Part shown: positions 1 to 64,000 of the stretch, piece after piece
Layout: each line of letters begins with the position of its first letter
Numbering within the stretch: the first letter of the stretch is position 1
Assembly: GCA_003574885.1 (NCBI GenBank)
Contig: PJFC01000008.1
Span: 62,001 to 126,000 of the forward strand
DNA: 64,000 nucleotides
Direction of reading: 5' to 3'
DNA from: Geobacter sp.
GTDB taxonomy: Bacteria; Desulfobacterota; Desulfuromonadia; Geobacterales; Geobacteraceae
Position numbers and translations under genes: made by a program
Notes under the pieces: generated by a model
Told to the model about the DNA's origin: nothing
The model's database searches: none
Seen by the model: the letters and a program-made list of their open reading frames with translations, nothing else

Positions 1-2
1 GA

Positions 3-101
3 AGTGACGGGAGGGGAATTCGTTGGACGGCAGCGACGTTGCCCTCGAAAGTGGAATGGCAGAGGGATCTCCGGCGAGACCAGTGGACCTGGTCGCAATA
101 A
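3..101 (+). CDS. C-terminal end of a protein that begins before the window (…LPSKVEWQRDLRRDQWTWSQ*)
   Basis: Open reading frame 3 from the window edge to TAA at 99-101; plausible composition, no homology check. Confidence 0.3.
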   Translation, partial: SDGRGIRWTAATLPSKVEWQRDLRRDQWTWSQ

Positions 102-149
102 ACCTGCGTCGGGTCACCGGCCGAGCCGTTTGCCAATAAGAAGGAATAC

Positions 150-653
150 ATGCGCGTCAAAGTAACTGTTCCGGTCAATCTGAATAAATACCCAAGACTT
201 AAACCGAAAGAACTTGGATATTTTATCGCTGATTCTCTTCGATTTGAACAGGCAAAAATCGTAGAGAACGATGAAGAGAAGATCAATTTTACCGTCGGAA
301 TTTTCCGATCTTTTTGGGATTGGAAATCACTTTCCATGATCCATGGCGGAGAAATAAAATTTCAAACAGATGCCAGCCGAATACTTATTGTAAGCCGACT
401 GAGCTTTGCTGATACGGTGGTTAATGTATCTGTTCTGGTGGGTTTGATTGCTTATTTTAACCATCGCACCCTATTCTTTATTGAAGACAATGTCATCTTC
501 TACGTAGTCGCATGGCTTTGGACAATAGGTTGGAATATGACCATCTCAGTCTATAGCTGGCGGCGCTTTATTCGGCAATGCATTAAGGAAGCAACGGATC
601 GGGTTTATGTATCGAGAGAAGACCTGATGGCGAATATACAGGTGCAAAACTGA
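150..653 (+). CDS. hypothetical protein with hydrophobic segments, AT-rich
   Basis: ORF 167 aa preceded by an AAGAAGGAA-like SD; two hydrophobic stretches. Confidence 0.6.
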   Translation: MRVKVTVPVNLNKYPRLKPKELGYFIADSLRFEQAKIVENDEEKINFTVGIFRSFWDWKSLSMIHGGEIKFQTDASRILIVSRLSFADTVVNVSVLVGLIAYFNHRTLFFIEDNVIFYVVAWLWTIGWNMTISVYSWRRFIRQCIKEATDRVYVSREDLMANIQVQN

Positions 654-730
654 CTCGTTCATAGGCGCCCCCCTACAGACAGGCTTTTGCTGTATAATTG
701 CAGGGGTATTAACAAAGGGGAACGCATACG

Positions 731-1264
731 ATGTCACGTCTCCTGTTTTCGCTCTGCATCCTGGCCTGCCTTCCATCGCTGCTGTTTGGGGCCGATACCG
801 ATGCGGCCTGGCTCACGGGTATCCCGCTCGACAAGGCAATCCGGATCGGCACCGGCACACAGGTGGTGATCGAGGTTTCCGACCCGGACTGCCGGTTCAG
901 TCGCCGGATGGTCCGCTACTGGAACCTGCGGCGGGATGTCACCCGGTATGTCTTCCTGATCGCCCTGAAGGAGCACCCCGATGCGGCGGGAAAGGTGCGC
1001 TATATCCTTTGCGCTCCGGATCGGGAGGCTGCCTACCGTGAGGCGTACGCCGGCAAGCTCGATTTCGACGAGAAGACGGCTGACCGGTCGTGCGACGTAC
1101 AGGAACTTCAGAATCTGCACCGGGACGTTGCGGCCAGGTTGGGAGCTGTCGGCACACCGACTTACGTTATCAACGGGGTGAAGGTCGATGGCGCCAAGGT
1201 GGCGGAGATAGAGCGGCTGTTGGGTGAGAAAAAGATGCCCTTCGATGCCGGTGCCCCGAAGTGA
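731..1264 (+). CDS. thioredoxin-fold protein, DsbC/DsbG-like, exported
   Basis: N-terminal signal peptide, DPDCRFSRR active-site-like segment, cis-Pro motif GTPTYVING. Confidence 0.75.
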   Translation: MSRLLFSLCILACLPSLLFGADTDAAWLTGIPLDKAIRIGTGTQVVIEVSDPDCRFSRRMVRYWNLRRDVTRYVFLIALKEHPDAAGKVRYILCAPDREAAYREAYAGKLDFDEKTADRSCDVQELQNLHRDVAARLGAVGTPTYVINGVKVDGAKVAEIERLLGEKKMPFDAGAPK

Positions 1265-1374
1265 CGTTTTTCAGGACTCCAGGGTTGTAATAGTTGGAGA
1301 CCAGTGAGTTCCCCGTGGCAATGAGGTAATGAACGAGAGAGCGGATGGCGCGGGCACGAGCGAGGAGACGCGTG

Positions 1375-1752
1375 ATGAGTAAACAGATTGACATCAAATG
1401 GCTGGTGGAACCCGAGGAAAAAGATTATCCGGCGGCGGAATCGTACCTTGGCCTGATCTATGACGACAAGACAGTTACCGCCATCGTGAACCGGCTGAAG
1501 AGTGCGCCGGTATCCCGATTCAAGTCCAAGGACATCTTCCGGGCATCGGGGTTGTCCTTGCTGGGGGTCAGCAATTCCCACGTGGAAAAGGACCGTAAAA
1601 AGATAGAAAGCGGAAAGCTGCTATCGCCGATTCTCCTGCTGCGGGACGGGCGCAATGGCAAGGTTGTCATCGCAGACGGGTATCACAGGATGTGCGCCGT
1701 CTACTCGTACGACGAGGATGGATTGGTCCCCTGTAAAATCGTCTCTCCGTGA
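1375..1752 (+). CDS. ParB/Srx-like nuclease-fold domain protein
   Basis: ADGYHRMCAVYSYDEDGLVPCKIV resembles the ParB-like DGYHR motif; internal ATG chosen as start. Confidence 0.6.
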   Translation: MSKQIDIKWLVEPEEKDYPAAESYLGLIYDDKTVTAIVNRLKSAPVSRFKSKDIFRASGLSLLGVSNSHVEKDRKKIESGKLLSPILLLRDGRNGKVVIADGYHRMCAVYSYDEDGLVPCKIVSP

Positions 1753-1799
1753 CTTTTTCGACTTCTTAGCGCCATCAAGGATAATCCGTCAGGAATTCT

Positions 1800-3530
1800 A
1801 TGCCCGGAGATTCAACGGCAAATTCAGCTGCCATGCAAAGGGGGCGGCGATTCCCCCTGTTTCAGGGGATTCTTCCCCTCGAACGCTCCCGCGTGCCGGC
1901 CGAGATTGTCGCCGGGGTCACACTCGCCGCCCTTGCCATCCCCGAAGTGATGGGCTACACGAAGATCTCCGGCACACCGTTGATCACGGGGCTCTACACG
2001 ATTCTCATACCGATGGTCCTGTATGCACTCTTCGGGTCATCCCGGCACCTCGTCGTTGGCGCAGACTCTGCCACGGCGGCTATTCTCGCCTCCGGCGTCG
2101 CGTCAATGGCCGCCCCCGGATCGGACGAGTGGCTCGCCCTGTCGGGTGTCCTGGCCCTCATGGCAGCCTGCTTCCTCTTCCTGGCCCGTATCGCCAGGCT
2201 TGGCTTCCTGTCGGATTTTCTGTCACGCACCGTCCTCGTCGGTTTTTTGTCCGGGGTCGGCATTCAGGTCGCCGTCGGAGAAATCTCAGGGATGCTCGCC
2301 CTGCCCGATGGTGGACATGGCACCATTCACAACCTCGTCACTATCGTGCGCGAAATAGATCAGATGAATGTCACCTCTCTCATGGTGGCGGTTTCAGTCC
2401 TCGTCGTCATCATCGGCTCACGAAAGATTTCGATGAAGATTCCGGGGGCACTGATCGCGGTAATCGGTGCCATCATCGCCAGTTGGGCGCTCAATCTGGA
2501 ACGTTACGGGGTTCGCGTGCTTGGTCCGGTACCGAGTGGCCTGCCGAGAATCGGCCTGCCCGACGTGGCCATAAACATCGACCTGATTGAAAAACTGGCT
2601 CCCACCGCCTTTGCCATGTTCGTGGTTATCCTCTCCCAAAGTGCCGCCACTTCACGCGCCTATGCAGCCCGCTACAACGAGCGGTTCGACGAGAATACAG
2701 ACCTGGTGGGGTTGTGCCTGAGCAATGTGGGAGCCGGTCTGTCCGGGACCTTTATCGTAAACGGCAGCCCGACCAAGACCCAGATGGTCGAAAGCGCGGG
2801 GGGACATAGTCAGCTTTCACAGCTTGCCACGAGCTTCATTGTTCTCATGGTGCTCCTCTTTTTTACCGGGCCGTTGGCCTATATGCCGGGGGCGGTTCTG
2901 TCGGCGGTAGTTTTTCTGATCGGCATAGAACTGGTCGACGTCAGGGGGATGAAGAATATCTATGCAGAACGGCCATGGGAATTCTGGGTAGCCCTGATCA
3001 CAGCCGCAGCAGTCGTATTTGTCGGAGTCGAGCAGAGCATCCTGCTGGCAATCGTTCTCTCGCTCGTTGTCCACACGAGGCACGGGTATCTCGTAAAGAA
3101 CATGCTGATGGTCCCCGACAAGACGCTGGGCTGGCATCATCAACCGGTCAGCACCAGGAATCAGGTCATTCCCGGGCTCATGATCTACCGCTTCATGCAC
3201 AACATGTACTATGCCAACAGCCAGACCCTCAATGACGAGATCACAGAACTCGTCAGAAGTGCGACCCCCCCGCTCTCCTGGTTCTGCATCGACGCAGCCG
3301 CGGTAAACGACGTGGACTACACGGCGGCCGAGACCTTGCGCCGGCTCCATGCCAATCTGGCGGCACAGGATGTCCGGCTCGTGGTATGCGAAATCGTCGA
3401 TGAAGTCCGGTCCGAATTTGACCGGTCCGGGCTCACCGACCTGTTCGGCAAGAACGCTTTTTTCCCGGCCCCCACCGCCGTTGTGGATGCTTATCAGCAG
3501 AGGGGGTCCGGCGGCATGCAGGAGCTGTAA
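1800..3530 (+). CDS. SulP family inorganic anion transporter with C-terminal STAS domain
   Basis: Many TM helices, VAGVTLAALAIPEVMGYTKISGTPLITGLYT signature, STAS-like C-terminus. Confidence 0.9.
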   Translation: MPGDSTANSAAMQRGRRFPLFQGILPLERSRVPAEIVAGVTLAALAIPEVMGYTKISGTPLITGLYTILIPMVLYALFGSSRHLVVGADSATAAILASGVASMAAPGSDEWLALSGVLALMAACFLFLARIARLGFLSDFLSRTVLVGFLSGVGIQVAVGEISGMLALPDGGHGTIHNLVTIVREIDQMNVTSLMVAVSVLVVIIGSRKISMKIPGALIAVIGAIIASWALNLERYGVRVLGPVPSGLPRIGLPDVAINIDLIEKLAPTAFAMFVVILSQSAATSRAYAARYNERFDENTDLVGLCLSNVGAGLSGTFIVNGSPTKTQMVESAGGHSQLSQLATSFIVLMVLLFFTGPLAYMPGAVLSAVVFLIGIELVDVRGMKNIYAERPWEFWVALITAAAVVFVGVEQSILLAIVLSLVVHTRHGYLVKNMLMVPDKTLGWHHQPVSTRNQVIPGLMIYRFMHNMYYANSQTLNDEITELVRSATPPLSWFCIDAAAVNDVDYTAAETLRRLHANLAAQDVRLVVCEIVDEVRSEFDRSGLTDLFGKNAFFPAPTAVVDAYQQRGSGGMQEL

Positions 3531-3653
3531 AACCGGGGTTGGGGCTTTGAAGCATTACAAAGGGTCTCAACTCTTGACGTTAGATGAAAAAAACAAGGAC
3601 AGTACGACGAAAGTTGACCCCTCGTTTCTTAAACTCCGGTAATCCCGAATCAG

Positions 3654-5024
3654 GTGGAGAACTCCATGGAAAAACATCACGAAAAGGCAAAACGAGGTCT
3701 CTGGAGCAGCCGTTTCGGTTTCATTATGGCTTCGGCCGGCTCGGCTGTCGGTCTCGGCAATATCTGGAAGTTCCCGTACATCACCGGTATGCACGGTGGG
3801 GGAGCCTTCGTTCTCTTTTTCATCTTCTGCATCGTGGTCGTCGGGATTCCAATCATGATCGCCGAGATGGTGATCGGCCGCCACACCCACAAGGACCCGG
3901 TTGGCGCCTTTCGCAAGCTGCGCGGCGGTCCATGGGTCATGGTCGGCTGGCTCGGAGTTACGGCCGGGTTCGTGATCCTCTCCTACTACTGCGTGGTGGC
4001 TGGCTGGGCAGTTGACTACCTCTGGCTGGCGCTCAAAGGAACCTTCAACAGCCAGCATACCAAGGAGGTCCCTGAACTTTTCGGCACCCTGCTGGCCAGC
4101 GACCTGTCCCAACTGTTCTGGCAGGCGGTATTCATGGGTGCTACGGTCTGGATAGTTCTGGGTGGGGTCAGCAACGGCCTTGAACGGGCCAACAAGCTGA
4201 TGATGCCGGTCCTGTTTCTGATCCTCATTGCCCTGGCGTTACACGGGCTCGTGTCACCCGGCGGCACCAAGGCACTTTCATTTCTGTTCACGCCTGATTG
4301 GCAAAAGCTGGATGCCGCCTCAATGCTTGAAGCCATGGGCCACGCTTTTTTCTCCCTGTCGCTGGGGATGGGCGCCATGCTCACCTACGGCAGTTACGCC
4401 GACGAAGGAACCGACATCCCCAATGTGGCCATCACCGTGTCTGTCATGGATACCTGTGTGGCACTGCTGTCGGGCATCGCCATCTTCCCCATCGTCTTCA
4501 CTTACGGAATGGCCCCTGCCGCCGGGCCTGGGCTGGTATTCAAAACGCTCCCCATAATATTCAGCCAGATGCCAGGGGGGACATTCATCGCGATCCTTTT
4601 CTTCCTGCTGCTGGTCTTTGCCGCCCTCTCGTCGAGTATCTCGCTCCTTGAGGTTGTGGTGGCCTACTACTGTGACGAGAAGAAGTGGCAACGGAGGACT
4701 GCAACCCTGGTTATGGGATTCCTGATTTTTCTCCTCGGAGTTCCCTCGGCCCTCTCCAACCACCTGCTGGCAAATGTTCATTTTATCGGCGAACGCAATT
4801 TCCTCGATTCAATCGACCTGCTGGCAACGAACTACATCCTCCCCCTGGGGGGCGTGTTTATCGCCATCTTTACCGGATGGGTGATGACCACCCGCCTGGC
4901 ACGCGGCGAGATTGTGAAGGGGAACGTCAAGTTCCACTATTACCCTGTCTGGCATTTTCTGATCAAATATGTCTGCCCGATCCTGGTGGCCATCGTCTTC
5001 ATATCGAGGAGCGGGTTGTTCTAG
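3654..5024 (+). CDS. sodium-dependent (SNF/NSS family) transporter
   Basis: WSSRFGFIMASAGSAVGLGNIWKFPYITG signature. Confidence 0.92.
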   Translation: MENSMEKHHEKAKRGLWSSRFGFIMASAGSAVGLGNIWKFPYITGMHGGGAFVLFFIFCIVVVGIPIMIAEMVIGRHTHKDPVGAFRKLRGGPWVMVGWLGVTAGFVILSYYCVVAGWAVDYLWLALKGTFNSQHTKEVPELFGTLLASDLSQLFWQAVFMGATVWIVLGGVSNGLERANKLMMPVLFLILIALALHGLVSPGGTKALSFLFTPDWQKLDAASMLEAMGHAFFSLSLGMGAMLTYGSYADEGTDIPNVAITVSVMDTCVALLSGIAIFPIVFTYGMAPAAGPGLVFKTLPIIFSQMPGGTFIAILFFLLLVFAALSSSISLLEVVVAYYCDEKKWQRRTATLVMGFLIFLLGVPSALSNHLLANVHFIGERNFLDSIDLLATNYILPLGGVFIAIFTGWVMTTRLARGEIVKGNVKFHYYPVWHFLIKYVCPILVAIVFISRSGLF

Positions 5025-5205
5025 TTTCCATCCGGAAACGGTTCTTATCCCTCCTGGTAGCATAAACCATCGGTTTTGCCTGTGCGATGGACTTTACCTC
5101 TATCGCTTTCCCCCTCTACCCCGCAGCGAAAGAATTTGCCCTTGCCAGCCGTTCGCCGCTCTGCTATTTTCTCCCTTTGATTCCGCCAAGAAAAGGACAA
5201 TTGCC

Positions 5206-5559
5206 ATGGTCACCAAGATGAGAAACGTGGTGGTCTTCGTTCGCGACATGGACAAGGCCCGCCATTTCTACAAGGAACAGCTGAAACTCCCCCTGTCGCA
5301 GGAATCGGTCGCCACGATGGAGTTCTTCCCCGGCGCCACCTCAAACCTCGGCGTGGCGCTCGCCATGCATGAAGCGGCAATGCCGCTGGTCGGCCGGCAC
5401 ACCGGCATCACCCTGGTGGTGAGTAACCTGGATGAGCTGTACAAGGAACTGACCGACGCGGGGGTGCAGTTCCCCGAACCGCTGGAAAAATCCCCGTGGG
5501 GAAAGATGGCGGTGGTGGCGGACCCGGACGGGAACCAGTTCGCTCTGGTAGAGGGGTAA
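5206..5559 (+). CDS. VOC family (glyoxalase/bleomycin resistance-like) protein
   Basis: VVVFVRDMDKARHFYKEQLKL… and ADPDGNQFALVEG motifs; ATG at 5206. Confidence 0.85.
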   Translation: MVTKMRNVVVFVRDMDKARHFYKEQLKLPLSQESVATMEFFPGATSNLGVALAMHEAAMPLVGRHTGITLVVSNLDELYKELTDAGVQFPEPLEKSPWGKMAVVADPDGNQFALVEG

Positions 5560-5567
5560 CGCGGAAA

Positions 5568-5702
5568 ACCTGATTGGGACGCAGAAAAATCGGAAAAACC
5601 AGGATAACTGCGGATTTGAAGCAACAACCTGGAGGTTTTATCCGCCGTTATCCGGGTTGCTATCCGTTTTTCCCGCGTTCAATTGCCGTTTTTGAGATTC
5701 AA
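5568..5702. repeat. intergenic CGGA(T)AAA/TTT(A)TCCG hairpin-type repeat, copy R1
   Basis: acgcggaaaa…cggaaaaaccaggataactgcgg then ttatccgccgttatccggg…cccgcgttcaattgccgtt. Confidence 0.7.
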
Positions 5703-5726
5703 TAGCACAGATCAACCGGAGCACCC

Positions 5727-6197
5727 ATGAACTACCTTGACCAGGCACTTCTCGACCGGCTCTCCGCCGCGGCGAAGGATTCGCCGCGCAAGCGGAAGAA
5801 CCATAATCTCCACCCGACCGATGACTTCTGCTGCCACCGGCTCCTGAACGCCGTGGAACCGGACACCTACATCCGCCCCCACTACCACGCCGATCCCAAC
5901 AAGGATGAGTCCATGGTGATGGTGCGAGGCCGCATGGGGCTGGTGGCGTTCGACGATGACGGACGGGTGCTTGAAACCAGGGTCATGGCGGCAGGCGGCG
6001 AGACCTTCGCCGTCGACATCCCCCATGGCCGGTACCACACTGCCATCAGCCTGGAACCGGGATCTGTTTTCTTCGAAGCCAAGGCCGGTCCTTTCCGCCC
6101 CCTCACCAGCGAAGAACTGGCCCCCTGGGCGCCGGAGGAGGGTTCACCGGAGGTTGACGAATACCTCGCCCGCCTGAAAACTCTCTTCACCCCGTAA
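5727..6197 (+). CDS. WbuC-like cupin fold metalloprotein
   Basis: RKRKNHNLHPTDDFCCHRLLNAVEPDTYIRPHYHADPNKDESM cupin metal motif. Confidence 0.85.
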   Translation: MNYLDQALLDRLSAAAKDSPRKRKNHNLHPTDDFCCHRLLNAVEPDTYIRPHYHADPNKDESMVMVRGRMGLVAFDDDGRVLETRVMAAGGETFAVDIPHGRYHTAISLEPGSVFFEAKAGPFRPLTSEELAPWAPEEGSPEVDEYLARLKTLFTP

Positions 6198-6201
6198 GCA
6201 G

Positions 6202-6822
6202 ATGCCTATCCGTCTGATCGTCTCTTTCTTCTGCCTGCTCCTCCTCATTCCCCACGAAGGCCATGCCGCTGCCAAGCCGCGCCCGTTCGCGGGGAACGGC
6301 ATCCTGCTGATTCGCCCTCCTTCGGTGACCGATTCAGCGGAGCCCCCCACAATAACCCTCTACCGGGAACCGGGGGTCGGCCGGCTGGCGGAACTGCCAC
6401 CACAAAAGCTCCCCGGCTTGAGCCAGGTGCTTAAAACGGAGCATGAAGAAACGGCGGTGGCGGTCCTGGGAAAAAGAGGGACATGGCTGCGCATCGCCTA
6501 TGATGAAGCGGGGAGGGAGGGATGGGTTCAACTCCGGCGGCACTGGCGTTACGCCGACTGGGAAACCTTCCTGAAAGGGCGGGTGGTGCGGCTTTTTGCC
6601 GGCATGAAAAAGGATGTGTACTCCTTCCGGCGGGAACCGGCATCCTCCTCACCCGTGCAACAGAGGCTTTCGGCCTCCCGCAGCCTCCGGGTCATCCGGT
6701 TGCAGGAAGAATGGGCACTGGCAATGATCGACCTGTCCGCCGCCGGCTGGATTCGCTGGCGTGACGGCGACGGCCGTTTCCTTATCGTCATCGGCGAGAC
6801 ATTCGACCCACAAAAACATTGA
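6202..6822 (+). CDS. SH3-like domain exported protein
   Basis: Signal peptide; SH3b-like segment GTWLRIAYDEAGREGWVQLRR. Confidence 0.6.
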   Translation: MPIRLIVSFFCLLLLIPHEGHAAAKPRPFAGNGILLIRPPSVTDSAEPPTITLYREPGVGRLAELPPQKLPGLSQVLKTEHEETAVAVLGKRGTWLRIAYDEAGREGWVQLRRHWRYADWETFLKGRVVRLFAGMKKDVYSFRREPASSSPVQQRLSASRSLRVIRLQEEWALAMIDLSAAGWIRWRDGDGRFLIVIGETFDPQKH

Positions 6823-6854
6823 CTTAGCCCCAAGCCTGTGCTATTCGAAACAGC

Positions 6855-6947
6855 ATGAACGGGATCGCACTCAACATGGCAGCAGCACCTGCACGAGCTA
6901 TCAGCGCCGCGGCGTCTTTCGCCGCAGGTCTGCCCGCCGCCATGTAA
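6855..6947 (+). CDS. candidate alanine-rich leader peptide (MNGIALNMAAAPARAISAAASFAAGLPAAM)
   Basis: 30-aa ORF with 13 Ala, between SH3 gene and aminotransferase, followed by an intrinsic terminator at 6975-7008. Confidence 0.5.
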   Translation: MNGIALNMAAAPARAISAAASFAAGLPAAM

Positions 6948-6974
6948 GCACTCCCCGCTTATTCTCTACCTAAT

Positions 6975-7008
6975 GGCCGTGGGCATCCCCCACGGCCTTT
7001 CTGTTTTT
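6975..7008 (+). terminator. intrinsic terminator/attenuator upstream of aminotransferase
   Basis: GGCCGTGGG-catcc-CCCACGGCC stem followed by TTTCTGTTTTT. Confidence 0.8.
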
Positions 7009-7054
7009 GGGAACACGGAACCATCCACTATTAACACAGCATCAGGGAGGCATC

Positions 7055-8359
7055 ATGCGAAGCGACATTGTCAGCCACGGCGCGGGCGAACTGACCTACG
7101 AGATACGGAACATCGTCAACGTGGCGGAGAAGCTCCAGAAGCACGGCGTGAAGATCAACTGGGAAAATATCGGTGACCCCATCGTCAAGGGAGAGATGAT
7201 CCCGGACTGGATGAAGGAGATCGTGGCCCGCGAGGCGATGCACAACGATTCCTGGGGATACTGCCACACCCGCGGCGTGCTGGAGACCCGGGAGTTCATC
7301 TGCGAAGTAACGAACCGCCGCGGCGGAGCCAGGATCACCCCGGACGACATCATCTTCTTCAACGGACTGGGTGACGCCATCGCCAAGGTGTACGGCTGCC
7401 TCCGTCCCGAAACCCGTGTGCTCCTCCCCTCCCCCACCTATACCACCCACTCCCTCGGCGAGGCAGCCCACGCCCATGCGGCGCCGGTCTGCTACCGGCT
7501 CGACCCTGAGAACAACTGGTATCCCGACCTGGAGGACCTGCGCAACCACGTGAAGTACAATCCCCAGATCGCCGGCATCATGATCATCAACCCGGACAAT
7601 CCGACCGGCATGGTCTATCCCGTTGAGACCCTGCGGGAAATTGTCGCCATTGCGAAGGAGTACGATCTCTTCATCATCTCCGACGAGGTCTACAACAATA
7701 TCGTCTATAACGGCGAGCAGACCGTTCCCATCTCCGACGTGATCGGCGACGTGCCGGCCATCGCCATGAAGGGGATCTCCAAGGAGTTTCCGTGGCCCGG
7801 TTCACGGTGCGGGTGGATCGAAGTCTACAACTACGGCAAGGACGAACGTTTCGGGAAGTACATCAATGCCATCCTCAGCTCCAAGATGAACGAGGTCTGC
7901 TCCACCACTCTCCCCCAGAGGGCACTCCCGGCGATCATGCAGCACCCCCGGTACGCCTCCTACCTGGCGGAGCGGGTGGCAAGCTATGAGAAGGCGAGCA
8001 ACATCACCTATAACTTCCTGAAAGAGGTGCCGGGGCTCATGGTCAACCGGACCAACGGCGCCTTCTACATGGCGGTCGCCTTCAAGGAGGGGCTCCTCAA
8101 CCACCGACAGAGTCTCCCTATATCCAACCCCGAGGTGAAGGAACTGGTGGAAGGGCTCGTCAACGCCCCCGGCGTATCGCCCGACAAGCGTTTCGTCTAC
8201 TACATCCTGGCCCACACCGGCATCTGCATCGTCCCCCTCTCGTCTTTCAACTCCTCCCTGCAGGGGTTCCGGGTCACCCTCCTGGAAAAGGACGAAGAGG
8301 AGTGCAAACGGATATACCGGACCCTGGCGGAAAAAATCGGCGCCTACCTCAATTCCTGA
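7055..8359 (+). CDS. pyridoxal phosphate-dependent aminotransferase (alanine/aspartate aminotransferase type)
   Basis: Class I/II aminotransferase motifs NPDNPTGMVYP, SDEVYNNIVY, GISKEFPWPGSRCGW; ATG at 7055. Confidence 0.9.
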   Translation: MRSDIVSHGAGELTYEIRNIVNVAEKLQKHGVKINWENIGDPIVKGEMIPDWMKEIVAREAMHNDSWGYCHTRGVLETREFICEVTNRRGGARITPDDIIFFNGLGDAIAKVYGCLRPETRVLLPSPTYTTHSLGEAAHAHAAPVCYRLDPENNWYPDLEDLRNHVKYNPQIAGIMIINPDNPTGMVYPVETLREIVAIAKEYDLFIISDEVYNNIVYNGEQTVPISDVIGDVPAIAMKGISKEFPWPGSRCGWIEVYNYGKDERFGKYINAILSSKMNEVCSTTLPQRALPAIMQHPRYASYLAERVASYEKASNITYNFLKEVPGLMVNRTNGAFYMAVAFKEGLLNHRQSLPISNPEVKELVEGLVNAPGVSPDKRFVYYILAHTGICIVPLSSFNSSLQGFRVTLLEKDEEECKRIYRTLAEKIGAYLNS

Positions 8360-8405
8360 CATGCTTGAACCATGTGATGCTATTATTGACGGGGGGATCT
8401 GAAAA

Positions 8406-8744
8406 ATGGCGGAAAAACGCGATATCATCCGGCTGCGCAAGCGCCTGACGCTCCGCTTCGGGGTGGAGGAACCAGCCAGGATGGCCTTTACGGAGGACAT
8501 TTCCCCCGAAGGGATGTTCATCAAGACTACGAACATCTGCCCTCCGGGGAGCAGGATAAAAATCAACCTGACCGCCCAGAGCGGCGAAGTCCTCGCCATG
8601 GAAGCACTGGTCATGTGGGCGAAGAAGGTCCCCCCCCAGATGATTCACCTGGTCAAGAAATGCGGGATGGGGGTGAGGATCACCCGCTTCATCAACGGTG
8701 AAGAGGCTTATCAGCAGCTGTGCGGAGAGCTCATGACCCGTTGA
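8406..8744 (+). CDS. PilZ domain protein
   Basis: RLRKRLTLRFG and EDISPEGMFIKT match PilZ RxxxR and [DN]xSxxG. Confidence 0.8.
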   Translation: MAEKRDIIRLRKRLTLRFGVEEPARMAFTEDISPEGMFIKTTNICPPGSRIKINLTAQSGEVLAMEALVMWAKKVPPQMIHLVKKCGMGVRITRFINGEEAYQQLCGELMTR

Positions 8745-8772
8745 GGGGCGCGGGTAGAGGAATTACAAACAG

Positions 8773-8800
8773 AAACGGCACCGGAAACGGTGCCGTTTTT
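8773..8800. terminator. intrinsic terminator between convergent genes
   Basis: AACGGCACC-ggaaac-GGTGCCGTT with T-run. Confidence 0.85.
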
Positions 8801-8818
8801 GTTTGAAGGAATGCCGTT

Positions 8819-9220
8819 TCAGTCGTCGACTGCTATCCGCACGGCGATCTTCCGCTCCCGCGGCCCATCGAACTCGCAGAAATAGACCGCCTGCCAGATG
8901 CCGAGCACCAGCTTGCCGCCATCCACCAGCAGGGTCTGGGAGGTGCCGACCAGCGACGATTTGATATGGGCGTCGGAATTCCCTTCGCTGTGGGTGAAGT
9001 AAGGGTCGTTGGGGACCAGCTTGCTGAGGAAACGGTTCATGTCCCGCTGCACCGCCGGGTCAACCCCCTCGTTTACGGTAATTGCCGCGGTGGTGTGGAG
9101 AATGAACAGGTGAAGGACCCCGCTCTTGATACCGGCCTGTTTCACCAGTTCCTTCACATCACCGGTTATGTCGATTAATTCGGTCCTGGCATGGCTCTTG
9201 ATGGTAATATAGCGAATCAT
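8819..9220 (-). CDS. YjbQ/UPF0047 family protein
   Basis: HLFILHTTAAITVNEGVDPAVQRDM…HSEGNSDAHIKSSLVG…LGIWQAVYFCEFDGPRERKI. Confidence 0.88.
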   Translation of the reverse strand: MIRYITIKSHARTELIDITGDVKELVKQAGIKSGVLHLFILHTTAAITVNEGVDPAVQRDMNRFLSKLVPNDPYFTHSEGNSDAHIKSSLVGTSQTLLVDGGKLVLGIWQAVYFCEFDGPRERKIAVRIAVDD

Positions 9221-9381
9221 TCTTCCCTCCGGGCGGCATTTGACTGCCACCGCAACTGAGTTCTTCATTTACCGCACACCGATTATTTGTGCGTTCAGTT
9301 AAAATTTTCATAGCAAATTATAAAGGATACTAAGGAAAAAATAAACCTGCGTGCGGGTAACTTTCGGTGCCACCCGCCGTC

Positions 9382-10404
9382 TCATTTCCCAAAACCGGCA
9401 CCGGCAAAGGCTTCTGCCACCTCCCGCCGTACCTCTTCCTCAGCATACTGGTAGCGGGGTGAGAAATGAAACGGCAGTACCCGCGCCGCGCCGGCCGCCC
9501 GGGCCAGTTCACCCGCCTGGCGCGCCGTGAGGTGACAGCGGGTAAAGGCCCGTTCCGCATCGGCATGGAGGAACACCGACTCGATGAAAAGATAGTCGGA
9601 ACCGCGGGCCAGCTCCACGATCCGTGCGGCATTTTCCGGCGTAAAGACCGCATCGGTCACGTAGCTAATCTTCTGTCCCGGGACAATAGTCACTATCTCC
9701 TCCTTCAGCCTGCCGAGGGAATGGATCTCCCCATGCGCCCCTCCCCCCTCGCGCCACCAGACCCGGAACGGGACGTCGTCCGCAGTCTCCGCCAGGATGG
9801 CCCGTTTCAGTTCGGCAAGCCACGGCCCGACCCGCCATCCCCGCTCCACCAGCCGGTTCTTCCTGACGCTAACATGACGTTTCTCCTCCAGGGCAAAGGC
9901 AAGGGAGGGAATCCGGTGCTGGAGAAAGGCGACGCGGACCCGGAAGGTTTCCTCGTCCAGGATTATGCCGTCAGGGAAGGTTTCACGGCGTTCGGCTTCC
10001 CGGCCAAACTGTCGCAGGCAGTGGAATTCCGCCGTCAGGGCGGTGCCGTCCGGATGGAGTTCGGTCGCCACCACCGTGAAGTCGGTCGGGTAGTCCTGCA
10101 CCAGGTTCCAGGTGTAGCCGGCGAGCCGGTGGCCGACCCGCTCGGTGAAACCTGCAGGGCCGAACAGGTGGAGACGCTTGTCCCTCCCCAGGCAAAGGCG
10201 CACCAGGTTATCGAAACCGATGAAGTGGTCCACGTGGGTGTGGGAGACAAAGATATGGCTGACCCGCAACAGCTTGCGGGGGGTGAGTGGCCCCGGCTCT
10301 CCCAGGTCAAAGAGGAGAGCCCGCCGTTCGAAGAGGAAATCGACGTAGACTCCCGGGTCATCGAAGGGGCCGTTGATGAGGGATGGATGGAAGTTGGGAC
10401 GCAT
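9382..10404 (-). CDS. MBL-fold (ribonuclease Z-like) metallohydrolase
   Basis: [20 protein letters not shown] metal motif. Confidence 0.8.
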
Positions 10405-10502
10405 GGGGAGGCTTTCTCCTGTCAGATCAGACAAAGAGGATACTTTCCCCTTTGCACTGCTTCAAGTATACTGGATTACAGACCACTTTTCGCGGAGGAG
10501 CC

Positions 10503-12008
10503 ATGAAATTCATTCTTGCCCTCGACCAGGGGACCACCAGCTCCCGTGCCATGGTGTTCGACCGGGCCGGCACGATACAGGGGATGGCACAGCGGGAGTT
10601 CCGGCAATTCTTCCCCCAGCCCGGCTGGGTGGAGCAGGACGGGAACGAGATATGGGCTTCCCAGGTGGGGGTCGCCATGGAGGCGGTCACCCGCGCAGGG
10701 CTGACCATGGCCGACATCGCCGCCATCGGCATAACCAACCAGCGGGAAACCACCCTCCTCTGGGACCGCCGGACCGGCCAACCGCTTCACAACGCCATTG
10801 TCTGGCAGGACCGGCGCACCGCCGCCGCCTGCGACCGGCTGAAGGAGGCAGGGCGGGAACAGCTCTTCCGGGAGCGGACCGGCCTGGTTCTGGACGCCTA
10901 TTTCTCCGGCACCAAGCTTGCCTGGCTCCTTGACAATATCCCCGATGCCCGGCGGCGTGCCGAAGCTGGCGAACTCGCCTTCGGCACCATCGACTCCTGG
11001 CTTGTCTGGAACCTGACCGGAGGGAAGTGCCACCTGACCGACGTGAGCAACGCCTCCCGAACCCTGATGTACGATATCCACCGGGGAGACTGGGACGGGG
11101 AACTGCTGGAACTGTTACGGATACCGGCCAGCCTTCTTCCCAGGGTGGCAAGCTCCAGCGAGGTCTACGGCGAAACGGCACCCGGCCTCTTCGCCGTACC
11201 GGTCCCCATCGCCGGGATCGCCGGCGACCAGCAGGCGGCCCTGTTCGGCCAGACCTGCACCCGCCCCGGCATGGTCAAGAACACGTACGGTACCGGCTGT
11301 TTCATGCTCATGCAGACCGGCGCCACGGCGGTTCCCTCCCGGAACAACCTCCTCACCACCGTTGCGTGGCGCATCGGCGAGCAGACCGAGTACGCCCTCG
11401 AAGGAAGTGTCTTCATCGCCGGCGCCGCCGTGCAGTGGCTCCGGGACGGGCTCGGCATCATCCGCACAGCCGCCGAGGTGGAACCACTGGCTGCATCGGT
11501 CCCCGACAGCGGGGGGGTCTACCTGGTCCCCGCCTTCGTCGGGCTGGGCGCACCCCACTGGGACCAGTATGCCCGCGGCACCATTGTCGGCATAACCCGC
11601 GGCACCACCGCCGCCCATATCGCCCGGGCGACCCTGGAAGGAATCGCCTTCCAGGTGGCCGATCTCCTCCAGGCCATGGAGGACGATGCCGGCATCCCCC
11701 TGGCTGAGCTCCGGGTAGATGGCGGCGCAGCGGGCAACGACCTGCTCATGCAGTTCCAGGCCGATCTCCTCCGGGTGCCAGTGACACGACCGACCGTTCA
11801 TGAAACCACCGCCCTCGGTGCCGCCTGCCTGGCCGGACTGGCAGTCGGTTACTGGCAGGACCAGGCCGAAATCGCCGCCCATTGGCAGCTGGACCGGACC
11901 TTCTTCCCGGATCTCCCGGCGGAGCGTGTGGCTGAACTGCGTTCAGGCTGGAGCCGGGCACTGGAACGGTCCAAGGGATGGGCCTTACCGGGAGAACCGT
12001 CACCATGA
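10503..12008 (+). CDS. glpK: glycerol kinase
   Basis: [45 protein letters not shown]. Confidence 0.95.
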
Positions 12009-13570
12009 TCAACGACCGTGATCGCCTTCTTCAAAACCTGGCGGACAGAGCTCCTTGGGACACCATCGTCATCGGCGGCGGCGCAACCGGCCTCGGCGTC
12101 GCGGTGGATGCCGCCGGACGTGGATACCGCACCCTTCTCCTGGAGCAGCACGACTTCGCCAAGGGGACGTCGAGCCGGAGCACCAAGCTGATCCATGGCG
12201 GCGTCCGCTACCTCCAGCAGGGAAATGTATCCCTCGTGCTGGATGCGCTGAGGGAGCGTGGGCTCCTGATCCGGAATGCCCCCCACCTGGTGCATAACCT
12301 CTCCTTCGTGGTCCCACTCTACGACTGGTGGGAAGGGCCATTCTACGGGATCGGTTTGAAACTCTACGACATGCTAGCGGGAAAGCTCGGTCTCGGGCCG
12401 TCCCAGCTCCTCACCCGGGAGGAGACCCTGGCCCGCATCCCGACCGTGGAACCTCATGGTCTCAAGGGTGGCGTAGTCTACCACGACGGCCAGTTCGACG
12501 ATGCCCGCCTGGCAGTGGCCCTGGCCCGGACCCTGGCGAATCTTGGGGGAACACCTCTCACCTACGTGCGGGTCACGGAGCTTGTCAAGGAGCATGGCTT
12601 GGTGACAGGAGTTACGGCCAGAGACGAGGAGAGCGGTGAGCAGTTCCATCTTACGGCCCGCGTGGTAGTCAACGCCACCGGCGTCTTCACCGACAGCATA
12701 CGACGTCTGGACGAGCCGGACTGCGACCCGGTCATCGTTCCGAGCCAGGGGGTGCATCTGGTGCTCGACCGGAGCTTTCTCCCGGGTGACAGTGCCATCA
12801 TGGTCCCCCACACCGACGACGGCAGGGTCCTCTTCGCCGTCCCCTGGCACGACCGGGTCATTGTCGGCACCACCGATACCCCCATGGACGGCACCCCCCT
12901 CGAACCGCGCCCTTTGCCGGAGGAGATCGATTTTCTCCTCGCCCACGCCGCCCGCTATCTCACCCGCGACCCGACAGCCGATGACGTGCTGAGCGTCTTC
13001 GCCGGCCTGCGCCCCCTGGTCCAGAGCGGCACGGGTGGAACTACCGCCTCCCTTTCCCGGGACCATACCCTCCTTGTCAGCACATCCGGCCTCGTCACCA
13101 TTACGGGTGGGAAGTGGACCACCTACCGCCACATGGGGGAAGAAACGGTAACAGCCGCCGCAGCGGTTGCCTGCTTGGCCGTACGGCCATCGGTGACGCA
13201 GGAATTGCAGATACATGGGTGGAAGGAAATTGAAAGCGGGATGACCGACGGGGAATACGGCAGCGACACCGAAGAGCTGCAAGGACTGGCGGCGGAGAAT
13301 CCCGACTGGGGAATTCGACTCCATCCCCGGCTCCCCTACCGGGGCATTCACGTAGTCTGGGGGGTGCGACGGGAATACGCCCGGACCGTGGAAGATATCC
13401 TGGCACGGCGGACCAGGGCGCTCTTCCTCGATGCCCGGGCCAGCATGGAAATGGCACCGGCGGTGGCCCGTCTCATGGCCATTGAACTGGGGAGGAATGC
13501 CGTATGGGAAGAGGCGCAGGTCGATGCCTACCGGCAGCTGGCCGCAGGATATCTCCCGACCGCCTCGTAG
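12005..13570 (+). CDS. glpD: glycerol-3-phosphate dehydrogenase
   Basis: [50 protein letters not shown]; 4-bp overlap with glpK. Confidence 0.95.
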
Positions 13571-13849
13571 CTAAGGTCCTTTTTACTTTTTACTTTTCAC
13601 CCTGCATCTTGAACCCTCCTGTTCTCGAATATCGCCGACAAGCCTGTTGCGGCAATCCTTCGAAGGGAGAAAGGTCTTGCAATCAGACGGTGTTGCTGAT
13701 TGAATGGGGGAGGAATGGTCCCATGGTATTGAAACGGGAATCCAACTCGGGACGGACACGGTTTAGAGCAGCGTGCGTTCCAGTAACAGCCTGAAAGCCA
13801 ATGCACACTTGATCAAAGATTGAAGATTACATTTTACCAGGGGTCTGCA

Positions 13850-14464
13850 ATGGGAATATTTGACAAAGTAACTGAAAAGATTCAACAAACAAAAAATGAT
13901 ATTCGTCCCAGGTTTTTGTCCGTATCAGAAGAAGAACTGAATAAACTGCTTATTCAGGATGAATCGCTTGTCTCTACCATAACGCAAGCCGTTGCGACCA
14001 GTGCAAAGACGCTGATTTTGACAAATATAAGAATCATTGTCTATGACTGTGGGATGCTTAGTTCCAGTTTCAAAGACTATTATTTCAGAGACATTAAAGA
14101 TGTACGGTTCGACATGTCTGTGTTAAGCGGGGGCACAATAACCATAAATGCCGATAAAGGAAATAATGCCGGCGTCGTAACGATAACGGATTTGCCATTG
14201 CAGGAATCAAAATTGTTTTATTCACGCCTTCAGGAAATTGAAAGAAACTGGTGGGAGAAAAAACGTGAGCTTGAGCTTGAAGAAAAACGTGCTGCTGCCG
14301 GCGGCACTCAAATTTCAATGGGAACGCCTCAAAGCACGACCGGCCAGACATCAGGCGAAGACATTGAAAGTAAGCTGCTGAAATTGAAAGGACTGTTCGA
14401 TAAAGGCCTCATCGATGAAAGCGAATACAAGGAGCTAAAAAGTCAATTATTGGCACAATTATAG
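13850..14464 (+). CDS. PH-like domain protein with C-terminal SHOCT domain
   Basis: C-terminal LLKLKGLFDKGLIDESEYKELKSQLL is SHOCT-like; N-terminal beta-rich domain. Confidence 0.65.
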   Translation: MGIFDKVTEKIQQTKNDIRPRFLSVSEEELNKLLIQDESLVSTITQAVATSAKTLILTNIRIIVYDCGMLSSSFKDYYFRDIKDVRFDMSVLSGGTITINADKGNNAGVVTITDLPLQESKLFYSRLQEIERNWWEKKRELELEEKRAAAGGTQISMGTPQSTTGQTSGEDIESKLLKLKGLFDKGLIDESEYKELKSQLLAQL

Positions 14465-14633
14465 ATGCTACGGGGATACCCGGTCCCCAGCCCCTCACCA
14501 CCCGGCTTGCTGGTCCGCACCGGCCAGTTCAATGATAGCCCACCGTAGCAGGGGATTGCCGTTTTTTGAGGGGTGAAACAGATATCTTAGCAGCGAGCGA
14601 CCTTTCTTACCACCAAGGGAGATACGGTAATCC

Positions 14634-15260
14634 ATGACAATTCAGAGGCAGAATAAACCATTTTCCATGATCCGGGAATTCCACCTCGCCGACTGGTTTA
14701 CACTGGCAAATGCTGCCTGTGGCACGTCGGCAGCGTTTGCGATCATGTCATACCTGCAAACGGACAACGTCATGCATGTCTACTTTGCTTGCGGGCTGGT
14801 CTTTGCCGCGTTAGTGTTCGATATTCTGGATGGAAGGATTGCCCGGTGGCGACAGAAGAGTTCGGCTATGGGTCTGGATCTTGACTCGCTGGCTGACATT
14901 GTCTCCTTCGGCGTAGCCCCGGCTTTGATCGCATACGGTTGCGGCATGCAGGGCTTGTACGACCGTATCGTCCTGACCTTTTTCGTTGCCTGCGGAGTCT
15001 CCCGCCTGGCCCGCTTCAACGTCACTGCCGAAGCGTTGTCTGATGGGGGAGACAAGGTGAAGTACTTCGAAGGGACTCCCATCCCAACGTCGCTGCTGCT
15101 GGTTATCATGTTGTGCGTAGCTGCTTCACAGGGCGCATTGCGCGATGATCTCTGGTTCGGAAAGACGGTGTTTGCAGGCTTCACCCTACACCCGATCGTC
15201 CTTTGCTTCGCGGTCTCCGGCTCACTGATGGTCAGCCGCATACGGTTCCCCAAGCTCTAA
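14634..15260 (+). CDS. pssA: CDP-diacylglycerol--serine O-phosphatidyltransferase
   Basis: CDP-alcohol phosphatidyltransferase motif FDILDGRIARWRQKSSAMGLDLDSLADIVSFGVAPALI. Confidence 0.92.
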   Translation: MTIQRQNKPFSMIREFHLADWFTLANAACGTSAAFAIMSYLQTDNVMHVYFACGLVFAALVFDILDGRIARWRQKSSAMGLDLDSLADIVSFGVAPALIAYGCGMQGLYDRIVLTFFVACGVSRLARFNVTAEALSDGGDKVKYFEGTPIPTSLLLVIMLCVAASQGALRDDLWFGKTVFAGFTLHPIVLCFAVSGSLMVSRIRFPKL

Positions 15261-15312
15261 CCTCCCCCCGGCCGATATATCAACCGGTATCGGCTAAAGA
15301 ATTAACTTTACT

Positions 15313-16488
15313 ATGAACAGAATCCTGGAAAACGCCGTCGTCCGCCTCCTCAGGGAGCGCCCATTCTATGGCCAGTTCCTCCTCGGCTTTCGCCGGGAGG
15401 AGGCGGGAGGCGCGCACCCTCTCGGAGTAACCATCCGGGCCGGGGTGCCGGTACTGGCGGTGAATGGGGAAAAGTTTGCGCCTCTGGCAGCGTCGGTTCA
15501 GGAAGGGCTCCTGGAGCACGCCATCAGGCACGTCCTCCATCTCCACATGGCACGCCGCAAGGGGCGGAACCGGCATGACTGGGATATCGCCTGCGATCTG
15601 GCCATCAACCCTTCCATCCTCAACCTCCCCGATGATGCGCCACTCCCGTCCGCCTACCATCAACCGGAAGGACTGGCCGCCGAGGAGTACTACGCCCGGC
15701 TGACCTCCCCCTTCGACACCGGCAATCTGGAAGGGAGCGGGATCGGCAACGCCAGCCGGGACACCGGCGGCCATGCCGGACCAGGTAATGGGGAAATCCC
15801 CCGGCTGACAGGAATCACGGTGGACGACCATACCCTCTGGGACGAGAGTGACAGCACGCCGCTCCGCCTGGCAGAGGAAGTTGTACGGGGGATGGTCCGG
15901 GAAGCCCTTCGCGCCTGCGACGGAGAGGTACCGGCCGACGTGCGCGAAATAGTCGACGGATTCCTTGCCCCCTCCCCCATCCCCTGGCGGCAGGTGCTGC
16001 GCCAGTTCATGGCTACCGCCGGCAGGGTCGGACGGCAGACCACGTGGAGCCAGGAACACCGGCGCTTCGAGCACCTCACCCCCGGCATCCGAAAGCGCCA
16101 TCGTCTCAATCTCCTCGTGGGGATCGATGTGAGCGACTCCACCAATGCGCCGGAACTGCGGGAGGAATTCGCCCGGGAACTGGTCCGTATCGCCCGGGGG
16201 GGAGATACACAGATCACCGTCCTCTACGCCAACAGCCGCATCCAGCACATCGCCAGCCTCAAAGGGAGCGGAGTGACCGTCGAGAGCTACCACGGCGGCG
16301 GCTTCACCGATCTCCGGCCGGTCTTTGACTATGCCCGGACCATCCATCCCCGGCCTGCAGCGGTTATCTATCTCACCGACGGCTTCGGTGAGGCGCCTGA
16401 GACAATGGAGTTTCCGACCCTCTGGGTGCTGACGCGGGAGGGGGAAAAGCCGGTTCCGTGGGGGGTGGAACTGCGGCTGGATGTGTGA
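15313..16488 (+). CDS. VWA-like/DUF2201-type putative metallopeptidase domain protein
   Basis: VGIDVSDSTNAPELREEFARELVRI (VWA-like) with N-terminal HAIRHVLHLH segment. Confidence 0.75.
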   Translation: MNRILENAVVRLLRERPFYGQFLLGFRREEAGGAHPLGVTIRAGVPVLAVNGEKFAPLAASVQEGLLEHAIRHVLHLHMARRKGRNRHDWDIACDLAINPSILNLPDDAPLPSAYHQPEGLAAEEYYARLTSPFDTGNLEGSGIGNASRDTGGHAGPGNGEIPRLTGITVDDHTLWDESDSTPLRLAEEVVRGMVREALRACDGEVPADVREIVDGFLAPSPIPWRQVLRQFMATAGRVGRQTTWSQEHRRFEHLTPGIRKRHRLNLLVGIDVSDSTNAPELREEFARELVRIARGGDTQITVLYANSRIQHIASLKGSGVTVESYHGGGFTDLRPVFDYARTIHPRPAAVIYLTDGFGEAPETMEFPTLWVLTREGEKPVPWGVELRLDV

Positions 16489-16518
16489 AAGGCAACAGAT
16501 TTTGAAAGGATAGCTACG

Positions 16519-16923
16519 ATGAGCGAATTTGCACCGATGACTGCCGAATCCGTTCGGCAGTTGATGGAGACAGCCGGCGCGCAGGTGATGGCCCGGGATG
16601 GCAGGTCCGACTCCTACGGATCGCCTCGGGATTTCTCCTTCGAGGTGAAAGGGGTCTTCCCCAACGGCATGGGGCTCCACATAGTCGCCCGCCAGTTCAA
16701 CTACCGCGACCCGTGGGAGGGGGCGGGACGTGTCAACGACATGGTAGATGTGTCGCTTTTGAGGGACGGGAGCTATTCCCCCTTTCCCAAGGGGTATCCC
16801 TATTTCCAGGGGACCGACCTGGAGGAAGGGGTTGAGGAGGAGCGCCTCAAGGAGATCATCGCCTGCGTGCAGGGGCTGAACCCGAAACTCTACCTGCTCC
16901 AGGAACTGACGGGGGATAAGTAG
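16519..16923 (+). CDS. hypothetical protein
   Basis: 134-aa ORF co-directional and closely following the preceding gene. Confidence 0.6.
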   Translation: MSEFAPMTAESVRQLMETAGAQVMARDGRSDSYGSPRDFSFEVKGVFPNGMGLHIVARQFNYRDPWEGAGRVNDMVDVSLLRDGSYSPFPKGYPYFQGTDLEEGVEEERLKEIIACVQGLNPKLYLLQELTGDK

Positions 16924-16948
16924 CTATAAGAAAGGCGAGGAGATCAGG

Positions 16949-17094
16949 AAGGGGTGGGTGTCACGCTATGCGCAGAGTCCCCTCGCGCACCGCTGTATGG
17001 CTCATTTCGCGCCGGCCGTTCGGCGGGCTTGGCTCAATTTCGCCTACACCTGTTGGCACTCGGGCACATCCGCTCCACGGGACACCCACCCCTT
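16949..17094. repeat. 146-bp MITE-like element with 14-bp perfect terminal inverted repeats
   Basis: AAGGGGTGGGTGTC at 16949-16962 and GACACCCACCCCTT at 17081-17094. Confidence 0.65.
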
Positions 17095-17153
17095 ACTGAT
17101 TTGTGTGTTGATTTGCACCGGTGCATGGGATATCTTCCGTTTATCCTAAAAAC

Positions 17154-17333
17154 GGCAGTTGAATACTGCCTGAAGGAGTACATGAGGGCTATTTCGTCGT
17201 AATTCTTGGCGAAATGAAGCGTCCGCAGCCGATCCTGTCCGAACCCGCAGGGTGAGTTGATCGGATGCAGCGCAATGAGCCTAGAATTACAGAAATTGGC
17301 CTTTAGTACGAGTGCAGGCAGTGTTCAACTGCC
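17154..17333. repeat. 180-bp MITE-like self-complementary element
   Basis: GGCAGTTGAATACTGCCTG at left end, CAGGCAGTGTTCAACTGCC at right end (1 mismatch); inner arms CGTAATTCTTGG / CCTAGAATTACAG also complementary. Confidence 0.75.
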
Positions 17334-17404
17334 TAATATGGGTTATTATTCTTCCTCCGCGCCACTTCGTGGTCTCTGCGGTGAAATTGTAGTGGAGAGT
17401 TTTC

Positions 17405-19219
17405 GTGAATTTTCTGGAACGGCTGCACAACGAAATACTCGTCGGTGATGGCGCCATCGGTACCATGCTCTACGGCAAGGGTGTCGGACTGGATGCAAAC
17501 TTCGAGCACCTCAACCTGGTTCGACCGTCCCTCGTGGCGGAGCTCCATGCCGAATACCTGGCAGCCGGCGCCCAGGTCATCGAGACCAACACCTTCGGCG
17601 CCAACCACACCAAGCTGGCCCCCATCGGCCTTGAGCGAAAGATCAGGGAGATCAACCGGCGTGGAGCGGAGCTGGCCCGGCAGGCTGCTGCCGGACGGGA
17701 GGTTTTCGTTGCCGGCTCCATCGGTCCCCTGGCCCGACTGAAGGGGGAAGAAAAGGAGCTCTCACCGGCGGAAATGACCGCCATCTTCCGGGAGCAGGCG
17801 GAGGCCCTTGCCGAGGGGGGAATTGACCTCATCCAGCTTGAGACGTTTTCAGACCTCCACCAGCTCCTCTGCGCCGTGGCGGCAGCAAAGGCCATCGGGC
17901 TCCCCGTGGTGGCGAGCATGGCCTTCCTGGAAGGGGGAAGGACCGGCAACGGCACCGACGCTGAAACGGCCGCACGGCAGCTGACCGCGGCCGGTGTCGA
18001 CCTGATCGGCGCAAACTGCGGAGCCGGCCCCCTGGAAATCCTTGCTACGCTGCGCCGCATGGAAGCAGCTACCAACCTCCCCCTGGCCGCCTTTGCCAAC
18101 AGCGGCTTCCCCGAATACGTGGAAGGCCGCTATATCTACCGCACCACCCCCGACTATTTCGCCGACCGGGCGAAGGAAATGGTGGAGGCAGGGGCTTGCC
18201 TTATTGGCGGCTGCTGCGGTACCACTCCGGACCATATCAGGCTTCTGGCCGAGCGGCTTTCGGGGATGCGGCCCGTTGCCCGGATGGTTGCCGTCGCTAC
18301 CGACGTTGTTGAAAGCAAACTCGAACTATCTGGACGAACTGAAGGTTTTCTTGCCCGCTGGGGTAAAGAGCCGGTCGTCACTGTTGAACTCGACCCTCCC
18401 CGGGGGCTGGACTGCGGCAAGGTACTGGCCGGAAGCAACGCCCTGAAGGCAGCCGGGGCGGACGCCATCAACCTGGCGGAGAACCCCCTGGCCCGGGTGC
18501 GCATGGGAAACATCGCACTGGCGAGCCTCATCCAGCGTGAGGTAGGAATCGAGGTGATCGTCCATATCACCTGCCGCGACCGGAACCTCCTCGGACTCCA
18601 GTCGGACCTCATGGGGGCGAGCCTCCTCGGCATCCGTTCGATCCTGGCGGTAACCGGCGACCCGGCAAGGCTCGGCGAACATGCCGGTGCCACGTCGGTC
18701 TTCGACCTCAACTCCTTCACCCTCATCAAACTTCTGGCCGACCTGAACGCCGGGGTAAACGGCATGGGAAACCCCATCGGCGAAGGGACCGGATTCACCA
18801 TCGGCTGCGCCTTCAATCCCAATTCTCCAAAGATGGAGGTTCAGGCGGCGCGGCTGGCAAAAAAAGTGCAGAATGGTGCCGTCTTTGCCCAGACCCAGCC
18901 GCTCTATGATGTTGACCGGCTGGACGAGATGCTGGAACGGACCGCCCCCCTCGGTATCCCGGTCCTTCCCGGGATCCTGCCGCTGGTGAGCGAACGGAAC
19001 TGTGAATATCTCCACAACGAGGTGCCGGGGATCGTTATCCCCGATGCCATCAGGCAGCGGATGCGGGGTAAGGAAAAAGATGCCGGCGTAAGGGAAGGAC
19101 TCGCCATTGCAAAGGAATTCGTAGAAGCTGTGCGCGGACGGGTGGGAGGGTTCTACCTCATCCCCCCCTTCGGCAAATACGAGATCGCAGTAGAGCTGGT
19201 CAAATTCATCAAGGGGTAA
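17405..19219 (+). CDS. bifunctional homocysteine S-methyltransferase / methylenetetrahydrofolate reductase
   Basis: N-terminal Hcy-binding domain (GDGAIGTMLY…GANCGAGP…GGCCGTTPDHI) fused to MTHFR domain; GTG start. Confidence 0.9.
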   Translation: MNFLERLHNEILVGDGAIGTMLYGKGVGLDANFEHLNLVRPSLVAELHAEYLAAGAQVIETNTFGANHTKLAPIGLERKIREINRRGAELARQAAAGREVFVAGSIGPLARLKGEEKELSPAEMTAIFREQAEALAEGGIDLIQLETFSDLHQLLCAVAAAKAIGLPVVASMAFLEGGRTGNGTDAETAARQLTAAGVDLIGANCGAGPLEILATLRRMEAATNLPLAAFANSGFPEYVEGRYIYRTTPDYFADRAKEMVEAGACLIGGCCGTTPDHIRLLAERLSGMRPVARMVAVATDVVESKLELSGRTEGFLARWGKEPVVTVELDPPRGLDCGKVLAGSNALKAAGADAINLAENPLARVRMGNIALASLIQREVGIEVIVHITCRDRNLLGLQSDLMGASLLGIRSILAVTGDPARLGEHAGATSVFDLNSFTLIKLLADLNAGVNGMGNPIGEGTGFTIGCAFNPNSPKMEVQAARLAKKVQNGAVFAQTQPLYDVDRLDEMLERTAPLGIPVLPGILPLVSERNCEYLHNEVPGIVIPDAIRQRMRGKEKDAGVREGLAIAKEFVEAVRGRVGGFYLIPPFGKYEIAVELVKFIKG

Positions 19220-19240
19220 CACCCCGAAAGGTCGGAAACC

Positions 19241-19636
19241 ATGTGGAGAACCATCATTGCGCTCATCTGTCTCACGACGATTCTCGCCGGTTGCGAATCA
19301 CTTTATCCGTACCGGGAACAGTTCGACAAAAGCTCCCGCGACTACAACAAGATGGTTCGCTGGGCGGAACTGAATCAGGCCGCCGTAAGCTATGCGGACA
19401 AATCCATCCGACCCGAGTACGAAAAGAATCTCGTCGCAGCCAAGGGAGTGAAAGTTGCCGACTTCCGGGTGAAAAGCGTGGACTACGATGAGGAAAAGAA
19501 AACGGCGGAGGTGCTGGTGGAATTCGATTACTACGGTCCGGGACTGGTCCTCAAGACGGTGGAAGACAGGCAGAAGTGGCACTACGTTGAAAAGGATGGC
19601 TGGAGACTCACGAGCATGCCCCCCGCGTTCCAGTGA
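19241..19636 (+). CDS. hypothetical lipoprotein
   Basis: Lipobox LTTILAGCES. Confidence 0.7.
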   Translation: MWRTIIALICLTTILAGCESLYPYREQFDKSSRDYNKMVRWAELNQAAVSYADKSIRPEYEKNLVAAKGVKVADFRVKSVDYDEEKKTAEVLVEFDYYGPGLVLKTVEDRQKWHYVEKDGWRLTSMPPAFQ

Positions 19637-19651
19637 GACATCCCTGAAAAT

Positions 19652-19768
19652 CTTTGACGCAAAGGCGCGGAGATGCAAAGAACTACAAAATCTCTATTTA
19701 GCTGGCGCTCTTCGTAAACGATGTCGGGCTGTCGGTTTCCCTTGCTCCTTGGCGTCTTTGCGTCAAAG
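19652..19768. repeat. intergenic inverted repeat of the (GCAAAGA)-type phrase
   Basis: CTTTGACGCAAAGGCGCGGAG … CTCCTTGGCGTCTTTGCGTCAAAG. Confidence 0.75.
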
Positions 19769-19793
19769 TAATATTCCCGCTTAGTCTGCCTTC

Positions 19794-20213
19794 TTAATGC
19801 AGCTCCTCACCCGTGGTGGTCATCACCAGTTTGCCGTGCTTGACCCCCTTCACGCCGATGAGTTCATCGGCGATTTTTTTTACGTCCCGGGCCTTCCCCC
19901 TCACCACGAGAACCTCCAGGCAGTTGTGGGCATCAAGATGAACGTGGAGCGCCGAGATGACCTGGTCGTGATGTGCGTGCTGCTGTTCCGTCAGCTTGTC
20001 GGAAAGGTCGCGGACATGGTGGTTGTAAACCAGGGTCACGGTGCCGACGGTCTCCGCATCCCCCCCCTCCCACTTTTCTTCAACCAGGGCGCCACGTATC
20101 AGGTCGCGAATCGCCTCGGAGCGGTTCAGGTACCCCTTGTCCTCTATGAGCCGGTCAAAACTCTCCAGAAGCTTGTCGTCGATGGATATGCCGAAACGTA
20201 TGGTTTCTCCCAT
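19794..20213 (-). CDS. nikR: NikR-type nickel-responsive transcriptional regulator
   Basis: RHH N-terminus ([16 protein letters not shown]…[11 protein letters not shown]) and metal-site [26 protein letters not shown]. Confidence 0.92.
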
Positions 20214-20237
20214 GATCTCCCCTTCGTCAGACGGATG

Positions 20238-21062
20238 TCAGTGGGCCTGCCGTAATTTCTTGCCGGAAAACACCAGCATGAAGACGATGAAATTCACAAC
20301 CACGATGCTCGCGCCGGTGGGGAGATTGAGGATGAACGAACCGAATATCCCAACCACTACCGATCCGACGGCAAGAATGGCGGCGACCAGGATGGTGGCG
20401 CGAAAGCTCACGGCGACCTGGAGCGCCGTCACGGCTGGCAGGATCAGGAGCGCCGAGATGAGCATGATCCCGACGAGCTTCATGGCGAGCACCACCGTCA
20501 GGGCAGTCAGGAGCACGAGGACCGTATTGATGGTCTTGGTCCGGATGCCCGAACTCCGGGCAAGCTCCTCGTCAAAGGTGATGGCGACCAGGTCGTAATA
20601 AAAGAAGAACACCGCCAGCAGCACGATGGTAAAAAGAACGAGCGCCAGCACCAGATCGCCGGTGCCGATGGCGAGGATGTTGCCGAACAGGTAGCTGAAC
20701 AGGTCGATGTTAAACCCGCCCGCCACGCTCGCCAGCAGCACACCGCAGGCGATCCCCAGGGATGAAACGATGCCGATGGCAGCATCGCCGTAGATGCGGG
20801 CCTTGTCGGTCAGCTTGAGGATGCCGAAGGACGACAGGAGCACGATCGGGATGGCGGCAACCGTCACTACGGCCGGGTTGATCCGGAGGAAAAGGGCTAT
20901 GGCGACACTGCCGAAGGTGACATGGGCCAGCCCGTCACCGATGAGAGACAGCCGGCGCAGTACGAGGAACACCCCGAGCACCGCACAGAGCACCGCGATG
21001 AGCGACCCGGCAACGAGCGCCCGCTGGATGAAGCCATAGCTGAGGATTTCGGAAATAGTCAT
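20238..21062 (-). CDS. znuB: zinc/manganese-type ABC transporter permease
   Basis: ABC-3 family membrane protein, LSLIGDGLAHVTFGSVAIAL. Confidence 0.88.
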   Translation of the reverse strand: MTISEILSYGFIQRALVAGSLIAVLCAVLGVFLVLRRLSLIGDGLAHVTFGSVAIALFLRINPAVVTVAAIPIVLLSSFGILKLTDKARIYGDAAIGIVSSLGIACGVLLASVAGGFNIDLFSYLFGNILAIGTGDLVLALVLFTIVLLAVFFFYYDLVAITFDEELARSSGIRTKTINTVLVLLTALTVVLAMKLVGIMLISALLILPAVTALQVAVSFRATILVAAILAVGSVVVGIFGSFILNLPTGASIVVVNFIVFMLVFSGKKLRQAH

Positions 21063-21073
21063 GGTTTACCGCT

Positions 21074-21826
21074 TTAATGCCTGTGACAAATAATGTGCTG
21101 CGCATGCTCCCCAAAAAACCCCGTCATCTCCTCCGACTGGCAGAACTGATCGAAGGTGCCGTCGAACACCACCCGCTTGTCAATGTAAAGGAAACGGGTG
21201 GCATACTTGCCGATGCTCCAGGTATCGTGGGTAACGAGGATCACCGTGGTGTTCCGCTCCCGGTTCAGGAGTTGCAGCATTTCGTAGAAGCGCTCACGGG
21301 TCTCCGGATCAAGGGCGGTGGTCGGCTCGTCCATAATGAGGAGTTCGGGCTTGCCGACGATGGCCCGGGCCAGCAGGGCACGCTGCTGCTGCCCGCCAGA
21401 CAGTTCGCCGATCAGGCGCTTCCGGATGTCCGAAATCCCCATGATGGCAAGGGTCTCTTCCACCGCAGCGTCGTCTCCCTTGACCCGGCGTTTCGGAAAC
21501 CTCTTGCCTGCCAGGAGTCCCAACCGCACCAGTTCTTCCACGGTGGCGGGGAAATTGGGGTTGAAGAATTTCAGGCGCTGGGGGAGATAGCCGATCTTCT
21601 GCCAGTCGCCGAACTGCTCCTGAGGGATGCCGAACAGGGTTATCGTCCCGTGGGCCGGGCGGTTAAGCCCGAGAAGTGTCTTGACGAGGGTGCTCTTCCC
21701 CGAGCCGTTGGGGCCGACGATCCCGAGATAATCCCCCTGCCGGACGTGGAACGTCACCTTGTCCAGTACCTCGGCGCCGTTGTAGCTGAAGCAGAGCTCC
21801 GATGTGACAACCATATCTAGCGACAT
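21074..21826 (-). CDS. znuC: metal ABC transporter ATP-binding protein
   Basis: Walker A GPNGSGKSTLV, signature LSGGQQQR, Walker B LLIMDEPTT. Confidence 0.92.
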   Translation of the reverse strand: MSLDMVVTSELCFSYNGAEVLDKVTFHVRQGDYLGIVGPNGSGKSTLVKTLLGLNRPAHGTITLFGIPQEQFGDWQKIGYLPQRLKFFNPNFPATVEELVRLGLLAGKRFPKRRVKGDDAAVEETLAIMGISDIRKRLIGELSGGQQQRALLARAIVGKPELLIMDEPTTALDPETRERFYEMLQLLNRERNTTVILVTHDTWSIGKYATRFLYIDKRVVFDGTFDQFCQSEEMTGFFGEHAQHIICHRH

Positions 21827-22761
21827 TGCAGCCCCGTCCTGAGATCGGCAAGATTCTGCTCCATGAGGGAGAAATAGGTGGCTCCCCCGTGCAGCTCATC
21901 CCGGCTGAGGTTATGGATACCGTTCAGCTTCAGCAGGGTTGCGCCGGTCTCCCGGGAAATAGTCTCCGCCACCCGGGGGGAGATCAGTTCCTCGTAAAAT
22001 ATGTACTTTGTTCCGGAACGCCGGATCTGGTCGATCATCGCCGTAAGCTTCCGGGGGCGCGGCTCCGCGTCCGCCGAGATGGCATACGCGGAGACGTACT
22101 GGAGTCCGTAGCGGTCTGCCAGGTAGCCGAAGGCATAATGGCCGCCATGGAAAAACTGCCGCGTCCCGCAGTTGGCCAGACCTTCCTGGAACTTACGGTC
22201 AAGTTCCGCCAGCTTCTGATCGTAGGCAGCGGCATTCTTCCGGTAGAAACCGGCGTTGGGCGGGTCCTTCACCTCCAGGGCCGCCGCAATGTTCTCCACC
22301 ATCTTCCGGGCATTGGAGATGCTGAGCCAGACGTGCGGATCCATGCCGGCATGGTGATGTCCCCCCTCGTTCACGTCATGCTCGTCGTCATGGTCACCGG
22401 CGGGAAGAAAGGTGATGCCCCTGCTGGCATCCACCACCGTCAGTAACCGCCGGTCGATTCCCTTGAGAAGACCTGCCACCCACGGCTCCATGTACGGATT
22501 GGTATAGACGAACATTCCTGCACGGTTGATCCGGACCATGTCCTCCGGCTTGGGTTCGAAGCTGTGGGGTTCCACGCCGGGGGGAACGAGAAGGGAAACC
22601 TCTACCCGGTCCCCCCCGACAACCCGGGCAAAATCGTAGAGAGGGAAGAGGGTCGTAACGACCTGCACTTTCCCTTTCTCCGTTGCCGGCTCCTTTTGTG
22701 TACAGGCCCCGAGGGGAAGAATCAAAAATAGCATTACTACACACCAACGGAGATATTTCAT
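21817..22761 (-). CDS. znuA: metal ABC transporter substrate-binding lipoprotein
   Basis: Lipobox LPLGAC, His-rich DHDDEHDVNEGGHHHAGMDPHVWLS. Confidence 0.9.
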   Translation of the reverse strand: MKYLRWCVVMLFLILPLGACTQKEPATEKGKVQVVTTLFPLYDFARVVGGDRVEVSLLVPPGVEPHSFEPKPEDMVRINRAGMFVYTNPYMEPWVAGLLKGIDRRLLTVVDASRGITFLPAGDHDDEHDVNEGGHHHAGMDPHVWLSISNARKMVENIAAALEVKDPPNAGFYRKNAAAYDQKLAELDRKFQEGLANCGTRQFFHGGHYAFGYLADRYGLQYVSAYAISADAEPRPRKLTAMIDQIRRSGTKYIFYEELISPRVAETISRETGATLLKLNGIHNLSRDELHGGATYFSLMEQNLADLRTGLQCR

Positions 22762-23201
22762 GCCGAAGCCTCCCGTCCGGCCCGGAGACATGCCTGGCAG
22801 AGGCCGTTTGCCTGGACGATGTGGGAAAGCACCCTACCGCCGACCTGCTTCTCCAGTTCCTCCAGCCCGCAGCACTCCAGGTCCTCCACCGTCCGACAGG
22901 CCAGGCAGACGAAATGATGGTGATGGCTGCGGTTGGGGCAAAAATAGTAATAGAGCTGCCGGTTGGGATGGAGAACCTTGGTGATCACGCCACCGGCAGC
23001 CAGCTCCTCCAGATTGCGGTAGACGGTCGGAAGACCGATCCGGGCAAACTCCCCCTGGAGTCGCTTGTGCACTTCCTCAGGACTGACGTAGGTCGTAGCA
23101 GTGGAGAGAGCGGTGAGGGTTGCCAGTCGCCGGGGCGTGACCTTGAGATGCAGCTCTTTCAGCATGGCAGCGAAATCGTGGTGCATGGGGCGAGGCCTCA
23201 T
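22758..23201 (-). CDS. Fur family regulator (Zur/PerR-like)
   Basis: Fur-family HHHHFVCLACRTVEDLECCG, HTH region, C-terminal CQACL; start uncertain (23186 also possible). Confidence 0.88.
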   Translation of the reverse strand: MRPRPMHHDFAAMLKELHLKVTPRRLATLTALSTATTYVSPEEVHKRLQGEFARIGLPTVYRNLEELAAGGVITKVLHPNRQLYYYFCPNRSHHHHFVCLACRTVEDLECCGLEELEKQVGGRVLSHIVQANGLCQACLRAGREASA

Positions 23202-23211
23202 CCTAAATAAA

Positions 23212-23224
23212 AATGGTTTCCATT
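23212..23224. promoter_or_regulatory. small palindrome upstream of fur-znu operon, possible autoregulatory site
   Basis: AATGG-TTT-CCATT in AT-rich flank just upstream of Fur-family gene. Confidence 0.35.
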
Positions 23225-23284
23225 GAGATAATAGCGGTCCCGTGCCGGATGTCAAGGATAAAGGGGCGGAAGGGGGTAGTACCC

Positions 23285-24364
23285 TCAGGTGGTCAGAGCA
23301 GCTGCCAGGGCAGCGAGGAGCCGTACGTTCTCCTCACGGCTCCGCACCGCGACACGGAAGAAACGATCGGCAAGGCCGGTAAAGCTGGCGCAGTTTCTCA
23401 GGAGAATCCGTTCTGTGAGGAGCCTGCGACAGAGCTCTCCAGCAGCCGGTCCCTGCTCAATCTCCACGAGCAGGTAGTTGGCAGCGGACGGGTACGGTTT
23501 CAGACCGGCAATCCGGCCCAGACCGGCCATAAGCAACCCCCGCTCTCCGGAAACAGCTAAGAGGGTCCGTTCCCGATACTCTCTATCAGCCAGGGACGCA
23601 ATTCCCGCCACCTGGGCCACGCCGTTGACGCTCCAGGGACCACGCAGCGTCTGCAGGCGATTGATTACCCCGGGTGAACCGATGGCGCAGCCGAGCCGCA
23701 ATCCGGGGAGGGCATAGAATTTGGTCAGGGAGCGAAAGATCACGGCCCGATCATTCCGGCACACCAGATCCTTCGCCGATCCCTCTTCACAGAAATCCAT
23801 GAAAGCCTCGTCCAGAACCAGGAAGGTCCCTGCAGAGCGGCAGATATCCAGCAGCTCTCCCACCTCGGCACGGGAAATGAGCCGGCCGGTCGGATTGCCC
23901 GGGTTACCGAGGAAGAGGATATCGGACCCTTCTCCCAGCTGCCCCCGAAGCCTTTCCAGGTTGAGCTCAAATCCATCGACAGGGCGCAACTCATGGTAGT
24001 CTACGGACCAGCCGGCCAGCGCCAAGGCCTTGGCATACTCGGCAAAGGGGGGAGCAATGACCAGCCCCCTCTTTCCCTCAACCAGCCGGGGAGCCAGATA
24101 GATCAGCTCCGTCGAACCGTTGGCCACGCAGATGTTCTGATCGGTTACCCCATGGAGCGCCGCCAGCGAGTGCCTGAGCTCCGCCGCCTCGCTGTCCGGA
24201 TAGTGGAGCAACCGGTCAAAGGAGCCCATGACCGCCTCCCGCACGCCAGGCGCCATGCCGAGGGGATTGATGCTGGCGGAAAAGTCAAGCAGCTCCTCCG
24301 GAGCGATCCCGAGGGAACGGGCAACGGCAAAGACATTGCCGCCATGTTCGAAGTCAGTGGACAT
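23285..24364 (-). CDS. cobD: threonine-phosphate decarboxylase / histidinol-phosphate aminotransferase-like
   Basis: HGGNVFAVARSLGIAPEELLDFSASINPLG; located next to cbiB. Confidence 0.88.
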   Translation of the reverse strand: MSTDFEHGGNVFAVARSLGIAPEELLDFSASINPLGMAPGVREAVMGSFDRLLHYPDSEAAELRHSLAALHGVTDQNICVANGSTELIYLAPRLVEGKRGLVIAPPFAEYAKALALAGWSVDYHELRPVDGFELNLERLRGQLGEGSDILFLGNPGNPTGRLISRAEVGELLDICRSAGTFLVLDEAFMDFCEEGSAKDLVCRNDRAVIFRSLTKFYALPGLRLGCAIGSPGVINRLQTLRGPWSVNGVAQVAGIASLADREYRERTLLAVSGERGLLMAGLGRIAGLKPYPSAANYLLVEIEQGPAAGELCRRLLTERILLRNCASFTGLADRFFRVAVRSREENVRLLAALAAALTT

Positions 24365-24432
24365 GCTTCCTGAACCTTTCACCACGAAAACGCAGAGATA
24401 TGCAGCATCAGAACGGGACACGGGTTAGAGGC

Positions 24433-24606
24433 GAAAACTTCTAATGGAACGCGGAAAAAGCGGAAAAACACGGATAAAAACGGATTTAACGGTAAAACCA
24501 GACTCAATGCTCTATCCGCCGTTATCCGGTGTTTCCGCTTCTTCCGTGTACTATTTGGTTTTGGTTTATCCGTTTTCATCCGCGAACAAATTGCCGTTAA
24601 CGTCCT
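24433..24606. repeat. intergenic hairpin-type repeat, copy R2
   Basis: aacgcggaaaaagcggaaaaacacggataaaaacgg … atccgccgttatccggtgtttccgcttcttccgtg. Confidence 0.75.
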
Positions 24607-24611
24607 CAAGC

Positions 24612-25568
24612 CTATGCAATCAGCCACATACCGAGCCACACTCCCGTCAGGAGAAACAGCGTACCGTACATGAGGCGCACGGCGCCTCGATAGGCGGCCT
24701 GATCGAGCGGCTTGTCCGGATCGCCGATGGTCGGTTTCGCCACCGGTTTTCCGAAGTAGAAATTCGTTCCACCGAGTTGCACCCCCAGTGCCCCGGCCGC
24801 CGCCGCCTCGGGAATGCCGCTGTTGGGTGAGCTGTGGTTGTGGCCATCGCGACGCATTATCCGCCAGGCGTTCCGGCCGGAGAGACCGACGAGTGTGGCC
24901 GCCACAACCATGAGAAGGCCAGTCAGACGAGCCGGTATCCAGTTGACCAGATCGTCAAAACGGGCTGAGGCCCGGCCGAACTGGAGGTAGCGCTCGTTCT
25001 TGTAGCCGACCATGGAGTCAAGGGTGTTGACCGCCTTATAGGCAAGCGCCAGGGGGGGACCGCCGAGCATGAGGCAGCAGAGGGGAGCGATCACCCCGTC
25101 GGAGGTGTTCTCCGCCACGGTCTCCACCACACCCCGCCAGATTTCCGGCTCATCCAGCTCCGCCGTGTCCCGGCCGACGATGAAAGAGAGGTAACGCCGT
25201 GCCCCGTCGAGGTCGCCCCGGCCGAGAGCGTCAGCTACCAGCCGTGATTCACGGTGGAGCGAACGGGCGGCGAGACAGTTCCAGGCGAGAATGACCGCCA
25301 CGACAAAACCAGCAGCGGAGTTCAGGGCAGAAGCCCCCCGCAGGACAGCCAGTGAAAGGCCAAAGGTGATGCCGACCGTCATGACGAGGAGGACAATCCC
25401 TGCCAGAAATTCGGAAGGAATCAGCCGGCGCAGGCGCGGTTCCTGGAACGTAACGAGCCAACCGATTCCCACCACCGGATGGGGAAACCAGCGCGGATCA
25501 CCGAGGAGGAGGTCGAGGAAAATGGCGGCAAGGACCACTGCCGTGGTATGGGGAAAAGGTACTATCAC
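24612..25568 (-). CDS. cbiB: adenosylcobinamide-phosphate synthase
   Basis: DLLLGDPRWFPHPVVGIGWLV…NTSDGVIAPLCCLMLGGPPLALAYKAVNTLDSMVGYKNERY. Confidence 0.93.
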   Translation of the reverse strand: MIVPFPHTTAVVLAAIFLDLLLGDPRWFPHPVVGIGWLVTFQEPRLRRLIPSEFLAGIVLLVMTVGITFGLSLAVLRGASALNSAAGFVVAVILAWNCLAARSLHRESRLVADALGRGDLDGARRYLSFIVGRDTAELDEPEIWRGVVETVAENTSDGVIAPLCCLMLGGPPLALAYKAVNTLDSMVGYKNERYLQFGRASARFDDLVNWIPARLTGLLMVVAATLVGLSGRNAWRIMRRDGHNHSSPNSGIPEAAAAGALGVQLGGTNFYFGKPVAKPTIGDPDKPLDQAAYRGAVRLMYGTLFLLTGVWLGMWLIA

Positions 25569-25599
25569 GTAGTCCTGAACTGTTCGTAACTATGGGATG

Positions 25600-25750
25600 G
25601 GATTAATACGGAAAAAATCCCCAACCCGGAATAGTACGCGGAAGAAGCGGAATAAACCGGATACCGGCGGATAAAATCATAATCGAATTGGTGTTGCCGT
25701 TAAATCCACCTTTATCCGTAGCTTCCGCTTTTTCCGTATCCCATTACCAG
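25600..25750. repeat. intergenic hairpin-type repeat, copy R3
   Basis: tacgcggaagaagcggaataaaccggataccggcggataaaa … aaatccacctttatccgtagcttccgctttttccgt. Confidence 0.7.
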
Positions 25751-25773
25751 GTTTTTTGTTTCTGCCTCATCGG

Positions 25774-28116
25774 TTACCCTTCCGTGGCATCCAGACCGCA
25801 GATGGCCAGCAAACGCTCCATGTCCAGGTGCTTCTCCAGGTGCGCAGCCAGGAGATCGAAGGGGTCTTCCAACGCTCCTGTGGTTACCGGCAGCAGGAGC
25901 CCCTTTTCCTTCCTGATACGGTTCAGGTAGGCGGTGCGGAACGGGTCATTATCAAAAATGCCATGCAGATAGGTGCCGAACACACGCCCGTCAGGGGAGA
26001 CAGCACCGTCCCTTACCTTCACCGGATTGCCCGACCGGCTGGAGATGAAGGCAAATGACCGCGAACCATCGCCGACCAGCGTTTCCCCCATGTGGATCTC
26101 GTAGCCGCTCAGCTCCGTGGACCGGCACTTGGGCGCAACTACGCCACCCCCTTGCAGCAGCTGGGCCTCAACCTGGTGGGTCTCTTTTTCCGGGAGCATG
26201 GTGGTAATGGCGTCGAGGAGTCCCAACCCGTCAGCCTCGACAATGGGGGACTCCATGCCGATCGGGTCGAGGATATGCTTGCCGAGCATCTGGTAACCGC
26301 CGCAGATGCCGGCGATCCGTCCCGGAAAGGCCAGTATCGCCCCGAACAGCCCACCCTCGATGAGAAAAAAGAGATCGGCAATTGTCGACTTGCTCCCCGG
26401 CAGGATGAGAACGTCGAGTCCCGTCAGATCCTGGGGCTCTTCAACATACCGGAGCGCCACGTCCGGCTCCCCTTCCAGGGCGTCGAAGTCGGTATAGTTG
26501 GAGATGCGCGGCAGCTTCACCACGCCAACATGTATTTTATCTTTTGCAGTTCCCCGTCCCCGGTTCTCCGTCCCCTGTCCCCGTCTTGTCAGCGCGACGC
26601 TGTCCTCCTCCGGCAGGCGGAACCCGGTGAAATAGGGGACCACGCCGAGCACCGGCACGCCGGTCCGCCGCTCCACAAACTCGATTCCCGAGGTGAGGAG
26701 TGAAGGGTCGCCGCGAAACTTGTTGATAACCACCCCTTCTACCAGTACCCGTTCGGCGGGATCCAGCAACTCCAGTGTGCCGACGATCTGGGCGAAGACT
26801 CCCCCCCGGTCGATATCGGCAACAAGGATAACCGGGCTGCCGGCCATTTTCGCCACCCGCAGGTTTGCGATATCATGGGCTTTCAGATTGATCTCGGCGA
26901 TGCTCCCCGCCCCCTCGATGACGACGAAGTCATTGGCCGCCATCAGACGGCCGTAGCTCTCCTCCACTTTCCTGAACGCCTTCGGCTTGTAGGCATTGTA
27001 CTCTCGAACCGACATGGTGCCGACCACCTTCCCCTGGATGATGACCTGGCTCCCCGTGTCGGAATTGGGCTTCAACAGCACCGGGTTCATATCGGTGTGG
27101 GGAGCAAGACAGCAGGCCGCGGCCTGCACCGCCTGGGCCCGGCCGATCTCGCCACCTTCGGGCGTCACTGCCGAGTTAAGGGCCATGTTCTGAGATTTGA
27201 ACGGCGCCACCGTCAAGCCGCGCCGCTTCAGGATGCGGCAGATGCCGGCGGTCAGCACCGACTTTCCGACGTCTGACCCGGTGCCGCAGATCATCAGGGC
27301 CTTGCCCTGGCGGGGTTCAAGGTTCAAGGTTCGAGGTTCAAGGTTATCTGTGCCTGTTGGACGTTGAACGGTGAACGTTGACCTGTTCTCATAGCCTCGC
27401 GGCGTTATCATCCGCCCCTCGTCGTCCACGAAGGTAGTGGAGTTGCCGATGATGACGAGGGAGAACATGTCGATCTTGTGATCGAGCATTTCCTCAAGGG
27501 TGGTAACAACCCGCTTCTCCCCCGCGCGCAGGGCGTTCCGGACGATCCCCACCGGCGTGGCGGAGGCCCTGGAGGAGAGCATGATTCGTCGGGCCTCTTC
27601 GATCTGGGTTACCCGTCCCTTGCTGCGGGGGTTGTAGAGAGCGACAACGAAATCGGCAGTCGCCACCGCCCCCAGACGCCGCTTGATAGCACCCCACGGC
27701 GTCAGCAGGTCCGAAAGGGAGATTACCGCAAAGTCATGCATGAGGGGGGCGCCAAGCACCGCCGCGGCTGCCTGGACCGCCGACACCCCCGGCACGATGA
27801 CCACCTCCAGCGGGGTCTGCAGTTCGCGAGCCAGTTCCAGCACCAGCCCTGCCATGCCGTAAATCCCCGCATCACCGCCGGATACCAGGGCCACATTCCG
27901 CCCCTCAGCCGCAATGAGGAGCGCCTCGCGACAGCGCTCCACCTCGCCGCGCATACCGGACGACACCACGTCCTTACCCCAGAGGAGCGGAGCGATCAAA
28001 TCCAGGTAGGTCTTGTAGCCGACCACCACCTCCGCCGCCTCCAGCGCCGACCGCGCCTCGTACGTCATATGTTTCAGATCGCCGGGGCCGGTCCCGACGA
28101 CGAATAACTTGGACAT
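25774..28116 (-). CDS. fusion protein: precorrin-3B C17-methyltransferase (CbiH/CobJ) + cobyric acid synthase (CobQ/CbiP)
   Basis: N-terminus KLFVVGTGPGDLKHMTYEARSALEAAEVVVGYKTYLDLI, then after a low-complexity linker MICGTGSDVGKSVLTAGICRILKRRG and CobQ GATase domain (LPGSKSTIADL, GICGGYQMLG); single uninterrupted 780-aa frame. Confidence 0.92.
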   Translation of the reverse strand: MSKLFVVGTGPGDLKHMTYEARSALEAAEVVVGYKTYLDLIAPLLWGKDVVSSGMRGEVERCREALLIAAEGRNVALVSGGDAGIYGMAGLVLELARELQTPLEVVIVPGVSAVQAAAAVLGAPLMHDFAVISLSDLLTPWGAIKRRLGAVATADFVVALYNPRSKGRVTQIEEARRIMLSSRASATPVGIVRNALRAGEKRVVTTLEEMLDHKIDMFSLVIIGNSTTFVDDEGRMITPRGYENRSTFTVQRPTGTDNLEPRTLNLEPRQGKALMICGTGSDVGKSVLTAGICRILKRRGLTVAPFKSQNMALNSAVTPEGGEIGRAQAVQAAACCLAPHTDMNPVLLKPNSDTGSQVIIQGKVVGTMSVREYNAYKPKAFRKVEESYGRLMAANDFVVIEGAGSIAEINLKAHDIANLRVAKMAGSPVILVADIDRGGVFAQIVGTLELLDPAERVLVEGVVINKFRGDPSLLTSGIEFVERRTGVPVLGVVPYFTGFRLPEEDSVALTRRGQGTENRGRGTAKDKIHVGVVKLPRISNYTDFDALEGEPDVALRYVEEPQDLTGLDVLILPGSKSTIADLFFLIEGGLFGAILAFPGRIAGICGGYQMLGKHILDPIGMESPIVEADGLGLLDAITTMLPEKETHQVEAQLLQGGGVVAPKCRSTELSGYEIHMGETLVGDGSRSFAFISSRSGNPVKVRDGAVSPDGRVFGTYLHGIFDNDPFRTAYLNRIRKEKGLLLPVTTGALEDPFDLLAAHLEKHLDMERLLAICGLDATEG

Positions 28117-28143
28117 AAAAAAACCTCAATCAATTAATCTGTC

Positions 28144-29199
28144 TCACGCCACTTCCGCGACCGCCAGGGTCACATTCCCGCTTTTCACCTTTTTCAGCAG
28201 CAGGGTTCCTCCTCCCGACGCCAGGACCGCAGCTGGTTCGGCCACGCCGTTGGCACCGATGGCAGCCTGGGCATGGGGGGACGGAGGTGAAGGGACCGGG
28301 ACGCCGTTCAGTTCCTCACTCTCATAACAGACGAGGGTCAGTCCGTACTTGCCGGCAAAGGAGAGCAGCCCTGGCTCATCCCGCTTGGCAACAGCCGTGG
28401 CGATACACTTTACGCTCCTGATGGACAGGAAAAGCCTCTTCAGGTTAGCCAGTACAACGTCCTCGATTTCGTCGGCGGTCGTGCCGCTGTTGCAGCCGAT
28501 CCCGAGCACCAGGTTCTGGGGCCTGAGCACCAGCAACCGTTCCGACTGGAGTTGGGACGGCAGGTACCGGTTGGTGACGAAAAGGCATCCCCTGGCCGAA
28601 CTCTGAAGCGCTTCCAGGAAGGTGTCGAAAAAGGTGAGCTTCCCCCGGCCGTGGCAGTAGGAACGGACCCGTTCCGACGGATCGACCACGGCGATCTCGT
28701 CGCCGTCAAGCAGCAGGGCATTGAGAGTCTTGACCCGGCAGAGGTCATCGATCACCCACCCCTCCTCCTTGGCCAGCATATCGAAGGACGGCAGATCATT
28801 GACGTCAGTGGCGGTGGTGATCACCTCCCGGGCACCGGTGATGAAGGCGCAGCGGCAGGCCAACTCGTTAGCCCCACCTAGGTGCCCGGAAAGGAGTGAG
28901 ATGGCGAACCGCCCTCCGTCGTCCATCACGACCACAGCGGGATCCTTCTCTTTCCCCTCCAGAAGCGGCGCCACCAGACGGACAACGATGCCGGCGGCCA
29001 TGATGAAGACGAATCCTTCCGTCTCAGGCCAGAGCGCCCGCACCAGGCCGGACAATTCGCCGCTGAACCCCTGCGCCCCCTTACCCGCCTGCCCCGCATA
29101 CTTCTGCAGGACAAACAGCCGGGCGTCGGGGAAGCCTTCCCTGAGGCGCGTCCCGAGCCGTGCACCATTGCGGGTTATGGCGATAACAACAATCTTCAT
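28144..29199 (-). CDS. cbiG: cobalt-precorrin-5A hydrolase
   Basis: CbiG N-terminal, central (PLLEGKEKDPAVVVMDDGGRFAISLLSGHLGGANELA) and C-terminal (LGIGCNSGTTADEIEDVV) motifs. Confidence 0.9.
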   Translation of the reverse strand: MKIVVIAITRNGARLGTRLREGFPDARLFVLQKYAGQAGKGAQGFSGELSGLVRALWPETEGFVFIMAAGIVVRLVAPLLEGKEKDPAVVVMDDGGRFAISLLSGHLGGANELACRCAFITGAREVITTATDVNDLPSFDMLAKEEGWVIDDLCRVKTLNALLLDGDEIAVVDPSERVRSYCHGRGKLTFFDTFLEALQSSARGCLFVTNRYLPSQLQSERLLVLRPQNLVLGIGCNSGTTADEIEDVVLANLKRLFLSIRSVKCIATAVAKRDEPGLLSFAGKYGLTLVCYESEELNGVPVPSPPSPHAQAAIGANGVAEPAAVLASGGGTLLLKKVKSGNVTLAVAEVA

Positions 29200-29300
29200 C
29201 ACTGCATCCGCCTGATCATCCATCACGTCAGCCGACCGGACATCTCCTTGAAACTTACACCCATGACAGTCCGACATGCGGGTCGCCGGCATCTCGATCG

Positions 29301-30074
29301 TTATTCAACAATGACAGTGCTCTTGTCCACTCCCGTATTGCCATTGACGGCATCGAATGCGTACACCGTAATCCCGTAGGCTCCTGCTTCCGTTATCTCC
29401 ATGGATGCGGCAAACTGGCTCGGTTTGCCGGCATATTTCAGCGGCAGTTCGCCAACCGGTTTACCGTCACGCGTGATGAGCGCCTTAACCTCGTACCTGT
29501 TGGCATCCCACACTCCATCAGCCGAAACGGGACAGCCGCACATCATAATCACGTTCGCCTGTACATCGAACTTCACCGGCAGCTGTTTCGTCGAATACCT
29601 GGTATGCGCAGGGGGAGCAAGGACGTCCACCGCGAATCCGGGCATCTCCATCACCAGGCCATCCCCCTGGACGATATCCTTGCCAGGGATGATCCACTGG
29701 GTAAGAGTGATGGTGTTTGCGGACTGCCGCTGGGCCAGGGGACCGAAGGCCTTCACCTCGACGAGTGTCGGCTCGTTGATGTCGATCGTCGCAGTGTATT
29801 TGGCGGTTTTCTCGTCAGAGAGAGGGACATTCCGCTGATGGGGTTCTTCCATTATATGGTCCGTCTTCCCGGTAGCCCCCGCCGTCACCCCTTTGGCCAG
29901 CAGCTCTCCGGTATCGACGTTTTTCACGGTAATGAGTGCCCCGCCCATGCCGGACCCAAGGAACTTTGCATCTTTGGTCCTGACCTTGACCACTATCCTG
30001 GTCGGAACCGCCCACGCCGGTACCGAACTCATGATTGTGGCCACAAGCACCAATCGTGAAAGCTGTCTTTTCAT
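29301..30074 (-). CDS. secreted protein of unknown function embedded in cob operon
   Basis: Signal peptide MKRQLSRLVLVATIMSSVPAWA, CGC motif, 257 aa, same strand and tight spacing. Confidence 0.8.
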   Translation of the reverse strand: MKRQLSRLVLVATIMSSVPAWAVPTRIVVKVRTKDAKFLGSGMGGALITVKNVDTGELLAKGVTAGATGKTDHIMEEPHQRNVPLSDEKTAKYTATIDINEPTLVEVKAFGPLAQRQSANTITLTQWIIPGKDIVQGDGLVMEMPGFAVDVLAPPAHTRYSTKQLPVKFDVQANVIMMCGCPVSADGVWDANRYEVKALITRDGKPVGELPLKYAGKPSQFAASMEITEAGAYGITVYAFDAVNGNTGVDKSTVIVE

Positions 30075-30098
30075 TTATCACCATTTCCCTGCAGGTAA

Positions 30099-30884
30099 TT
30101 ACGACAGAATACCCTTCCGCAACCCGTGGCTGAACCCCTTGTCGTAGAGGAGCGACTTCGCTTTGAGACCTTCCCTGCGCGCCTTCAGCACATCCCCCAC
30201 GAGGATGAGAGCCTGCTTGCCGATACCGGCGGCCTCAACCTTCGCCGCGATATCAGCAAGGGTTCCCTCCACCACCTGTTCGTCGGCCCAGCTGGCCCTG
30301 GCCACCACCGCCACCGGCGTCGCAGGAGTGTAGGCCCCCGCCAGCAGTTCCGCCACCACCTGGTCGACCATGGCGACGGAGAGGTAGATAACCATAGTGG
30401 CACCGCTTCGGGCGAGCTCCCGCAGCTGCTCCCGTTCAGGAACCGGCGTCTTCCCCGCCAGGCGGGTGATGATCACCGTCTGGGAGACTTCGGGGAGCGT
30501 CAGTTCCTGCTTCAGAGCCGCCGCCGCCGCAAAGGCGCTCGTCACGCCGGGAATGACCTCATAGCCTATCCCCAGCCTATCCAGTTCCCCCATCTGCTCC
30601 TGGATGGCACCGTAGATGGAGGGGTCACCCGTGTGGAGGCGCACGACACGTCTGCCATCGGCCACCGCCCGAGCAAGCACGTCGGTCGTCTCCTCCAGGG
30701 TCATGCCCGCGGAATCGTGGACTTCGGCGGTGGCCGCATAGGTCCGGACCAGCTCCCGATCCACCAGACTTCCGGCATAGACGACAACGTCCGCCCCCTT
30801 AAGAAGGCGTGCCCCTTTCACCGTAATGAGTTCGGCATCGCCGGGACCGGCGCCGACGAAATGGACAATATCGTTATCAGCCAC
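30099..30884 (-). CDS. cbiF: precorrin-4 C11-methyltransferase
   Basis: VHFVGAGPGDAELITVKGARLLKGADVVVYAGSLV. Confidence 0.95.
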   Translation of the reverse strand: MADNDIVHFVGAGPGDAELITVKGARLLKGADVVVYAGSLVDRELVRTYAATAEVHDSAGMTLEETTDVLARAVADGRRVVRLHTGDPSIYGAIQEQMGELDRLGIGYEVIPGVTSAFAAAAALKQELTLPEVSQTVIITRLAGKTPVPEREQLRELARSGATMVIYLSVAMVDQVVAELLAGAYTPATPVAVVARASWADEQVVEGTLADIAAKVEAAGIGKQALILVGDVLKARREGLKAKSLLYDKGFSHGLRKGILS

Positions 30885-30890
30885 AGAGGA

Positions 30891-31178
30891 TTACTCCCAA
30901 AAGACAGGTAATACGAATACCAACAAAACAGATGCAAAATGAATAGTTAACATCACTTTGGTCAGCAATGTTCCATATTTTTGGCTATGCGCAAAGCAGA
31001 ACATCTTGTAGTTGGTCCCTAGTCGCCCCAAAATGAGATCACCAACAAATTGGGGCACCCTTGTATCAACGAGGGTGTTTTTTCTCAGAAAATGCAAACC
31101 GTAAACAATTCCTCCACCATACCCGATGGCAGATAAAGCCCATATTATGAGAAATAGGAAGAACTGTGATTCCTTCAT
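30891..31178 (-). CDS. small two-TM hypothetical protein inside cob operon
   Basis: 95-aa ORF, two hydrophobic segments, conspicuously AT-rich. Confidence 0.6.
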   Translation of the reverse strand: MKESQFFLFLIIWALSAIGYGGGIVYGLHFLRKNTLVDTRVPQFVGDLILGRLGTNYKMFCFAHSQKYGTLLTKVMLTIHFASVLLVFVLPVFWE

Positions 31179-31191
31179 CAGCTTTTCTTCC

Positions 31192-31290
31192 GAGTAATTA
31201 ATCCGCCGTTATCCGTAAATTCCGCCTTTTCCGCGTTCCATTACGATTCTCGTCTTCCGCCTTTTTCGCCTTGATCCGCGTCCCATTCAG
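31192..31290. repeat. intergenic repeat, copy R4 (single arm type)
   Basis: aatccgccgttatccgtaaattccgccttttccgcgttccattacg…. Confidence 0.65.
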
Positions 31291-31991
31291 TTTTTCCGCA
31301 CGATGAGCAACGACAGGTAATCCAGCTTCTGCCCCACCAGTGACGCCAGGTCGTACACCACCTCTTCGTCACGCGAACCTACCCGCCGGATGAAGGCCCC
31401 CTTCTTCTCCAGCCCCAGGGCCTTAAGCATCCCGTAGACCTGATCAAAGACACGGTGTACCTTCATGAAGACCACGGTGTCGAAGTCGATGAGGGTTTTG
31501 AGGAGCTTCTCCGTCTCAAACGTGGCAGGAAGGATGGCGATCCGATCAGAGGCCATCCCGAGGGGGAGGTTGGCTGCAACGGCAGCAGCACCAACGCTGG
31601 AGATACCGGGAACGACCTCGATGGGGATATCGGGGTACTGTTCGCGGAAGATGCGGTAGAGGTAGAGAAAGGTGGAGTAAAGAAACGGGTCGCCGATGGT
31701 GATGAAGGCCACGTCCAGCCCCTGCCGGACGCGCTCCACAACCTGGGCGGCAGCCTCCTGCCAGAACGGCTCCAGGTCGGCCGGGTCCTTTCTCATGGGG
31801 AATACCTGGATAAGAACTTCCTGGCGGGAACGGTCGAGGAACTCCTCAACAATAGAGAGGGCGTAACTGGCGGCATCCACTGCACCGGTGGGGGAGCAGA
31901 TAACCGGCACCTGCCGGATAATCCGCTCAGCCTTGCGGGTCAGGAGCTCCGGGTCGCCGGGGCCGACACCGACGGCGTAGATTTTAGCCAT
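31287..31991 (-). CDS. cbiL: precorrin-2 C20-methyltransferase
   Basis: AKIYAVGVGPGDPELLTRKAERIIR…GISSVGAAAVAANLPL. Confidence 0.93.
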   Translation of the reverse strand: MAKIYAVGVGPGDPELLTRKAERIIRQVPVICSPTGAVDAASYALSIVEEFLDRSRQEVLIQVFPMRKDPADLEPFWQEAAAQVVERVRQGLDVAFITIGDPFLYSTFLYLYRIFREQYPDIPIEVVPGISSVGAAAVAANLPLGMASDRIAILPATFETEKLLKTLIDFDTVVFMKVHRVFDQVYGMLKALGLEKKGAFIRRVGSRDEEVVYDLASLVGQKLDYLSLLIVRKN

Positions 31992-33208
31992 TACTCTTCA
32001 CCCTTCCAGGCGGAAACGATGTAGACGGGGTTATGCGCCTCAAACATCTTGTACTCGGTGAGCCCCCGGGTCTTGGCGATGTTGACGCAGGTCACCTCCA
32101 CGGTATAGCCGTGGTCCTCCAGGAACTCCACCGCCTTGGTAAGGGTATCAAGAGTCACGGCATTGAGAACGATCCGCCCGTCCGGTTTAAGGCGCCGGGC
32201 CACCGCATCGATGATCTCATCCAGCATGCCGCCTGATCCGCCGATGAAGACGCGGTCCGGGTCGGGAAGGTCGTCCAGCCCCTCAGGCGCATAGGTCTCA
32301 ATGAGCATGACGTTGCGGGCGACAAACTTCTTCAGGTTGTCGCGGATGAAGGTGAGGTACTGGGGGTTCTTCTCCAGAGCAAATATCCGGCCGTTGGGGA
32401 GGAGGTTGGACGCCTCGATGGAGACCGAGCCGCTCCCCGCTCCGATGTCCCACATCACCAGGTCGTCCTGCAGCTGCAGTTTCCCCAGGGCGACCGCCCG
32501 CACCTCCTGCTTGGTGATGAGCTTCTTGGCGGTGGCGAACTCGTCGTCATCGATGCCAATGAGGGGATACTGGGTAAGGGATGGCTCCCATGTCTTGATG
32601 AGGATAAGGATGTTGAGCGCCGAGGCGGGAATTTCAACCAACCCCTTGACGTCGGTTTTGGTGAATTTCTCTCCCGCCATCCCCAGGTCCTCGCAGAGCC
32701 AAGCGTCGTACCCCTCGGCCCCCCGGGCGATCAGCTCCCGGGCTATGGCCGCCGGCGAATTGGTTTCGTCGGTGAGAATCGCCACCTTCTCCGCCGCGAT
32801 GATCCGGTCGATAGCGCCTTTAAGTCCCCGTCCGTGGACGGAGACGAAGATGGCGTCGTCCCACGGCTCCTTGATCCGGGCGAAGGCATACTGGATGCTC
32901 GTTACATTGGGAAATATCTCGATCCGCTCCTTGGACAGGTTGCGCAGGAGAAACCGCCCCACCCCGAAGAAGTTCGGGTCGCCGGAACCGAGCACTACCA
33001 CACTTTTCTCCGTCTTCTTGAGAAAGTCAAGCATGATGGAAAGGTCACCGATCGTCTGTTTCTCACCCTTGAAGTCAGGAAAAATGTCCAGGTGGCGTTG
33101 GTGTCCGATGAGCACGTCGGCCTTGTTGATCACCTCCAGCGCCTTGGAACCGAACCCTTCCCATCCCGCGATGCCGGCACCGACCAGATAAACCTTCTGT
33201 TGAGGCAT
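31991..33208 (-). CDS. cbiET: bifunctional cobalt-precorrin-7 C5-methyltransferase / C15-methyltransferase (decarboxylating)
   Basis: CbiE domain followed by CbiT (ALGKLQLQDDLVMWDIGAGSGSVSIEASNLLPNGRIFALEKNP). Confidence 0.93.
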   Translation of the reverse strand: MPQQKVYLVGAGIAGWEGFGSKALEVINKADVLIGHQRHLDIFPDFKGEKQTIGDLSIMLDFLKKTEKSVVVLGSGDPNFFGVGRFLLRNLSKERIEIFPNVTSIQYAFARIKEPWDDAIFVSVHGRGLKGAIDRIIAAEKVAILTDETNSPAAIARELIARGAEGYDAWLCEDLGMAGEKFTKTDVKGLVEIPASALNILILIKTWEPSLTQYPLIGIDDDEFATAKKLITKQEVRAVALGKLQLQDDLVMWDIGAGSGSVSIEASNLLPNGRIFALEKNPQYLTFIRDNLKKFVARNVMLIETYAPEGLDDLPDPDRVFIGGSGGMLDEIIDAVARRLKPDGRIVLNAVTLDTLTKAVEFLEDHGYTVEVTCVNIAKTRGLTEYKMFEAHNPVYIVSAWKGEE

Positions 33209-33269
33209 GTGACCCCTCCTATGAAACGAACAAATGTATTGTCACCGCAAAATACAAACAGTGCTAATT

Positions 33270-34370
33270 TTACCCGAAATATAGCACTTCTGCGTTATAC
33301 CCTGCCAATAAAACTTTCACGTCGGCCCCGGGCGCTATCATCTCAGCAAACAGCCTCACCTTTCCGCACACCAGCTCGACCAGTGCGGGATCATTCCCCA
33401 ACTCCTCCAGCACCTGGCGGGCGGTGTTGGCTTCGGTAACTGCAGTTTTGAGTTTTGACCCAAACTGCGGGCCTGAAGAGTTTTGAGTTTTGAGTTCCAG
33501 CCATTCCGCCAATGTCCGGAGATCCAGTTCCGAGGAATTGACATGGGTCTGCTCGTGGCCGCAGGCAATCTTGAGAAGCTTGGCAAACTGGCCGGCGAGA
33601 ACGACCCGTTCCACCCCCTTCCGGACGCAGGCACGCAGGGCATACCCCACATGGTCCCCCATCATCACAAAGGCTTCTTCCTTAATGTTCTTGCCAGTCC
33701 CTAATGCTTTCTGCGCCACCATCTCGCTGGTCCGCCCGGTGGAAAGCACCACGGTCCGGCTGCCACAGGCAAGCGCCACATCAATGGCAATGTCGATGGT
33801 ATCGGTCCATGCCTTTGCAGATATGGGACGGACGATGCCGGTGGTGCCGAGGATGGAAAGCCCCCCCACGATGCCGAGTCTCTCGTTCAGAGTTTTTTTC
33901 GCCAGTTCGACACCGTTGGGGATGCTGACCGTCGCTGTCAGGGTCGCCGGCATGCAGCGCATGGCAAGCACTTCGTTGATGGCCTCCGTTATCATCCGCC
34001 GTGGGACGGGATTGATGGCCCACTCCCCCGGCGGCACGGCCAGACCGGGCTTAGTCACCCTGCCGATCCCCGTCCCACCCTCGATAACGATCCGGAACGG
34101 GGTGAAAAACGTCACCCTGATGGTCACATGGACTTCCGCACCATTGGTCACGTCCGGGTCATCCCCCGCATCCTTTACCACATAACAGGAAGCGCTGGTA
34201 TCCGTCAGTTGCTGGCCGTGAAGCGTGAACCGGGCCGTTTCGCCGGTTGGCAGATTCAAGTCGACCGCATCCACTAAAGCCCGCTCCCGCAGCATCTGCG
34301 CCACGCCCTTGGCAGCCGCCGCCGCGCAGGCACCGGTTGTATAGCCATGTCGAAGCGTTTTAACGCTCAC
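33270..34370 (-). CDS. cbiD: cobalt-precorrin-5B C1-methyltransferase
   Basis: LRHGYTTGACAAAAAKGVAQML…GTGIGRVTKPGLAVPPGEWAINPVPR. Confidence 0.95.
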   Translation of the reverse strand: MSVKTLRHGYTTGACAAAAAKGVAQMLRERALVDAVDLNLPTGETARFTLHGQQLTDTSASCYVVKDAGDDPDVTNGAEVHVTIRVTFFTPFRIVIEGGTGIGRVTKPGLAVPPGEWAINPVPRRMITEAINEVLAMRCMPATLTATVSIPNGVELAKKTLNERLGIVGGLSILGTTGIVRPISAKAWTDTIDIAIDVALACGSRTVVLSTGRTSEMVAQKALGTGKNIKEEAFVMMGDHVGYALRACVRKGVERVVLAGQFAKLLKIACGHEQTHVNSSELDLRTLAEWLELKTQNSSGPQFGSKLKTAVTEANTARQVLEELGNDPALVELVCGKVRLFAEMIAPGADVKVLLAGYNAEVLYFG

Positions 34371-35020
34371 TCAGAACCTTCAGCCAGGATCAGCAGCGCA
34401 TTAACGACCGCCGCCGCCACGTTTGACCCTCCCTTGCGGCCACTGTTTGTGATGAAGGGGACCTCGGGAAACTCCCGTTCCATAAGGACGAGAGAGGCCT
34501 TGCTCTCCGTCGCGCCAACGAAGCCGACGGGAAGGCCGACGATTAGGTCAGGTCTCACCCCCTCCTCACGGATGAGGCGAATCAGCTCGAACAGGGCCGT
34601 CGGAGCATTACCGATAACGAAGATGCCATTACCCGGATCAGCTGCACCTTTGCGCATGGCAAGAATGGAGCGGGTAATCCCCTGTTCTTTGGCCGCTGCC
34701 GCCACGGCCGGGTCGGCCACGAAGCAGGCGACCTGGCAGTCAAAGCGGGCCAGGCGGGGTTTGGCAATACCGGCCAGGGCCATGGTGGTGTCGGTGACGA
34801 TGCCGCGCCCGCTTTGCAGTGCGGCGACACCGGCGGCGATGGCGGTGGGGGAAAAGACCATGGAGCGGGCATACTCGAAATCAGCACTCGTGTGGATCAC
34901 CCGGCGCACCACCGGCCACTCGGCTGCCGACCAGGGGTGGTCCCCCACCTCCGCGTCGATCATGGCAAACGACTGGGCTTCGATCTCCTCCGGCCGCAGG
35001 TGCACCGACATCAGCGCCAC
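34367..35020 (-). CDS. cbiC: precorrin-8X methylmutase
   Basis: VRRVIHTSADFEYARSMVFS…TDTTMALAGI…LPVGFVGATESKASL. Confidence 0.95.
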   Translation of the reverse strand: MALMSVHLRPEEIEAQSFAMIDAEVGDHPWSAAEWPVVRRVIHTSADFEYARSMVFSPTAIAAGVAALQSGRGIVTDTTMALAGIAKPRLARFDCQVACFVADPAVAAAAKEQGITRSILAMRKGAADPGNGIFVIGNAPTALFELIRLIREEGVRPDLIVGLPVGFVGATESKASLVLMEREFPEVPFITNSGRKGGSNVAAAVVNALLILAEGSE

Positions 35021-35394
35021 CCCGCCGCAGCAAGGGACTCAACAATCCGCGCCACCTCCACCTCGGCCAGCTTCCGGTGCACCCCCAGGTGTGTTCCCAT
35101 GGCAAACTCCACGCGGGGATAGCGCTCCCGCGCCCGGTTCATCTCCTCCGGCAGGTCCTCCTGCACGTGGGCACCGACAAAGAGGAAGTACGGCATGAGG
35201 ATTACCCTCTTCGCTCCTTTCGCCACGCAGGCGTCTATCCCCTGCTGGATGTTGGGGAGGTGCTGCTCCCGGAACGACACCTCCACGATGTCATAGCCGG
35301 TCATCTCTTTCACCATGGCGGCGATCTCATGCACGGCGTCATTCGCCTCGGGAATGCGGCTCCCGTGAGCCATAAGCAGAATTGCTGTTTTCAT
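35011..35394 (-). CDS. cbiX: sirohydrochlorin cobaltochelatase, short form
   Basis: AILLMAHGSRIPEANDAVHEIA; 127 aa. Confidence 0.93.
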   Translation of the reverse strand: MKTAILLMAHGSRIPEANDAVHEIAAMVKEMTGYDIVEVSFREQHLPNIQQGIDACVAKGAKRVILMPYFLFVGAHVQEDLPEEMNRARERYPRVEFAMGTHLGVHRKLAEVEVARIVESLAAAGWR

Positions 35395-35404
35395 GCAAAC
35401 CTCA

Positions 35405-35622
35405 CATAAGCATATTTAACAGGATATTCAGGATAAATGATAAATCTGTAAACCCGAAACGGCAATTGAACACGGAAAAAGCGGATAACATCGGATAAAG
35501 GCGTATGACCCCGAATTCCAGGTTTCACCTGAAAGGTTCGTTGAGGTAGTGACCTGAATTCAGGTTAATCAGGTTCTGGTTTTAATCCTGATTATCCTTA
35601 ATATCCCTGTTAATTCGGTTTT
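35405..35622. repeat. intergenic hairpin-type repeat region, copy R5 (composite)
   Basis: cggcaattgaacacggaaaaagcggataacatcggataaagg nested in TTAACAGGATATTCAGGATAA … TTATCCTTAATATCCCTGTTAA inverted arms. Confidence 0.7.
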
Positions 35623-36461
35623 CTTTGCACCATCTCCACGATCTCCCGCCGCGCCGCGCCGATGGTGAGGGGAAGACGCTGGAACGGGAGCCCGTCCTCG
35701 TGGGTGAGTTTATGGATCAGCTCGGCAATGTGGGGGAGGCGGAGCTTAACCTGCTCCAGCTCAGCAGGGGCTGTGAACACCTCTTCAGGTGTCCCTCCCC
35801 GGACAAGCCGTCCCCGGCTCAATATGTGGAGTCGATGGAGGAAGAGCGGCACCAGGTCGACACTGTGGGTCGCCATGACGATGGTCACCCCCTCGTCTCG
35901 ATTGAGCCTGGTGAGCAGTTCCAGCATCAGATGCTCTCCCATCGGGTCGAGCCCGGCGGTCGGTTCATCAAGGAGGAGTATCTCGTGCCCCATGGCCAGG
36001 AGGCCGGCGATGCAGACCCGCTTTTTCTGGCCGAAGCTCAGGGCGTGGATATTCTTCCCCGTATACTCAGCCATCTCCACGCTCGCCAGAGCGCCGTCCA
36101 CGCGCCGCTTCACCTCCGCCTCGTCGCACCCCATGTTGCGCGGCCCAAAAGCCACATCCTCAAAAACCGTATGGGCGAAGAGCTGGTCGTCCGGGTTCTG
36201 GAACACCAGTCCCACTTTCCGGTAGATGTCGCGGGGGTGAAGCCGGCGCACGTCCTCGCCGTCAAGCAGCACCTGTCCAGTGTACTCCTTGATCAGGCCG
36301 TCCATGATCTTCAGGAGTGTCGTCTTCCCCGAGCCGTTGGAGCCGAGGATGCCGCAAAATTCGCCCTGTTTCACGCAAAGACGGATATCCGCCAGCGCCA
36401 CCGTGCCGTCGGGATACCTGAATGTGTCAAGATTTACGGAAAGGCGTACTAAATCCGCCAC
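35610..36461 (-). CDS. cbiO: cobalt ECF transporter ATP-binding protein
   Basis: GSNGSGKTTLLKIMDGL, LSFGQKKRVCIAGLLAMGHEILLLDEPTAGLDP. Confidence 0.93.
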   Translation of the reverse strand: MADLVRLSVNLDTFRYPDGTVALADIRLCVKQGEFCGILGSNGSGKTTLLKIMDGLIKEYTGQVLLDGEDVRRLHPRDIYRKVGLVFQNPDDQLFAHTVFEDVAFGPRNMGCDEAEVKRRVDGALASVEMAEYTGKNIHALSFGQKKRVCIAGLLAMGHEILLLDEPTAGLDPMGEHLMLELLTRLNRDEGVTIVMATHSVDLVPLFLHRLHILSRGRLVRGGTPEEVFTAPAELEQVKLRLPHIAELIHKLTHEDGLPFQRLPLTIGAARREIVEMVQRKPN

Positions 36462-37204
36462 AGCACCCCCATGCCGGCCATCACGAGCAGGGCCGCCGTG
36501 ACCTCAGTCAGCCGGAACGGCCGGTGTTTCAACAGCGGCATGGTACCGTCGTAGCCGCGCTGGACCATGGCGGTGGTTATGTTCTGGCTGTTGTCGAAGG
36601 CCTTGATGACGAGGGCACCGGCCAGGGTCCCGAAGGAGCGGAGCCCCCGCCGGTAACCGGCATAACCGAGGCGATTCTTCTGGGCTGCGTAGACCACCTG
36701 GGCGTCGTCCAGGAGCACGAACAGGTAGCGCCAGGCAAACAGCGCCACCTCGATGAACCCTTTCGGCACCCGGAGCCAGGCCAGGGCCGCCATAAGGTCG
36801 GTAAAAGGAGTGGCAAACCCCACCGCCGCCACAACCGTAACCGCGCCGGCGATCCGGCTGGCGATCCGGACCCCTTCCATGAGTCCGTCCTGATGGCCGA
36901 CAACCTCCCATCCGGCGATGGTGAAGGAAAAGAGCGGCACCGTCCCGGCAAAGAAGAGCTTGAGAAGGAGCACCACCCCCGCGATGAAGAGCGGTTCGGC
37001 GAAGCGGAGCGCCAGCACCCTGGGGCGAACGCCGAGAGATAGACAGATTCCGCCGCAGACCCCCGCAACCAGCAGGGGAAAGGCGATCCCCCGGCAGCTT
37101 ATCACCATCACCAGGAGCGCCAGAGCACTGAGGAGCTTCACCCGCACATCGAGGCGGGTCAACAGGTGATCGTTATTCTGGGGTTGGCAGGTAAAATGGT
37201 GCAT
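36449..37204 (-). CDS. cbiQ: cobalt ECF transporter transmembrane protein
   Basis: DVRVKLLSALALLVMV…AAQKNRLGYAGYRRGLRSFG. Confidence 0.9.
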   Translation of the reverse strand: MHHFTCQPQNNDHLLTRLDVRVKLLSALALLVMVISCRGIAFPLLVAGVCGGICLSLGVRPRVLALRFAEPLFIAGVVLLLKLFFAGTVPLFSFTIAGWEVVGHQDGLMEGVRIASRIAGAVTVVAAVGFATPFTDLMAALAWLRVPKGFIEVALFAWRYLFVLLDDAQVVYAAQKNRLGYAGYRRGLRSFGTLAGALVIKAFDNSQNITTAMVQRGYDGTMPLLKHRPFRLTEVTAALLVMAGMGVLWRI

Positions 37205-37208
37205 GCCG

Positions 37209-37529
37209 TTATTCCTGCGGCCCGGAGTTGCCGGGGCCGCCCTTGTCCTTCTTCTCGCTCACCAGCATCCGCCAGTAATAGCCGCCGGCAACCCCCCCGA
37301 CGACACCTGCCACGAGAAAGGCGAAGAGGAGCAAATCCCCTTCCCCCGGATCGATGAGCGGTTTATGCGCCTCACGGCCATGCTCCTTCGCAATCTTCTC
37401 CACCACCGCCTCGTCCACGCCGGTATAGGGCTTGGGACCAAGAGTGAAGAAGTAGAAGACGTACATCACCGTGGGAAGTAGGATGATATGGAGGAGAAAA
37501 ATCCGCCATTTCCGTTTCCGTTCAGGCAT
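37209..37529 (-). CDS. two-TM small protein in the position of CbiN
   Basis: 106 aa with two TM segments, between cbiM and cbiQ. Confidence 0.7.
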   Translation of the reverse strand: MPERKRKWRIFLLHIILLPTVMYVFYFFTLGPKPYTGVDEAVVEKIAKEHGREAHKPLIDPGEGDLLLFAFLVAGVVGGVAGGYYWRMLVSEKKDKGGPGNSGPQE

Positions 37530-38298
37530 GGGCTGTCAGCTCCTTTTCCGTGATGACCCGCATCTTGACGAGGAGGTCGGGGCGTTTTTTGTAGAGCAGC
37601 ACCACCATCCCGGCGGTCATGGCCCCCTCCAGGAGCCCCAAGGGGAGTTGGGTCGGGATGAAGGCGAGAAGAATTTTCCAGAACAGCGGCAGGAGCGGCT
37701 CACTGCCGCGAATACCCGAAGCAAGTTCCACCGACGTGGTGGCATAGGTAGCCCAGTCTGTGAGGAGTCCGGCAAAAAAACCTGCCACCCCCATGCTCGC
37801 CCCCATGATGCGGAGCCCCCGGAAGACGAACCACCCCGCAAAGGAACCGGCCACCCCCATGGAGACAACGTCCGCCCCCCAGGTGGAAATACCGCCGTGG
37901 GCGAGGAAGAGCGCCTGGATGAGGAGCGCCACCCCGCTTATGAGGACGCTCACGAAGGGGCCGACCAGGATCGCCGCGATCCCCGTGCCGCAGGGGTGGG
38001 AGCAGGTGCCGGCGGTAGGAACCGGGATCGGCATGCAGGAGATGATGAACACCACCGCCGCCATGAGCCCCACCAGGGGCTTGAAGGAGAGGTCGTCCTT
38101 CGCCAGCACGTTCAGCCGCTTAATCCCCAGCGCCACGAACGGCACCGCCACCACGAACCAGAGCGCCGCCCAGTTGAACGGCAGAATCCCCTCGGAGATG
38201 TGCATGGCATGGGCCGGGGTAGAGCTAAAAAGCAATAACCCGCCACAGAGCCACAGAGTCACGGAGGAAAATCTTTTTCTTTTGTTATAGGTTACCAT
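37522..38298 (-). CDS. cbiM: cobalt ECF transporter substrate-capture protein
   Basis: Signal peptide then AMHISEGILPFNWAALW; CSHPCGTGIAAILVGP. Confidence 0.93.
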   Translation of the reverse strand: MVTYNKRKRFSSVTLWLCGGLLLFSSTPAHAMHISEGILPFNWAALWFVVAVPFVALGIKRLNVLAKDDLSFKPLVGLMAAVVFIISCMPIPVPTAGTCSHPCGTGIAAILVGPFVSVLISGVALLIQALFLAHGGISTWGADVVSMGVAGSFAGWFVFRGLRIMGASMGVAGFFAGLLTDWATYATTSVELASGIRGSEPLLPLFWKILLAFIPTQLPLGLLEGAMTAGMVVLLYKKRPDLLVKMRVITEKELTAHA

Positions 38299-38342
38299 AG
38301 AATTAGCCCAGAGCCTTTTCTCTGTCTCCGTGTCTCAGTGGC
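38242..38342. repeat. inverted repeat of (CACAGAG)-type phrase overlapping the cbiM 5' end
   Basis: GCCACAGAGCCACAGAGTCACGGAG … CTCTGTCTCCGTGTCTCAGTGGC. Confidence 0.75.
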
Positions 38343-38353
38343 AGATTCTGAAT

Positions 38354-39661
38354 CTATATTTTATCTCCCCGCAGGTCCCCGGCAAACAGCTTCCCCGCAC
38401 CCCGCGATGCACAGAAATCGCCGCACATGGTGCAGGTAGCCTCGTCCTCGGGGGTACGGCTGGCGCGGATGGCGCGGGCGTCCTCCGGATAGAGGGCGAG
38501 TTCGAACTGCTTCTCCCAGTTGAGGTCGCGGCGCGCCTTGGACATTTCACGGTCCCGCTCCCGCCCCTTTTCCGGGTACTTGTTCATGTCGCCGATGTAG
38601 GCGGCGATCTTGGCAGCCTTCACCCCCTGGCGGACGTCATCCTCGTTGGGGAGGGCCAGGTGCTCGGCCGGGGTGATGTAACAGATGAGGTCGGCGCCGA
38701 AACGGCTCGACTGGGCCGCGCCGATGGCGGCGGTTATGTGGTCGAAGCCGGGGGCGACGTCGGTGGAGATGGGGCCGAGCATGTAGTACGGTGCGCCGCC
38801 GCTCATCCGTTTCTGGAGCTGGATGTTCCCCTCCACCTCGTCCAGTGGCACGTGCCCCGGGCCTTCCACCAGCATCTGGCATCCCATCTCCCGGCCGATC
38901 TCCGCCAGTTCGCAGTTGATGAGGAGCTCCTGGATCTGGGCCCGATCCGAGCTGTCGTGGATCGCCCCGGCCCGCAGGCCGTTACCCAGGGAGAGGACCG
39001 TGTCGTATTTCTTCAGGATGGCGGTCACCCGGTCGAACTTTTCGTAGAGGGGGTTTTCCCGGTTATTGGCGAGCATCCAGGCGACCATGGAGACGCCACC
39101 CTTGGAGACCAGCCCGCCATACCGGTACCCCTGTTTCCGGAGCCGTTCGATGGTGTAGAGGTTGATGCCGCAATGGACCGCCATGAACGCCATGCCGTCG
39201 GCGCACTGTTTCTCGATCAGATCGAAGAGCATCTCCTCGTCCAGCTTGTTCGGGTCGCCGTATTTCCGGGCCGCCTCGCAGAACGCCTGGTAAAGGGGAA
39301 CGTTCCCCACAGGAAGATCCACGGCCGCGATCACTTCCCGCCGTACCCGGTCCAGGTCCCCTCCCACGGAGAGTTCCATGAGGGTGTCGGCCCCCGATTC
39401 CTGGGCAGCCTTTGCCTTCCTGACCTCGGCCGCGTAGTCGACGATATCCGAGGAAGTGCCGATGGAGGCGTTCACCTTGGTCCGGAGCCCCTTGCCGATC
39501 CCGACGGCCAACGGTTTCCGGCCATGGTTCCAGGGGATGACGATCTTCCCCTCGGCAACCATCTGCCGGACATACTCGGTTGTCACCCCTTCGTCTTTTG
39601 CAACGGTAGCCATCTGAGTGGATACGATCCCCTCGCGGGCCAGTTCGATCTGGGTTTTCAC
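38354..39661 (-). CDS. bzaF: ThiC-superfamily radical SAM enzyme, best candidate BzaF (5-hydroxybenzimidazole synthase)
   Basis: ThiC fold motifs (MAVHCGIN, EGPGHVPLDEVEGN, YMLGPISTDVAPGFDH) inside a cob operon; C-terminal CTMCGDFC. Confidence 0.75.
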   Translation of the reverse strand: MKTQIELAREGIVSTQMATVAKDEGVTTEYVRQMVAEGKIVIPWNHGRKPLAVGIGKGLRTKVNASIGTSSDIVDYAAEVRKAKAAQESGADTLMELSVGGDLDRVRREVIAAVDLPVGNVPLYQAFCEAARKYGDPNKLDEEMLFDLIEKQCADGMAFMAVHCGINLYTIERLRKQGYRYGGLVSKGGVSMVAWMLANNRENPLYEKFDRVTAILKKYDTVLSLGNGLRAGAIHDSSDRAQIQELLINCELAEIGREMGCQMLVEGPGHVPLDEVEGNIQLQKRMSGGAPYYMLGPISTDVAPGFDHITAAIGAAQSSRFGADLICYITPAEHLALPNEDDVRQGVKAAKIAAYIGDMNKYPEKGRERDREMSKARRDLNWEKQFELALYPEDARAIRASRTPEDEATCTMCGDFCASRGAGKLFAGDLRGDKI

Positions 39662-39704
39662 AGTATGGGTGCTCCTTACGTTTCAGTGGAATGACTTCAA
39701 AATC

Positions 39705-39862
39705 CTGAATAGGACACAGTACAATCGGAAAAAAAGGATCAAAGCGGATTCAAAAACGTAAATTATTTTAGGTTCTGGATCGATCCGCCGTTATCAGATT
39801 TTTCCGCCTTTTCCGCGTCCCCTTAAAGGTTTTGCTTTAAATCCGTGTCCTATTGCTTTTGT
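39705..39862. repeat. intergenic hairpin-type repeat, copy R6
   Basis: ataggacacagtacaatcggaaaaaaaggatcaaagcggatt … atccgccgttatcagatttttccgccttttccgcgtcc…aatccgtgtcctatt. Confidence 0.7.
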
Positions 39863-41250
39863 GTGTCGCTGTATTGCCTGCAGCTCTCGACGAACGCCGC
39901 CGCCACCCCCGTCGAGCTCCCGAAGTGGAGGTGGATGTAGGAGGCAAGGGATTGCTTAAAGCGGTACCCTTCCGGCTCCAGTTCGGTCCCCTGCCTGCGG
40001 ACCCGGTAGAGGCGCTCGACGACCGCCGGGATCTCCTCCATCTCCGAATAGTGGAACTCATGGCCACGGGCGATGGTCCCCGCCGGGCCGATGATAGAGT
40101 CGGCGACCGTTTCGATCTCCCGGTAGCCAAGCGCTTTGCGGCGCGGCAGCATGCGGGTGGTGACGGGAAAGACACCCAACAGTTCGTCAAGCGATGCCGG
40201 CTCGCTGGTGGTGTCCAGTACCCCACGCGTCAGGTAGATGAACCCGCCGCACTCGGCATAGAGGGGAGTGCCGGCGGCAATCGCATCGAGAATCGCCCCC
40301 TTCATGGCCATGTTGTCGGCCAGGGCGTCGGCAAACATCTCCGGGTAGCCGCCGGGGAGATAGATTCCCCCGATATCGGCGGGGAGTGCCTCGTCCCGCA
40401 GCGGCGAAAAAAACGCGATCTCGGCACCCGCCTCCTGCAACAGCCGCAGGTTGTCCTCGTAGACGAAGCAGAACGCCTCATCACGTGCCACAGCGATCCG
40501 CACCGGCGGCCCCGGCACCGGCGGCACCGGCGGCGTGTTAAAGGGGAGCTGCAGGTCGGCGGCAGGGGATGCCCCCATCGTCCAGATCAGCCCCAGGTCG
40601 ATATGCTGCCGGATGACCGCCGCCAGATGGTCCAGGTACTCATCCGGCAAGGGGTTTTCCTCGGCTGTCAACAGCCCTAGGTGGCGGGACGGAATATCGA
40701 GCCGGCTCTCCCGGGGAAGCCAGCCAACCACCTTCGGACCGGAATCGAGGGATTCCACTGACTCCCGCAGGATACGGGCGTGATTTTCACTCGCCACGTT
40801 ATTGAAGATCACCCCGGCAACCCGCACCAGGGGATCGAAGTCGGCAAACCCCTTGACCAGCGCCGCAACGCTGCGGGCCTGGCCGCGGGCATCCACGACG
40901 AGGATAACCGGCGCACCGGTCAGCTTGGCCACCTGGGCCGTGCTCCCCTCTTCCCGTACGCCTCCCACGCCGTCGAACAGCCCCATGACCCCTTCGATGA
41001 CGGCAACGTCCGCGCCGGCAGCGTGGTGCATGAAGGTCTCCCGCACGAAATCGGGCGGGCACATCCACCCGTCCAGGTTGATGGAGGGTCGGCCGGTCAC
41101 AAGCCGGTGATAGCCGGGGTCGATGTAGTCGGGACCGACCTTGAACGGAGCAACCTTCAGCCCGCGCCGCTTCAGGCACTCCATGATGCCGAGGGTGACG
41201 GTGGTCTTGCCCGACCCGCTCATGGGTGCGGCGATAATGATGGACTTCAT
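39850..41250 (-). CDS. cbiA: cobyrinate a,c-diamide synthase
   Basis: [21 protein letters not shown]…[29 protein letters not shown] at 41250. Confidence 0.94.
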
Positions 41251-41306
41251 GGCATCTATTCCTTGAACGCGACAGCAAACAACATCTGAATTATTGACCC
41301 ACTCCA

Positions 41307-41508
41307 TGAAACGCGATTTTTTCGCAAGGTCAAGGCGCCGAGGAAAAGCGCGGAGACGTAGTACCCAGACATCGGGCATAAACAGCGCTACGTCGCACAA
41401 TTTTGCTTGCAAAATTGGACCGCGAAGGCGCCCGCAAGGGGCGACCGTCAGGTCGAGTCACAAGCGATGACGAAGGCAACGCCGAGATTGCGGAAAAGGC
41501 GCGTTTCA
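41307..41508. repeat. approx. 200-bp MITE-like element with terminal inverted repeats between cobC and cbiA
   Basis: TGAAACGCGATTTTTTCGCAAGGTC at left end and GATTGCGGAAAAGGCGCGTTTCA at right end. Confidence 0.65.
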
Positions 41509-42108
41509 CCCATTCAAAAGCTTCACGACCGCCTTGCCGTCCGCATAATAATCGATGATATTGAGGCAGGCGTAGTTCTGCTCGATGTTAAAGAGCGCCG
41601 ACAGCGGTGCACCGATGGCGTTGAGGAGAATTACCCGGTTCACCCCGCCGTGGGCGACCACGAGGACTTCTTCCCCCCGGTGCCGCTCGACGATGCCGCC
41701 GATCACCGGCATTACCCGGCTCTCCAGGTCGAGCAGGTTCTCCCCTTCCGTCACCCGGTAATGGACGATGTCGTCCAGACGCGCCTGCCATTCAGCCGGA
41801 TAGGTGGCCATCAGCTCCTGCCAGGTCATTCCTTCCCAGATGCCGATGTTCAGTTCCCTGAGATTGGAATCCCGCACCGGCTCAAGGCCGAAATGACCGC
41901 CGAGGATGCCGGCACCGGTCGTACAGCGCGTCAGGTCGCTCGTGTAGCAGGCAGCTATCCGCGCCCCGTCGAAGCGACTCTTCAGCCCATGGTACTGGGC
42001 CACCCCCCGCTCGGTGAGCCCCACGTCGGCATGGCCGTTGTAGCGGGGGGTTCCCGCCCCCACCACCTCGCCATGGCGAATGAGATAGATTCTGGTTTTC
42101 GATGTCAT
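41506..42108 (-). CDS. cobC: alpha-ribazole phosphatase (histidine phosphatase family)
   Basis: RIYLIRHGEVVGAGTPRYNGHADVGLTERG…VVAHGGVNRVIL; ATG at 42108. Confidence 0.9.
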   Translation of the reverse strand: MTSKTRIYLIRHGEVVGAGTPRYNGHADVGLTERGVAQYHGLKSRFDGARIAACYTSDLTRCTTGAGILGGHFGLEPVRDSNLRELNIGIWEGMTWQELMATYPAEWQARLDDIVHYRVTEGENLLDLESRVMPVIGGIVERHRGEEVLVVAHGGVNRVILLNAIGAPLSALFNIEQNYACLNIIDYYADGKAVVKLLNG

Positions 42109-42121
42109 TGGTATTCTCTTG

Positions 42122-42242
42122 TCGTAACGGCAATTGAACGCGGGAAAAGCGGATAAAATCTTGATAAAGGCGGATGAACCCCGGATTTCAGATTTCATAT
42201 CCGCCGTTATCCTGGTTTTTTCAACTTTTCCGTGTTCCCTAT
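42122..42242. repeat. intergenic hairpin-type repeat, copy R7
   Basis: aacggcaattgaacgcgggaaaagcggataaaatcttgataaaggcggatgaacc … atccgccgttatcctggttttttcaacttttccgtgttcc. Confidence 0.78.
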
Positions 42243-42249
42243 GCCTTTT

Positions 42250-42993
42250 TCAGGTCAATTTCGTTAATGCGATGATAGCCAGAAGCGCGGCAATCTCGTT
42301 CAGTTCGCTGGTGCAGCCGATGATGTCCCCCGTGATCCCGCCGAGGCGCCGATGGAACCAGGCCTTGAGCCCCCAGGTGAGAGAGTAGAGGATGATGCAG
42401 CAGTATATCCCCGGCACACCCAGGAGGAGAAACGCCACGGAAAGGGTGACGATGTAGGCGACGGCGAACTGGACCGCCCCGGCGCCACCGACAAATGTCG
42501 CGCCGAGACCGTCAGCCCTGGCCCGCAATGCGCCGACCGTCATCTGCACCTGGGCCATGCGGGCTACCATGGGAAAAAAGAGGAGCGCCGCCCGCTTCTG
42601 GTCCGGCGGAACCTGGAGGAGCGCCTGGTACTTGAGAAGGAGTCCCAGAACCAGCGCAACCACACCCACCGCACCGGTACGTGAGTCCTTCATCACCGCC
42701 AGGAACCGCTCCTTCCCTCCCCGGGCAGCAAGGCCGTCGAAGACATCTGCCAGGCCGTCAAGGTGGAGCGCCCCGGTTACTGCCGCCAGGGCGGTGACAA
42801 GCAGCAGCTCGGTCACCGGCCGGAGGAAGACAAGCCCCAGCAGGTAGTCGAGACCGACCAGAAAGAGGCCGATGGTCAGCCCCACCACCGGGAACAGGGC
42901 CATGGAACGCCCCATGTCCTCCTCCTCGCAGCGAACCGTGAAGGGGAGAGGAATGATGGTGAGAAACTGGAGTGCAATGAAATAGAGACGCAT
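42250..42993 (-). CDS. cobS: adenosylcobinamide-GDP ribazoletransferase
   Basis: ALQFLTIIPLP…ALHLDGLADVFDGL. Confidence 0.92.
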   Translation of the reverse strand: MRLYFIALQFLTIIPLPFTVRCEEEDMGRSMALFPVVGLTIGLFLVGLDYLLGLVFLRPVTELLLVTALAAVTGALHLDGLADVFDGLAARGGKERFLAVMKDSRTGAVGVVALVLGLLLKYQALLQVPPDQKRAALLFFPMVARMAQVQMTVGALRARADGLGATFVGGAGAVQFAVAYIVTLSVAFLLLGVPGIYCCIILYSLTWGLKAWFHRRLGGITGDIIGCTSELNEIAALLAIIALTKLT

Positions 42994-43018
42994 AATGAGT
43001 TTGAGTCGGGTTTTGAGT

Positions 43019-44080
43019 TTATCTCAAAACTTCATCACTCACTCCCGCCTGATCGAACGTGGCCATCTCCTTCAGCACCTTCACCCCCGCCTCGATAAGC
43101 CCCATGGCGAGCGCCGCCCCGGTCCCTTCGCCGAGGCGGAAGTGGAGATCGAGAATCGGCTCGGCGCCGATCCGCTCCAGCATGAAGCGATGGCCGATCT
43201 CCACCGACTCGTGGGCGGCGAAGATGTATTCCCGCACATGGGGGTTCATTTCGCAGGCAATGAGCGCCCCGGCGGTGGAGATGAAACCGTCCACCACCAC
43301 CGGCACCCGGTCGGCGGCAGCGCCGAGGACAAGCCCGGCGATGCCGGCGATCTCCAGCCCCCCCACCTTGGCGAGCACGTCGAGGGGATCATTCGGATCG
43401 GGGCGGTTCAGCTCCAGTCCTGCCTTGATGACACGGACCTTGTTTTCCAGGGCACGATCGCCGATCCCGGTGCCGCGATGAGTAACCTCTTCTACCGGTT
43501 TCCCCGACAGGACGGAAATAATGGCCGATGATGGGGTGGTATTGCCAATCCCCATCTCACCCGTTCCGAGCATGGCAACACCGTCCCGCTTCGCCTGACC
43601 GGCCAGCTCGATCCCCACCTCCAGGGCTGCCACCGCCTCATCCCGGGTCATGGCCGGTCCCTTTGCAAAGTTCCGGGTCCCACGGGCCACCTTGCGGACC
43701 AGCAACCCCGGCGCCTGGCCGAAGTCATAATCGACCCCGATATCAACCACCCGTACTTCAACTCCTGCATGGCGGGCCAGGACGTTAACACCAGCGCCCC
43801 CGTTGAGGATATTGAGAACCATCTGGGTGGTCACCTCCTTCGGAAAGGCCGACACCCCCTCCTCCACCACGCCATGGTCGCCGGCAAAGGTGTAGATGGC
43901 CTTCTTCGATGTGTCAGGCTCCAGGTTACCGCTGATGGCGACAAACCGGCGGGCGAACTCCTCCAGCCGCCCCAGGGAGCCGGGGGGCTTGGTCTTGTTG
44001 TCCAGCCGACGCTGCGCCTCCTGGAGAAGGTCGGCGTCAACAGGCTTGATAGCGGCAAGGGTTTCGGTCAACAGGCTCAT
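43019..44080 (-). CDS. cobT: nicotinate-nucleotide--dimethylbenzimidazole phosphoribosyltransferase
   Basis: [20 protein letters not shown]…[24 protein letters not shown]…[13 protein letters not shown]. Confidence 0.95.
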
Positions 44081-44114
44081 TATAAACTCCTTTAGCTCAG
44101 TAAGATTCAAAAAC

Positions 44115-44290
44115 GAAAACTGGGGACGCGGATGAACGCGGAAAGCGGATTAAACCTTAAATCCGTTAATGGAACGCAGATCACATCTGAAAAAGCGGAT
44201 AAAAACCATTTCATTTGTTCTATGCTGTTAAATCCGCCTTTATCTGCAGTTTCCGCCTTTTCTGCGTCCCGTTATAGAGTTTTGCCTTCA
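44115..44290. repeat. intergenic hairpin-type repeat, copy R8
   Basis: gcggatgaacgcggaaagcggatt…aacgcagatcacatctgaaaaagcggataaaa … aatccgcctttatctgcagtttccgccttttctgcgtcc. Confidence 0.7.
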
Positions 44291-44320
44291 ATTCGTGTTC
44301 ATCAGATGTGACTTATGTTT

Positions 44321-44842
44321 TCATCCTTTCAATTTCAGCGGCAACCCAGAGAACATGACATACACCTCGTCCGCCGTGGCAGCCAACAGCTCGTTCGCTT
44401 CCCCCGCCAGGTCGCGGAAGGTCCGTGCCAGGCGGTTTTCCGGGACGATCCCCATCCCCACTTCATTGGAGACGAGGATAACCGGGGTCTGGAGAGACGG
44501 GAGGAGGGCTGCGAGCTTTTTCACCTCGGCCATCACCTTTCCCGGATCGTCGTGGGCGAGAAGCAGATTGGTCAGCCAGAGGGTGACACAGTCCACGAGC
44601 ACCGCACGGAAGTAGCCGTCGTGCCCCGTCAGTACCCCCGTCAGGTCCAGCGGCTCCTCCATGGTCTGCCACTGTTCACCACGCCGAGCCTGGTGCCGTG
44701 CGATCCGCTCCGCCATCTCCCCGTCGCCGGCCTGGCCAGTTGCGATGTAGCCAATGGGCTCTCCATAGGCCACGGCAAGGCTTTCCGCCAGGCGGCTCTT
44801 GCCGCTCCGGGCTCCGCCGGTGATGAAGGTCAATTTTGCCAT
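44321..44842 (-). CDS. cobU: bifunctional adenosylcobinamide kinase / adenosylcobinamide-phosphate guanylyltransferase
   Basis: LTFITGGARSGKSRLAESLA…LVDCVTLWLTNLL…LVSNEVGMGIVP. Confidence 0.95.
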   Translation of the reverse strand: MAKLTFITGGARSGKSRLAESLAVAYGEPIGYIATGQAGDGEMAERIARHQARRGEQWQTMEEPLDLTGVLTGHDGYFRAVLVDCVTLWLTNLLLAHDDPGKVMAEVKKLAALLPSLQTPVILVSNEVGMGIVPENRLARTFRDLAGEANELLAATADEVYVMFSGLPLKLKG

Positions 44843-44880
44843 AAAAAAACACCCCGCTTCCGAAAGGGAAAGGGGGTGTC
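44843..44880 (-). terminator. riboswitch expression-platform terminator abutting cobU start codon
   Basis: Minus strand GACACCCCCTTTCCCTTTCGGAAGCGGGGTGTTTTTTT-ATG. Confidence 0.85.
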
Positions 44881-44894
44881 AACAGGTAATCTTC

Positions 44895-45092
44895 TGCCCG
44901 GCCCCTCTCCTTCGGAGGTTGCGTACTGGGTTCAACCTGGCAGGTTTCCTGACTTACGGGTCACTTTACTAGCCGCGCCTTCCCGATAAAACTCAGTGGC
45001 GTCGTGCGGCGTTCATCACCGTTCACAGTTGCGGGACAGCGGGGGATTCGCACCCCCTTCCCTATTATCTCTTTTCAGAGCACCAGATCGAA
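44895..45092 (-). promoter_or_regulatory. cobalamin (AdoCbl) riboswitch
   Basis: Minus strand contains B12-box-like AAGTCAGGAAACCTGCC, the GGGAAGGGGGTGCGAATCCCCCGCTGTCCCGCAACTGTGA core and downstream terminator before cobU. Confidence 0.93.
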
Positions 45093-45192
45093 TCATGAGC
45101 AGCGTCGTCCGACGTTGCCCATGTAATAACTATTCAATTGTAGGAATTTTTCTAGCAGAGAGCCCGGGCAATGTCAAACAGAATATGGTTGA

Positions 45193-45795
45193 TCATTCCT
45201 CATCATCCCGGCTTACCGCCAGGATCCGTTCGATCTCGCCCCAGATGTTGTCCTTCCCCTCTTTGGAGAGCGCCGAGAAGAAGTAGAGCTCATCCTTCTC
45301 CACCTCCAGGGTCCGCGCGATGAGCCCCACCTGGCGGGCCCGTTCGTTTTTGGAGACCTTGTCGCACTTGGTCACGACCAGCAAGGGAGGAACGCTGTAG
45401 GCACGGAGCCATTCCAGCATCTGCCGGTCCTCAACGGTTGGCACCCGGCGGATATCGAGAATCAGCACCACCACCCGGAGGTTGTCCCGGCTGGAGAGAT
45501 AGGTCTCCATCATCGGGCCCCACTGCTTCTTCACCGCCAGGGGGACCTTGGCGAAGCCGTACCCCGGCAGGTCCACGAGCATGAACTCCCCGTTGACCAG
45601 GAAAAAGTTGATGAGCTGGGTGCGACCGGGCGTGGAACTGGTCCGGACCAGGTTCTTCCGGTTCAGGAGCACGTTGATGAGGGACGATTTCCCCACATTG
45701 GAGCGGCCGGCAAACGCAATCTCCGGCAGTTCACCCGACGGGTAGTGGGCAGGCCTGGTGGCGCTGGTTATGAATTCGGTGGTTTTGACGAGCAC
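45193..45795 (-). CDS. engB: ribosome biogenesis GTP-binding protein YsxC/EngB
   Basis: [53 protein letters not shown] start proposed at 45795. Confidence 0.93.
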
Positions 45796-46065
45796 GTTGA
45801 GTTCCCCGGATGGGATTGATTTGAGGGGGTAGTATAGACTGGGGGGGGGGCGGCTGGCAATGTTAAAAAACCTTTTATGCCAGTTCAATTTTCAAGACCA
45901 GAAACATACCGGTTAATGTTCATCCTTACACACGAGAACAGATGTCCACCAGAACCAACAGAAAGCACTCGCACTTTCGTCTGATGGCTCATCTGTATGA
46001 CCATCGCACGGTTGCACATACCGATTTAGTAAAATCTTGAAGACCGGAAGCAGTTATTCAGACGA

Positions 46066-46097
46066 CAAAAGGGCCGCACGAAATGTGCGGCCCTTTT
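46066..46097. terminator. bidirectional intrinsic terminator
   Basis: AAAAGGGCCGCAC-gaaaat-GTGCGGCCCTTTT, 13-bp perfect stem. Confidence 0.9.
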
Positions 46098-46128
46098 GTG
46101 TAGGCGCCCGTCTGTGGGTGTCGTCGGC

Positions 46129-46314
46129 TCAGGCTGCGCGACGGGTGAAGTTATCCCTGTCGATACGGGTCTTGAACAGATCCATCGCTTCCCGCATGAT
46201 GTCGGAAACGCTCTTTTGGGTCGTCTCCATGATCATCTGGAGCGTATCCCGCTCCTCGTCGCTGATCCGCATGGAAATTACGTTGTACCGGGGGTTCTCT
46301 CTCATTCTGCCCAT
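46129..46314 (-). CDS. small ribbon-helix-helix (CopG/Arc-like) DNA-binding protein
   Basis: MGRMRENPRYNVISMRISDEERDTLQMIMETTQKSVSDIMREAMDLF; SD GGAGG upstream. Confidence 0.75.
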   Translation of the reverse strand: MGRMRENPRYNVISMRISDEERDTLQMIMETTQKSVSDIMREAMDLFKTRIDRDNFTRRAA

Positions 46315-46373
46315 TGTTATTATCCTCCGTGTCCCTATGGTTAGTGTTTGTTTTTGATGAATACACCATATAA

Positions 46374-46390
46374 TGCCATATGCGTGCCAA
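46374..46390 (-). promoter_or_regulatory. sigma-54 (-24/-12) promoter for the RHH gene
   Basis: Minus strand TTGGCACGCATATGGCAT: GG-N10-GC, near-consensus YTGGCACGN4TTGCW. Confidence 0.82.
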
Positions 46391-46483
46391 TTTGAGCTGT
46401 TGGCAACATGAGGCATAACATGCCGGAATCCGTACATGTTAAATTATTAATAGTGGCTAATTGGATGACGGAAGGGTGTATTG

Positions 46484-46501
46484 TGTGCCGCAAATGGCAC
46501 A
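46484..46501. promoter_or_regulatory. 18-bp palindrome, candidate enhancer site 1
   Basis: TGTGCCGCAAATGGCACA. Confidence 0.65.
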
Positions 46502-46503
46502 GG

Positions 46504-46521
46504 TGTGGCCAAAGTTGCACA
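46504..46521. promoter_or_regulatory. 18-bp palindrome, candidate enhancer site 2
   Basis: TGTGGCCAAAGTTGCACA, 20 bp from site 1. Confidence 0.62.
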
Positions 46522-48819
46522 CTAGGGGGTGTGATTTCCTTCGGGGAACTGGAATGTTACGCTCCGCCCCTTGATGCCGTACTTTTCAAGGAGCCGGTAG
46601 AAGGTCCTGCGGGGGATGTTTGCCTGTTTTGCCGCTTTTGACACATTGCCGCCGGATTCGGCCAGATAGCGCTGGATAAGGTGCTTTTCGGTCCGGCTGA
46701 CCTGGCGTTCCCGTTCGGACTTGAAAGATGCCTTAGTGCTGAGGGAGAGAGGAGCGTCGGTGGCGTAGTCTTCGGTGAAGATACTGGGGAGGTTCTCCAA
46801 CCGGATGTTGTCGTCGTGGGTGAGAACCGCGGCCCTCTCGATGATGTTCTGCATTTCCCGGATGTTTCCCGGCCAAGGGTACTGAAGCATGGCCTTGATG
46901 GCCCGCTCCTCGATGGCAACAATCTTTTTGTTCAGCTTGGTGCTCGCTTTTTCCAGGAAGTGGTGGGCAAGGAGCGGGATCGATTCGACCCGGCTCCGAA
47001 GGGGGGGCATGGTCACAGTGAAGACATTAAGGCGGTAGTAGAGATCTTCCCGGAACCACCCTTCCCTAACCCCTTCCTCCAGCTTCTTGTTGGTTGCGGC
47101 GATGAGGCGTATGTCGACTTTTTTGTGCCCCGTACCGCCGACAGGACGTACTTCCCCCATATCAAGGACGCGCAGGAGCTCTGCCTGCAATTTCGGGGTA
47201 ATGTCTCCTATTTCGTCCAGGAAGATGGTACCGCCGTCGGCAGCCTCGAAGAGTCCCTTCTTGTCAGCGATGGCGCCGGTGAAGGATCCTTTTTTGTGGC
47301 CGAACAGCTCGCTTTCCAGGAGGGAGTCGGTGATGGTGGTGCAGTTTACCGTAACGAGCGGCTTGTCATCCCTCTTGCTGTAACGGTGGATGGCGCGTGC
47401 CGTGAGCTCTTTGCCGGTGCCCGATTCGCCGCGGATGAGAACGGTTGTGGGGGTGGGGCCGACCTGCTTGATGAGGTCGAGGACTTCCAGTGTCTTGCGG
47501 TCAGTGCCGACTATGAATTCATCGCCGTACTCCTGGTCCAGTTCCCGACGGGCCAGCTCGTACTTCTGGATCAGACGGCCACGGTCCTCTTCCAATTGCT
47601 GAAGGTTGTAGGGAAGGCACATCTCCAGATTCGCCAGCCCTTGGTGCACGGCAACCGCATAATCCCGGCAGGTGCGGTATCCGCAGGCACGGCAGTCGAG
47701 CTCATCCTTCGGGGAGAACTTGTTGGTGCCCTGGAGGATTTTCTTGACGTCGTCTCCCCTGGGCACGTCCAATTTGGACAATTTGTTTACGAAGGACCTG
47801 GCGAGGTTCGGGAGTTTTTGCTGCTGCAGGTAGTGGGGGGCGGTGGCGTAGGGGACGGCGCGTTTGAAGTGGGAGATGACTAGGTTGCGCTTGTAGAGGC
47901 CGGTAAGCTCTTTGTTTCGCCCCGGACCGCCGATGCAGCCATCGTAGCAGAACCGCACATCGGCGATGCGGGGATTGATGCGCCCCCTTGCCAGATCGCG
48001 TATGATCTCCATGACATTTGCTTCCCCTTCGGCGGTGATGATCTCACAGTCCAGGGGATCGGTGGCGATGGAAAAGGCCTTGAAGGTTCCTTCGGAGATG
48101 GGAAAGATACGTCCCAGGCGCGGCTCGATGCCGTCAAACGGCTCCTCCTTGAGGGAGGGGACGCCAATCCCCCGGTTGCGGAACATCTCTTCCAGTTCCC
48201 GATACGTAAGGACGACATCAATGGCACCGCCGGTTTCATCGGCCTGGGCTTCGAATTTGCCGGCAATACAGGAGCTTATATAGACGACCTTGGTCTCAGG
48301 ACCGCAGGTTTCCTTGAGGAATCGTCCCATGGCAACCATGGGGGAGACGATGCCGACAAGGTTCTTGATCAGTTTGGGATAGTGCCGCTCGATGAGATCG
48401 ACCACCGCCGGGCAATGGGACGAAATGAGAGGATAGGTTGCCTGTTCGATGGCTTTCGCATAACCTTCGGCAATAAGCTCAACGCCGTAGGCCCCTTCAT
48501 GGGCTTCGGCGAAACCGAGCCGCTTCAGGCCGGCGGCAAGTTGCCCCGGTGAAACATAGTGGAAAAAAGCGGGGAATGAACTGCCAAGTACGGCGACAAT
48601 GCGTTGGCCCGAGCTCAGGAGTTGATTAGTGAGCTCGACCTTGTCGCAGACGATCTTTGCATTCTGGGTGCAGTTGCTGAGGCAGTTGCCACAGCCGATG
48701 CAGCGATCGAAGATGATGTCGGTATAGCTCTGGTCAACCTTTATGGCCTTGACCGGGCAACTGCGCACACAGGAGTAGCATTTGCGACATTTGTCCTTGA
48801 CGGTTACAATCGGTTCCAT
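46522..48819 (-). CDS. sigma-54-dependent activator with N-terminal 2x[4Fe-4S] ferredoxin and [FeFe]-hydrogenase large-subunit-like domains
   Basis: CRKCYSCVRSCPVKAIKV / CIGCGNCLSNCTQNAKIV; hydrogenase-like SSHCP, SSCIAGKFEA, CYDGCIGGPG; AAA+ GESGTGKELTARAIH, ELFGHKKGSFTGA; Fis-type HTH. Confidence 0.93.
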   Translation of the reverse strand: MEPIVTVKDKCRKCYSCVRSCPVKAIKVDQSYTDIIFDRCIGCGNCLSNCTQNAKIVCDKVELTNQLLSSGQRIVAVLGSSFPAFFHYVSPGQLAAGLKRLGFAEAHEGAYGVELIAEGYAKAIEQATYPLISSHCPAVVDLIERHYPKLIKNLVGIVSPMVAMGRFLKETCGPETKVVYISSCIAGKFEAQADETGGAIDVVLTYRELEEMFRNRGIGVPSLKEEPFDGIEPRLGRIFPISEGTFKAFSIATDPLDCEIITAEGEANVMEIIRDLARGRINPRIADVRFCYDGCIGGPGRNKELTGLYKRNLVISHFKRAVPYATAPHYLQQQKLPNLARSFVNKLSKLDVPRGDDVKKILQGTNKFSPKDELDCRACGYRTCRDYAVAVHQGLANLEMCLPYNLQQLEEDRGRLIQKYELARRELDQEYGDEFIVGTDRKTLEVLDLIKQVGPTPTTVLIRGESGTGKELTARAIHRYSKRDDKPLVTVNCTTITDSLLESELFGHKKGSFTGAIADKKGLFEAADGGTIFLDEIGDITPKLQAELLRVLDMGEVRPVGGTGHKKVDIRLIAATNKKLEEGVREGWFREDLYYRLNVFTVTMPPLRSRVESIPLLAHHFLEKASTKLNKKIVAIEERAIKAMLQYPWPGNIREMQNIIERAAVLTHDDNIRLENLPSIFTEDYATDAPLSLSTKASFKSERERQVSRTEKHLIQRYLAESGGNVSKAAKQANIPRRTFYRLLEKYGIKGRSVTFQFPEGNHTP

Positions 48820-48875
48820 GTTTCCCCGTTGGTGAAGAGTTTAGTTTCTGCTCACTATAAACCGATAGCAAAAAA

Positions 48876-48893
48876 TGTGCAAGTATTGGCACA
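48876..48893. promoter_or_regulatory. 18-bp palindrome, candidate site 3
   Basis: TGTGCAAGTATTGGCACA. Confidence 0.62.
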
Positions 48894-48905
48894 GCAGACT
48901 AGATG

Positions 48906-48923
48906 TGTGCCATTTTTGACACA
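48906..48923. promoter_or_regulatory. 18-bp palindrome, candidate site 4
   Basis: TGTGCCATTTTTGACACA, 30 bp from site 3. Confidence 0.62.
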
Positions 48924-49216
48924 GGCAGGGCAAAAAAACACCCTAGCGACTAGGAGGGCACGTCAACTAGGGCATAATGAGAGTCTCTCGACTCTCGCAA
49001 CTTTTCTAATTTTATTATACTCCACCGTTCCTGTTTTACAAGGGGAAAAATTGCCTAACTATCTAAAAGTTATAGATATTTAACAATAGTGCGCCAGTCG
49101 TGGCCGGACGTGCCGGCAACGACCTCGCGGCACCTTTGACGGCTTTTGCCGCATTGTAAAGACAGCGGAATTATGATATAAAAGCGATTATTGAGCACAG
49201 AGGGGATAATCCAACC

Positions 49217-49429
49217 ATGGACCTGAATCTTGAAGAACAGAAGCTTCTCGCCGACTTTAGACAGCTTGACAGCGCCAGCAGGGAAGAGCTCGTGAGGCAT
49301 GCCGCGCAACTTGTGAAAAAAAGCCTTCTCCTGAGTACTGACGAGTCGGCGCCGTCGGAAAACCAGTGCGGTCTCCCCCGCCAGGAGCAAAGACCCGGAA
49401 CCGACAAGGAGCAGATATTTACCGAATGA
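49217..49429 (+). CDS. small hypothetical protein
   Basis: 70-aa ORF with upstream AGAGGGGATAA SD-like sequence. Confidence 0.45.
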   Translation: MDLNLEEQKLLADFRQLDSASREELVRHAAQLVKKSLLLSTDESAPSENQCGLPRQEQRPGTDKEQIFTE

Positions 49430-49619
49430 CCGCAAAATCTCGATAAACAGCCATGCTCCTCCTCAACTGGCCACTACTCACTAGTGTTGGTTCCACAGGA
49501 ACGCGCCGATACAAACAAACTCACTGTCTGCCCATGCGTGATCCTGCTTCCAGATAAATCTACCAGGCAATCTCTTTTGCGTAAGCGTGGTTGGCCCCTC
49601 CCCCTAAGGAAACCTTTCC

Positions 49620-51074
49620 ATGAAGACTTTTTTGCGTTCGTTTTCACTGCTTTTGCTTGCCCAGCTCTTTCTGATGCATTCATCCCATGCTGCAGTTGAC
49701 GCACCAAAGGCTAATCTGCCCCAGATACCCCTCGGAACGCGCTGGTTCAGCGTCAGTATGAACGGTGAGCGGACCGGCTTTTCCAATCTCACGATCGAAG
49801 TTGTGCCTGATGGTTACCGACTTTCCGCTGATGGAAGTGTCAAGATGCTGGTGCTCGGGTTTTCCCGTGAAGCGTCATCCCGTGAAAGCTATCTGGTGGC
49901 ACGGGATATGACGCTTAAATCGTTTACCACTTCCCAGACTATCGACGGCAGCCCGATGCAGGTTTCCGGCGAGCGGATCGCCCGGGGGGTCAAGGTGACT
50001 GTCGAGACGGCGGGGAACCGCAAGGAAAAGCTCCTCAAGACGAAGGAACCGGTCTATCCCATGACGGTACTGAACCTCCTGCCGCTGCTGCGGGGGACGC
50101 TGCCGGGAAAAAGCATCCGGGTGACCGTGCTTGACGTCGAAGCGGTGAAGCTCAAACCGGTTGTTATACGGGTAATCGGCCGGGAACCCCTGCCAACGGG
50201 AGGAATAGCCATCCATCTGCGCAACGACCTCTATCCTTTTGTGGATAATGATGTCTGGGTTGATGAAGCGGGCAATACGGTGCGCGAATCGGTGCGTGAC
50301 GACCTGATCGTCACCGAGGCCGAAGATGGAGCCAGTGCCGCACGTTTTATTGCCGAATCCGCAGTAGCGAAACGGGACCTGGTCCTCGATTTCAGCCTCG
50401 TAAGGGTTACAACTCCGATCGATAGGCCTGCTGCCGTGAGGCGGCTCGTGGTCGAACTGGCGGGGCTGCCGTCAGGTTTCAAGCTGCCGGCAGGTGCAGG
50501 GCAGACGGTTGTGCAGGGAGATGACGGCCGGGCATTGATAACTATTGAACGGGGAGCTGGGACAGCCCCGGAAGCGGCCGGTGTTCAGGATTATTCCGCA
50601 TACCTGCAGGAGACGGGGCGGATACTCTCCAACAGCCGGGAGATCAGGGAACTGCTTCCCGGAATTATCGACACCGACCAGGCATCTCACGTCAAAGTGG
50701 AGAGGCTGGTGCAATGGGTCGCCTCCAACGTGGGCGAAGCGGTGACCGACAGCTATTCCCCCCTGGAGACACTCGCAACCCGCAAGGGGAATTGCCAGTC
50801 GCATGCGCGGCTCTACACCTCCCTGGCGAGGGCCGCCGGCATCCCGACCCGTTTCGTCTCAGGGCTGGTCTACGTTGCTGGCAAGGGATTTCTGTATCAC
50901 AGCTGGGCGGAGAGCTTTGTCGGCGAATGGCTGGCGGTGGACCCGACTTTCGGCCAGGTCCCTGCAGATGCCACCCACATCAAGCTGGTTGAGGGGGACT
51001 CACCTGAGGAGATGGCAGCCATAGCGGGTATCGTGGGGAAGATAACGGCACGGGTGGTCGAGCAGCGCTACTAG
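49620..51074 (+). CDS. exported transglutaminase-like domain protein
   Basis: Signal peptide; TRKGNCQSHARLYTSLARAAGIPTRFVSGLVY…YHSWAESFVGEWLAVDPTF (C/H/D triad). Confidence 0.9.
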   Translation: MKTFLRSFSLLLLAQLFLMHSSHAAVDAPKANLPQIPLGTRWFSVSMNGERTGFSNLTIEVVPDGYRLSADGSVKMLVLGFSREASSRESYLVARDMTLKSFTTSQTIDGSPMQVSGERIARGVKVTVETAGNRKEKLLKTKEPVYPMTVLNLLPLLRGTLPGKSIRVTVLDVEAVKLKPVVIRVIGREPLPTGGIAIHLRNDLYPFVDNDVWVDEAGNTVRESVRDDLIVTEAEDGASAARFIAESAVAKRDLVLDFSLVRVTTPIDRPAAVRRLVVELAGLPSGFKLPAGAGQTVVQGDDGRALITIERGAGTAPEAAGVQDYSAYLQETGRILSNSREIRELLPGIIDTDQASHVKVERLVQWVASNVGEAVTDSYSPLETLATRKGNCQSHARLYTSLARAAGIPTRFVSGLVYVAGKGFLYHSWAESFVGEWLAVDPTFGQVPADATHIKLVEGDSPEEMAAIAGIVGKITARVVEQRY

Positions 51075-51187
51075 GAGCGAGCTGCTCTGGTACCCTGGAA
51101 TATTGATGTTTCGCGGCTTCTGGCCCTTCTTATCCTTCTCCCGACAGGGTGGGGAGGTGTTATCGTCTTACTGGGCAACATACACAT

Positions 51188-52489
51188 TTATGGCCTGCCG
51201 GGGAACTCTCGCGCATAGCCTTTCACCAGCTTTTCCACCTGTCGTTTCAGATCGGCCCGCCATGGTCCTACCGCTACCAGATTGAGGTTGCCGGGCGCAA
51301 ACAGGTTGTACGCGGTCGATTGAATAGTAGCAGCGTCAACGGCGGCAGCTTCGGCCCGGTCCTCCTCCGTATTCCGCACCATTCCCATCAGTTCCCCCCA
51401 CCCGTAGCGCACCTGCATCTCATAGGTGGAATCCCTGCTGTATTCAAGGTCAAAGAAATATCCCTGCCGGACCCTTTCCAGTTCGGCGGCGGGGACAGCC
51501 TCCCGTGCGAGGCGTCCCGTCTCCGCCAGCACCCGTTCCACCGCCAGCGGGAGGTTTTCCGGTGCAGTGGAGAGTTCCAGGGTAAAGGCGCCCGTCTCCT
51601 CGTAAGCGGAAATGGACGCATCCACTGCATAGACGATTCCCAGTTCCTCCCGCAGGGCAAGGTGGAGTCGGGAGCTGCCGCCTCCGCACAGGATACGCCG
51701 TAGCAGACGACATGTCATTATTCTACTGTCCAGGCGGGCGAACCCGCGGAAGGCAAGTTGCAGGTGGACCTGGCTGTCCGAATCCTTGACGAAGAGGGTG
51801 GCGGGAGCATTCTGGTTCCCGGTTGCGGGCACAATAGAGGGGGCCGGCACTCCCTGCCAGCCGCCGAAGGCGGAGGTACAGGCGGCAAATACCTGATCGG
51901 CGCTGATGGCCCCTGCCGCCACAGCCACGGCGTTGGACGGGACATAGTGGCTTTTCAGGTGCCGCCGCAGGTCGTCGACCGTAAACCCGGCGATGGTATC
52001 CAGGTAGCCAATGGTGGGCATCCCCAGCGGCTGGTCGGGCCAAAGAAGGCTGCTGGCCAGGTTGTGGGGGTTGATCTCTTCTCCGCGCTCGTTGATATCC
52101 TCAAGGGCCTCTTCGGTGATGATCCGTTTTTCCACCTCGAGACCGGCGAGGGTCGGCCGGAGCAGCATGGCGGAAAAGAGCCGGAACCCCTCGGCCACGT
52201 GCCGGGGATGGATGCGGGTATAGTAACAGGTCGATTCCTCGTCGGTGGCCGCGTTGACGCTGCCTCCGAGGGCTTCGAAGGCGGTTTCCAGCTCAAGCGA
52301 CGTGGGGTGCTCGGAGGTGCCGCGGAACAGCATGTGCTCCAGAAAATGGGCAAGGCCGGCTGCGGCCCGGCTGTCGTTGCGGCCACCTACCTTGAGGTAG
52401 ACGGCTATCTCTGCGCTGTGAAGATGTGGCATTTCCACAGCTACCACCCTAAGGCCGTTGGGAAGGGTAGTGGAACGGCTGGTTATCAT
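51188..52489 (-). CDS. M16 family (insulinase-like) zinc peptidase
   Basis: GLAHFLEHMLFRGTSEHP (HxxEH). Confidence 0.93.
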   Translation of the reverse strand: MITSRSTTLPNGLRVVAVEMPHLHSAEIAVYLKVGGRNDSRAAAGLAHFLEHMLFRGTSEHPTSLELETAFEALGGSVNAATDEESTCYYTRIHPRHVAEGFRLFSAMLLRPTLAGLEVEKRIITEEALEDINERGEEINPHNLASSLLWPDQPLGMPTIGYLDTIAGFTVDDLRRHLKSHYVPSNAVAVAAGAISADQVFAACTSAFGGWQGVPAPSIVPATGNQNAPATLFVKDSDSQVHLQLAFRGFARLDSRIMTCRLLRRILCGGGSSRLHLALREELGIVYAVDASISAYEETGAFTLELSTAPENLPLAVERVLAETGRLAREAVPAAELERVRQGYFFDLEYSRDSTYEMQVRYGWGELMGMVRNTEEDRAEAAAVDAATIQSTAYNLFAPGNLNLVAVGPWRADLKRQVEKLVKGYAREFPGRP

Positions 52490-52568
52490 GGATATCCTTT
52501 CGAACGGGGTGGGAATAATGGTCGTTTATAGTGTTGTATCATTGCATCTGTTACGTCGGAAAAACATT

Positions 52569-53030
52569 TTACCCTTTTGCCAGAAACTCTGCCCCCTCCA
52601 GCGTCAGCCAGGCGACCGTCGCGTAGCGGGCCAGCTTGCCGGTCAGCACCAGCAGAGAAAAATGCCGGAAACCGATCTGCAATATTCCACCCACCAGACA
52701 GAGAGGGTCACCGACGATCGGTAGCCAGGACATGAGAAGAGACCACGACCCGTAACGACTGTAGAAATGCTCCGCCTTTTCCTTTGCAGCAGTGTCGATG
52801 CGCAGGAGTTTTTCCGTCAGCCACGGCCCACCGTACCTGCCGATCAGATAGGTGGTGCAGGCCCCCATGTAGTTGCCGATAGTGGCCACCGCCACAGCCA
52901 GGTACGGATTGTGCCGGTCAAGGAGCATTGCCACAACCAGCCACTCCGAACCGAGGGGGATGAGGGTTGCGGCAAGGAAGCTGAGCAGGAAAAGCCCCGG
53001 ATAGCCGTAACTGGCAAGCAGGTCATGCAT
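52569..53030 (-). CDS. YqaA/DedA-like SNARE-associated membrane protein
   Basis: FLLSFLAATLIPLGSEWLVVAML… GDPLCLVGGI. Confidence 0.8.
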   Translation of the reverse strand: MHDLLASYGYPGLFLLSFLAATLIPLGSEWLVVAMLLDRHNPYLAVAVATIGNYMGACTTYLIGRYGGPWLTEKLLRIDTAAKEKAEHFYSRYGSWSLLMSWLPIVGDPLCLVGGILQIGFRHFSLLVLTGKLARYATVAWLTLEGAEFLAKG

Positions 53031-53180
53031 GGTCTCACGTTAGCGGAAAGGGGGGAGGTTGTCAAAGGGTTTGGCGCGGGGAGGCGGACCGATTTATCCC
53101 GGCCGGCTTGACTTTTTGCCGTGGCTGGTGTTAAATCCGCTGGCGAAGTGACATAGCCTGACGAGGAAACGGGGAACATT

Positions 53181-54413
53181 ATGAAAACCATTACCAGAAT
53201 CTGCTCGTGGGTAGCCACGGGGGCCCTTATGGCGGTGCTGCTTCCGGCTTGCGGGAAAGGCTCATCGTCCGACGCCGTTTCCACGACGGCTCCCGGCATA
53301 TTCTATGGCCACAGCGTGGTATATTCCAATCATTCCACGGCCTATACCTGGGGGCACAACACCTACGGGGAGCTGGGAAACGACAGCATCACCAGCGGAC
53401 CTACACCTGTTACCCTGTCTCTTGCCGGTGTGAAGGAGGCTGTGGCAGGGGGAACCCATACCCTTGCAGTGACTGGTGAGAATGGCGGTTCAGTCTGGGC
53501 CTGGGGGAATAACGGGTATGGCCAACTGGGTGATTCGACGACGAGCGCACGCAAGGTGCCCGTCCGTGTCGTAAACATCACGGGAGTTACGGCCGTGGCG
53601 GGTGGCGGCCAGCACAGCCTTGCTCTGAAGTCTGATGGTACCGTCTGGGGATGGGGGTATAACGGGCTTGGCCAGTTAGGGGACAATACGACAACAAACC
53701 GGACTTCTCCTGTTCAGACCAATTCGCTTGCCGGGATGATGGCGGTCGCTGCGGGCGGGAGCCACAGCGTTGCATTGAAGTCTGATGGGACGGTGTGGAC
53801 TTGGGGATACAACGGCTACGGCCAGCTGGGAGACGGCGGTACGGCCAATAGCGCCGTGCCGGTTCAGGTCCCATCACTCACCGGAATGACGGCGGTTGCT
53901 GCAGGCGGGAGCCATACCGTTGCCCTGAAGTCTGATGGAACCGTGTGGACCTGGGGATATAACTCTCTTGGTCAGCTTGGAAACAACGGAACAGCCAATA
54001 GTGCAGTGCCGGTTCCAGTTGTCATGACCGATGGAGTAACACCATTGTCGAATGTGACGGCCATTTCCGCCGGCCTTGACCATACCGTTGCCTTGAAGTC
54101 TGATGGGACCGTGTGGGGCTGGGGATTCAATGGTTTCGGCCAGCTGGGGAACAACGATATCCCTTTGAGTACTGGGTTCAGGAGTACGCCGGTTCAGGCC
54201 GTCTATCTCGACGCAAACAACGTGCCGCAACCTTTGACCGGTATTGTGAGAATCATCGCCATCGGGCATCACACCATTGCCATTGATAGTGCCGGCATCG
54301 TCTGGACATGGGGCGACAACAAGTATGAGCAACTCGGGGTCGCCGTAGCAAGCACTCCGCTCTATTACAGCCCGACCGCGATCAAGGTGCCGGGACTGGT
54401 CATTGCCCCCTGA
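53181..54413 (+). CDS. RCC1-repeat (beta-propeller) lipoprotein
   Basis: Lipobox LLPACGKG; repeated ALKSDGTVWTWGYNGYGQLGDG units. Confidence 0.9.
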   Translation: MKTITRICSWVATGALMAVLLPACGKGSSSDAVSTTAPGIFYGHSVVYSNHSTAYTWGHNTYGELGNDSITSGPTPVTLSLAGVKEAVAGGTHTLAVTGENGGSVWAWGNNGYGQLGDSTTSARKVPVRVVNITGVTAVAGGGQHSLALKSDGTVWGWGYNGLGQLGDNTTTNRTSPVQTNSLAGMMAVAAGGSHSVALKSDGTVWTWGYNGYGQLGDGGTANSAVPVQVPSLTGMTAVAAGGSHTVALKSDGTVWTWGYNSLGQLGNNGTANSAVPVPVVMTDGVTPLSNVTAISAGLDHTVALKSDGTVWGWGFNGFGQLGNNDIPLSTGFRSTPVQAVYLDANNVPQPLTGIVRIIAIGHHTIAIDSAGIVWTWGDNKYEQLGVAVASTPLYYSPTAIKVPGLVIAP

Positions 54414-54474
54414 CGGCCGGGGTGGTGAAAATTTTTTCTTGACAGATGAGGAATGAATGGGCAAAGATGACGCC

Positions 54475-54558
54475 ATGGTAACCACGAGCTTCTCCTATTT
54501 CAGCTTTTACTTTTGGTACGGCTTTTATTTTAAGTCGTCTGCCCAGGTAGGGGTTTGA
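54475..54558 (+). CDS. candidate aromatic-rich leader peptide (MVTTSFSYFSFYFWYGFYFKSSAQVGV)
   Basis: 27-aa ORF; 11 of residues 6-19 are Phe/Tyr/Trp; followed by intrinsic terminator and DAHP synthase. Confidence 0.8.
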   Translation: MVTTSFSYFSFYFWYGFYFKSSAQVGV

Positions 54559-54591
54559 TGTAGGGAAGCAGCACAACACTAATCAAACCGA

Positions 54592-54630
54592 AAGCCGAGG
54601 GTGGACGAATCCATCCCCGGCTTTTTCTTT
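54592..54630 (+). terminator. attenuator terminator upstream of DAHP synthase
   Basis: AAGCCGAGGGTGGA-cgaa-TCCATCCCCGGCTTTTTCTTTTT. Confidence 0.82.
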
Positions 54631-54654
54631 TTCCAGATAGTGGAACAGTATCGA

Positions 54655-54682
54655 CAAGGCCGGGGAGAAATCTCCGGCCTTG
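54655..54682 (+). promoter_or_regulatory. second strong hairpin between attenuator and DAHP synthase
   Basis: CAAGGCCGGGGA-GAAA-TCTCCGGCCTTG. Confidence 0.65.
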
Positions 54683-54714
54683 TGCGTTTCGGGAATCGGA
54701 AAGGGGAGAAACAG

Positions 54715-55734
54715 ATGATCATCGTAATGAAGGCGGGTGCGGTAAAGAAGGACCGGGACGAGGTGCTGAAGCGAATCAAGGAGCTGGGGTACAAGCCCCA
54801 TGTTATTCACGGCACAACCCGGGATGTGATCGGGGCGGTGGGGGACGAACGCGGGAAGCTGGTGCTCCAGGGGATCGAGTCCATGCACGGGGTGGAGAGC
54901 GTCGTTCCGATCCTGCAACCCTATAAACTCGCTTCGAAAGAGGTGAAGAAGGAGTCGAGCGTGATTTCCATCAATGAGACGGTTGCTATCGGCGGGAAGG
55001 AGATCGTCGTCATGGCAGGCCCCTGCTCGGTGGAGAGCGAGAGCCAGATCATCGAGTCGGCCATTGCCGTAAAGGCTGCCGGGGCACATATCCTGCGTGG
55101 CGGGGCGTTCAAACCGCGGACCTCACCCTATTCGTTCCAGGGGCTGGAAGAGGATGGACTGAAACTCCTTGCCAAGGCCCGGACGGAAACTGGCCTTCCC
55201 ATCGTCACCGAAGTGGTTAATCCGGAGACGGCTGAACTGGTGGCGGAGTACGCCGATATCCTCCAGATCGGTGCCCGCAACGCCCAGAATTTTGCCCTTC
55301 TCAAGAAGGTCGGCCAGTTGAAGAGACCGGTTCTCCTCAAGAGGGGGATGTCCATGACTATCCAGGAGTTCCTCATGAGCGCCGAGTACATCATGAGCGA
55401 AGGAAATCAGGCGGTGATCCTCTGCGAGCGGGGTATACGCACCTTCGAGACGGCCACCCGCAATACCCTTGACCTCTCCGCCATCCCGGTTCTCAAGGAG
55501 CGGACCCATCTGCCGGTCATCGCCGATCCGTCCCATGGCACGGGGAATTACCATTATGTGGCTCCCATGTCCTGCGCCGCGGTAGCAGCCGGTGCCGACG
55601 GACTGATCATCGAGGTCCACCCCGATCCGGAAAGGGCTTCCAGCGACGGGGCCCAGTCGTTGAAGCCGAAGAAATTCGTTGTCCTGATGGAACAGTTGCG
55701 GCGTATTGCCCCCGCAGTGGGGCGGGAGCTGTAA
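54715..55734 (+). CDS. aroF: 3-deoxy-7-phosphoheptulonate (DAHP) synthase with N-terminal regulatory domain
   Basis: [46 protein letters not shown]. Confidence 0.93.
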
Positions 55735-55813
55735 CGCGAATCTGAAACATTTATGCTTGCCCTGCCGGCAAATTTTTACTACCATGAGAAAAATTTCATC
55801 ATGGAGGCGTGGA

Positions 55814-56305
55814 ATGGGAAGATTCCTGGTAGTATTTGCGCTGGTGACTGTTGCCGGCATGCTGAGTGTGGTTCGTCAACTGCCGGCCGCATTCGCTGAC
55901 AGTGGTATCGAGACGGAGGTCAGGCGGGATATGGAGTCCGCCCTCGATCTGTGGCGGGATGGCCGGTATGCCGATCTATATGAACAGGTGATCCCGACCG
56001 GTAAGCAGAGCAAGGAGACGTTCGTCAGGAAGATGACGATAGCGACACGACGTCCGACCTGCTGCTGGGACAAGGTGCAGGATGTCAGAGTGACGGTTAA
56101 AAACGGGACAACCGCGACGGTTCGGGCCAAACTTGGTTTCGAAGAAGGGGTGGAAGCCGAGTACATTACCCGCACCTTCAAGGTGGTGAAGCAGGGGGAT
56201 GTCTGGCGTTTCAGCCAGGCGGACATCGTCTCCCTTGCCGCGGGCAGCACGAGAAAGAAGTATTTACAGAAGCATCGGAGTAATCATGCGGAGAACAGCA
56301 GGTAA
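55814..56305 (+). CDS. exported hypothetical protein, paralog A
   Basis: Signal peptide; motif RRPTCCWDKVQDVRVTV; GGAGG SD before ATG at 55814. Confidence 0.7.
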   Translation: MGRFLVVFALVTVAGMLSVVRQLPAAFADSGIETEVRRDMESALDLWRDGRYADLYEQVIPTGKQSKETFVRKMTIATRRPTCCWDKVQDVRVTVKNGTTATVRAKLGFEEGVEAEYITRTFKVVKQGDVWRFSQADIVSLAAGSTRKKYLQKHRSNHAENSR

Positions 56306-56783
56306 ATCAATGTGCCCACTGCGGAGGTTGTGGCTGATGACCCTCCTGACGGGTTGTTGTTTTCTTATGACTGCTCCGATGCTTCGGGCCGGTCAGGTAG
56401 ACGATGAAATTGCAGCACGCCAGGGGCTAGAGGAGATTCTTGACCTCTGGCGAGGCGAAGAGTTTGAGACTCTTTCCCTGCGGATCAGCTACTCCGGAGG
56501 AATCAGTCAAGGTTCCTTTCTTGAACGGATTGTCTACGCCAGTCGCGTGCCGGCCTGCTGTTGGGAAAAATTGCAGGATGTCGAGGCTGTATGGCTGGGC
56601 GAGGGAAGGGTTTCAATCAAAGCGCGGGTTGGACTGGAGTCGGGAGGGATCAGCTTCGTGAAACATTCATTTTATCTGGTACGGGAGGATGGGGTCTGGA
56701 AGGTACCGGCTGCCGATATTCTTGCTCTGGCTGCGCCCAACATGCAACGCATTCCGAGAAAAATACCACTTCGACAGGAATGA
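56286..56783 (+). CDS. exported hypothetical protein, paralog B
   Basis: Motif SRVPACCWEKLQDVEAVW; shares domain layout with preceding gene and overlaps its end. Confidence 0.7.
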   Translation: MRRTAGKSMCPLRRLWLMTLLTGCCFLMTAPMLRAGQVDDEIAARQGLEEILDLWRGEEFETLSLRISYSGGISQGSFLERIVYASRVPACCWEKLQDVEAVWLGEGRVSIKARVGLESGGISFVKHSFYLVREDGVWKVPAADILALAAPNMQRIPRKIPLRQE

Positions 56784-56832
56784 GGATAGAGGAGCAGAGG
56801 AGACATTTGGCCATTGACAGTCCGTTTTCTGC

Positions 56833-58983
56833 CTACAGTTCCTTCTCCGCCACCGGCAGTGCGACGAAAAAAGAACTCCCCTTCCCCAGCTCGCTTTCGA
56901 CCCAGACCTTCCCCTGGTGGGTGTGGACTATCTCCCTGACCAGGGACAGCCCAAGCCCGGTTCCGCCGATTGTCCGGCGGTCCGTATTGTCCAAACGGTA
57001 GAACTTTTCGAATATTCGCTCCAACTCCTCCGCCGGAATCCCTATTCCCTCGTCGCTCACACTGACAACGACCATATCCCCCTCGGGACGGGCGGCAATG
57101 GTGACGGTGCCCCCATAGGGCGAATATTTGATGGCGTTGGAAATGAGATTGGTGAATACGTGGTACAGTTGTCCGCTGTCACCACGCACTTTCGACAGGT
57201 CGGCGGGGCAATCGATAATGAGGTTATGTTTTTGCGAGGTTGAATGGAACAGGGAGACCGCCTCTTCCAGGATCTCTCTGATGTCCAGCGGCATGAAAAT
57301 GAAGGAGTGGTTCTGGGCACGGAGGCGTTGCAGGTCGAGAAAGTTTCCGATCAGTTCGTTAAGCCGCATCGCTTCACGCTGCATGGTGCCGAGGTAGGTT
57401 TCCTGTTCCTGCCGAGGTACCTCATTCTCTATCATGAACTCCGTAAAACCGAGTATGGCGGTCAGGGGGGTGCGCATTTCGTGGCTCACCGCGGAAACCA
57501 TTTCGTCCTTGAGCCGCTCCATATCCTTGTGTTCCGTGATGTCTACGGCAATCTCCATCCGCACCAGCTGCCCGTTGACCCAGCGGATCGCCTTGTCGGT
57601 GCACTGGTACCATCTGCCGGTCCTGGTATTCTGGAGTTCCCATATACAAGGGGGGAGCGGTTCCCCATTCTGCACCAGACGGTCATTGGTGCAGAAGTCG
57701 CAGGGTTTGGTCTGCCCCGCCTGCAGCATTTCGTAGCAGAGTTTGTTCTGCCAGTCGCTGCCGAAAATGGAGGTGGCGTAGTTGTTCATGTAGATAAGCC
57801 GGTAGCTCTCCATGTCGGCGACATAGACGATGGCATTGAGGGAGTCAAAAATCGTGCTGATCTGGCTGAACTGGGTCAGCAGGCTGGTTTCGGCCTGCAA
57901 CCGCTCGGTTACATCGTTGGCCAGCACCAGTTTTGCCGCCTTGCCGTCGAAGGATAACGTATGAGAGGTGATTTCCACATCAATCACCATGCCATCTTTT
58001 TTCCGGTGCCGCCAGTACCCGGACTTGCCAAATCCGGGGGAAACCTGTGTAATGCTGCCAAGGAGTCGGGGGATATCTTCGGCAGGACGTATATCCTTGA
58101 TGGTCATGGCAAAGAACTCTTCCCGGGAATAGCCGTAGTGGATGACGGCCGCATCATTCACCGCAAGGAAGGCGAGGGTTTCCAGGTCGTAGACCCACAT
58201 GGGGTGCGGGTTGCTCTCAAACAGGAGACGGTAGCGCGCTTCCGCCGCCTGCAGATCGTCAACTCGCTGCATTCGCTCCAGTTCCGCAGCTGCCCGCACG
58301 GCGAAAATCCGGAACATCGCTTCTGCCTCGTTTTTCGATTCGAACGGCCGGCAGTTCAGGATAGACATAACCCCCATGACCCGCCCATCGGCATCCCGCA
58401 AGGGGGTACCGATGTAGCTTTCCACTCCCATGCCAACCAGCAGGTGGTCCTGGGGGAATTGCGCAGATGCCCCTGCAGGGTGAAAGCACATCTTCCCTTC
58501 GCCACTGACCACGTCCGCGCAGGGGGTCCCGGCCAGATCGTACTCGAAGTTCTCCATGGGGTTTCCCTTGCCGAACACGGCGATGGTTTTCACCTTCGTC
58601 ATTCCTTCGCCGGTCAGGTTGCCGACCAGTACATAATCGACGTTCAGAAGCTCCGCCAGCTTCCGGACGAGGGATTGAAAGAAAGCCTCACCGGTCGCCG
58701 CCGATACCCCCTGGACAACTTCAAGCAGTTTGTCGTCCTTGCGCTGCAGGGCGCTCACATAGCGATGAACGATAAAATAGAGCAGGATGGCGGTTACGGC
58801 GGTGAACAGCCACCCCTTTATAATCGAAAGCCGGGTTATGGTGATCGGGTCCGTGAACAGCAGGTGAAGCGCCTCGTCGGAAAGCAGGATCCAGAGGCCG
58901 GCTATGACGGCGTAAAACGCTGCTATCTTAAGAGGGATCAGGGGGCCGTAGTTTTTATTCAGGACAGACGAGCGTTTTCCCAT
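56833..58983 (-). CDS. membrane sensor histidine kinase with GAF and PAS domains
   Basis: TM segments, PAS/GAF regions, H-box [21 protein letters not shown]-box [12 protein letters not shown]-box. Confidence 0.93.
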
Positions 58984-59113
58984 GCTACGTTTTTTCTCCT
59001 TGCGAAAGCTGATGCTGTCTTTCAGGATAGAGACCAGCCGGATTCCGGATAATGATCAAACCAAGGTATTCTACCAAATAGATAGCGGGTTGTCAGCTCC
59101 CCCTCTAAAACAA

Positions 59114-59175
59114 CGGTGGCAATGGACACCTCTGAAGGTGTCCTGGCTCCCGCTCGCAAGACCGGTGGCAATGGA
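59114..59175 (+). promoter_or_regulatory. direct-repeat/hairpin module upstream of U32 peptidase
   Basis: CGGTGGCAATGGA at 59114-59126 and 59163-59175; GGACACC-tctgaa-GGTGTCC hairpin between. Confidence 0.45.
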
Positions 59176-59212
59176 ACTTGACGCAAATTTTTGCATCAGG
59201 TAGTGTGAAGAG

Positions 59213-61609
59213 ATGTCACGTATCGCAAACGAACTGAAAAAACCGGAGCTCCTCTCTCCAGCGGGCTCACTGGAAGCATTCTTCGCCGCCATGGAAAAGG
59301 GGGCGGATGCCGTCTATGCCGGGCTCAGGGAATTCTCCGCCCGTGCCAAGGCGAAGAACTTCACCCTATACGAGATGGAGCGGCTCACCGCCTACGCCCA
59401 CTCCCTCTCCCGCCGGGTATATGTCACGCTTAATACACTGGTCAAGGAACAGGAGCTTCCCCAGCTGGTTGAGACCCTGGCTGCCCTCGAAACCATGGGG
59501 ACGGACGGTGTGATCCTCCAGGATATGGCGGTGGCCCGCCTCATCCGCCGGCACTTCCCCTCTATACCGCTCCACGCCTCTACCCAGATGACCATCCACA
59601 ACTCCCTCGGCGTCCGTCAACTGGAAGAGCTCGGCTTCGAGCGGGTGGTGCTCGCACGGGAACTCCATATCGACGAGATTGCAGCCATCGCACGGCAGAG
59701 CAAGGCCGAGATCGAATGTTTCATCCACGGCGCCCTCTGTTTCTCCATCTCGGGACAATGCTACTTTTCCTCCTTCCTTGGCGGCCACAGCGGCAACCGG
59801 GGACGCTGCGCCCAACCGTGCCGACGTCAGTACACCTACCGGGGGAAGGAGGGGTACTACTTTTCCACCAACGACTTTTCCTCCATCGACATGCTCCCCC
59901 AACTCGTGGATGCGGGTGTCGCCTCCCTGAAGATCGAGGGGCGGATGAAATCGGCCGAGTACGTTGCGAGCGTCATCGGTGCCTACCGGCTCGTCCTTGA
60001 TGCCCCTCCCCACCGGCGCGACGAGGCGATAGCCGGGGCCAAGGAGCTCCTGAAACTCTCCTTCGGTCGGGTTCCCACCAAGGGGTTCCTTGCCTCCCAC
60101 CAGCCGACCGACATTGCCACGCCGTCCCTCAAGGGGGCCACCGGCCGCTTTCTCGGCGAGATCCGCACCATTCAGGGGGACCGGATCAGTTTCGAGACCC
60201 GGGACCGGCTTCACGTGGGTGACCGGATTCGGGTCCAGCCCAAGAGCGACATGGCGGGGCGCGCCTTTACCATCAAAGAGTTGTATGCCGGACGGCAGCA
60301 GGTGAAGAATGTCCGGGAAAAAACCGTCGTCAGCACCGTCTCCCCCTTCCCCGTCAAGGTAGGGGACACGGTCTTCAAAGTCTCCTCGGAAACTGCCTTC
60401 ACCATGAGCGAGAGCGCCTGCAGAAAGCGGCTGGAGGGGGTGAAGGGGGGAAAGCTCCCCTGCGATCTCGATCTCTCGTTCGGCGGTGAGGTCCTGCGGA
60501 TTACAGGAAGGGTGGCGGGGTGCGAGATAAGCGAGGAGTATCCCCTCGGTACTCTGGAGCCGGCCCGCTCCAGCGACATGGCCGGCGTGCTTCGTGCCCA
60601 GTTCTCCCGTAGCGGTGATACCCCCTTCGAACTGCGAAACCTCTCGGCGCCCGGCTTTCCAAACGTACTTATCCCCCCTGCCCGGCTCAAGGATATTCGC
60701 CGCCAGTTCTACCAGACCCTTGCGGAACGTGTGCTTCCCGACCTGCAGAAGCGGCGGACAGCCACGAAACGGGCCGCTCTGGCCGAACTGGTCAAGGCGC
60801 GACCGGTAGGGAATTCCCGGCGGAGCGAACTCATCATTCGCCTGGAGTACCTGCGGGATTACCATCTGCTCCACCGGGAGGGGGTGGATGTCATCAGCCT
60901 CCCCGTCTCACGGGCCAACCTCCACCAGCTGCCGCTCTGTGTCCGGAAACTGAGAGGGAGGGAAGAGCAGGTGCTCTGGCGTCTCCCCTTCATCATCTTC
61001 GATGAGGACCTCCCCTTCTACCGGCAGGGGGTGGAGCAGATCATTGCGGCCGGCTTCCGTCGCTTCGAAGCGGCCAACATCTCCCACTTCCCCCTCCTCA
61101 GGGAGGCGGGGAGCGGCCTGGCGGAGGCGGCTTCGCTGGAGGTATCCACCGACTACCGGCTCTTCTCCCTCAACAGCCAGGCGCTCCTTTCCTGGCAGGA
61201 GCTGGGAGCGGTAGCGGCCACCCTCTATATCGAAGACGATGCTGAGAACATGACGGAACTCCTGGCTGCGGACCTTGCCATCGGCCGGCGGGTGCTGGTG
61301 TACGGCGGTGTGCCTGCCATCACCTCGAAGATCGCCATCCGGAGCATCAAGAGCGATGTCCCGGTTCTTTCCGACCGGGGGGATGGATACGAGGTGACGA
61401 TGAAAGACGGCCTGACGGTGGTTACCCCGACCCGTCGCTTCTCCCTCACCGCGTTTCGTGGGCGGCTGCTGGAGATGGGATGCGCCAGCTTCATCATCGA
61501 CCTCTCCGGTGTTCCCCAGGATCAGTGGCCCCGCATTCTGGAGGCATTCGGACGGGGGCAGGAGATCGCGGGAACGTCGGAGTTCAACTTCACCATGGGA
61601 CTTGTTTAG
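59213..61609 (+). CDS. peptidase U32 family protein with C-terminal DUF3656-type domain (RlhA-like)
   Basis: ELLSPAGSLEAFFAAMEKGADAVYAGL; ECFIHGALCFSISGQCYFSSFLGGHSGNRGRCAQPCRR. Confidence 0.92.
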   Translation: MSRIANELKKPELLSPAGSLEAFFAAMEKGADAVYAGLREFSARAKAKNFTLYEMERLTAYAHSLSRRVYVTLNTLVKEQELPQLVETLAALETMGTDGVILQDMAVARLIRRHFPSIPLHASTQMTIHNSLGVRQLEELGFERVVLARELHIDEIAAIARQSKAEIECFIHGALCFSISGQCYFSSFLGGHSGNRGRCAQPCRRQYTYRGKEGYYFSTNDFSSIDMLPQLVDAGVASLKIEGRMKSAEYVASVIGAYRLVLDAPPHRRDEAIAGAKELLKLSFGRVPTKGFLASHQPTDIATPSLKGATGRFLGEIRTIQGDRISFETRDRLHVGDRIRVQPKSDMAGRAFTIKELYAGRQQVKNVREKTVVSTVSPFPVKVGDTVFKVSSETAFTMSESACRKRLEGVKGGKLPCDLDLSFGGEVLRITGRVAGCEISEEYPLGTLEPARSSDMAGVLRAQFSRSGDTPFELRNLSAPGFPNVLIPPARLKDIRRQFYQTLAERVLPDLQKRRTATKRAALAELVKARPVGNSRRSELIIRLEYLRDYHLLHREGVDVISLPVSRANLHQLPLCVRKLRGREEQVLWRLPFIIFDEDLPFYRQGVEQIIAAGFRRFEAANISHFPLLREAGSGLAEAASLEVSTDYRLFSLNSQALLSWQELGAVAATLYIEDDAENMTELLAADLAIGRRVLVYGGVPAITSKIAIRSIKSDVPVLSDRGDGYEVTMKDGLTVVTPTRRFSLTAFRGRLLEMGCASFIIDLSGVPQDQWPRILEAFGRGQEIAGTSEFNFTMGLV

Positions 61610-61616
61610 AAAAACA

Positions 61617-61725
61617 GTTCAAGGTTCAACGTTCAAGGTTCGAGGTTTCGGAGGACAGAAGTGGGTATTTTTGACCGGTTGAACAGCAGCATGAAGATCC
61701 CTGGGCTCAAGGAACGGCTGGTGCG
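61617..61725. repeat. (GTTCAAG)n-type heptad repeat, free-standing intergenic copy
   Basis: cagttcaaggttcaacgttcaaggttcgaggttt … ggttgaacagcag. Confidence 0.7.
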
Positions 61726-61740
61726 ACCGGGGGTCTGGTT

Positions 61741-62616
61741 GTGAGCGATTATCTGGTAAGAATCATCAGCAGGTCCGGCAGCTTCCGTGCCCTGGCCTGC
61801 GTCAGCACGGAACTGGTCAGGGAGGGATGCCGCCGCCATGAAACCCTCCCCACGGCGTCGGCCGCTCTGGGACGGGCACTAACCGGCGGTGTGCTCATGG
61901 GGGCACTCCTCAAGACCGGTCAGCGAGTGGGGCTCAAATTCGAGGGGAACGGGCCGATCCGGAAGATTCTCGTAGAGGCGGAGAGTAATGGCGCGGTACG
62001 AGGGTGCGTTGGCTTGCCATCCATCGATCTTCCTCTCCGGGATGGCAGACTCGACGTGGCGGGGGCTCTGGGGCGTGCCGGCCTTCTCACTGTCACCAAG
62101 GATCTGCGGCTGAAGGAACCGTACCATGGCACAGTGCAGCTCTATTCGAGCGAGATCGCCGAGGACCTGGCTTATTACCTGACCGATTCGGAACAGGTAC
62201 CATCTGCGGTCGGGCTGGGGGTTTACCTGGAGCCGGATGGAAGCGTGGCTGCAGCGGGGGGCTTCCTGATACAGGCCCTTCCCCCTCAGGACGATGCTGC
62301 CATCGACCGGCTCATGGGGCGAATTGCCGAACTCACCACACTGTCAGAGCTCCTGCGCCAGGGTGAATCGCCGGAACAGCTCCTGGAAAGGCTGTTCGAG
62401 GGGATCCCCTACGACACACTGGAAAAGCGGGCGGTGGCCTTTGACTGTTCCTGCAGTCGGGAAAAGATCGAGCGAGTGCTCATCTCACTCGGCCGGGAAG
62501 AACTGGCCAACATGCTGGAAACCCAAGGGGAGGCGGAAGTGACCTGCGAGTTCTGCCGGGAGCTGTATCACTTCGATCACACCGAACTGGAGAAGTTGTT
62601 GGCGGGTTTTGCGTGA
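61741..62616 (+). CDS. hslO: Hsp33 redox-regulated chaperone
   Basis: C-terminal zinc-cysteine motif FDCSCS…[25 protein letters not shown] start. Confidence 0.93.
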
Positions 62617-62685
62617 TGTTCTCCCGGATATTTGGAGAATCAAACGAGTCAATCCGGGGAAAACGGCGCGCCATTTTACGGCACA

Positions 62686-62904
62686 TCAACTGCCTGCAAT
62701 GATCTCACGAGCCTTTTCTATCTGATTGGGGAACAAGTCCTGGGGAACTTTTTCTCTTCCCACTGCTTTGAAAATCGTGAAGCGGGCGCAATCCGTGTAA
62801 TCCCCATTACAGTATCTGAGCTTGATTACCTCCGCAGTGGAGGGCATGTTCTGCATCTTGTCGTTGAAAAAAATGCAGGTCTTAAGAAGTTCACAGTCAG
62901 TCAT
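62686..62904 (-). CDS. small cysteine-containing hypothetical protein
   Basis: MTDCELLKTCIFFNDKMQN…LRYCNGDYTDCARF; SD before ATG. Confidence 0.65.
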   Translation of the reverse strand: MTDCELLKTCIFFNDKMQNMPSTAEVIKLRYCNGDYTDCARFTIFKAVGREKVPQDLFPNQIEKAREIIAGS

Positions 62905-63257
62905 GGTACTCTCCTTTTTTGCGTTTGAAAGACGGTTATATCCTTCGCTGATGCTAGCATATTTCACACTATAATGGGTGGGAATGTTATCTGCAACTAA
63001 TAATTATCTCATGAAATTGGCATCTTGTACCCCTGTTTTGGTCGAAAACTGATTGTGCGCACTGCGTTTCCAATGTGAAAACTCAGCCGGAAACTACTCA
63101 TTGATGTGGAGTAATCAGGTTTCGAGTCAGTAACTATATTGAACGAGAGAACGGCCTTGAATCGGTGCAATGGTGGTTGTGACAGGTTGGTGGCCGAAGG
63201 CGAGGGCGGTTCAGGCGCAATGAGCGTAATGCCTGGCTTGGATGGAGTCCATTGTCT

Positions 63258-63812
63258 ATGAATCAACTGTCTGGAGCGGATTGGCATTTCGCGGGACTCA
63301 TTCTGGTTATCGTCTTGGCTGCCGTCCATGGCCGTATCGGCACAGCCGGCCCCTTTTGGCAGATCCTTTACGCCCTTCCCGCCACCTTGCTCCATGAGCT
63401 CTCCCATCTGGTTGTCGCCTTCGTCACCGGTGGCCGCCCTACGGGCTTCAGCATCATCCCGACCCCCCGGTTCGCCACGTTGGCGGACGGTACGGTGCGC
63501 CGCGGCTGGGTGCTCGGCTCCGTGACCATCCGCAATGCCGGCCCCCTCGCCTCCCTACCCACTGGCCTGGCACCGCTTCTTCTCATTCCCGTAGCCTGGT
63601 TTCTCTACCATCACTGGTTCGCCTGGTTTCCCGCCGACCTGTATCATACCCTCTGTCTCCACCTGACAGTCTACCTTTTCGTGGCCGGTGCGGTCCCCTC
63701 AACCCAGGACCTCCTGGTCGCCTTTTCAAACCTCACCGGGGTAGCGATTTACGGTACGCTGATGGCCCTTTGCTGGGTCTGGCGCGTTGAACTGGTGTCG
63801 CTGTTCTCCTGA
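63258..63812 (+). CDS. integral membrane protein with HExxH motif (M50-like)
   Basis: LLHELSHLVVAFVTGGRPTGFSIIP in TM context. Confidence 0.65.
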   Translation: MNQLSGADWHFAGLILVIVLAAVHGRIGTAGPFWQILYALPATLLHELSHLVVAFVTGGRPTGFSIIPTPRFATLADGTVRRGWVLGSVTIRNAGPLASLPTGLAPLLLIPVAWFLYHHWFAWFPADLYHTLCLHLTVYLFVAGAVPSTQDLLVAFSNLTGVAIYGTLMALCWVWRVELVSLFS

Positions 63813-63837
63813 CACGTGACTTCCGGAGGAATCGCCC

Positions 63838-64000
63838 ATGCTGCCATTTCCCCAGTTCCCTCTGACTATTTTCTACGACGGCGCCTGTCGCGTCTGTGCC
63901 GCCGAGATGTCCATCTATCGTATACGTAACCGGGCATCCCGACTGGTATTCGTTGACATCAGCGATCCTGGCTTCGGGCCGGAACGCAATGGCATATCCC
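63838..64000 (+). CDS. DCC-family (DUF393) thiol-disulfide oxidoreductase-like protein, truncated by window end
   Basis: MLPFPQFPLTIFYDGACRVCAAEMSIYRIRNR…. Confidence 0.8.
   Translation, partial: MLPFPQFPLTIFYDGACRVCAAEMSIYRIRNRASRLVFVDISDPGFGPERNGIS

Follow-up and report, generated by a model that had tools for sequence, protein, structure and literature searches.

Leader-peptide attenuators of Proteobacteria, such as trpL, hisL, leuL, pheL, thrL and ilvL, have in common a leader ORF rich in cognate codons, a 1:2/2:3/3:4 logic of RNA pairing and a downstream gene concerned with the same amino acid. To our knowledge, alanine was long absent from the amino acids sensed by attenuators of this kind. 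The only report of an alanine leader-peptide attenuator that we found in the literature concerns alaL, which stands before alaS in Streptomyces lividans TK24, encodes MNVIGRNIFATARATSSPVAAA (6 Ala in 22 residues), is reported to be an alanine-dependent attenuator and, when described in 2021, was presented as a previously unseen type (PMC8079986). Actinobacteria also have leaderless leader peptides (leuL, trpL, ilvL; PMC8079986), in which the ORF lies at the 5′ end of the transcript, and in the uORF motifs cysS uORFC-8-2 (PMC8632094) and ilvB-II (PMC11109978) a conserved uORF with cognate codons is joined to an antiterminator–terminator pair. The main texts of the latter two papers name no uORF for alanine, though one survey included a Geobacter genome, and the main text of a survey of premature terminators (PMC2965389) mentions neither alanine nor Geobacter. 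Nor did a search of openly readable papers turn up any account of an alanine attenuator in Proteobacteria, Geobacter included.

The leader analysed here lies in a 64-kb stretch of a Geobacter-like genome (hereafter, the window). It shares with alaL an Ala-containing leader peptide and, on our reading, alanine-dependent attenuation; however, alaL precedes a tRNA synthetase gene in another phylum and has been described in one genome, whereas the window leader precedes an aminotransferase gene. Compared with attenuators of the trpL/hisL type, the amino acid is alanine, the target is a single aminotransferase gene and the leader ORF, in the order to which the window belongs, has no Shine-Dalgarno sequence and is predicted to have no 5′ UTR. 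The leaderless peptides of Actinobacteria serve other amino acids, whereas here one attenuator occurs in Shine-Dalgarno-led and, by prediction, leaderless forms, and the cysS and ilvB-II motifs use Cys or branched-chain codons in place of Ala. The proposed mechanism, classical ribosome-mediated attenuation, is known; what is new is alanine as the signal for a biosynthetic gene, the target gene, conservation across a bacterial class and the coexistence of the two initiation forms. An earlier note on this DNA had suggested that an alanine attenuator could be undescribed, which stands for a biosynthetic gene, where we found none, but not for alanine as such, given alaL.

All elements of the leader are on the forward strand, and the promoter, mini-ORF, terminator and aminotransferase gene stand where the earlier note had placed them. 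The promoter (6819–6847) pairs a −35 element, TTGACT (6819–6824), with a −10 hexamer, TATTCG (6842–6847), across a 17-nt spacer as that note described; in addition, the −10 is of the extended type, with TGC preceding the hexamer (TGC-TATTCG, 6839–6847). The ATG of the leader ORF, at 6855, lies 7 nt past the −10 box, and transcription would start at about this ATG. The ORF (6855–6947, stop codon 6945–6947) encodes MNGIALNMAAAPARAISAAASFAAGLPAAM*, with 13 Ala among 30 codons; it has no Shine-Dalgarno sequence and is predicted to be of the leaderless type. Its stop codon is followed after 27 nt by the stem of an intrinsic terminator, 3:4 (6975–7008, GGCCGTGGG / CCCACGGCC and a T-rich tail), in which a 9-bp stem (6975–6983/6989–6997) is followed by TTTCTGTTTTT up to 7008. 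Downstream come the ribosome-binding site AGGGAGG (7044–7050) and the gene for a class I/II PLP aminotransferase, PRK06855 (7055–8359), probably a glutamate-pyruvate (alanine) aminotransferase. A search of both strands of the window for ATG ORFs of 15–45 codons that contain 30% Ala or more and stand before a strong terminator gave this one ORF only, and 15 windows simulated with matching local composition gave none, so the arrangement is not due to chance. The window holds other RNA elements. Upstream of a gene for DAHP synthase (3-deoxy-7-phosphoheptulonate synthase) that starts at about 54715, a mini-ORF rich in Phe and Tyr (MVTTSFSYFSFYFWYGFYFKSSAQVGV) stands before a hairpin that resembles a terminator and has a T-run (54473–54650); this is the aromatic attenuator to which the earlier note had referred. 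An atoC RNA (RF01733, 48934–49026) and a cobalamin riboswitch (RF00174, 44922–45102), both on the reverse strand, score well above gathering.

The leader RNA can adopt alternative folds. An antiterminator, 2:3 (6931–6985), pairs TGCCCGCCGCCAT (6931–6943) with ATGGCCGTGGGCA (6973–6985) in 12 of 13 positions, and a hairpin 1:2 (6874–6945), in which strand 1 (6874–6892) pairs with strand 2 (6920–6945), competes with it. At minimum free energy the full leader forms this long hairpin within the ORF together with the terminator (z −3.26), whereas an RNA ending at 6985 folds as the antiterminator instead; antiterminator and terminator are mutually exclusive folds. In a stall model, a ribosome was set on every codon in turn, and the masked stretch of about 13 nt began with the A-site codon's first base. 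With the ribosome stalled at codons 11–22, among which are the core Ala codons, the minimum-energy fold was the antiterminator; with the ribosome at codon 23 or any later position to the stop, stalled before codon 11, or absent, it was the terminator. Our main reading, to which we give a probability of roughly nine in ten, is ribosome-mediated attenuation of transcription, in which the leader would respond to the level of charged tRNA-Ala and so set the expression of an alanine-type aminotransferase. The earlier note had proposed attenuation without describing this antiterminator, which adds support to it. The sequence itself shows the ORF, the promoter, the two folds with their joint evolution, the preference for Ala and the tie to a single gene; from these we infer the transcription start, translation in vivo, termination and the response to Ala-tRNA.

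Under this mechanism, transcription would begin on the leader ATG or immediately beside it, and RNA polymerase would be followed through the Ala-rich ORF by a ribosome. With ample Ala-tRNA it would reach the stop codon and cover strand 2 (6931–6943), so that strand 3 (6973–6985) would join the terminator and transcription would end near 7005. When Ala-tRNA is scarce, the ribosome would stall at the Ala cluster (codons 11–20) and strand 2 would be left unpaired while the terminator is still incomplete; the free strand 2 would capture strand 3 to form the antiterminator, allowing the aminotransferase to be transcribed and alanine to be restored. If the leader were not translated, hairpin 1:2 would form and the terminator would win.

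Comparison with close orthologs (proteins 74–100% identical) located a leader in which an Ala-rich mini-ORF goes together with antiterminator and terminator in 65 of 94 distinct upstream regions, 62 by peptide motif and three by promoter and terminator; one further region, L017, has the terminator and is too short for the leader to be judged. In all 47 leaders of the ARAI class, the promoter has TTGAC, a spacing of 17–18 nt and the extended −10 TGnTA, and the first ATG to occur 5 nt or more past the −10 sits 6–9 nt away in frame with the Ala core, for which chance would give one third. For the order of the window this geometry predicts a leaderless ORF, with its ATG 6–9 nt behind the extended −10. 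Between ATG and core, a variable stretch, the reading frame contains no stop in 531 codons, against 73 in 484 in frame 1 and 5 in 484 in frame 2. Since the N-terminal nucleotides are poorly conserved, the open frame argues for translation and not for RNA structure alone. Translation of the ORF, without which the earlier note would have given up its reading, is supported by these 47 in-frame leaders and by the ribosome-binding sites found outside the order.

These data bear on the simplest alternative, that the terminator ends the upstream gene (6202–6822), that the aminotransferase has a promoter further down and that the mini-ORF is a chance product. The upstream gene does end at 6822, shortly before the element, but the promoter and ORF conserved in 47/47 lie between that gene and the terminator, and the chance expectation of such an Ala ORF is about zero. 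No promoter-like site was found at 7008–7055, between terminator and aminotransferase, and in most relatives just 22–60 nt separate the terminator from the start codon (22–24 nt in L010, L042, L076, L079 and L080), which leaves no conserved room for one. We regard this alternative, which the earlier note had itself raised, as scarcely credible, and it is already contradicted by the comparative data.

To follow the attenuator further, a covariance model built from the 47 ARAI leaders was run at E ≤ 0.01 against 277 genomes from the class to which the window belongs; 195 of them gave matches, the weak ones including false positives. The window's own genome has one strong match. A second match there (G000:C13:123089-123219, E 0.003) has neither an Ala mini-ORF nor an aminotransferase, and a match in another genome (G037:C42, 4.7e-5) has no leader of the Ala type; lacking an Ala leader, both were treated as terminator-like false matches. 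No such Ala leader was seen in the region before the genome's own alaS. We retrieved 58 matching leaders, nearly all from other orders of the class, and almost all of these leaders from other families and orders show the same set of Ala-rich mini-ORF, antiterminator and terminator, with very different peptides (for example MIKTAAAAARAIQAAGSSLITVRHP, MFKATNITAAIKAARANNAAAAAAACHELVHCLEN and MFSLKGYTMAAAAAAAAKAAAAGCRTHARILAR). Conservation of the mini-ORF, on which the earlier note had let its reading depend, extends from the 65 close leaders to many families and orders. Unlike the ORFs inside the order, which are predicted to be leaderless, most leader ORFs outside it have a Shine-Dalgarno sequence. 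Eighteen of the 19 retrieved leaders with long flanks precede the same aminotransferase, the other (L154) running off its contig. Each leader with a checkable gene stands before this one gene. About 13 upstream regions of orthologs in other classes of the phylum were inspected, and no such leader was seen in them.

We think it likely that an alanine attenuator controls a biosynthetic aminotransferase throughout the class, as the first for alanine biosynthesis. Its leader ORF would be initiated by Shine-Dalgarno sequences in most other families of the class, and in the order of the window it would be leaderless, with the transcription start at the ATG, so that the transcript and the leader peptide would share their start base. 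If true, this adds an attenuator conserved over the whole bacterial class that includes Geobacter. It would also provide a natural set of leaders in which a single attenuator is initiated either with a Shine-Dalgarno sequence or leaderless, and with which the timing between transcription and the translation coupled to it could be tested.

The divergence of these leaders also weighs on a second alternative, in which the leader is a ligand-binding riboswitch or a protein-binding leader and the mini-ORF is a by-product of a GC-rich conserved RNA, with GCN read as Ala. Inside the order the nucleotides of the core GCACGAGCTATCAGCGCMGCGGCG are indeed very conserved, with the Arg codon CGA in 47/47 ARAI leaders, although seven genes of the window use CGA rarely (for 11 of their 173 Arg codons). 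Against this, the ORF stays open and in frame across the variable, unaligned 5′ part, and other families keep Ala runs on quite different nucleotides, mostly with a Shine-Dalgarno sequence. Moreover, L239, L243 and L246 lose the CGA core and keep Ala, and the CGA codon is therefore not essential. Close relatives too have two further sequence types, one in Geomonas and others (...VHAAAAARPF) and one in L044 (...HELAAAAAT), in which the Ala run is encoded by other RNA sequences. No Rfam family matches the leader: none of the covariance models, T-box included, reached gathering or passed an E-value threshold, and the best, Pseudomon-Rho, scored 17.3 bits where gathering is set at 45. We consider an RNA receptor of this kind very improbable. 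The CGA-GCT codons (window 6894–6899; alignment A1 columns 13–18) are almost invariant inside the order, and the small hairpin that the full-leader fold suggests around CGAGCT is not kept as a fixed structure in relatives, as judged by eye from the alignment.

Conservation of the peptide suggests a third alternative, a nascent-peptide arrest leader (A-R-A-x-x-A-A-A) that senses an antibiotic or another metabolite and not the charging of Ala-tRNA. In the order, no other part of the peptide is as well conserved as the ARA/RAISAAA core. However, peptides across the class have little in common beyond their Ala content, and the downstream gene encodes an aminotransferase near AlaA and no resistance gene, which leaves peptide arrest with only a slim chance of being correct. 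Two leaders, L007 and L090, separate the constraints on RNA and peptide, since a 1-nt deletion after ARAISAAA shifts the frame and strand 2 of the RNA is kept while the peptide is not; because of this shift past the core they have only 6 and 4 Ala, respectively, which weighs against the alanine reading. The antiterminator of L090 is unusually perfect (TACCCACGGCC with GGCCGTGGGTA).

In the full-length minimum free energy structures, a stall favours the antiterminator in only 35 of 99 leaders; the others need kinetic (co-transcriptional) folding, and nascent-RNA folding was thus applied as a second criterion. That the switch depends on the order of folding is accepted for classical attenuators. 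In the nascent-RNA model, a ribosome stalled in the ORF exposes the antiterminator in 99/99 leaders, and a ribosome at the stop codon leaves it possible in 11/99. The control codons are therefore placed, in this model, such that a stall frees strand 2 and a ribosome at the stop codon usually blocks it, and Ala makes up 37% of the permissive codons against 19% elsewhere. Overall, Ala accounts for 34% of leader residues in the order and 31% in the rest of the class, with the next residue at most 9% (99 leaders), compared with 10% in the genes of the window.

The antiterminator pairing is present in every leader examined and its strands have evolved together. Across 43 non-redundant leaders, the pairing of strand 2 with its own strand 3 averages −18.3 kcal/mol, versus −15.7 kcal/mol with strand 3 of other species (z = −6.8; 0 of 20,000 permutations). 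Within the order alone the co-adaptation is weaker, with p 0.005 for all 45 leaders and about 0.12 after redundancy is thinned, which counts against our reading; compensatory changes among G-C, A-U and G-U pairs are seen in the antiterminator there.

The aminotransferase of the window matches PRK06855 (NF005334) at 768.7 bits against a cut-off of 443, and among solved structures it comes closest to 1xi9, whose deposited name is putative transaminase, and to 4cvq, the E. coli glutamate-pyruvate aminotransferase AlaA. Homology suggests that it is likely to have an alanine aminotransferase role. In a scan of eight other aminotransferase-fold proteins of the genome, which ranked above four weaker hits, none matched a family named as alanine aminotransferase and two matched unnamed aminotransferase families. 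The same genome also encodes an alanine dehydrogenase, which we count against the alanine attenuator reading. If that reading is true, alanine supply becomes a function for a large family of unassigned aminotransferases (PRK06855). About 27 of the close orthologs (including L014, L015, L019, L021, L023, L025, L026, L028, L030 and L041) lack promoter, leader and terminator together, a further point against that reading, and these may be transcribed by read-through from the upstream gene. Several genomes have two copies of the aminotransferase, among them DBMM01 (L014, L083) and VFJW01 (L015, L049), and the two copies in one genome are possibly regulated differently.
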